This document shows positions 1 through 29,351 of a stretch of DNA of 29,351 nt, in pieces (position 1 is the stretch's first letter; each line of letters starts with the position of its first letter). The DNA comes from a virus. The DNA is taken from positions 1 through 29,351 of the IMG/VR virus record IMGVR_UViG_3300021437_000067, one strand, 5' to 3'. A model generated the notes under the pieces. That model made no database searches, was not told the DNA's origin, and saw only the letters and a program-made list of their open reading frames with translations. Made by a program: the position numbers and the translations under genes.

Positions 1-219
1 GCGAGCCCGCCGCGCGACCCGGACGACTTCGGGCGCTGCTACCGCGTGCTCGAGCGCTTCCCCGAGCTGCGCGCGCAGCTCCACGTGGTGGCCGAGAAGC
101 ACCCCGAGTGGGCGGGCCTGGTGGCCCACTGGGGCGAGCTCGAAGCGCTGTGGCGCGAGGAGAGCAAGAAGCGTAGCGCGCCGAAGCTGTACGCGCGGAT
201 GAAGGCACTTGGAGCCTGA
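1..219 (+). CDS. 3' end of a small phage protein (partial)
   Basis: The reading frame is open from the first base and stops with TGA at 217-219, leaving 72 residues, so the start lies outside the window. The visible part begins ASPPRDPDDFGRCYRVLERF and continues as a charged helical protein with Trp and Glu/Lys-rich segments. There are no membrane segments or cysteine pairs that suggest an enzyme. I do not recognise a named family. Codon use is strongly GC-rich, like the phage genes that follow. A 54-base gap without other signal separates it from the next gene. Confidence 0.6.
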   Translation, partial: ASPPRDPDDFGRCYRVLERFPELRAQLHVVAEKHPEWAGLVAHWGELEALWREESKKRSAPKLYARMKALGA

Positions 220-273
220 GCGTTTGAGCGCAACCGCTGGATCTGAACCTCTGACTTGATTGGAGCAACGCAC

Positions 274-1341
274 ATGAGACCGTTCGATACCGACATTGCC
301 GCAGTACGCGCAGCACAGCTTGAGTCTCGGTGCGCCGCCGCTGGTGCACCCATAAAGGAAGTGATGATCGGAGCCGATGCAGGCGAGATCCTCGACTACA
401 TCGATGACGGCCTAGCGTGGCTGATGATTGCATCGGGCAGCGGCAACATCGAATACAACGTCGGGCCGTTCTACAAGGCGCAGATGCGCATCGACATGGG
501 GCCAGCAAACTACGGAGAACTTCTTCCGCACGGCGTGGCCGTGCTTGATCCAGACCTTGAACTGACGGACGATTACCTTGAAAACTGCGACCGCCTTGCG
601 CTTGAGCGCCTGAGCAGCGCTGGTCCGCAAGCCTGGCAACACGCAACTCTAGAGCAGAAGTCGCACCGCTTCGTGAGCCGCTTGAGCAAAGGCGACTGTT
701 CTGCCGTTGAATCGATCAACGATAGGCACGAGTACATACTTCGGTCGGTCAACGGCTTACGCCCAAAGGGTGGCCGGGAAGTAGCTCAGTTCGCCAAGGA
801 CGGCGTCCCCCCCGGCGCGATGCTCATTGCGATGCAGGAGGTTGGCGTAACAACCCAAGGCTACTCAGCATCAGGCGCGGACGCATGTTTTCTGCACAAT
901 GGAAGACTCTACGAGTTCAGTCGACATCACGCTCCTCAGCAGATCGTGGCAAGCGACTTGCGCCATGTGATTGTCGCATATCACGCGAAACAGGCATTGG
1001 AGGCGCGGCGCTCATGGACTGTGGAGCTGGCCCTGGCTCCTAACCGTACCGGCATCGGATTGAAGACCGATGCCGTTGGAGCCCGCGAGTTTGTCAACAT
1101 GATGCGCGGGAACGACGAAGCCAAGAGTCGGCGCCGAGCCCTTGTCCATTGGGTCAAGGAGCACATGCGCAAGAGCAGCAGAACCGACGAAGCGGCGTCC
1201 ATCAAGGTGGCCGCTCACCTTCGCGGCGTCCGTCAGGTCAAAGCCGGAAGGTACCACGCCCGAATCTGGGCGGCGGAAGCCGAAGTCGAGGCTGCCAAGT
1301 CCGCGAAGCACGCCGCCCAGCCAGTCGGCTCCAACGCCTGA
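274..1341 (+). CDS. Unknown 355-residue protein with atypical base composition
   Basis: I do not recognise this protein. The ATG at 274 is chosen over an in-frame TTG at 256 because GGAG at 262-265 sits 8 bases before it. The product looks soluble, with a mixed alpha/beta N-terminal half. Its basic C-terminal third contains the segment RRALVHWVKEHMRK followed by VAAHLRG, then an Ala/Lys-rich helical tail. Codon choice differs from its neighbours: many codons end in A or T (CTT, TTG, GAA, CAA, GTA), while flanking genes end almost always in G or C. That points to recent acquisition, as in a phage moron. It is followed 18 bases later by the antirepressor gene. An accessory or regulatory role is a guess from position only. 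Confidence 0.7.
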   Translation: MRPFDTDIAAVRAAQLESRCAAAGAPIKEVMIGADAGEILDYIDDGLAWLMIASGSGNIEYNVGPFYKAQMRIDMGPANYGELLPHGVAVLDPDLELTDDYLENCDRLALERLSSAGPQAWQHATLEQKSHRFVSRLSKGDCSAVESINDRHEYILRSVNGLRPKGGREVAQFAKDGVPPGAMLIAMQEVGVTTQGYSASGADACFLHNGRLYEFSRHHAPQQIVASDLRHVIVAYHAKQALEARRSWTVELALAPNRTGIGLKTDAVGAREFVNMMRGNDEAKSRRRALVHWVKEHMRKSSRTDEAASIKVAAHLRGVRQVKAGRYHARIWAAEAEVEAAKSAKHAAQPVGSNA

Positions 1342-1359
1342 CAGATAGGAGTGAAGTGC

Positions 1360-2127
1360 ATGACCGATATAACAAAGGTGCCGTTCGACGGCGACGAGTT
1401 GGTTGCCGTGCGCGATGGCGGCAACGTGTGGATCGCGCTGAAGCGCGCGTGCGAAACGCTCGGGCTCGACTACAGCAGCCAGCTTTCCAAGCTGAAATCG
1501 CAGCCTTGGGCTCTGATGGCGGACTTCGCCATCAGAGACTCGGCCGGGCGCTCGCGCCAGACCACGTGCCTGTCGCTGAAGTCGTTCCCCATGTGGCTGG
1601 CCACCATCGAAGCGGGCAAGGTCGCGCCTGACCTTCGGCCCAAGATCGAGCGCTACCAGGTAGACGCGGCAGACGCGCTCTATCGGCACTTCTTCGAGAG
1701 GCCCGCGGCGGCCCCGGGTAAGTGGCGCTCTCCCCTGCTCGCCGAGAGCTTCCAGCCGTGGTCCAAGACCTGGAAGGACTCGCTCATGCACGAGCTGTTC
1801 GCTCTGCGTGGCGAGGTCTTCGAGGGTCGGCATCCGCGCTGGTGCGCGTGGATCAACACGGTGATCTACGAGTGCCTTCTTGGAAAAGATACGTACGCGG
1901 AGCTGATCGCCGGCCGGCGCTCCGACAAAGCACGCCACGGTCGCAACCACCACCAGCTGCTGAAGCCAGAGATCAAGCAGCGTTTCGACGACGAGCTGCG
2001 CGTGGTGGAAGCGCTCGCCCGCACATCGGCATCGCTCAACGACCTCGTGCGCAAGATGCGCGTCCTGTACCAGGGAGCTCCGCTGCAGCTGAGCGTGTTT
2101 GAGCAGCGTCGCGGAGCGCGCCGGTGA
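1360..2127 (+). CDS. Phage antirepressor (P22-AR-N plus P63C-type C-terminal domain)
   Basis: A 255-residue two-domain protein. Residues 5-113 match the N-terminal domain of P22-type antirepressors: VPFDGDELVAVRDGGNVWIA, then ALKRACETLGLDYSSQLSKL, then the CLSLKSFPMWLATI strand/helix. Residues about 130-230 look like the P63C domain: FQPWSKTWKDSLMHELFALR, a WCAWINTVIYECLLG helix and GRNHHQLLKPEIKQRFDDEL. Proteins of this type bind phage repressors or act as DNA-binding regulators of lysogeny and antirepression; the target here is unknown. The ATG at 1360 is preferred over GTG at 1351 because AGGAG at 1347-1351 lies 8 bases upstream. No repressor gene is visible in the window. The gene ends in a GTGA overlap with the next gene. 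Confidence 0.85.
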   Translation: MTDITKVPFDGDELVAVRDGGNVWIALKRACETLGLDYSSQLSKLKSQPWALMADFAIRDSAGRSRQTTCLSLKSFPMWLATIEAGKVAPDLRPKIERYQVDAADALYRHFFERPAAAPGKWRSPLLAESFQPWSKTWKDSLMHELFALRGEVFEGRHPRWCAWINTVIYECLLGKDTYAELIAGRRSDKARHGRNHHQLLKPEIKQRFDDELRVVEALARTSASLNDLVRKMRVLYQGAPLQLSVFEQRRGARR

Positions 2128-2483
2128 GCTACTCCTACCACGACGCCGAAGACCCCGACGTGTGCCGCTGCGTGACGCGCCGCGCACGCGTCGCCCACGT
2201 GTGCAGCGCGTGCGGAGCCACCATCTCCCACGGCCACTACTACACGAGCACCGGCGTCGTGTGGGAGGGCACCGCCGAGACGATCAAGCGCTGCGGCTCC
2301 TGCGAGCTGACCTACCGCCACCTGGTGGAGCTCGGCAGTACGCGCGGCATGGCCCCCGACCTGAAGCTCGCGTGCGGGCTCGACTACGCCGAAGAGTGGG
2401 AGACCGAGCCTCCCGAAGACATCGCGCGCCTTCCGCTGCTCACCGACGCAGAGCGCGGCGCGCTGCTCGCCCCATCCGCTTGA
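2124..2483 (+). CDS. Small zinc-ribbon-like phage protein
   Basis: 119 residues, starting at GTG inside the GTGA overlap with the antirepressor stop, so translation is probably coupled. The N-terminal half has paired cysteines: CRC near residue 14, CSAC near residue 27 and CGSC near residue 57, separated by a GHYYTSTGVVWEG hairpin-like segment. This arrangement suggests a small zinc-binding domain. The remainder is acidic and helical. Similar Cys-pair proteins occur in phage early regions, usually without known function. Nucleic-acid or protein binding is inference. Confidence 0.75.
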   Translation: MSYSYHDAEDPDVCRCVTRRARVAHVCSACGATISHGHYYTSTGVVWEGTAETIKRCGSCELTYRHLVELGSTRGMAPDLKLACGLDYAEEWETEPPEDIARLPLLTDAERGALLAPSA

Positions 2484-2524
2484 CCACCGACCTTACACCC
2501 CACTCCCCGGGGCAGGAGACGCAC

Positions 2525-2773
2525 ATGACGAACGAAGCGGCGATCATCAGCTACCCCAACACCCAGGCAGACGCGCAGGCACAGGACATGATCGAGCGGC
2601 TCTCTACCGAGAACCGCAAGCTGCTCGAGAGCAACGCGCGCATGGCCGCCAACACCCACCGCCTCGAGGAGCGCTGCGCTCGCCTGCTCGACGAAGTGGA
2701 CGAGCTCGGCATCAAGGTCCGCGACCTGCTCCGCGAGAAGCGCGCCGCGAAGCGCAAGGCCGGTGCCCGGTGA
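2525..2773 (+). CDS. Small coiled-coil protein
   Basis: 82 residues, with ATG at 2525 preceded by AGGAGA at 2514-2519. After a short N-terminal segment, the protein is a near-continuous heptad-rich helix from about residue 20 (DMIERLSTENRKLLESNARM) through RLLDEVDELGIKVRDLLREK, ending in a Lys/Arg tail. It is most likely a coiled-coil oligomer. There is no catalytic motif. The 41-base gap before it contains CCCCGGGG and no other clear signal. It ends in a GTGA overlap with the next gene. Function unknown. Confidence 0.7.
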   Translation: MTNEAAIISYPNTQADAQAQDMIERLSTENRKLLESNARMAANTHRLEERCARLLDEVDELGIKVRDLLREKRAAKRKAGAR

Positions 2774-3177
2774 CCACACGCCGGCCCGCCACGGCGATGA
2801 CCGACGAGGAATACATGGCCGCGGTCGACCGCCTCGACGAGATGGAGCGCGCGGAGCTGCTGCTCTTCCGCGTCCAGATCGAGGCCCGCATGGTCATGAT
2901 CGACACCAGCCTCCAGGACGCCCGCGCGCGGCGCCGCGCGGAGAACACCGCGCGCCCTGTGGACGCGGAGTGGTTCGGGCGCGCCCTCGCTGCGCGGCGC
3001 AAGGCGGGGCTCACGCACCAGCGTGTGCAGGCCCGGCTCGCGCTGCTGCGCGAGGGGACGCGCGAGCGGAACACGCGCGACGCGCTCTTCGTGGAGGCGG
3101 CCGCGGAGCTGCTTCCCCAGGGGGAGTACGAGCGGATTTGGGACGCGGTGGGCGCACGCCGCAGGGGGGAGCGCTGA
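2770..3177 (+). CDS. Unknown helical protein
   Basis: 135 residues starting at GTG in a GTGA overlap with the coiled-coil gene. It is highly charged and predicted helical, with repeated Arg/Glu/Ala blocks such as EYMAAVDRLDEMERAELLLF and RRKAGLTHQRVQARLALLRE. It has no cysteines, no membrane segments and no motif I recognise. The stop codon is separated from the methyltransferase ATG by two bases, so the two are likely co-translated. An accessory role alongside the methyltransferase is possible, but only position suggests it. Confidence 0.65.
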   Translation: MTTRRPATAMTDEEYMAAVDRLDEMERAELLLFRVQIEARMVMIDTSLQDARARRRAENTARPVDAEWFGRALAARRKAGLTHQRVQARLALLREGTRERNTRDALFVEAAAELLPQGEYERIWDAVGARRRGER

Positions 3178-3179
3178 CC

Positions 3180-3893
3180 ATGGGCGAGCAGCCGTCGCTG
3201 TTCAGCGCCGAGCTCCACCACGGAGACTTCGGGCGCTTCCGCGTAGACCACGCCGACGCCGTCGCGTGGCTGCGCGGGCTCCCGCCCGAGTCGGTGGACC
3301 TCATCGTCACCGACCCGGCGTACGAGAGCCTCGAGAAGCACCGGGCCGTCGGCACCACGACGCGCCTGCAGAGCTGGTTCGACATCTTCCCGAACGCGCG
3401 CTTCCCCGAGCTGTTCGCCGCAGCCTTCCGCGCGCTGCGGCGCGACGCGCACCTCTACTTGATCTGCGACCAGGAGACCATGTTCGTGGTGAAGCCCATG
3501 GGCGAGGCCGCGGGCTTCACGTTCTGGAAGCCGCTGATCTGGGACAAGCAGACGATCGGCATGGGCTACCACTACCGCTCCCGCTACGAGGTGGTGCTCT
3601 TCTTCGAGAAGGGCGAGCGCAAGCTCAACGACCTCGGCATGGCCGACGTGATCGCCGCGAAGCGCGTGCGCGACGGATACCCCACGGAGAAGCCCGTGGA
3701 GCTGCTCCGCCCGCTCATCGAGCAGAGCACGCGCCCGGGCGAGGTGGTGGCCGACTGCTTCACGGGCTCGGGCTCGTGCGGCGAGGCCGCGCTGCGCGCC
3801 GAGCGGCGCTTCCTCGGCTGCGACGTGTCTTCAGAGACGGCGCGGAACGCGTCCACGCGTCTGCAACGCGTGGCGGAGGAGCTCGCGCCATGA
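3180..3893 (+). CDS. DNA methyltransferase, beta class (N6-adenine or N4-cytosine)
   Basis: A 237-residue SAM-dependent DNA methyltransferase. The catalytic motif IV is DPAY at residues 45-48, in the strand VDLIVTDPAY. The SAM-binding motif I comes later, as DCFTGSGSCGEAAL at residues 192-205. The order IV before I defines the beta class. A PTEKP motif at 168-172, as in the conserved motif next to motif I, and FLGCDVSSE at 211-219 complete the fold. The family methylates exocyclic amines of adenine or cytosine; specificity cannot be read from sequence. It is short, with little room for a target-recognition domain, and no restriction endonuclease lies nearby. It is therefore probably a solitary phage enzyme that protects DNA from host restriction. 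Confidence 0.9.
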   Translation: MGEQPSLFSAELHHGDFGRFRVDHADAVAWLRGLPPESVDLIVTDPAYESLEKHRAVGTTTRLQSWFDIFPNARFPELFAAAFRALRRDAHLYLICDQETMFVVKPMGEAAGFTFWKPLIWDKQTIGMGYHYRSRYEVVLFFEKGERKLNDLGMADVIAAKRVRDGYPTEKPVELLRPLIEQSTRPGEVVADCFTGSGSCGEAALRAERRFLGCDVSSETARNASTRLQRVAEELAP

Positions 3894-4198
3894 TCACCGC
3901 CCAGCTCTCCGACGGCCTGTGCACTACCGCCGCGCTCGGCGTGGCCCACCTGGTCGCTGACGTGATCAGCTACTGCGGCCACTGCACGCTGGTCGCGCGC
4001 GCCGACGTGCTCGAGCTGCCCCTTCCCCCGTCGGTCGCCCGGTACCTGCTCGACCAGCAGGCCGCGGGGCGGCTCGACATCATCGAGCGCCCGTGGATGC
4101 GCCGCAGCGCGCTCGCGCTCCTGGCGCCCCACGAGCACATGGCCCAGCTGAAGAGCGATGAGGCGCGCGCGAAGCGCAGCCGCGAAAGGTGGAACTGA
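3890..4198 (+). CDS. Unknown 102-residue protein
   Basis: Starts at ATG in an ATGA overlap with the methyltransferase stop and ends in a TGATG overlap with the next small gene. The N-terminal half is hydrophobic (CTTAALGVAHLVADVIS) and is followed by YCGHCTLV, a single CxxC pair. A helix containing PSVARYLLDQQAAGRLDIIE and a basic tail SDEARAKRSRERW follow. The middle could be a small winged-helix-like fold, but I cannot assign a family. Position suggests an early accessory gene. Confidence 0.65.
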   Translation: MITAQLSDGLCTTAALGVAHLVADVISYCGHCTLVARADVLELPLPPSVARYLLDQQAAGRLDIIERPWMRRSALALLAPHEHMAQLKSDEARAKRSRERWN

Positions 4199-4317
4199 TG
4201 CCCAAGAGCGCGATTCGTAAGGCGCTGCTCGCCACCGTCGTGTGGTCGGTCATGGCCACGAGCCTCGGGCTTTTGCTCGCGGGCGCAGTCGTGGTCGTGG
4301 CCTGGGAACGCCTGTAG
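4198..4317 (+). CDS. 39-residue single-pass membrane peptide
   Basis: A short gene in a TGATG overlap with the previous stop. The product has a basic N-terminus (MPKSAIRKA), one hydrophobic helix spanning about residues 9-34 (VVWSVMATSLGLLLAGAVVV) and ends WERL. It is consistent with a small inner-membrane protein. Such peptides occur in phage early operons, sometimes as superinfection-exclusion or lysis-related factors; no specific function can be given. The stop at 4315-4317 is followed directly by a run of ten G residues. Confidence 0.55.
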   Translation: MPKSAIRKALLATVVWSVMATSLGLLLAGAVVVVAWERL

Positions 4318-4509
4318 AGGGGGGGGGGTCAGAATCGCCATGCTGATTTACGTGGCGCGCCGATCAGACGGCGCGGATATTCCGCACACCGTGTCTGTTG
4401 GCATCGGTCAGATTTACGCATGGCGGCGCGCGCGGGCCGGGAGGGATCGCAGCCCCTCTCTGGCATCCGGCGCGCGCCGCCTGTGCGCCTTACGTGGGGG
4501 GGGCTGATC
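4318..4509 (+). promoter_or_regulatory. Structured non-coding leader of the replication initiator
   Basis: A gap of 192 bases in an otherwise tightly packed genome. It contains a hairpin with stem halves CGCGCCG (4356-4362) and CGGCGCG (4369-4375). It also has a long inverted repeat with a perfect 12-bp stem, GGCGGCGCGCGC at 4422-4433 pairing with 4470-4481. Inside that lies a smaller GAGGG/CCCTC stem (4441-4445 with 4454-4458). GATTTACG occurs twice, at 4345-4352 and 4411-4418. No convincing -10/-35 promoter was found. It could be a 5' leader controlling initiator synthesis, a terminator region or part of the origin. An in-frame ATG at 4420 would make part of it coding, but that ATG has no Shine-Dalgarno sequence. 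Confidence 0.45.
4319..4328 (+). repeat. Homopolymeric G10 tract
   Basis: Ten consecutive G residues directly after the TAG of the membrane-peptide gene. Such tracts are prone to slipped-strand length change. It lies in the 192-base leader before the replication initiator, so length variation would alter spacing or RNA structure but not a reading frame. A second run of eight G residues at 4496-4503 sits immediately upstream of the initiator start and may act as its Shine-Dalgarno region. Confidence 0.7.
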
Positions 4510-5664
4510 ATGGCCGGCGCACCTTGGGCCAAGGTCTGGTGGAGCTGGTACACCAGCCGGTCTCACATCGGGCTGTCTGGCGTCGCTTTGGCGCTGGGTC
4601 CGGCGCTGATGCTTCTCGGACGCGAGGCGTACGACCGTCACAACGAGCGTCACTGTGACGCCGGCTGTGACGGGTCGCGTGACAGCGATGGTGACAGCGC
4701 TCGTGACGTCATCTGGCTCGTAGACGCGCAGGAACGTCCGATCACGGCGCAGCTTATGGCGAGCGTGGTGCGGTTCCCGCTGCCCGATGTGCAGGGCGCC
4801 ATGGGCGAGCTTGTGGCCTGTGGGACGCTCACCGTATCTGAAGACAACGTCTACGGTTTTCCGAACTTTGTTCGCTACCAGGAGACGCCCCAGGCGCGCC
4901 GGATGCGCAAGCTGCGCGGGTCCAAGAAGCGTCACAGTGACGCGTCTGGTGACGCTTTCAGTGACGGGGTACGTGACGACAAGAGGGAAGAGGGAAGAGG
5001 GAAGAGGGAAGAAGAGAAAGAGAAGAGAGAGGGCGCGTGCGCGCCCGCCAGCGCTGTCGCGCCGGCCCCCTCTGCCCTTCCCGAGGTCGAGCCGCAGCAG
5101 AGCGCCATCCCGGGCCTGCTGGTCGCCCAGGCATCGCCGACCCCGGCGCAAGCCGCCCAGGCGGCGCCAGGAAGCCAGGAGGTGCCCCAGGCCGCGGCAG
5201 CCCCCGCCACCCTCCCGCCGGAGGCCGCCAGCGGGCGCCCAGAGGCCTCCGCCAAAAAGCGCACCCGGGCGCCGCGGGACGAGCGCACAGCCCTCGGCGC
5301 GGCCGTGGACCGGCTGGCGGAGGAGTTTGGGCACGAGACCCCGCCCACCGCCTCGCAGGCCCACTGGGGCCATGGGGTGGCCAAGGTGCGCAAGCTGGTC
5401 GAGCGGGGCGCGGCGCTGCCCGACGCGGCCGAGCGGGTGGCGCGCTGCGCGCTCGAGCACCTGCGCGACCGGAAGAGCTCCAGCTTCGGCTACGCGCTCC
5501 AGGACTGCACGCTGCGCGCTCAGGGCGCGACGCGGGACGTGCGGCGAGGCTACGTGCCATCGCTTCCCGACAGCGCCTACACGGGCCGCGAGGTCTCGCC
5601 CGATGAGCTCTTCGGTGCACGCATCGACAACGGGACGGCAGAGGAGATGCCATGGGCAACGTGA
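4510..5664 (+). CDS. Lambda O-like replication initiator with intragenic origin
   Basis: A 384-residue three-part protein. Residues 1-140 look like an N-terminal winged-helix region of phage replication initiators: helix SRSHIGLSGVALALGPALML, then ITAQLMASVVRFPLPDVQGA, then the wing GTLTVSEDNVYGFPNFVRYQ. It is interrupted by a low-complexity Asp-rich loop at residues 43-66. Residues 140-175 are a second Asp-rich and Glu/Arg-rich linker, followed by a Pro/Ala-rich segment. The C-terminal domain (about 250-384) includes THW-like AHWGHGVAKVRKLVERG. The low-complexity parts coincide with the GTGAC arrays and homopurine tract, as expected if the DNA is the origin bound by this protein. ATG 4510 follows the G8 run at 4496-4503. 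The stop overlaps the helicase-loader gene by 13 bases. The initiator assignment rests on architecture and context. Confidence 0.7.
   Translation: MAGAPWAKVWWSWYTSRSHIGLSGVALALGPALMLLGREAYDRHNERHCDAGCDGSRDSDGDSARDVIWLVDAQERPITAQLMASVVRFPLPDVQGAMGELVACGTLTVSEDNVYGFPNFVRYQETPQARRMRKLRGSKKRHSDASGDAFSDGVRDDKREEGRGKREEEKEKREGACAPASAVAPAPSALPEVEPQQSAIPGLLVAQASPTPAQAAQAAPGSQEVPQAAAAPATLPPEAASGRPEASAKKRTRAPRDERTALGAAVDRLAEEFGHETPPTASQAHWGHGVAKVRKLVERGAALPDAAERVARCALEHLRDRKSSSFGYALQDCTLRAQGATRDVRRGYVPSLPDSAYTGREVSPDELFGARIDNGTAEEMPWAT
4637..4707 (+). repeat. GTGAC iteron array 1 (candidate origin)
   Basis: Inside the initiator gene. GTCAC occurs at 4637 and 4649 and GTGAC at 4655, 4667, 4679, 4691 and 4703. 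The GTGAC copies are spaced at exactly 12 bp. The pair at 4649-4659 forms the 11-bp palindrome GTCACTGTGAC. The encoded residues are a low-complexity Cys/Arg/Gly-Asp loop, suggesting selection on DNA rather than protein. This resembles the iterons inside lambda gene O. Binding by the gene product is inferred. Confidence 0.65.
4931..4977 (+). repeat. GTGAC iteron array 2 (candidate origin)
   Basis: A second array with the same layout as the first: GTCAC at 4931, then GTGAC at 4937, 4949, 4961 and 4973. It opens with the 11-bp palindrome GTCACAGTGAC and continues at an exact 12-bp period. The palindrome is the reverse complement of the one that opens the GTGAC series in array 1. It is followed after three bases by the homopurine tract, giving an iteron-then-unwinding-element arrangement. 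Confidence 0.65.
4981..5033 (+). other. 53-base homopurine tract, candidate DNA unwinding element
   Basis: An uninterrupted A/G run made of four AAGAGGG units (4981-5008) followed by irregular GAAGAG repeats. It is the most A-rich stretch in this GC-rich region and lies immediately after iteron array 2. It encodes Lys/Arg/Glu-only sequence (residues 158-175 of the initiator). In iteron origins an easily melted or strand-asymmetric segment usually flanks the binding sites, so this is a plausible melting region. It could also form triplex DNA. Confidence 0.5.
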
Positions 5665-6404
5665 TCAGGCTGTACGAGACCCGGTCGAAGGGCGATGACG
5701 ACGCGACGCCGATCGCCGACGCGAGCACGCGCATCAAGGAGCTCGCACTCGAAGCTGCGCGCGCCGCTCCGACCCGGGCTGAAGCAGCGACGCGCGAGGC
5801 GGAGCAAAACGCGCGCGTGGCGCGGGCCGCGCGCGAGGAGCGCCTGCCCATCGACCAGGAGTTTGCCGTCGCGACGGCGATCACCGCGGAGATGCGCGCG
5901 GCGATCATCAGCGGGCGCATCCCTGAGCACACGCACGCGATGCGCGTGGTGCACGGGTGGCGCGAGGCGTTCTACGGGCGCCGCGAAACGACCTTCGCCC
6001 CCTACCTGACGCTCTACGGCCCGAAAGGCCGGGGCAAGACCTCCGCAGCTGCGTGGCTGATCGCGAACGAGGTGGGTGGGCTCTACGTGTCGGCCGAGGA
6101 CTTCCGCCTGCGCTTCGCGAACCGCGGGCGCGACAAGGACAACAACGCGTGGATCGACCGTGTGCTGCGCGCGCGCGTGGTGGTGCTCGACGACGTGGGC
6201 ACCGAAGACGGAGACCCGCGCGCCTCCATGTTTGAGTTCGTCAACCGGCGGCAGGGCCTGCACCGGGCGTTCACGCTCATGACGAGCAACCTGCTCAGCC
6301 GCGACGAGTTCGTGGCCCGGTACGACTGGCGCGTGGTCGACCGCCTGGAGCACGTGGGCAAGATGGTGCTGTGCAAGGGCGAAGACCTCCGGAGCAAGCC
6401 GTGA
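5652..6404 (+). CDS. DnaC-like helicase loader ATPase
   Basis: A 250-residue AAA+ ATPase. Walker A is GPKGRGKTS at residues 123-131, Walker B is VVVLDDVG at 176-183, sensor 1 is TSN at 211-213, and the arginine-finger region is DWRVVDRL at 225-232. This is the DnaC/IstB-type layout. The family loads the replicative helicase onto initiator-melted DNA. Residues 20-70 form a charged Ala/Glu/Arg helix that may contact helicase or initiator. ATG 5652 is preceded by GAGGAG at 5640-5645 and overlaps the initiator gene by 13 bases, so the pair mirrors lambda O-P and should be co-translated. The gene ends in a GTGA overlap. Confidence 0.85.
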   Translation: MGNVIRLYETRSKGDDDATPIADASTRIKELALEAARAAPTRAEAATREAEQNARVARAAREERLPIDQEFAVATAITAEMRAAIISGRIPEHTHAMRVVHGWREAFYGRRETTFAPYLTLYGPKGRGKTSAAAWLIANEVGGLYVSAEDFRLRFANRGRDKDNNAWIDRVLRARVVVLDDVGTEDGDPRASMFEFVNRRQGLHRAFTLMTSNLLSRDEFVARYDWRVVDRLEHVGKMVLCKGEDLRSKP

Positions 6405-6577
6405 ACGTGATGCAGCAGATTGCCGCGCGCGACGCGCAGCAGCACTTCGACCGAGCCGACGAGCTGCGGAAGCAGTCGGACATTGGCTCTCTCGCGCACG
6501 CCTACGTGGCCGAGCGCCGCGGCCGCGCCGCGCTGCTCAAGGCGATCACGCTCAGGTGGTGGGAGGGGTGGCTTTGA
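6401..6577 (+). CDS. Unknown 58-residue helical protein
   Basis: Starts at GTG in a GTGA overlap with the helicase-loader stop; an in-frame ATG at 6410 is the alternative start. The product is a small amphipathic helical protein (QQHFDRADELRKQSDIGSLA, then AYVAERRGRAALLKA) ending in the Trp-rich ITLRWWEGWL. I do not recognise it. Tight coupling suggests it is expressed with the replication genes. Confidence 0.55.
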   Translation: MNVMQQIAARDAQQHFDRADELRKQSDIGSLAHAYVAERRGRAALLKAITLRWWEGWL

Positions 6578-6801
6578 GCAGCATCCGCTTCGCCGACGAC
6601 GGGCTGCGCCTCGAGGCGCTCTCCGACGAGGAGGAGTCCGTGCCCCTGTCCGTGTCGCGCGAGCTCCGCGACGTGGTGGGCGTGGGCCGGCAGGCCCGAG
6701 CTCGAGAGCGTGAGCGGGAATCCGACGAGCGGGTGCGGCGCGCGCCGAGGGCGCGGTGGGGGATGTGGCGATGGAAGCCAGGGCGACGGAGGTCCGAGTG
6801 A
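6574..6801 (+). CDS. Unknown 75-residue protein, TTG start
   Basis: Begins at TTG in a TTGA overlap with the previous stop. GGAGG at 6562-6566 lies 7 bases upstream, which favours this codon over GTG at 6568 or 6556. The N-terminal half is acidic (FADDGLRLEALSDEEESVPL) and the C-terminal half strongly basic, with Arg/Glu alternation (RQARARERERESDERVRR). No family recognised. The short length and low complexity make this a moderate call, supported mainly by unbroken overlaps on both sides. Confidence 0.5.
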   Translation: MSSIRFADDGLRLEALSDEEESVPLSVSRELRDVVGVGRQARARERERESDERVRRAPRARWGMWRWKPGRRRSE

Positions 6802-7220
6802 GCGAGCACCGCACCGATTACGCGGGCGTGCGCTGGCGCGTGATCCGCGAAGTGACGCCCGCCAAGCGCTACCCGAGCTCGCGGCAACGAAACCGCCGGC
6901 TGCTCGTGCGCTGCACGTGCGGCGTGGAGCGCGTGGTGTTCGAGTGCGACATGCTCGCCGGCCGTACGCACGGCTGCCGGAGCGACAAGTGCCGCGCGGC
7001 GTGGCAGGCGGTCGAGGCCATCCGGAAGAAGCTCCGCACGTGGGTGCGCGCGCCCGAGCTCAAGCCCATGGGCGAGGTGGCCTCGGCGCTCGATCCGATC
7101 CGCGATCACGTGGCCACGGTGATGTGCGAGGCCATGGACAAGTGGCTGCTCGAGCAGGGCGAGGCGCACCGCACAGCGACCGAGGAGCCCGCGCCGGGAG
7201 AGCTCGTCCATGCGCGTTGA
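6798..7220 (+). CDS. Small Cys-containing, possibly zinc-binding protein
   Basis: 140 residues from GTG 6798, in a GTGA overlap and with GGAGG at about 6788-6792. The N-terminal part has YAGVRWRVIREV and a basic stretch, then LLVRCTCGVERVVFECDMLA and THGCRSDKC, giving five cysteines in about 35 residues. This is the style of small zinc-ribbon proteins that phages carry near DNA metabolism genes. The rest is helical. It overlaps the RusA gene by 11 bases. DNA-binding function is inference. Confidence 0.65.
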   Translation: MSEHRTDYAGVRWRVIREVTPAKRYPSSRQRNRRLLVRCTCGVERVVFECDMLAGRTHGCRSDKCRAAWQAVEAIRKKLRTWVRAPELKPMGEVASALDPIRDHVATVMCEAMDKWLLEQGEAHRTATEEPAPGELVHAR

Positions 7221-7650
7221 GCGGCTGTGGATCGCTGGGCGAATGCCGGGTTTGAACGAGCTGCTCGACATGCGCGGCGCGCCGCCGGTGAAGCGCCGCA
7301 CGCGCAGCGGCCGCATCGTGCGCGTGCAGAACCCGGCCTACCACGAGGCCAAGGAGCATTGGGCCGGCGTGATCGCGCTGCTCGTGGGGCACGCCCGGAT
7401 CCAGCCTTGGCCGACGGGCGCGCACTTCGTGTACGAGTGGCACGAGTCCGACAAGCGGCGCGACCCGCTGAACTTCGCGGCCGGTGGACAGAAGTTCATC
7501 GAGGACGCGCTGCAGGAATGCGGCGTGCTGCCCAACGACGGGTGGAAGCACGTCTTGAGCTTCGCGCACAGGTGGAAGCAGAGCGACCGCCCGGGCGTGC
7601 TGGTGGTGATGAGCGACGAGCCTTTGGTGGTGGAAGCGAGGGTGGGATGA
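7210..7650 (+). CDS. rusA: RusA-type Holliday junction resolvase
   Basis: 146 residues, the usual length for RusA. The family resolves four-way DNA junctions, here probably during phage recombination or before packaging. The signature is visible: RRDPLNFAAGGQKFIEDALQ at residues 83-102, followed by ECGVLPNDGWKHV, with Lys95, Asp99 and Asp110 in place. The motif is DPLN where RusA proteins usually have a second acidic residue (D-x-D-N), so Leu87 replaces one of the metal-binding aspartates. ATG 7210 is preceded by a GGGAG sequence and overlaps the previous gene by 11 bases; the stop forms an ATGA overlap with the next gene. Confidence 0.85.
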   Translation: MRVERLWIAGRMPGLNELLDMRGAPPVKRRTRSGRIVRVQNPAYHEAKEHWAGVIALLVGHARIQPWPTGAHFVYEWHESDKRRDPLNFAAGGQKFIEDALQECGVLPNDGWKHVLSFAHRWKQSDRPGVLVVMSDEPLVVEARVG

Positions 7651-8066
7651 GTTACGTGCTGGTCATCACCGGCTCCCGGCTCGGCCACAGCGCCGTCGAG
7701 CGCGAGCTCGAACGGCTGGTGGAAGACCTTGGCGTGCCCACCTCCATGCTCGTCGGCGATGCTGAGGGCGTCGACCGCCAGGCTCGAGAGTTCGCGGCCG
7801 CGCATGACTGGCCCATGGCCGTCTTCCGCGCCGACTGGACCCGCTACGGTAAGGCGGCAGGACCGACCCGAAACGAGACCATGGTGCACAGCGCATGGCT
7901 GCGCTCGGGCAAGGGCGTGTTCCGCGTGATCGTGCTCGCGTTCCCAGTGGGCGAAGCACGCGGCACGCGCGACTGCATGCGCAGGGCGCGCGCGGCTGGG
8001 TTCGAGATCTACGCGTACGACGAGACGCGATACCGCTGCGTGCGGTGGGAAGGCGAGGCAGCGTGA
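7647..8066 (+). CDS. DUF2493/SLOG-family nucleotide-binding protein
   Basis: 139 residues with a Rossmann-like start YVLVITGSRLG (residues 3-13), the motif VGDAEGVDRQAREFAAAHDW in the middle and AGPTRNETMV further on. These three motifs characterise the DUF2493 branch of the SLOG superfamily, which is related to lysine decarboxylase-like and DprA-like nucleotide or ligand-binding domains. The biochemical role in phages is unknown; nucleotide-derivative sensing or processing is proposed for the wider superfamily. It starts in an ATGA overlap with rusA. Confidence 0.8.
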   Translation: MSYVLVITGSRLGHSAVERELERLVEDLGVPTSMLVGDAEGVDRQAREFAAAHDWPMAVFRADWTRYGKAAGPTRNETMVHSAWLRSGKGVFRVIVLAFPVGEARGTRDCMRRARAAGFEIYAYDETRYRCVRWEGEAA

Positions 8067-8287
8067 GCAAGCCAGCATGCGAGCAGTGCAGGTTCTTCGC
8101 CGGCGTGCCCGGCAGTGCGTCCGGCGACTGTCGGAGAGACGCGCCGACCATCCACCCCAATCCTGGACTCGCCGGCATGAGAGCGTGGCCTTTCGTCATG
8201 CGCAGCGACTGGTGCGGGCAGTTCGACGCGAAGGGTGCGCCGACCGAGGGCGAGAAGCGGGCGCGCAAGGAGCTGTTCGGCGTTTGA
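8063..8287 (+). CDS. 74-residue Cys-rich protein, possible metal-binding knuckle
   Basis: Starts at GTG 8063 in a GTGA overlap with the SLOG gene, with an AGGCGAGG region upstream. Four cysteines fit one metal site: CEQC near the N-terminus, GDC at about residue 24 and DWCGQF at about residue 51. It also has two conserved-looking segments, PTIHPNPGLAGMRAWPFV and MRSDWCGQFD. Proteins of this pattern recur in phage early regions without known function. There is no enzyme motif. Confidence 0.65.
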   Translation: MSKPACEQCRFFAGVPGSASGDCRRDAPTIHPNPGLAGMRAWPFVMRSDWCGQFDAKGAPTEGEKRARKELFGV

Positions 8288-8318
8288 GCGGCGCGAGCGC
8301 CGAGAGAGCGAGTCGGTC

Positions 8319-8678
8319 ATGAGCGAAGTAGAGAAGTTCACGTGTCCACGTCGGAACGAGATGTTCGCGCACGAGGCTGACGTGCACGACGCCGACACGT
8401 GGCGCGACGGCAAGACGTGCAGCTACTGCGGGTCATTGAGCCCCGACGAGTTCTTGCGGCGGATCGAAGCCGGCCACGAGCTCGGGCCAACCGACAAGAA
8501 CTACAAGGTGTATCTGAATCATCCGTGGGGGAAGTTCTACTTCCAGCACCTATCGGTCGAGCAGAAGCAGAAGTTTGTGGACCTGATCAACACGAAGAAG
8601 CTCAACATCGGCTACCCCGGCCACTTCTACGTGCTGCCGTTCTTCATCGTGATGGAGCCGATCGAGGCGTCGCCATGA
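8319..8678 (+). CDS. Phage protein with a TCSYCGSLSPDEF zinc-ribbon-like motif
   Basis: 119 residues from ATG 8319. The Shine-Dalgarno sequence is weak, and a longer upstream frame exists but is Arg-rich and unlikely to be translated. The protein contains KFTCP, then TWRDGKTCSYCGSLSPDEFL, an acidic ELGPTDKNYKVYLNHPWG segment, KFYFQHLSVEQKQKFVDLIN and GYPGHFYVLPFFIVM. The three-cysteine CPR...CSYC arrangement suggests metal binding. I associate this organisation with uncharacterised proteins common in phages of GC-rich bacteria; function unknown. It ends in an ATGA overlap. Confidence 0.7.
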   Translation: MSEVEKFTCPRRNEMFAHEADVHDADTWRDGKTCSYCGSLSPDEFLRRIEAGHELGPTDKNYKVYLNHPWGKFYFQHLSVEQKQKFVDLINTKKLNIGYPGHFYVLPFFIVMEPIEASP

Positions 8679-8947
8679 GCAAGAACAGGGTTTGGGTCGA
8701 GGTCGTGCACCGCTGCGAGATGTGCGGGGACACGCATCGCGGGAGCACGGAGACGTTCATCTCGACGACGTCACCCGAGAGCGTCTCGAAGCTGACGCTC
8801 CTGCCGCGTGGCTGGGGCACGTTCGGTCGCTCGACAAGGGAGGGCAGCGACACGATGCAGCTGTGCCCTGAGTGCAACGAGGGCGTGCGGGCGGCGGTCG
8901 ACTCCGCGCGCGAGGCCCGTGTGACAGCCAAGGCCGCTCAGCCGTGA
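8675..8947 (+). CDS. Small zinc-ribbon protein (CxxC...CxxC)
   Basis: 90 residues in an ATGA overlap with the previous gene. Two cysteine pairs, CEMCGDTHRG near residue 14 and LCPECNEGV near residue 65, flank a Ser/Thr-rich beta segment (ETFISTTSPESVSKLTLLPR). This is a classic four-cysteine zinc-ribbon layout. It is probably a small nucleic-acid or protein adaptor, but the role is not known. Its stop forms a TGATG overlap with the ParB-like gene. Confidence 0.7.
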   Translation: MSKNRVWVEVVHRCEMCGDTHRGSTETFISTTSPESVSKLTLLPRGWGTFGRSTREGSDTMQLCPECNEGVRAAVDSAREARVTAKAAQP

Positions 8948-9639
8948 TGACCGACCCCATGACCACCAACGCGCGCGCGACCTCCGATGATTCTGCCGCG
9001 GTGTGGGTGAAGCTCGCCGACATCCGCCCTTGGGAGCAGAACCCGAAGAAGCACACCAAGCGCTCGATCCAGACCACGATCGACAGCCTGCGCCTGTGCG
9101 GTTGGGGTCGCCCTCTCGGCACGTGGCATGGGCGGCTGATCTGGGGCCACGGCACGCGCCTCGCCGCCCAGGCGCTGATCAACACGTGGAAGAAGATGGG
9201 CGCGGCCGAGCGCGAGCGCGTGCAGGCGGAAGACGCTCCGGAGAGCGAGCGCTGGCACCCCGAAGCCGTGCGCACCGCCACCACGGGCGAAGTGCCCGCG
9301 CGAGCGCGCGACGACCTCCCGGAGCGCCTGGCGACTCGCCTCGCCCTGGTGGACAACCGCGCGGCCGAGCACAGCGAGTACGACGTCGAGGCGCTGCTCG
9401 CACATCTGAACGACTTCGGGCTCGACGCCGTCGACTCGATGGGCTGGAACGCGGAGGAGCTCGACGCGCTCGCCAGCTCCATGATGGGCTCGGGCGGCGG
9501 CGATGACGAGCCGTTCGAGGACCCGCCGGAGGGCACGAAGACGCCGCAGATCGTGGTGACGCTGCCGACGCGCCACGCGCGCGACGAGGCGCTCCGTAAG
9601 CTCGAGGCCCTGGGCTACGTGTGCAAGGCCAAGAACTGA
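8947..9639 (+). CDS. ParB/Srx-like domain protein next to terminase
   Basis: 230 residues. The N-terminal domain reads VWVKLADIRPWEQNPKKHTK, then SIQTTIDSLRLCGWGRPLGT and WGHGTRLAAQALI, matching the ParB/sulfiredoxin-like N-terminal fold in which the GHxR-type loop binds a nucleotide. Next come LALVDNRAAEHSEYDVEALL and an acidic linker, then a small alpha/beta tail (TPQIVVTLPTRHARDEALRK). Phages often carry such ParB-nuclease-like proteins beside terminase or methyltransferase genes. They may be nucleases, CTPases or packaging accessories; which applies here cannot be told. ATG 8947 lies in a TGATG overlap. The N-terminal domain is convincing, the function less so. Confidence 0.75.
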   Translation: MTDPMTTNARATSDDSAAVWVKLADIRPWEQNPKKHTKRSIQTTIDSLRLCGWGRPLGTWHGRLIWGHGTRLAAQALINTWKKMGAAERERVQAEDAPESERWHPEAVRTATTGEVPARARDDLPERLATRLALVDNRAAEHSEYDVEALLAHLNDFGLDAVDSMGWNAEELDALASSMMGSGGGDDEPFEDPPEGTKTPQIVVTLPTRHARDEALRKLEALGYVCKAKN

Positions 9640-9645
9640 GGGCGC

Positions 9646-10158
9646 ATGTCCGAGGAGCGCAAGGGCTACGAGATCACGAAGCGGGACACGAGCCCGAAGC
9701 TCACCGACGAGGTGATGCTCAAGATCGCCAAGTCGGTCGCCGCGGGGCTCTCGATCCCGGTCGCGTGCGAAGCCAACGGGCTCAGCTGGAACACGGTGAA
9801 GCGCTGGCTCGACCTGGGAAAGAAGGGGCGCAAGCCTTACCGCGAGTTCGTCGACGCCATGAACGAAGCGAAAGCGCGCTTCGAGCAGGGTGCTGTGGCC
9901 GCCATCGCGCTGCACGGGAAAAAGAAGGACTGGAAGGCCGCGGCGTGGCTGCTCGAGCGCCGCTACCCCGAGCGCTACTACAAGCCGGAGAAGCCGCCCG
10001 AGGCGCAGCAGCAGCGCCCCGACGTCGTGTTCTTCTACCCGGCCGTCGCGCCGCCCGGTGCGGAGGGCGCGAAGCCCACGCTGCCCCCGGGGCCCACGCT
10101 CGTCTTCCCGCCGCTCAAGGCGCCTGAGACTGTCGACGCAGAGGGCGAAGACATGTAG
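9646..10158 (+). CDS. Terminase small subunit
   Basis: 170 residues located just before the large terminase. Residues 20-56 form a helix-turn-helix: LTDEVMLKIAKSVAAGLSIP followed by VACEANGLSWNTVKRWLDLG, as in small terminases that recognise packaging sites. A second helical segment (YREFVDAMNEAKARFEQGAV, then WLLERRYPERYYKP) is typical of the oligomerisation region of terminase small subunits of this type. The last 50 residues are Pro-rich and probably disordered, perhaps contacting the large subunit. It starts six bases after the ParB-like stop. Confidence 0.8.
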   Translation: MSEERKGYEITKRDTSPKLTDEVMLKIAKSVAAGLSIPVACEANGLSWNTVKRWLDLGKKGRKPYREFVDAMNEAKARFEQGAVAAIALHGKKKDWKAAAWLLERRYPERYYKPEKPPEAQQQRPDVVFFYPAVAPPGAEGAKPTLPPGPTLVFPPLKAPETVDAEGEDM

Positions 10159-10246
10159 CGGGTGCACGGCAGCTCGCTGCGCCTGGCCGCTTGCAACCGC
10201 GTTGGCGCAGCGAGCCCCGTGCGTGGAAGGCTGTCGTAGCAGGCCT

Positions 10247-10271
10247 CGATACACGTGGCCTACGTGTATCG
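10247..10271 (+). repeat. 25-bp perfect palindrome, copy 1
   Basis: Stem halves CGATACACGT and ACGTGTATCG flank the five-base loop GGCCT. The same 25 bases recur at 21310-21334. It lies in the 133-base gap between small and large terminase genes, with 20 bases between it and the chosen GTG of the large subunit, which has no Shine-Dalgarno sequence. No T-run follows, so a rho-independent terminator is unlikely. An operator, promoter element or RNA hairpin is possible. Confidence 0.8.
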
Positions 10272-10291
10272 GCTACGCGCAAAAACGCCGG

Positions 10292-12991
10292 GTGGCCGAA
10301 CCCGCGTCGCGCCCTCGAGAGATTCGTCCGCAGGCGGGCCCGCAGGAAACGTTCTGCGCGAGCCCCGCGGACATCGCCATCTACGGGGGCAGCGCGTTCG
10401 GCGGGAAAATGCTCCCGCTTTCGACGCCCATCCCCACGCCCACGGGCTGGACCACGATGGGCGAGCTGCGCGTCGGCGACATGGTGATCAGCGACGAGGG
10501 CGTGCCCACCATGGTCACGTGGCTCTCGGATGTGGATCCGCTGCCCGATGCGTACGAGCTCACCTTCGACGACGGCGCCAAGATCCGCGCCTGCGGCGAC
10601 CACCAGTGGGTGACGCTGACGTACGACGAGCGCCTGCGGCTGCTCAGGACGTCGGAGGAGTGGCGCGAGGGCCGGAGGGCGAAGCGAGCGTCGCGCGGCA
10701 CCGGCAAGCGCCCCGACCTTGCCGAGCGCAACGCTGCCCGCGCCGTGCTCAAGCAGCCGCCGCCCAACCCGCGCGGATCGGTGCGCACGACGCGCGAGAT
10801 CGCCGACACGCTTTACACGGGCCGGCGCGCGAATCACGCCATCGTGAACCCCGCGCCGCTCGCGCTGCCTCATGCCGACCTCCCGATCCCGCCGTACGTG
10901 CTCGGGGCCTGGCTTGGCGACGGCACATCAGTGAGCGGAGGGCTCACCAGCGCCGACCCCGAGCTCGTGGAGAGCGTGCGCGCCCGCGGGTACGAGGTGC
11001 GCCGCGTTCCGAGCTCGACTTACGGCTACACCGTCGTCGGCCTGTCCACGCAGCTTCGCGCGCTGGGCCTGCGCAGCAACAAGCACATCCCGGCCGCCTA
11101 CCTGCGTGCCTCAATGGCCCAGCGCCTCGAACTGCTACAGGGCCTGTGCGACACCGACGGCTTCGCCTGCAAGCTGAAGGGCTCCGTCGAGTTCACCACC
11201 ACGCTGCCCGCGCTACGCGACGGTGTGCTGGAGCTGCTCGCCACCCTCGGCATCAAGCCGAGCTGCCGCGAGGGCGTCGCCAAGCTCAACGGCCGAACGA
11301 TCGGACCGAAGTGGCGGATCCAGTTCTGGACGTCACTCCCTGCGTTCGAGCTCCAGCGCAAGCTCGCGCGCCAGCGTCGCGACAACGCGGACGGGCGGCG
11401 GTCGAAGCGGTTTATCGTGGACGCACGCGCGTGCGCCAGCGAGCCCATGCGCTGCATCGGCGTGGACGCTCCGTCGCACTGTTACCTCGCGGGCCGCGAG
11501 ATGATCGTGACCCACAACAGTTGGGCCCTCGTGTTCGAGGCCGCGCGCTACACGCAGGTACAAGGCTACTCGGCGGTCATCTTCCGGCGCACGAGCCCGC
11601 AGCTCACCGGCGGTGGCTCGATCTGGGAAGAGACCAAGAAGCTCTACCCGCTGCTCGGTGGCGTGCCGAAGGCCTCGCCCAATCTGCAGTGGAACTTTGC
11701 CGCGGGCGCGCTCGTGCAGTTCATGCACATGCAGCACGAAGACGACGCGAACGAGCACCAGGGCAAGCAGTACGACTTCATCGGCTTCGACGAGGTCACG
11801 CACTTCACCGCCTACCAGTTCTGGTACCTGCTCAGCCGTCTTCGCTCCGGCAACGCGTCGATCCCGCGCCGCATGCGCGGCACGTGCAACCCCGACCCCG
11901 ACAGCTTCGTGCGCGAGCTTCTCGACTGGTGGATCGACGAGAAGACTGGCCTCGCCATCCCCGAGCGATCGGGCGTGCTGCGTTGGTTCGTGCGCATCGA
12001 CAACGTGCTCTATTGGGGCGCCTCGCCCGAGGAGCTCTACGCGCAGTTTGGTGATCGCGTGCGCCGTCGCGGCGAAGACCCGACGGGCGACGACGACCAG
12101 CGCCCCTCGCCGATGAGCCTCACGTTCACGCGCGCGGCCGCGCGCGACAACAAGATCGGGCTCGCAGCAGACCCCGAATACCTGTCGCGCCTCGCGGCCA
12201 TCCCGGGAGCGGCGTCGAAGCGACTCCTGCAAGGCAACTGGAACGCGCGCGACACCGCGGGCGCGTTCTTCAACCGCAGCACGTTTCCCGTCGACACACA
12301 GCTGCCTGCGCCCGAGCGCGTGCGGCGCCGCGTGCGCTTCTGGGACAAGGCCGCGACGCCCGTATCCGAGACGAACAAGGATCCCGACTGGACCGCCGGC
12401 CCGTGCATTTGGGAGCTCGACGCCCCGCATCTGCCTGCGCTCCCGGGCGTGCCGGGCGGAGTCGAGTGGCTGGTCGCGGACCTCATCGCGCTGCGCGAAG
12501 GCCCCGCGATCGTGGAGGCCACGATGCTCGCCGCAGCGGAAGCCGACGGCACGGACACCATGGTCGGATGCTGGCAGGACCCCGGACAAGCGGGCGTGGT
12601 CGACGTCGCGCACATGCAGACGCTGTTCGCCGACTACAGCACGCAGTTCGTGCGCAGCTCGCGCGATAAGGCGGTCTATGCCGGCGTCTGGGCGAAGCGA
12701 GCTCAGGCGGGCCGCGTGCGCGTCATGCAGCACGTCGCGCGCCACCCGCTGTTCTTCCAGCAGCTCGAGGCCTTCCCCGACGGGCGCACGCACGACGACG
12801 TGGTCGACGGGTGCTCGGGGTGCTTCCAGGTCTTCACCGGCGGCATCACCTCGTTCGAGCACCAGAGCGTGCCCGACACGCGTCACGCAGCGCCGAAGGA
12901 CACGAGCCGCGCGGCCGCGCTCGGCATGTACGCGCCGGCAGACGACGACGAACCCTCTGCGGGCCGCTCCGGCGGCCACAGGTACTTCTGA
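10292..12991 (+). CDS. Terminase large subunit, interrupted by an intein
   Basis: An 899-codon gene. Removing residues 40-409 (the intein) leaves a 529-residue terminase, the normal size. The ATPase Walker A reads YGGSAFGGK then S after splicing, with the insertion between Lys and Ser. Walker B is YDFIGFDEVTHF at about 11771-11806. The nuclease domain shows VRFWDKAATP (about 12335-12364), GCWQDPGQAG and the acidic cluster THDDVVDGCSGCF (about 12790-12828). It cuts phage DNA and drives it through the portal. The N-terminal lead-in REIRPQAGPQETFCASPADI is typical. The GTG at 10292 is the nearest sensible start, but no Shine-Dalgarno sequence precedes it; GTG 10223 is an alternative. The stop forms a TGATG overlap with the portal gene. 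Confidence 0.9.
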   Translation: MAEPASRPREIRPQAGPQETFCASPADIAIYGGSAFGGKMLPLSTPIPTPTGWTTMGELRVGDMVISDEGVPTMVTWLSDVDPLPDAYELTFDDGAKIRACGDHQWVTLTYDERLRLLRTSEEWREGRRAKRASRGTGKRPDLAERNAARAVLKQPPPNPRGSVRTTREIADTLYTGRRANHAIVNPAPLALPHADLPIPPYVLGAWLGDGTSVSGGLTSADPELVESVRARGYEVRRVPSSTYGYTVVGLSTQLRALGLRSNKHIPAAYLRASMAQRLELLQGLCDTDGFACKLKGSVEFTTTLPALRDGVLELLATLGIKPSCREGVAKLNGRTIGPKWRIQFWTSLPAFELQRKLARQRRDNADGRRSKRFIVDARACASEPMRCIGVDAPSHCYLAGREMIVTHNSWALVFEAARYTQVQGYSAVIFRRTSPQLTGGGSIWEETKKLYPLLGGVPKASPNLQWNFAAGALVQFMHMQHEDDANEHQGKQYDFIGFDEVTHFTAYQFWYLLSRLRSGNASIPRRMRGTCNPDPDSFVRELLDWWIDEKTGLAIPERSGVLRWFVRIDNVLYWGASPEELYAQFGDRVRRRGEDPTGDDDQRPSPMSLTFTRAAARDNKIGLAADPEYLSRLAAIPGAASKRLLQGNWNARDTAGAFFNRSTFPVDTQLPAPERVRRRVRFWDKAATPVSETNKDPDWTAGPCIWELDAPHLPALPGVPGGVEWLVADLIALREGPAIVEATMLAAAEADGTDTMVGCWQDPGQAGVVDVAHMQTLFADYSTQFVRSSRDKAVYAGVWAKRAQAGRVRVMQHVARHPLFFQQLEAFPDGRTHDDVVDGCSGCFQVFTGGITSFEHQSVPDTRHAAPKDTSRAAALGMYAPADDDEPSAGRSGGHRYF
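10409..11518 (+). mobile_element. Intein with LAGLIDADG homing endonuclease, class 3 type, Met at position 1
   Basis: 370 residues inserted between Lys and Ser of Walker A. Block A: LSTPIPTPTGWTTMGELRVG near the start. Block B: ACGDHQWVT with His65 and Trp67. Block F: MRCIGVD, with Cys349 where ordinary inteins have Asp. Block G: VTHN, with Thr368, His369 and terminal Asn370; the +1 residue is Ser. LAGLIDADG motifs: VLGAWLGDG (residues 164-172) and LLQGLCDTDG (242-251). Position 1 is Met, not Cys or Ser, so class 1 splicing is ruled out. Trp67/Cys349/Thr368 is the WCT triad of class 3 inteins, which begin splicing at the block F cysteine. The junctions are fixed by the host ATPase motif. The endonuclease would promote homing into empty terminase genes. 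Confidence 0.85.
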
Positions 12992-14685
12992 TGGCCAAGC
13001 GGCGAAAACGCGGCCGCGCTGTCCAGCAAGCGAGCGCGCCGCAGCTCCCTTCTGCGCAGGAGCTCTCCGTCGCGATCGGGTCTGTGCTCGGCGCAGAGCG
13101 TAAGGGCCAGGCAGACGGGCTCACGCCCGAGAGCTTGGCATCGCTGCTCAAGGCTGCAGACGGTGGCGACGCCGAAGCGTACCTGACGCTGTGCGAGGAG
13201 ATGGAGGAGCGCGACCCGCACTACGCGAGCGTGCTCGGCACTCGCAAGATGGGCGTGGCCGGCGCCCCGATGAGCATCGAGACCGGCGAGGACGGCGGCC
13301 TCAACTCGAAGATCACCGACGCGGTCGAGGCGCTCGTCGAGGGCGACCAGTTCAACAGCCTCGTGCTCGACATGATGGACGGCATCGCCAAAGGCTTCTC
13401 GCTGGTCGAGGTGCTGTGGAACACCACGGGCCCGCAGTGGACGCCGTCGAGCTACACGTGGACCGCGCCGCGTCACGTGCGCTTCGACAAGGAGACGCTG
13501 CGCGTGCCCCGGCTGATCACGCCGGAGGCGCTCGACGGCATCCCGCTCGCTCCATACAAGTGGATCTACTTCACGCCGCGCATCCGCTCCGGCGTGCCGC
13601 TTCGCTCCGGCCTCGCGCGCACGGTGGCGGTCTGTTACGCGGCCAAGCGCTTCACGGTGAGCGACTGGCTCGCGTTCCTCGACGTGTACGGGATGCCGCA
13701 TCGCGTGGGCACTTACCCAGCGCACATGAAGGCGCAGCGAAACGAGTTACTGCGCGCGGTGCAGGCGCTCGGCGTGGATGCGGCGGCGGTCATCCCCGAG
13801 GGGATGAAGATCGAGATGGTCGAGGGGAAGAGCGCGGCCAGCAACGGCACGCTGTTCCACCAGAGCGCCACCTACTGGGACGCGCAGACGTCGAAGCTCG
13901 TGCTCGGGCAGACGATGACGTCCGACGACGGCTCGTCGCTCGCTCAGGCGAAGACGCACGACAAGGTGCGCTCCGACATCAAGAAGAGCGACGCGCGCCA
14001 AGTCGCGTGGGCGATCAACAAGCAGCTGATTGAGCCGTTCGTGCTCTTCAACTTCGGGCCGCAAGAGCGCTACCCGACGCTGCAGATCGACGTCTCCGAC
14101 CCGGAAGACCGCACGGCGCTGATCGGCGCGGTGAAGACGTTCGTGGACCTCGGCGGCGAGGTGGAGATGGGCGAGATCCGCGACCGCCTCGGCTTCGCGG
14201 AGCCCGCGCCCGGTGCGACGCTGCTCAAGCCGACCAGCGCGGGCACGCAGCAGCCGACCCGGGACACCGCCAACGGCCAGGATCCGTCCGGCAACACGCC
14301 ACCCGCGAAGGATGCCGCCAAAGGCACGGACAAGGGCGCTGCGAAGGGCAAGACCGGGAAGGACGCGAAAGCGGGGGTGGACAAGAGCCTCAACAGCTCC
14401 TCCACGTTTGCCAAGAAGCGCCCCGCCACAGCCGACGTGGTCGACCGCTTCCGCGACGCCGAGCTCGAGCACTGGAGCGAGATCGCCGATCCCGTGGTGG
14501 GCGAGTCGATTCGCCGCGTGCTGACTGCGGAGTCGTTCGAGGAGGCTGGCGCCATCCTCGACGAGCTCCAGAAAGACAAGGGCGTCGAGCTCGACCTCGC
14601 GAGCGTGGTCAGCGCGCTCTCGCGATCGACGTTCGCCATGCGCGGCGTGGGCGATGCCACCGACGACGTGGAGGCGGGCTCATGA
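12991..14685 (+). CDS. Portal protein, DUF935 family (Mu gp29-like)
   Basis: 564 residues. Portal proteins form the ring through which DNA enters the capsid and to which the tail attaches. The DUF935 pattern is clear: LCEEMEERDPHYASVLGTRK near residues 70-90, ALVEGDQFNSLVLDMMDGIA with GFSLVEVLW, YKWIYFTPRIRSG, DWLAFLDVYGMPHRVGTYP and LGQTMTSDDGSSLAQAKTHD. The N-terminus is Lys/Arg-rich. A Lys/Gly/Ala/Asp-rich low-complexity linker at about residues 420-475 separates the core from a helical C-terminal segment (DRFRDAELEHWSEIADPVVG). It starts in the TGATG overlap with terminase. Confidence 0.9.
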   Translation: MAKRRKRGRAVQQASAPQLPSAQELSVAIGSVLGAERKGQADGLTPESLASLLKAADGGDAEAYLTLCEEMEERDPHYASVLGTRKMGVAGAPMSIETGEDGGLNSKITDAVEALVEGDQFNSLVLDMMDGIAKGFSLVEVLWNTTGPQWTPSSYTWTAPRHVRFDKETLRVPRLITPEALDGIPLAPYKWIYFTPRIRSGVPLRSGLARTVAVCYAAKRFTVSDWLAFLDVYGMPHRVGTYPAHMKAQRNELLRAVQALGVDAAAVIPEGMKIEMVEGKSAASNGTLFHQSATYWDAQTSKLVLGQTMTSDDGSSLAQAKTHDKVRSDIKKSDARQVAWAINKQLIEPFVLFNFGPQERYPTLQIDVSDPEDRTALIGAVKTFVDLGGEVEMGEIRDRLGFAEPAPGATLLKPTSAGTQQPTRDTANGQDPSGNTPPAKDAAKGTDKGAAKGKTGKDAKAGVDKSLNSSSTFAKKRPATADVVDRFRDAELEHWSEIADPVVGESIRRVLTAESFEEAGAILDELQKDKGVELDLASVVSALSRSTFAMRGVGDATDDVEAGS

Positions 14686-15065
14686 GCGACGCGCCGACCA
14701 TCGCGCGCAAGCTGCACCGCGGATGGAGCTGGACGCTGCCCGTCACTGTGGAGCGCGAGGACTCCACTACGAAGGCGATCACGCCGGTGGACATCACCGG
14801 CTACACGGGCCGGCTGGTGGTGCGCAAGACGCGCCTGTCTGCGTCCGCACCTGTGGTGGACGTGCCATTCGTAATCACGTCGGCGGTCGCCGGTGAGGGC
14901 GCGTTCGACATCCCCGTCGCGACGTCCGCGCTGATTCTGTGCGGCGAGACCGTCGCACACCCGGCCTCGCAGTACTGGCACGAGGCCGAGCTTTACGCGC
15001 CGGACGGTCAGGTCTTGGGCGTGAGCCAAGGGCCGTTCGCTGTCGAAGCAGACGCAACCCGTTAG
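14682..15065 (+). CDS. Beta-rich protein with BppU-N-like pattern
   Basis: 127 residues in an ATGA overlap with the portal. The sequence GWSWTLPVTVERED, then PVDITGYTGRLVVRKTR, then YWHEAELYAPDGQVLGVSQG resembles the small Ig-like N-terminal domain of phage baseplate and fibre proteins (d-L-t-G-y-t followed by R-k). This suggests a virion protein, perhaps an adaptor for fibres. It is not part of the Mu core gene set. The family match is by pattern only. Confidence 0.6.
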   Translation: MSDAPTIARKLHRGWSWTLPVTVEREDSTTKAITPVDITGYTGRLVVRKTRLSASAPVVDVPFVITSAVAGEGAFDIPVATSALILCGETVAHPASQYWHEAELYAPDGQVLGVSQGPFAVEADATR

Positions 15066-15078
15066 GAGGGCTACAGGC

Positions 15079-15579
15079 ATGGGACTTTCTATCAGCAAAG
15101 AACTACTGGCGGGCGAGCGCGTGCACGAGGTGTTCGAGCGCCTCGACGCGCCGAGCCCCGAGGCGAAGGCGCGCGCGCGTGAGCTCGCGCGCTTCATCCT
15201 CGACTTCGTGGTCGGCGCGCCTGAGGTGGTGAAGCACGCGTACCTCCAGGAGGAGCGGCACCTCGGCTGCTACGTGCGCGGCAAGAGCCGCGACGTGATG
15301 GTCGCCATTTACCAGGAGATCGCGGCGCGCCTCGAGCGCGGCGAGATCGACGGCGCGCGCGCGCAGTACGTCGACACGCATGGCGCGGGTCTCTACAGTC
15401 GCGCGGGCGACGGCGCGATCGTGTCGGCCCTCGAGTACACCGTGCGCGAGGCGGGCCGCGTCCGCTACGTGACCTGCGAGATCATCGAGGAGGACCACAA
15501 CCCGCCCGAGCTCGTCGGCATCACGCCCAAGCACCTCTTGCCGAAGGCGGCTCCGCGCCTTTCGCTGGTGGAGGGCTGA
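15079..15579 (+). CDS. Unknown 166-residue protein
   Basis: Preceded by one of the strongest ribosome-binding sites in the window (AGGAGG at 15064-15069), so it is likely well expressed. The N-terminal half is helical and charged (ERVHEVFERLDAPSPEAKAR, DVMVAIYQEIAARLERGEID). The second half is more beta-like (VREAGRVRYVTCEIIEEDHN). There are no signal or membrane segments and no recognised domain. Position between portal and structural genes suggests a virion or assembly role. Confidence 0.65.
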   Translation: MGLSISKELLAGERVHEVFERLDAPSPEAKARARELARFILDFVVGAPEVVKHAYLQEERHLGCYVRGKSRDVMVAIYQEIAARLERGEIDGARAQYVDTHGAGLYSRAGDGAIVSALEYTVREAGRVRYVTCEIIEEDHNPPELVGITPKHLLPKAAPRLSLVEG

Positions 15580-15582
15580 TCC

Positions 15583-16008
15583 ATGGCGCTCAACCCCAAG
15601 ACCAGCTCCCCCGGTCGCGACCGCGCGCTGAACGCGGTCTTCGACTTCCTCAACAGCGGCAACATGCGCGTGTGCGACAGCACGCAGCCGACCGACTGCG
15701 AGACCGCTGTCGTGGCGCAGGTGGACCTGGCCGATCTCGGCTTCGGATCCACCGCGTTCAATGCGGCGAGCGGTGGATCGAAGGCCGCCACCGCCATCAC
15801 CCAGGACTCGAGCGCCAACGCGAACGGCACGGCCACGTGGGCCACGTGCCAGGCGACCGGCGTCTCGTACGGCGGCTCGAACTTGCGCGTGTTCGACATG
15901 TCCGCGGGCGTGTCGGGCTCCACTCCGAACCTCGTGCTCAACAGCGCGGGCATCTCGGCATTCGCCGCGGTGTCGTGCTCGGGCCTCACCTTCACCCAGG
16001 CGGCGTGA
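15583..16008 (+). CDS. Beta-rich structural-type phage protein
   Basis: 141 residues, Ser/Ala/Thr/Gly-rich and predicted beta. It begins with RDRALNAVFDFLNSGNMRVC and continues LADLGFGSTAFNAASGGSKA, then a TATWATCQATGV strand and an SAGISAFAAVSCSGLTFTQ end. This is the style of small conserved phage virion proteins that form decoration or fibre-associated domains. Four of its five cysteines fall in the central and C-terminal parts. GGAGGG 8 bases upstream supports the start. Exact role unknown. Confidence 0.6.
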   Translation: MALNPKTSSPGRDRALNAVFDFLNSGNMRVCDSTQPTDCETAVVAQVDLADLGFGSTAFNAASGGSKAATAITQDSSANANGTATWATCQATGVSYGGSNLRVFDMSAGVSGSTPNLVLNSAGISAFAAVSCSGLTFTQAA

Positions 16009-16010
16009 TC

Positions 16011-16361
16011 ATGACCACCAAGATCTACTTCGTGCGCCACCAGGCGGCTGGCGTCGTCAGCAAGTACCCGTTCGCCGAGCCTCCGACCGAGGAGCAGATC
16101 GCGGCCGTCTGCCGCGAGTGCGAGCCGCACTGGGGCGCCGAGCATCCGAAGACCGGCGAGGCCTACTGGGCGATCCCGGTCGAGGCGGAGCTGCTCGGGC
16201 CGACCGACATCCCCAAGCCGCCCGAGCCCGAGCAGCCGAGCGCGGAGTCGGCGGCGGCCATGCCGCAGTTCGTCGCGAGCGGTACCGGCACCGTCACCCC
16301 GCAGACCATCTCGGCAGACGAGGCCGGCGTCCTCGAGACGGTGCTGGGCCAAGTCCGATGA
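16011..16361 (+). CDS. Unknown 116-residue protein
   Basis: Starts two bases after the previous stop and ends in an ATGA overlap. The product begins TTKIYFVRHQAAGVVSKYPF and has CRECEPHWGAEHPKTGEAYW, one CxxC pair near an aromatic segment, then a Pro/Glu-rich linker (PTDIPKPPEPEQPSAESAAA) and a short Thr-rich tail. No family recognised. It is probably a minor virion or assembly protein, judging from its neighbours. Confidence 0.6.
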   Translation: MTTKIYFVRHQAAGVVSKYPFAEPPTEEQIAAVCRECEPHWGAEHPKTGEAYWAIPVEAELLGPTDIPKPPEPEQPSAESAAAMPQFVASGTGTVTPQTISADEAGVLETVLGQVR

Positions 16362-16702
16362 TCCTCGACCCCGACTACGAGCGCCGCGTGGTGGATGAGG
16401 CGCGCGCCTGCACGCACGACATCGAGGAGTGCGCGCGGGCGGACGTGTCGGTCTTCTGGAAGGCCGGCATTCCGTTCCTGCGCTTCGTCTTCGCGAGCAC
16501 GCGCATCCCCATCGCCAGCCCCGCTCTGGCGGTGCAGCTCAAGAGCGAATCGCGCAGCGCGCCGCTCACGGGCGGCTCGTTGGTCGAAGGCGAGCGCTTC
16601 AAGCGCCACGTGCGCGCCAGCGTCGAGAACTACTTCAAGGCCTACGGCCTGGAGATCACGCGAAAGGGCATCGTCGATGACGGTCTATCGCTCATGCTTT
16701 GA
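16358..16702 (+). CDS. Unknown 114-residue alpha/beta protein
   Basis: Starts in an ATGA overlap. The N-terminal helix contains YERRVVDEARACTHDIEECA, followed by FWKAGIPFLRFVFASTRIPI and KSESRSAPLTGGSLVEGERF. It ends with GLEITRKGIVDDGLSLML. No recognised motif. It overlaps the next gene by 26 bases, an unusually long overlap for this region. Function unknown. Confidence 0.55.
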   Translation: MILDPDYERRVVDEARACTHDIEECARADVSVFWKAGIPFLRFVFASTRIPIASPALAVQLKSESRSAPLTGGSLVEGERFKRHVRASVENYFKAYGLEITRKGIVDDGLSLML

Positions 16703-17111
16703 CGGTGTCGCGGCTGCAAATGGCGCGGCATACGCCACCTTCAACAGCCCCACGCGGCTGTCGCTGGTGCACGAGATGCAGGCGTTCAACCTGTCGTCGA
16801 CGACGACGGCGAAGATCGTGCTTGGAAAGCCAGCCAACACGCCTGTAGCAACGACGACGATCACCCCGCTAGGGCCGACAGCACAGGCGGCCGCGACCGC
16901 ACGTATGGGCACGGCATGGTCGACGGCACCCACCGCGCCCACGTCGTTCATGCATGGCGTGCCGCTCGCCGGCGTGTTCGGCGCTGGCGTCGTGTGGAAG
17001 TGGGCGCCCGACGAATATCTGCAGGTCGCCATCAACGAGTGGCTCGTCTGGTGGAACAACGGCGGCGCCACCGCGGGCCAGCCGATGCTCTCCGTCCTCT
17101 ACGAGGAGTGA
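16677..17111 (+). CDS. Beta-rich structural-type protein
   Basis: 144 residues from ATG 16677. The sequence is rich in Thr, Ala and aromatic residues: YATFNSPTRLSLVHEMQAFN, then KIVLGKPANTPVATTTITPL, a repeated Ala/Thr linker, and VWKWAPDEYLQVAINEWLVW near the end. This looks like a compact beta-sandwich of a virion surface protein. It directly precedes the glycosidase gene (three bases between), so it may belong to the same virion-surface assembly. No named family. Confidence 0.55.
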   Translation: MTVYRSCFDGVAAANGAAYATFNSPTRLSLVHEMQAFNLSSTTTAKIVLGKPANTPVATTTITPLGPTAQAAATARMGTAWSTAPTAPTSFMHGVPLAGVFGAGVVWKWAPDEYLQVAINEWLVWWNNGGATAGQPMLSVLYEE

Positions 17112-17114
17112 TCC

Positions 17115-18479
17115 ATGCCGCCAGCGGGATTCCCTGGAATGGGCGGACGCGGCACGATCCGGGTCACGCCGCCCGCACAGCGATTCCCGCTATCGCTGTC
17201 GGGCAACGGCCGCTACCTCGTAGACGCGACGGGCGCTCCGTTTCTGATCAACCAGGCTTCGAGCTGGGGTCTGATCCAGTGCCTGTCGGAGAACGACGCG
17301 CGCGACTACCTCGATGCGTTGCAGGCGCGCGCATTCAACACGGTGATGGTCTCCATCATCTCGAACGACGTGCGCTTCGCTGGCGGTCCGCCCAACTGGA
17401 CGAGCCCAACGGGCGCCCTCTCGCCATTCACCACGCAGTGGGATTTCAGCACCTATAACATCCCGTATTTTGCGCACGCAGATGTCGTGATCGACATGGC
17501 CGCGGCGCGCGGGATGATGGTAGGCCTGGTGCCCTGCTACCTCGGCTACTCCGGCGACGTTACGCAGGGCTGGTCCGACGAGATGGCGTCGGCGAACAAC
17601 AGCGTGGCGAAATGCTCGGCCTACGGGAACTTCCTCGGCGCGCGCTACGCCTCGCGCAAGAACGTCTTTTGGATCGCTGGCGGCGACAACTCTCCGGCGT
17701 CTGGGAGCGCGCTTGAAAACATGCTGCTCGCTGTTGTCGACGGCATTCGCGCGCAGGCGCCGAGCCAGCTGTGGGCTGGCCACTGGGACGCGGTGGGCAC
17801 TGGCGGTTCCATCTACTCCAAAGACAACACTACCTTCGCGTCGCGGATGACGATCAACGGCCACTACGCGTTCAACTACGATCCTGTCTACCAAAAGAAC
17901 CTGGCCGCGTACTCCTCGTTTCCAAGCACTCCCATGTACAACATGGACGAGGCGTACGAGACCGAGCCAGGCGGAACTGCAGACAACATTCGCAGAAAAG
18001 CCTATCAGGGCATGCTCTGCGGAAACATGGGCTCGTCGTTCAACGCGGGGCCGAACTGGTATCTGTTCGCCAACTGGCGCGCCAACATGGACACCCAGGG
18101 GACGACGGAGACCCGGTATTGGTACCGGATGTTTGCGTCTCGCCCCTGGCAAGATCTCGTGCCGGACACGGGAAGTCTAACGGTCACAGCCGGTCGCGGA
18201 TCGCTTGGCACCAACAACTACGTGTGTGCAGCGCGCACGCCTTCGGGCAGCTGCGTGATCGCATACCTGGTCGACACGGCCAACACGATCACCGTGGACA
18301 TGTCGCGAGTGTCCGGCTCGAGCGCAAAGTGCTGGTGGTACGACTCGACCACGGGCGTGGGCACGCTGATCGGCACGTACGCGACGAGCGGCTCGCGCTC
18401 CTTCACCGCGCCGAACACGAACGGAAATCTGCTCGTGATCGACGACGCGTCCCTCAATCTTTCTGCGCCGGGGAGCTGA
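17115..18479 (+). CDS. Virion-associated glycosidase, DUF4038/apiosidase-like (GH140 type)
   Basis: 454 residues. The N-terminal TIM-barrel domain has the DUF4038 opening FPLSLSGNGRYLVDATGAPF then LSENDARDYLDALQARAFNT, the motif RKNVFWIAGGDNSP around Asp191, and TPMYNMDEAYE around Glu279. GH140 enzymes use an Asp/Glu pair in these positions, so these are the candidate catalytic residues. From about residue 350 a beta domain (GSLTVTAGRGSLGTNNYVCA, AKCWWYDSTTGVGTLIG) resembles the small C-terminal collagen-binding-like domain that follows DUF4038. There is no signal peptide. Its location among virion genes suggests a tail-fibre or capsid-bound enzyme degrading host surface polysaccharide. Codon choice is less GC-extreme than in flanking genes. 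Confidence 0.8.
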   Translation: MPPAGFPGMGGRGTIRVTPPAQRFPLSLSGNGRYLVDATGAPFLINQASSWGLIQCLSENDARDYLDALQARAFNTVMVSIISNDVRFAGGPPNWTSPTGALSPFTTQWDFSTYNIPYFAHADVVIDMAAARGMMVGLVPCYLGYSGDVTQGWSDEMASANNSVAKCSAYGNFLGARYASRKNVFWIAGGDNSPASGSALENMLLAVVDGIRAQAPSQLWAGHWDAVGTGGSIYSKDNTTFASRMTINGHYAFNYDPVYQKNLAAYSSFPSTPMYNMDEAYETEPGGTADNIRRKAYQGMLCGNMGSSFNAGPNWYLFANWRANMDTQGTTETRYWYRMFASRPWQDLVPDTGSLTVTAGRGSLGTNNYVCAARTPSGSCVIAYLVDTANTITVDMSRVSGSSAKCWWYDSTTGVGTLIGTYATSGSRSFTAPNTNGNLLVIDDASLNLSAPGS

Positions 18480-18483
18480 CGGC

Positions 18484-20478
18484 ATGGCGCTCGCTCACTC
18501 CAGTCTCGCCCTCAACGCCTCGACCGTCGCCCTGACGGTCACGGGCGGATCTGACAGCGCCCTGGCGCTCATGGTGCTGTGGTACTCGACCGCCACCGTC
18601 ACGAGCGTCACCGACAGCGCGGGCAACACGTGGGTGGCCGTGTCGGCGCAGCAGACGTTCACGGGTGACAGCAGCTACAACGCGCGGATGTACAAGTGCG
18701 AGCGCCCGGCGGCGACGGGCGGCAGCGTCACGATCACCGTCGCATGGAGCGCCACGCCCACTGACCGTCTGCTGATCGCAGGCGAGTGGACCGGGCGCGC
18801 GACGACGGGCACGATCCTCACCGCCGCCACTCCGGCCATCACCACGGCCTCCCCGTACACGTCGGGCTCGGTCACGGCTGCTGCGGGCGACGACGTCGCG
18901 TGCTTCGTCGCGACGTACACCACGATCACGGCTACCGAGGTGCTCACGTGGGCGAGCCCGCTCAATGCGGCCCCGGGCATGGTCCAGCAGGCAGCGAACG
19001 CAGCTACGCTGACCGGTGCGCTTGCAGCGCACGACGCACAGAGCGCGGGGGCCGTCGCTGGCTCGGTGACGTCGTCGGGCGGCGTGGGCGCGACCGGCGC
19101 GATCCTGTGGATGATCTCGCTCGCGGCGCCGGGCGGCGGTGGTGGTGGCGGAGGCGGCGTGTCTCCGCCCACCGTTGCGGGCCAGCTTCAGGCGCAGGCC
19201 ACTGCGGTTCGCGCCGCGACTTATCGCCGCGTCCCGTACTACACGGGCTCGCAGATCATTCCCGGGTTCGTCGCGTCCAGCGTCGACGACAGCACCGGTA
19301 GCGCTGCGCTCGCGTCGATCGGGGCCTCGGGCACGTGCACGGTGACCTTCAGCGCCACGGCCGCGGCTGCGCTCGCAAGCATGGCCGCTTCTTCGGCCGT
19401 GAGCGAAACGTTCAGCTCGAGCGCGGCTGCTGCGCTGGCAAGCATCGCTGTGAGCGCCTCGGGCGCTGAGACGTTCCCCTGCTCCGGCGGCGGCGCGCTC
19501 CGCAGCATCGCCGGCAGCGCGACGGCGGCGGAAACCTTCACGGCCTCGGCGACTGCCGCGGCGAGCTCGTTCGCGGCGACATCGACGGGCACCGAGACCT
19601 TCTCCTCCTCCGGCTCGGCCGCCATGCAGTCGATCGGGGCGTCCGGCTCGGCTGCGCAGGGCGTGGTGTTCACGTGCTCGGGCGGCGCGGCGCTCCAGTC
19701 GTTCGCAGCGGCCGGCCCGGGACTCGAGACGTTCGCGGGTAGCGGCGGTGGCGCGCTCGCCTCCTGCGCGGCGTCTGGCGCGGCGGCCGAGGTCTTCACG
19801 AGCACCGGTGCGGCCTCGCTGCAGTCGGTAGGCGCAGCTGGCAACGCGGCACAGGGCACCGTCTTCACCTCCACTGGCTCGGCTGCGCTCTCCCCGATTG
19901 GGGCCACGAGCTCGGCCACCGAGACCTTCACGTGCAGCGGCTCGGCAGCGCTCGCTTCGCTCGCGGCCACCGCGAGCTGCGTAGAGGCGTTCACCGGTGC
20001 TGCTGGCGCGGCACTGGCGAGCATCGCCGCCGCGGGCACTGGTGCGCCGGGCAATGCCGTGACGTCGTCGGGTGGAGCTGCCCTCGCCTCGATGGGCGCG
20101 AGCGGCGCGGCCGCGGCGCAGGCGTCGTTCAGCGCGGCCGGCGGCGCCGCCCTGTCGAGCATCGGAGCCACGGGCAGCGGTGCGGAGACCTTCACGCTGA
20201 CCGTGACGGGAGCGCTCAGTCGCTTCGGCGCGAGCGGCGCTGCTCAGCTCGCCGTCGACGTGGTGGCCAACGGCGGTGCTGCACTCGCGCCGTTCGGTGC
20301 GCTCGGCGTCGCCTCCGCGCTGCTCGCGATCACCTCGGCGGGCTCAGCCGCCCTGCGATCGCTCGCGGCGCTCGGCGTGGCGGGGCTCTTCCTGGCGCCG
20401 CCGCACACCGTGCAGCGCCAGGTGCGCGTGGTCCTGCGCGAGCCGCGCCGCGTGCGCGTCGTGATTCGAGATACGTGA
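18484..20478 (+). CDS. Large Ala/Ser/Gly-rich repeat protein, putative fibre
   Basis: 664 residues. Residues 1-220 form a beta domain (LALNASTVALTVTGGSDSAL, VTSVTDSAGNTWVAVSAQQ) of a type seen in phage and cell-surface proteins, ending in a run of nine Gly. A linker with TYRRVPYYTGSQIIPGFVAS follows. From residue 272 to 640 there are seventeen tandem repeats, eleven of 21 residues and six of 23, with the pattern GSAALxSIGASGxxAETFxxS. The last 24 residues are basic (TVQRQVRVVLREPRRVRVVI). The repeats fit a beta-solenoid or stacked-strand fibre. Probable virion surface fibre or spike; partner of the adjacent glycosidase by inference. Confidence 0.7.
   Translation: MALAHSSLALNASTVALTVTGGSDSALALMVLWYSTATVTSVTDSAGNTWVAVSAQQTFTGDSSYNARMYKCERPAATGGSVTITVAWSATPTDRLLIAGEWTGRATTGTILTAATPAITTASPYTSGSVTAAAGDDVACFVATYTTITATEVLTWASPLNAAPGMVQQAANAATLTGALAAHDAQSAGAVAGSVTSSGGVGATGAILWMISLAAPGGGGGGGGGVSPPTVAGQLQAQATAVRAATYRRVPYYTGSQIIPGFVASSVDDSTGSAALASIGASGTCTVTFSATAAAALASMAASSAVSETFSSSAAAALASIAVSASGAETFPCSGGGALRSIAGSATAAETFTASATAAASSFAATSTGTETFSSSGSAAMQSIGASGSAAQGVVFTCSGGAALQSFAAAGPGLETFAGSGGGALASCAASGAAAEVFTSTGAASLQSVGAAGNAAQGTVFTSTGSAALSPIGATSSATETFTCSGSAALASLAATASCVEAFTGAAGAALASIAAAGTGAPGNAVTSSGGAALASMGASGAAAAQASFSAAGGAALSSIGATGSGAETFTLTVTGALSRFGASGAAQLAVDVVANGGAALAPFGALGVASALLAITSAGSAALRSLAALGVAGLFLAPPHTVQRQVRVVLREPRRVRVVIRDT
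19297..20403 (+). repeat. Seventeen tandem protein repeats of 21 or 23 codons
   Basis: In-frame repeats of 63 or 69 bases encoding GG/GS-A-A-L-x-S-h-A/G-A-S/T-x-x-x-E-T-F-x-x-S. The 23-residue units each carry two extra residues just before the Val/Thr-Phe strand (for example AAQGVVFTCS instead of AAETFTCS). Units diverge at the DNA level, so this is an old, selected array rather than a recent microsatellite expansion. Confidence 0.75.
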
Positions 20479-20488
20479 GGGGGACCTC

Positions 20489-21304
20489 GTGGCCGACAAG
20501 CAGGTGCGCAAAGCGGGCCCGGTGCCCACCGAGGTGCTGGACTACTGGGACGGCAAGGGCCTGCGCCCGGCATTCAGCTACCTCGACGTCTGGAACGAGG
20601 AGCACGACTGGGGGTTCACGGCCGCGAAGGTGATGCGCACCGACGTCCTGGGCGAGTTGCAGCGGCAACTTCGCGACGCGATCGCACTGGGCAAAGACTT
20701 CGGGCAGTTCAAGACCGAGCTCGAGCCCGCAATGCGCGCGCTCGGCTGGTGGGACAAGCACGTCGTCAAAGATCCGATCACCGGCGAGCTCGCCGACGTC
20801 GACCCGCCGCACCGCCTGCGCACGATCTTCGACACCAACATGCGCACCGCGCGCGCCGTCGGGCAGCTCGAGCGCGCGGTCCGCAACAAAGACACGCGCC
20901 CTTACCTTCTGTACACCGTCGGCCCGAGCCATCGCCATCGCGAGCAGCACCTCGCGTGGCACGGCACGATGCTGCCGATCGATGACCCGTTCTGGAACTA
21001 CGCCTACCCGCCGAACGGCTGGGGATGCAAGTGCTGTGTGCAGACCGTCAGCGAGAGCATGGCCAAGCGGCTCGACGGCGACGGCATCCTCGCGCCCGAA
21101 CCGGAGCCCGTGCTCGACGACGAAGGCAATCCCACGGGGCACGTGATGGATCGGCGCGTGCCCATCTCGCGCGTGTCGCCCACGCTCAACTTCAAGCCGT
21201 TCGAGAATCCGCGCACGGGCAAGGTCGAGCTCGTGCCGGAGGGCATCGATCCGGGCTTCCACCACAGGCCCGGCGAGGGCCGCGCGCTCGCGCTCAAGCG
21301 CTGA
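20489..21304 (+). CDS. F: Head morphogenesis protein, Mu gpF-like (SPP1 gp7 family)
   Basis: 271 residues, GTG start with GAGGGGG upstream. The family acts at the portal during head assembly and may be ejected or packaged. Motifs: RTIFDTNMRTA (residues 111-121), YTVGPSHRHREQHLAWHGT, the MLPIDDPFWN segment and PPNGWGCKCCV (174-184), the C-terminal signature of Mu-like F proteins. It begins with a helical region (GFTAAKVMRTDVLGELQRQL). The tail holds ISRVSPTLNFKPFENPRTGK. Same order as Mu (after gp29), except that the glycosidase/repeat-protein island intervenes. A 25-bp palindrome follows the stop. Confidence 0.88.
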   Translation: MADKQVRKAGPVPTEVLDYWDGKGLRPAFSYLDVWNEEHDWGFTAAKVMRTDVLGELQRQLRDAIALGKDFGQFKTELEPAMRALGWWDKHVVKDPITGELADVDPPHRLRTIFDTNMRTARAVGQLERAVRNKDTRPYLLYTVGPSHRHREQHLAWHGTMLPIDDPFWNYAYPPNGWGCKCCVQTVSESMAKRLDGDGILAPEPEPVLDDEGNPTGHVMDRRVPISRVSPTLNFKPFENPRTGKVELVPEGIDPGFHHRPGEGRALALKR

Positions 21305-21309
21305 GAACG

Positions 21310-21334
21310 CGATACACGTGGCCTACGTGTATCG
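21310..21334 (+). repeat. 25-bp perfect palindrome, copy 2
   Basis: Identical in all 25 bases, including the loop, to the copy at 10247-10271. Here the stem extends two more pairs outward (21308-21336). It lies in the 51-base gap between gpF and the protease gene, 21 bases before an ATG without a Shine-Dalgarno sequence. The flanks outside the palindrome are not similar to those of copy 1, so the 25-mer itself is what is conserved. Confidence 0.8.
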
Positions 21335-21355
21335 CGCGCCAGCACTGTTGCGCCG

Positions 21356-22486
21356 ATGGTCGATCACGTCGAGCACGTGGGCACGCTCCGAGATGGACGC
21401 AATGTTGTCCGCGCTGTCTTCGCTGTCGAGCCGTTCGCGGTCAAGTCGGGCGAGGGCGACGCCGCCACGAGCGCCGACTGGATCCAGATCATGCCGTTCG
21501 GACCGCTCGTCGCGGCGCGCGATGGCCGCAGCTTCATCGTGTCGAGCCTCGCCAGCGTAGTGCAGCAGACCGAGCTTCCGCTGCTCGTAGACTGGGAGCA
21601 CCGCAGCGAGTGGGGCGACACCGAGGCCGCGGGCTGGGTCGAAGAGCTCGCGATCGAGACCGCGCAGGACGGGAGCGGCAAGTTCCCGCGGCCGGGCCTG
21701 TGGGGCCGCGTGTCGTGGACCGACAAGGGCAAGGTCGACGTCGCGTCGAAGGCCTACCGCTTCCTTTCGCCTTCCCTTCTGCTTTCGCACGACACGCAGG
21801 ATGCACAGCAAGTGCTCGCGGTCGCGCTCACGAACCGCCCCGCCCTGAACATGGAGGGGATTGGAAAGTACCGGATGGCCCTGTCGGCTCGCGTAGGGCC
21901 GTGGGCCTCCTCGGAGGAGACCAACAGTATGACGCCAGAACAGCGCAAGGCGCTGTGCGCGAAGCTCGGGCTCCCCGAGACCGCCACGGACGCGCAGATC
22001 CTCGAGCAGACCGACGCCTTCGCGGCGCGCGGCACGCAGTCGGCCACCGAGCTCGCAGCCGTCAAGGCCGAGAACGAGCGCCTCAAGCAGGCCGAGCAGG
22101 CCGCGACCACGGCGCGCTTCCACGCCGACGTCGACGCGCTGATCGAGCGCGCCGTCACCGTCGACAAGAAGCTCACGCCCGCCCAGCGCGACGCCTGGGC
22201 GACGTTCTGCAAGGCATCGAAGGACAACTTCGAGAGCTTCCGCGACAAGCTCCTGCCCGGCATGGTGCCGCTCGTCTCGAGCACGCCCAGCGCTCCCGGC
22301 GCCGGCACGCCCCCGAGCACGTCGACGTACGGCGCGACGGGCGAGCAGATCCCCGCGGGCATGGACCCGCAGGCATACGCCGACTGCCGCGAGCGCGGCA
22401 TGTCGCACAAGTCGATCGTCGACACCTTCGCCTACACGCAGAAGCAGGCGGCGAAGTTCGGCACCCAACCCCTCAGCGCGGAGTGA
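21356..22486 (+). CDS. I: Prohead protease/scaffold, Mu gpI-like
   Basis: 376 residues. Residues 1-170 are the protease domain of Mu I: ADWIQIMPFGPLVAARDGRS, LPLLVDWEHRSEWGDTEAAG (candidate catalytic His in WEHRS), VASKAYRFLSPSLLLS and VALTNRPALNM. It processes the prohead interior. Residues about 192-376 form a helical scaffold region (ATELAAVKAENERLKQAEQA, DALIERAVTVDKKLTPAQR). The ATG at 21356 is the first start codon after an in-frame stop (the gpF stop) and has no Shine-Dalgarno sequence, which is unusual here. The 25-bp palindrome lies 21 bases upstream. An internal start for the scaffold is listed separately. Confidence 0.87.
   Translation: MVDHVEHVGTLRDGRNVVRAVFAVEPFAVKSGEGDAATSADWIQIMPFGPLVAARDGRSFIVSSLASVVQQTELPLLVDWEHRSEWGDTEAAGWVEELAIETAQDGSGKFPRPGLWGRVSWTDKGKVDVASKAYRFLSPSLLLSHDTQDAQQVLAVALTNRPALNMEGIGKYRMALSARVGPWASSEETNSMTPEQRKALCAKLGLPETATDAQILEQTDAFAARGTQSATELAAVKAENERLKQAEQAATTARFHADVDALIERAVTVDKKLTPAQRDAWATFCKASKDNFESFRDKLLPGMVPLVSSTPSAPGAGTPPSTSTYGATGEQIPAGMDPQAYADCRERGMSHKSIVDTFAYTQKQAAKFGTQPLSAE
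21929..22486 (+). CDS. Z: Nested scaffold protein, Mu Z-like (internal in-frame start)
   Basis: Within the I-like gene, GGAGGAGA at 21913-21920 precedes an in-frame ATG at 21929 by 8 bases, a better initiation site than that of the full-length gene. Translation from here gives 185 residues beginning MTPEQRKALCAKLGLPETAT, exactly the helical scaffold part and none of the protease. In Mu, gene Z is the in-frame 3' part of I and supplies the scaffold. The sequence therefore supports the same overlapping-gene arrangement. Confidence 0.7.
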   Translation: MTPEQRKALCAKLGLPETATDAQILEQTDAFAARGTQSATELAAVKAENERLKQAEQAATTARFHADVDALIERAVTVDKKLTPAQRDAWATFCKASKDNFESFRDKLLPGMVPLVSSTPSAPGAGTPPSTSTYGATGEQIPAGMDPQAYADCRERGMSHKSIVDTFAYTQKQAAKFGTQPLSAE

Positions 22487-22492
22487 TCGCCC

Positions 22493-22915
22493 ATGGCCGC
22501 CCTTACCGCAGACCGCGCCACCAAGACCTCTGAGCAGCCGCTCCTCCGCGACCTTCCCGTCGCAGCCGGCGTCACCATCTACAACGGCGCGATGGTCGCC
22601 GTGGACTCCTCCGGCTACGCGCGCCCCGCGCGCACGTCGACCACCGACACCGTGATCGGCGTGAACGTGAACGGCACCGTCGACAACTCGGCGGGCGCCA
22701 ACGGCGCAGTGAACGTGCGCGTGCTCTGCGCAGGCCACGTCGCGTACTTCGTGAACAACGCCGGCTCGATCACGGGCAACCAGATCGGCAAGGACGTCTT
22801 TGCCGTCGACGATCAAACCGTCGACGCCACGAACGGCACCAACACCCGCGTTCGTGCGGGCAAGTGCTTCTCGGTCGACGCTACGAACGGCGTCGGCGTC
22901 CTCTTCGACCAGTAA
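22493..22915 (+). CDS. Head decoration protein (DUF2190-like)
   Basis: 140 residues. The pattern PVAAGVTIYNGAMVAVDSSG, then VNVNGTVDNSAGANGAVNVR, AYFVNNAGSITGNQIGKDVF and AVDDQTVDATNGTNTRVRAG is characteristic of small beta-rich capsid stabilisation proteins encoded just before phage major capsid genes. It would coat or cement the gpT shell. It lies seven bases after the protease stop and nine before the capsid start. Mu itself has no clear equivalent here, so it is an added stabiliser. Confidence 0.75.
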   Translation: MAALTADRATKTSEQPLLRDLPVAAGVTIYNGAMVAVDSSGYARPARTSTTDTVIGVNVNGTVDNSAGANGAVNVRVLCAGHVAYFVNNAGSITGNQIGKDVFAVDDQTVDATNGTNTRVRAGKCFSVDATNGVGVLFDQ

Positions 22916-22924
22916 GGAGCCGCC

Positions 22925-23821
22925 GTGCCCGTCAATCGTCGCACTCTGCAGACCGCGCAGACCACTCTCACCGAGGCGTTCCTCAAGGGCCTCCTCGGCA
23001 CCTCTGCTCCCGCCATGGAGCAGATCGCCATGACCATCGACATGCAGACGAAGACCGTCGAGGCGCCCATCGCTTCCATGGTCGGCCCTCTGCGTGAGTG
23101 GATCGGTCCCCGCATGATCCAGGAGCTGGAGCGCAACGCGTACTCCATCACCGCCAAGGACTTCGAGGACACCGTCGGCGTGCCGCGCACGGCCATCGAC
23201 GACGACATGTCCGGCAGCTACCGCGCGGCCTTCGAGACGCTCGGCCAGCAGGTCTCTGCGTGGCCCGATCAGCAGCTCGCGGCCAAGCTGGAGAGCGGCG
23301 AGACCGACCTCTGCCTCGACGGCACGGCGTTCTTCAATGCCACGCACCCGGTCGAGCGCGGCGCGTCCACCACGTACTCGAACCTCACCGGCTCGGGCCA
23401 GGTCGCCTGGTACCTGTTCGACGCGTCGCGGCCGATCAAGCCGCTCGTGTGGGGCGACCGCATGAAGCCCGAGAAGGTCGACCTGTGGAGCCCGGACGAC
23501 CCCAACGTCTTCAAGCTCAACAAGTACATCTCCGGCGTGTACGCGCGCGGCGTGGCCGACTACGGCCTCCCGCAGCTCGCGCACAAGTGCAAGAACACGC
23601 TCGACCAGACGAACTTCGAGACGTGCCTCACGAGCATGACCACGCGAGTGAACGCCCGTAACGATAACCTGATGGTGCGCCCCACGCACATCTTCATCCC
23701 CGCAATCCTCGAGCCCAAGGCGAAGGCCCTGTTCGGCGTCGAGACCCTCGCGAACGGCGCGAAGAACCCCTGGTTCCAGGCCGTCAAGGTCGTGGTCGGC
23801 CAGCGTCTCAGCAACGTCTGA
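22925..23821 (+). CDS. T: Major capsid protein, Mu gpT-like
   Basis: 298 residues from GTG 22925, with AAGGAG at about 22914-22919. It matches Mu-like major heads: NRRTLQTAQTTLTEAFLKGL, REWIGPRMIQELERNAYSIT, KDFEDTVGVPRTAIDDDMSG, DGTAFFNATHPVE and the end AKALFGVETLANGAKNPWFQ. It forms the icosahedral shell. A strong UUCG-capped hairpin lies directly after the gene, as expected for a highly expressed message that is partly terminated or stabilised there. Confidence 0.92.
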   Translation: MPVNRRTLQTAQTTLTEAFLKGLLGTSAPAMEQIAMTIDMQTKTVEAPIASMVGPLREWIGPRMIQELERNAYSITAKDFEDTVGVPRTAIDDDMSGSYRAAFETLGQQVSAWPDQQLAAKLESGETDLCLDGTAFFNATHPVERGASTTYSNLTGSGQVAWYLFDASRPIKPLVWGDRMKPEKVDLWSPDDPNVFKLNKYISGVYARGVADYGLPQLAHKCKNTLDQTNFETCLTSMTTRVNARNDNLMVRPTHIFIPAILEPKAKALFGVETLANGAKNPWFQAVKVVVGQRLSNV

Positions 23822-23825
23822 CCTG

Positions 23826-23844
23826 AGCGCTCCGCGTGAGCGCT
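23826..23844 (+). other. Hairpin AGCGCTC/GAGCGCT after the capsid gene
   Basis: A perfect 7-bp stem with a CGCGT loop beginning five bases after the capsid stop. It is immediately followed by a second, stronger hairpin. Together they could form a composite 3' structure of the capsid message. Confidence 0.45.
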
Positions 23845-23852
23845 GACCTATC

Positions 23853-23874
23853 GCGGCGTCCTTCGGGGCGCCGC
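23853..23874 (+). terminator. UUCG-tetraloop hairpin downstream of major capsid gene
   Basis: Stem halves GCGGCGTCC (23853-23861) and GGGCGCCGC (23866-23874), nine pairs including one G-U, close a TTCG loop on a C-G pair. That gives the very stable C(UUCG)G tetraloop. No T-run follows, so it is not a complete rho-independent terminator. Partial attenuation or protection of the capsid mRNA 3' end is more likely. It sits in the 71-base gap before the gp35-like gene. Confidence 0.55.
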
Positions 23875-23892
23875 AGTTCCAACGAGGACAAG

Positions 23893-24444
23893 ATGGCCAA
23901 GAAGGAAGCGCAGAAGACCGCGATCACGGACACGGACGAAGCAATCCCCCTCGCTTCGTCCGATGCCGAGCAAGGCGCGGAGCAATCCCCCCCGGCTCCG
24001 GACGCTTCTGCTTCTGAGCTTCCTTCTGGCGATCTGACTCCGCCCAGCGAGGCGGAGCTTGAGGCTGAGCGCGCCGCGGCTGAGGCGGCGCTGGCGGCCG
24101 AAGCTGCGCGCATCGCTGCCGAGGCCGACGCTGCGAAGGCCGCTTCCGAAGAAGCTGCGAAGGCTGCTGCCGAAGCAGCTGCGCTCGCCGCGGCCGCATC
24201 GGAAGAGCCGCGTGCCCGGCCCACGTTCGACGAGCTGCGCGCGGCGTACGCCGAGAACCCCGATCTCGTGCTCGAAGCACGGCTGCTCCACAGCGGGCCC
24301 GAGCTTCGCGCTGGCATCGTCGTGACCAACACGCGCTGGTCGCGCTTCACGCTGCGCAGCGTGTTCGAGCTCTCCATGTCCCACGTGCAGGCGCTCGCCC
24401 ACGACCCCGACATCGAAGTCCGCGCAGCCGCGCCGGAGGCCTAA
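23893..24444 (+). CDS. Mu gp35-like protein with Ala/Glu coiled coil
   Basis: 183 residues from ATG 23893. The first half is low complexity: an acidic Pro/Ser segment, then a long Ala/Glu/Lys helix at about residues 55-110 (AEAARIAAEADAAKAASEEA). The C-terminal 70 residues (FDELRAAYAENPDLVLEARL, then SRFTLRSVFELSMSHVQALA) look like the small domain of Mu/FluMu gp35 (HI1506-like) proteins. Position between capsid and gp36 agrees. A longer in-frame start at 23836 would run through the hairpin and is less likely. Role unknown; probably a capsid or connector accessory. Confidence 0.65.
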   Translation: MAKKEAQKTAITDTDEAIPLASSDAEQGAEQSPPAPDASASELPSGDLTPPSEAELEAERAAAEAALAAEAARIAAEADAAKAASEEAAKAAAEAAALAAAASEEPRARPTFDELRAAYAENPDLVLEARLLHSGPELRAGIVVTNTRWSRFTLRSVFELSMSHVQALAHDPDIEVRAAAPEA

Positions 24445-24447
24445 CCC

Positions 24448-24900
24448 GTGGCCTACGCGGACCGCGCATACCTCGAGATCTACGCGAGCACCGACGCGCT
24501 CGTGGAGGTCACGAGCACGTCCGACAACCCCGGCCAGATCAACTGGGCGGCGTGCGACGCTGCGCTGTCCGCGGGCTCGGCGACGGTCGACAGCTACTAC
24601 GCGCGGATCGGCGTCGCGGTGCCGCTCACCTCGCCGGGCGACGACGTGAAGGTCGCGACCTGCGCCATCGCGATGCACGCGCTGCGCGCTCCGCGCGACA
24701 AGACGACGCTCGACTCGCGCACGGCGTACGAAGCCGCGATCAAGTGGCTCCAGGGCCTCGTCGACACGTACCTCGCGAAGCTCAAGATCGACGCCAGCGT
24801 CGCCGACTCCGGCACCGTGGTCGACCCCGACACGTACGAGCCGGTCTTTGTGCCCGCGACGCGTGTGTGGACCCGCAAAAACGCGGGCGGTGTGATGTGA
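24448..24900 (+). CDS. Mu gp36-like protein (DUF1320), head-tail connection
   Basis: 150 residues from GTG 24448, four bases after the previous stop. The DUF1320 pattern is visible: YADRAYLEIYASTDALVEVT, INWAACDAALSAGSATVDSY, YYARIGVAVPL and DDVKVATCAIAMHALRAPR, then TAYEAAIKWLQGLVDTYLAK. These are head completion or adaptor proteins sitting under the portal. The final DTYEPVFVPATRVWTRKN segment is typical. It ends in a GTGA overlap with the gpG-like gene. Confidence 0.85.
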   Translation: MAYADRAYLEIYASTDALVEVTSTSDNPGQINWAACDAALSAGSATVDSYYARIGVAVPLTSPGDDVKVATCAIAMHALRAPRDKTTLDSRTAYEAAIKWLQGLVDTYLAKLKIDASVADSGTVVDPDTYEPVFVPATRVWTRKNAGGVM

Positions 24901-25343
24901 GCGCGTCGATCGTCATCGGCTCGCGCGAGCTCGAGCGCCTGATGAAGTCGCTCGAGCAGCCGAGCGCGCGCCTGGAGCAGCTGCTCGACGCCATCGGCCA
25001 GCAGCAAGAGGACTCCGCGCGCTACCGCATCTCGCAGACCAAGCGCGGGCCCGATGGCGCGCGCTGGGCGCCATGGAGCAAGCGGTACGCGAAGACGCGC
25101 GGCGCGGGGCACTCGCTGCTCCGCGATCAGGGCCATCTCATGGACTCGCTCACGCACAACGTGCTGGGCACCCACGCGGTCGAGATCGGCTCGAACATGC
25201 ACTACGCGGGATACCTGCAGGAGGGCACCGAAGACATGCCCGCCCGACCGTTCCTCAACGTCGACGGCATCGAGGATCCCACCGACCGGCAGGAGATCCG
25301 CGAGATCGTGCGCGCCTGGTTCAACGACTCGGTGAGCGCATGA
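24897..25343 (+). CDS. G: Virion morphogenesis/tail completion protein, Mu gpG-like
   Basis: 148 residues from GTG in a GTGA overlap. The family signature is clear: RISQTKRGPDGARWAPWSKR, HSLLRDQGHLMDSLTHNVLG, EIGSNMHYAGYLQEGTEDMP and PARPFLNVDGI. The protein takes part in tail completion or head-tail joining. In Mu, G lies between F and I; here it has moved downstream, between the gp36-like and gp37-like genes, which is the order in many other tailed phages. It ends in an ATGA overlap. Confidence 0.87.
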   Translation: MSASIVIGSRELERLMKSLEQPSARLEQLLDAIGQQQEDSARYRISQTKRGPDGARWAPWSKRYAKTRGAGHSLLRDQGHLMDSLTHNVLGTHAVEIGSNMHYAGYLQEGTEDMPARPFLNVDGIEDPTDRQEIREIVRAWFNDSVSA

Positions 25344-25903
25344 CCACGCCGAGCGACTTCCTCCGCGCCATCCGCGATCAGCTGCGCGTCGACCTTCCCG
25401 GGCTCAAGCAGCTGGAGATCGTCGATCGCAGCTGGGGCGAGAAGGACAAAGACCACCAGGCCGTGAAGACGCCCGCCGTGCTCCTTACCTGCCTGCGCAT
25501 TCGGCCCGACGAGGAGACGCATCAGGGCGACTTCGACCGGGCCACGCTGGTGGCGATCTGCATCGCCCAGCGCGCGGACAACCAGGCCGACGGCGAGCGC
25601 ACCAAGGCGCTCACCGCGATGGACCTTGCGAGCTCTGTCTCCGTGAGGGTGCGCGAGCAGCGCTGGAACGGGCTCGGCGTCTCTCGCCCCGAGAACATCG
25701 TGATCGACCCGATCAGGGCGAGCGAGCTCGCCGACAAGGGCTACGCCGCGTGGTCGTGCTCGTGGACGCAGGTCTTCGACCCGCACATCGAGTTCGATGC
25801 GAGCCTGTACGGCCCGCTCAAGGCCGTGAACAACACCTTCGAGATGGGCGGCCCGGACACGCCCGATCAGCACGCCACCTACACCGCATCGGGGGCCCAG
25901 TGA
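25340..25903 (+). CDS. Mu gp37-like tail protein (DUF1834)
   Basis: 187 residues in an ATGA overlap. DFLRAIRDQLRVDLPGLKQL at the start, KTPAVLLTCLRIRPDEETHQ and RATLVAICIAQRADNQADGE in the middle, and SASCSW-like WSCSWTQVFDPHIEF near the end match the Mu gp37/DUF1834 pattern, thought to be a tail terminator. Genomic position directly before the gp38-like gene and sheath agrees. Ends in a GTGA overlap. Confidence 0.75.
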   Translation: MTTPSDFLRAIRDQLRVDLPGLKQLEIVDRSWGEKDKDHQAVKTPAVLLTCLRIRPDEETHQGDFDRATLVAICIAQRADNQADGERTKALTAMDLASSVSVRVREQRWNGLGVSRPENIVIDPIRASELADKGYAAWSCSWTQVFDPHIEFDASLYGPLKAVNNTFEMGGPDTPDQHATYTASGAQ

Positions 25904-26172
25904 CCGAACAGCAGATGAAGCGCGTGCGCGTCAAAGATGGTCGACGCGTGCCCAATCCCGACACTGGCCTGAGCGACATCACGAGCGACCCCGAAGGCGA
26001 GCTCGTGCGCGCGTCGCGCTTCGTCGACCGGCGCATCGCCGATGGCGATCTCGAGGAGGTCACGCTCGTGGAGGTCGAGCTCCTCGTCGGCGATGAACCG
26101 GCGGCCGCACCTGCGGAGCCCGCGGCCACCACGGATGAAGCGGCGCCGAGCGCGCCGGAAGGGAACGGCTGA
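25900..26172 (+). CDS. Mu gp38-like protein (DUF2635)
   Basis: 90 residues from GTG in a GTGA overlap. KRVRVKDGRRVPNPDTGLSD, then EGELVRASRFVDRRIADGDL and EEVTLVEV form the short DUF2635 domain; the remaining 30 residues are Ala/Glu/Pro-rich and disordered. In Mu-like phages this small gene always precedes the sheath gene. It may assist sheath or tail completion; the role is not established. Confidence 0.8.
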   Translation: MTEQQMKRVRVKDGRRVPNPDTGLSDITSDPEGELVRASRFVDRRIADGDLEEVTLVEVELLVGDEPAAAPAEPAATTDEAAPSAPEGNG

Positions 26173-26174
26173 CC

Positions 26175-27617
26175 ATGGCGGTCAACTTCAAGCAAGCGAC
26201 GTTGCTGCGCACGCCCACTGGGCAGGTCGAGCGCGACGGCTCGCAGGCGCTCGGTGTGCAGGCGGCCGATCCGCACCGCGTGCTCTTCATCGGGCTGCGC
26301 CGCAGCACCGGCACGGTGCTCCAAGGCGTGATCACGCGCATCCTGGGCGAGCGCGACGGCGACGTGTACTTCGCGCCCGACTCGCAGCTCGCCGAGGCGC
26401 TTTACGCCTTCAAGAAGCTGAACAAGACGGCGGAGTGCTACGCGCTGGCGCTCGACGAGAACGCGGCCGGCACGGCCGGCACGGGCACCTTCCCCTTCGT
26501 GGGCACCGCCACCGAGGACAAGACCGTTCAGCTGCGCGTCGGCTCGCGCCGCGTGTACTTCAAGGTGCTCAGCGGCGACAGCGCGAGCTCGATCGCTACC
26601 AAGTGCGCGGCCGCTTTCGCGCTGCTCGATCGCTTCATGTGGACCGGCGCGGCCGCCACGGGCACCGTCACGCTCACCTGCAGGCACAAGGGGCTGCTCG
26701 CGAACGACGTCACCTTCGCCGCCGAGGTGCTCCCTGCGGGCGTCACCTGCGTGGCCACCTCGCCTACGAACGGCTCCACCAACCCGCTCATGTCCGCGGC
26801 GATCGCGGCGCTCGACGAGAAGCGCTACGACACCGTGGTCACGTTGCTGACCGACAGCACCAGCATGGCTGCGCTGGAGGCAGAGATGGCGCGGCGCGCT
26901 GGCCCGAGCATCAAAGAGCCCGGCCACGTGATCGCAGCGATGCCTGGCACGCTCGGCACGATGCTCGCTTTCAATCGCAACAGCGAGTACTCCACGATCA
27001 TGGGCTCGGGCCTGAGCCCGACGGTGCCCTGGGTGTGGGCTGCGCAGGTCGCTGCGCGCGACGCGCTGACGTGCGACACGCAGCCGAACCGGCCGCGAAA
27101 GGGCCTTTCGCTGCCCGACTGCGAGGCTCCGGCCACGGCCAACGTGCTCGACGCAGATGAGCGCGACAGCCTGCTCCGCGCGGGCGTGAGCACCTTCATC
27201 ACCGACTACTCGGGTGCGTGCATGATCGACCGCCTGATCACCACCTACCAGAAGAACAGCTCGGGCGTGTCCGACGCGACCTACCTGGACATCGGCACCG
27301 TGCGCACCACGTGGCGGCTTTACGTCGATATCCTGCAGGCGGATTCGAAGTTCGACCAGCACCTCGTGATGAGCGACGACGACGTGCTCCCAGTGGGCAT
27401 TCCGGTCGTGACTCCAAAGGTCATGGAGGGCGCGATCAAGCAATACGCGCGGAGCGCGCAGCAGCGCGGCCTCGTGAAGAACCTCAAGGCGTTCGAGGCC
27501 GCCCTGCACGCCGAGATCAACGCTCTCGACACCCAGACCATCGACGTGGAGCTGCCATTCGACCTCGTCCAGGGCCTCGTGGGACGCCGCTACAAGCTGG
27601 CCTTCAAGCTCAGCTGA
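26175..27617 (+). CDS. L: Contractile tail sheath protein, Mu gpL-like
   Basis: 480 residues, the family's usual length. Evidence: RVLFIGLRRSTGTVLQGVIT, then GDVYFAPDSQLAEALYAFKK, SRRVYFKVLSGDSASSIATK, the GSGLSPTVPWVWAAQVAARD segment and the C-terminal LAGVSTFI-like RAGVSTFITDYSGACMIDRL, then SDATYLDIGTVRTTWRLYVD. The sheath surrounds the tube and contracts to drive it through the host envelope. It identifies the phage as a myovirus. It starts two bases after the gp38-like stop. Confidence 0.92.
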   Translation: MAVNFKQATLLRTPTGQVERDGSQALGVQAADPHRVLFIGLRRSTGTVLQGVITRILGERDGDVYFAPDSQLAEALYAFKKLNKTAECYALALDENAAGTAGTGTFPFVGTATEDKTVQLRVGSRRVYFKVLSGDSASSIATKCAAAFALLDRFMWTGAAATGTVTLTCRHKGLLANDVTFAAEVLPAGVTCVATSPTNGSTNPLMSAAIAALDEKRYDTVVTLLTDSTSMAALEAEMARRAGPSIKEPGHVIAAMPGTLGTMLAFNRNSEYSTIMGSGLSPTVPWVWAAQVAARDALTCDTQPNRPRKGLSLPDCEAPATANVLDADERDSLLRAGVSTFITDYSGACMIDRLITTYQKNSSGVSDATYLDIGTVRTTWRLYVDILQADSKFDQHLVMSDDDVLPVGIPVVTPKVMEGAIKQYARSAQQRGLVKNLKAFEAALHAEINALDTQTIDVELPFDLVQGLVGRRYKLAFKLS

Positions 27618-27631
27618 ACAGGAGCTAACGC

Positions 27632-27979
27632 ATGTCGACTCAGCAGACCGGACGCGTCAGCGTGGACATGGATGGCGTCATCCTCAAGTCCAAGCCTGGC
27701 GCAAAGCTCACCATTGGCGGCGTGAAGCGCGAGCACTCCGTCGACGACCAGCTCAACGTGTACCACCAGGAATCGTACACGCCGGGCATGATCGAATGCA
27801 CACTAGTGCACGTCGCGGACACCGACCTCGTCGCGATCCGCAACTTCAAAAACGGCACGGTTCGCTTCAAGTGCGACACCGGCAAAGTCTACGAATCGAC
27901 CAACGCCGACTGCGCCGAGGTCGGCGACATGCAGAACGGCGAGTGCACCGTCAAGTTTGGCGGGGATTGGATCCGCTGA
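27632..27979 (+). CDS. M: Tail tube protein, Mu gpM-like
   Basis: 115 residues, ATG with AGGAG at 27619-27623. GRVSVDMDGVILKSKPGAKL, VKREHSVDDQLNVYHQESYT, TPGMIECTLVHVADTDLVAI and NADCAEVGDMQNGECTVKFG fit the Mu tube family. It polymerises into the inner tail tube inside the sheath. The stop is in a TGATG overlap with the chaperone gene. Confidence 0.92.
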   Translation: MSTQQTGRVSVDMDGVILKSKPGAKLTIGGVKREHSVDDQLNVYHQESYTPGMIECTLVHVADTDLVAIRNFKNGTVRFKCDTGKVYESTNADCAEVGDMQNGECTVKFGGDWIR

Positions 27980-28326
27980 TGCCGAAGCTCCTCGAGAACT
28001 CCGACGGCTCGGCCGTGGTCGTGCTCGACGACGAAGTGCGCTTCAAGGGCGACGAGATCGTGCGCGTCACGATTCCCGCACTCCGTGGGAAGCACATGCG
28101 GTTGATCACGTGGGACGCCGCGTCAGGCTCGGCCACGGGCGGACAGCTCGCCGAGTTCGCAGCCCAGGTGGTGACGCCCGCAGGCGTGTTCGACGAGCTC
28201 ACGCCGCGCGATGCGCTGTACGTGACCCAGGCGGTGAACAACCTCCTGGGAAAAGCTCTCTTGCCAACTGGCGCGAGTGCCTCCTCCTCCTCGCCCGAGA
28301 AGGCTGCGGCTCCCTCGCCGAGCTGA
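27979..28326 (+). CDS. Tail assembly chaperone, zero-frame product (Mu gp41-like)
   Basis: 115 residues in a TGATG overlap with the tube gene. The N-terminal region (LENSDGSAVVVLDDEVRFKG, DEIVRVTIPALRGKHMRLIT, AAQVVTPAGVFDELTPRDAL) resembles the short product of tail chaperone pairs encoded between tube and tape-measure genes. It is thought to bind the tape measure during tail assembly. After residue 92 the zero-frame tail turns low complexity (TGASASSSSPEKAAAPSPS), while the -1 frame stays protein-like, as expected for a gene with a programmed frameshift. Confidence 0.8.
   Translation: MPKLLENSDGSAVVVLDDEVRFKGDEIVRVTIPALRGKHMRLITWDAASGSATGGQLAEFAAQVVTPAGVFDELTPRDALYVTQAVNNLLGKALLPTGASASSSSPEKAAAPSPS
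28248..28254 (+). promoter_or_regulatory. Slippery heptamer G GGA AAA for -1 frameshift
   Basis: In the chaperone reading frame the codons are CTG GGA AAA GCT, so G GGA AAA fits the X XXY YYZ rule exactly. Slippage by -1 re-pairs both tRNAs at the non-wobble positions. The -1 frame is open from here to 28400. An imperfect GC stem follows about four bases later, with CTC and GCC pairing with GGC and GAG between 28258 and 28280, and may stimulate pausing. Confidence 0.75.
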
Positions 28327-28400
28327 TGGACCTTCCCTTTGTGGAGGTCATCGCCTGGCTCGCGGCGCGTGAAAACCTGCTGAGGGAGAGCCGTGGCTGA
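28254..28400 (+). CDS. Tail assembly chaperone -1 frameshift extension
   Basis: The -1 frame entered at the slippery site encodes 48 residues, SSLANWRECLLLLAREGCGS then LAELMDLPFVEVIAWLAARE. This is a compact helical segment of the kind seen in the T part of G-GT chaperone pairs. Joined to the first 92 residues of the upstream gene it gives a 140-residue fusion. An ATG at 28326 in a TGATG overlap could alternatively start a 24-residue peptide, which is too short to be a convincing separate gene. The stop overlaps the tape-measure start by eight bases. Confidence 0.7.
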   Translation, partial: SSLANWRECLLLLAREGCGSLAELMDLPFVEVIAWLAARENLLRESRG

Positions 28401-29351
28401 CCTTACCGCAACAGTCGTCCTCCAGCTGAAAGACGCGTTCTCATCGAACATGCGCGTGATCAACGCGCAGCTGAAGGACACGAAAAAGGGGCTCGACAGC
28501 GTCAAGAAGGGCTTCGACCTCGCGGCGAGCACGCGCCAATCGGCGCAGGGCGCTGGCGAGTTCGGCCAGGTCGTGCTCGGCGCGCTGAAGCCCGCTGCGA
28601 ACGAGATCCTCGCGTTCGACAAGGCCATGAGCGGCGTGGCCGCCATGACCAACGAAGTGGCGACGCCCGCGTTTCGCCTTATGCGCGAGCAGGCGGTGCA
28701 GCTCGGTGCGGCGACGCAGTACTCCGGCACGCAGGTCGCCGAAGCGATGCAGATGTTCGGCCAGCAGGGCCTGACCGCGCAGAAGATCATGCAGGCCACG
28801 CCGAAAGCGCTCGCGCTGGCCTCGGCGGGCATGCTGGAGATCGCCGAGGCCGCCGATATCGCGGGCGTGGCCATGGCCGGCATGCGCATTCCCGCTGACC
28901 AGCTCGGGCACGTCGTCGACGCGCTCGCTTACACCGCGAACGCCGCCAACACGGACGTGCGCGGCATCGGCGAGGCCTTCAAGTACGTGGCGCCTATCGC
29001 GGCCGACGCGAAGACGTCGCTCGACCTCACGGTCGCGATGATCGGCAAGTTGAGCGACGCGGGCATCAAGGGGAGCAGCGCGGGCACGGGCCTGCGCATG
29101 GTCTTCCAGCGGCTCGAGTCTCCCGGGCGCGCGGCTATCAAGAGCATGCAGAGGTACGGCCTGCAGCTCGGCGAGATCAAGAAGATCCAGGAGAACGTCG
29201 CGAGCGGCCGCATCGACCTCGCGATCCAGAAGTTCGCTGAGGTGGGCAAGAAGCTCCCCGACGCGAAGCGGCTCGAGCTCCTGAGCGACATCTTCGCCGC
29301 AGAGGGCGGCGCGAGCATGTCGGTGCTGATCAACGCGTCGCTCGACAGGAG
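28393..29351 (+). CDS. Tail tape measure protein (5' part, runs off the window)
   Basis: At least 319 codons from GTG 28393, with AGGGAGA just upstream; open to the window end. The N-terminal helix TATVVLQLKDAFSSNMRVIN, a coiled-coil stretch, then the PhageMin_Tail region: AFRLMREQAVQLGAATQYSG, MQMFGQQGLTAQKIMQATPK, LGHVVDALAYTANAANTDVR, AMIGKLSDAGIKGSSAGTGL followed by RMVFQRLESPG. The protein sets tail length and is injected ahead of DNA. The chaperone pair upstream is its assembly partner. Confidence 0.92.
   Translation, partial: MADLTATVVLQLKDAFSSNMRVINAQLKDTKKGLDSVKKGFDLAASTRQSAQGAGEFGQVVLGALKPAANEILAFDKAMSGVAAMTNEVATPAFRLMREQAVQLGAATQYSGTQVAEAMQMFGQQGLTAQKIMQATPKALALASAGMLEIAEAADIAGVAMAGMRIPADQLGHVVDALAYTANAANTDVRGIGEAFKYVAPIAADAKTSLDLTVAMIGKLSDAGIKGSSAGTGLRMVFQRLESPGRAAIKSMQRYGLQLGEIKKIQENVASGRIDLAIQKFAEVGKKLPDAKRLELLSDIFAAEGGASMSVLINASLDR

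Follow-up and report, generated by a model that had tools for sequence, protein, structure and literature searches.

A Met1 class 3 intein interrupting the P-loop of a phage large terminase, and covariation of its first residue with three positions of the splicing domain

The window (the whole stretch of DNA analysed, a virus record of 29,351 bases) encodes a large terminase of the Terminase_6 type, whose ATPase and nuclease domains carry their conserved residues. The small terminase gene lies beside it and a Mu-type portal protein gene adjoins it; genes for the major head protein and the tail sheath are found farther downstream. The same phage also carries a ParB-like gene (8872-9639), a DNA methyltransferase gene (2763-3893) and an open frame (7227-8066) matching a PHROG annotated as a GTP-binding domain. 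No near-identical phage to the window was found. The large terminase gene contains an insert of 370 codons (10409-11518), which is open and in the terminase frame. The features are as follows.

9646..10158, + strand: small terminase subunit, neighbour gene (PHROG 4102, 2.2e-21)
10292..12991, + strand: large terminase with intein, precursor of 899 aa from GTG 10292 (Pfam Terminase_6N, 7.9e-16; PHROG 979, 1.2e-118)
10292..10408, + strand: N-extein, ending in Walker A GGSAFGGK (aligned with empty-site relatives)
10409..11518, + strand: class 3 intein, 370 aa
10409..10411, + strand: Met1, no N-terminal nucleophile
10550..10552, + strand: Ala48, at the position of Cys48 in most class 3 inteins
10592..10594, + strand: Cys62 (block B:7), Asp in most class 3 inteins
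10601..10609, + strand: His65-Gln-Trp67, block B His and Trp of the WCT triad
10901..10924, + strand: first LAGLIDADG motif LGAWLGDG (block C), recognised by motif
11132..11161, + strand: second LAGLIDADG motif LLQGLCDTDG (block E; Pfam LAGLIDADG_3, PF14528, 2.4e-08, residues 238-297)
11447..11455, + strand: Met347-Arg-Cys349, covarying Met (F:2) and catalytic Cys (F:4) of the WCT triad
11510..11518, + strand: Thr368-His369-Asn370 (block G)
11519..12988, + strand: C-extein, with Ser+1, the remainder of the ATPase and the nuclease

The insertion site was defined by comparison with intein-free terminases. In the window the insert is preceded by GGSAFGGK and followed by SWALVFEAAR, with Lys(-1) encoded by AAA (10406-10408) and Ser+1 by AGT (11519-11521). 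Viral contigs supplied about 95 relatives of the C-extein, with identities of 28-53%. Where their stretch reaches the site, the empty-site relatives read ADIxIYGGAAGGGK followed without a gap by S/T (GGxxGGGK, then S/T), and the nearest of them (L180, C-extein 53% identical) reads ADIAIYGGSAGGGK followed directly by TWALAYEAAR. Walker A thus runs straight into the C-extein in these proteins, and the insertion between Lys and Ser of Walker A, proposed in the sequence-only reading, proved exact against the approximately 95 empty relatives, with coordinates, frame and residues as claimed and with sound boundaries. Among about 100 close exteins (the window's own included), no insert detectable with the window's intein was found besides the window's own, a sporadic distribution of the kind that a mobile element should show. 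The codon GC3 of the intein (0.91) and of the C-extein (0.90) is alike. The extein retains the residues that are invariant across its family, and a functional terminase would therefore presumably need splicing. Two in-frame candidate starts, GTG 10292 and GTG 10223, follow the small terminase stop at 10158; neither has a clear ribosome-binding site, and which of them is used is uncertain. The predicted spliced product of 529 residues stands if translation starts at GTG 10292, but not if it starts at GTG 10223, which is possible too.

The insert carries every element of the signature by which PMC3196547 defines class 3. Its WCT triad (Trp B:12, Cys F:4, Thr G:5) consists of Trp67, Cys349 and Thr368, which align with Trp67, Cys124 and Thr143 of the solved class 3 intein 6rix. 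Moreover, Cys, Ser and Thr are absent at residue 1, and His65, His369-Asn370 and Ser+1 are present. His65, Trp67, Cys349, Thr368 and Asn370 were each invariant in 259 of 259 distinct related inteins, far beyond chance. Of the solved relatives, the DnaB inteins of M. chimaera and M. smegmatis, both class 3, matched best (E 1e-22 to 1e-18), and class 3 structures scored 70-83 bits, compared with at most 24 bits for the class 1 intein gp41-1. In a tree built without class 1 inteins, the window intein grouped with L003 (Leu1) and L004 (Gly1) with a support of 92, all at the same motif. The residues and the matches to solved structures bear out the earlier assignment of Met1 together with the class 3 triad. 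Single-protein scans with L005, L006 and L047 returned almost no new intein relatives. In a few class 3 inteins the penultimate residue is not His, and TRN, TCN, TGN or TSN precedes the C-extein (L307:601-1578, L101:3001-3984, L360:1501-2481, L074:73-1125). Cys1 together with a full WCT triad was also seen (L076:3001-3969, L305:463-1512; the Acidovorax phage ACF1 terminase intein is among them), and L076 and L305 retain Cys48 and Asp62.

The endonuclease region was compared in sequence and in predicted fold. The acidic residues of the two LAGLIDADG motifs are retained. An AlphaFold2 model of the intein, built from 59 aligned inteins, had a mean pLDDT of 91 and showed a LAGLIDADG endonuclease joined to an intein fold. 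In Foldseek searches the model matched, across its full length, the intein PI-SceI, whose LAGLIDADG endonuclease has two lobes (E 2e-20), and the splicing part of the model matched class 3 DnaB inteins with a target TM of 0.8. The two intact motifs noticed from the sequence are thus supported by the retained acidic residues, the Pfam match on the second and the PI-SceI fold match, and the endonuclease fold, as judged from sequence and model, is likely to be intact.

Taken together with what is established for known class 3 inteins, the sequence and the model point, with high confidence, to a class 3 intein that is full-length and functional, carries a LAGLIDADG homing endonuclease and interrupts the P-loop of the phage's large terminase. 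What was read directly here is the sequence, the insertion site, the family, the predicted fold and the covariation; chemistry, splicing, homing and packing are carried over from known class 3 inteins, with the mechanism taken from PMC3196547 and PMC4031507. The insert would fold once the terminase precursor has been translated, and Cys349, helped by His65 and Thr368, would make a direct attack on the Lys(-1)-Met1 bond. Transfer of the N-extein to Ser+1 and cyclisation of Asn370 would follow, and the restored Walker A GGSAFGGKS would allow the terminase to work, while the endonuclease would spread the insert to terminase genes that lack it. Met1 may be tolerated because of the make-up of the splicing domain, with Cys48 absent, Cys62 in place of Asp and Met347 in place of Val/Thr, and the covarying residues would pack around residue 1. 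Given that A1G in AceL NrdHF and C48A/S/T in DnaBi1 (PMC6195587) abolish splicing, activity with Met1 and Ala48 cannot be assumed from those inteins.

Because Met at residue 1 is unable to start class 1 splicing, the insert might be read as a class 1 intein in decay, in which the loss of Cys1 has impaired splicing. However, all class 3 residues are present, the conserved extein residues are intact, and class 3 relatives vary widely at position 1. At the same terminase site, 28 other inteins begin with Leu (9), Ala (8), Gly (6), Gln (2), Glu (2) or Met (1), and none of the 28 begins with Cys, which indicates that the window intein is not a decayed Cys1 copy; Cys1 homologues at this site had been named beforehand as the sign of decay. 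We consider such decay very improbable. The ATG exactly at the junction, with GGCGGGAAA just before it, could also suggest that translation starts internally at Met1 and yields a free fragment made of intein and C-extein, but sister inteins have Leu, Gln, Lys or Glu there, which leaves nothing special about Met, and this reading too deserves very little credence. The intein is also not very unusual, contrary to what had been supposed. Residue 1 in 259 sampled inteins was Ala (157), Pro (24), Met (23), Leu (14), Gly (13), Gln (11) or others, Lys and Arg included, so Met1 recurs in 23 of the 259, in a sample enriched for large residue 1 types. Phage terminases often carry class 3 inteins, those in terminase P-loops are already well known, and the window intein is one more phage class 3 intein. 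In a phage collection 749 records encode a relative, and an analysis of nr recorded 1701 class 3 inteins, 82.5% of them with LAGLIDADG motifs (PMC7891396).

A further reading accepts the class 3 intein and adds conditional splicing that times packaging. An insertion in the P-loop in principle inactivates the ATPase, and Msm DnaBi1, likewise a class 3 P-loop intein, is under redox control. However, that redox switch requires a Cys48-Cys118 disulfide (PMC6195587), and the Cys48 half of the pair is missing here, where residue 48 is Ala; Cys62 could conceivably take the place of that Cys. In E. coli, mycobacteriophage terminase inteins underwent splicing readily (PMC5050341), and the sporadic distribution (one in about 100 close exteins) fits a mobile element. 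Timing of packaging by this intein is therefore judged unlikely, though less so than the two readings weighed above.

Residue 1 varies together with three further positions of the splicing domain. In the first set of 147 inteins, Cys48 was absent from all five Met1 inteins and Cys62 replaced Asp in all five; a scan over all positions ranked 347, 48 and 62 highest for change with residue 1. The rule was applied to a held-out set of 75 newly fetched inteins. With a large residue 1 (n = 26), Cys48 was absent from 25 and Met347 present in 23, while Cys62 was found in only 12 of the 26, a weaker association than at 48 and 347. With Ala, Pro or Gly at residue 1 (n = 47), Cys48 was present in 38 and Met347 in 2. 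Among 130 rows less than 60% identical, 347 ranked first (p 7e-18) and 48 second (p 1e-16) of 369 positions, p values that ignore kinship, with 46 third and 62 fourth. A dependent-evolution test was carried out on a tree inferred with the four positions removed, the deep branches of which are weak; L342, L345, L039 and L348 were omitted from the test because their alignment at residue 1 or block F was off or doubtful. The likelihood ratios were 52 for residue 1 with 48 and 59 for residue 1 with 347, compared with at most 13.4 in 13 control columns. A stricter independent-pair test on supported branches gave 4-6 pairs, too few to reach significance, and none contradicted 1-48, 1-347 or 48-347.

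A large residue 1 therefore occurs almost only without Cys48, and mostly with Met347 rather than Val/Thr and with a residue other than Asp at 62. These patterns could mean that class 3 comprises two interchangeable active-site types, a small one (Ala/Pro/Gly1, Cys48, Asp62, Val/Thr347) and a large one (Met/Leu/Gln/Lys/Arg/Glu1, without Cys48, Met347, often Cys62), and that the window intein belongs to the latter; we give the two proposals jointly about even chances. The switch between the types seems to have arisen several times. In DnaBi1 every Cys48 substitution tried stops splicing, the role of Cys48 is unclear and the residue has been called non-conserved, and Asp62 lies near Ala1 (PMC6195587). 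Our survey indicates that Cys48 is widely conserved in class 3 and that natural exceptions mostly alter residue 1, 62 or 347 too; the simplest inference from these sequences is therefore that residues 1, 48, 62 and 347 would form or shape a pocket around the first residue and the scissile bond. No earlier description of a class 3 type with a large residue 1 was found in the part of the primary class 3 literature covered. The covariation of residue 1 with three splicing-domain positions is the sole new point, and a modest lead. Two types, if real, would help to explain why Cys48 is essential in DnaBi1 though it lies outside the splicing blocks, and the covariation might help the design of class 3 inteins accepting other first residues.

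Among known systems, mycobacteriophages carry both class 1 and class 3 inteins, and the five of their terminase inteins that were tested splice, with two endonucleases active (PMC5050341). TerL1-a and TerL1-b of these phages also lie in the P-loop of a large terminase, TerL1-a between Lys and Thr, a likeness of site that leaves the class of TerL1-a aside. Their exteins are of the Terminase_1 type, whereas the window extein is of the Terminase_6N type, and the window intein is less than 40% identical to the phage inteins among the matches listed. M. smegmatis DnaBi1 and M. chimaera DnaB1 (6bs8, 6rix) share with it class 3, the triad, His65 and the numbering up to Trp67, and DnaBi1 shares the P-loop location as well. 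In contrast, both are mini-inteins without endonuclease, with Ala1, Cys48 and Asp62 where the window intein has Met1, Ala48 and Cys62. The Walker A inteins of uncultured-phage terminases (L003, L310, L331 and others) are class 3 inteins at the same site, 48-56% identical to that of the window; the exteins of L003, L004 and L012 are only distant relatives of the window extein. The L331 intein shares Met1 with the window intein, whereas most other such Walker A inteins begin with Leu, Ala or Gly.
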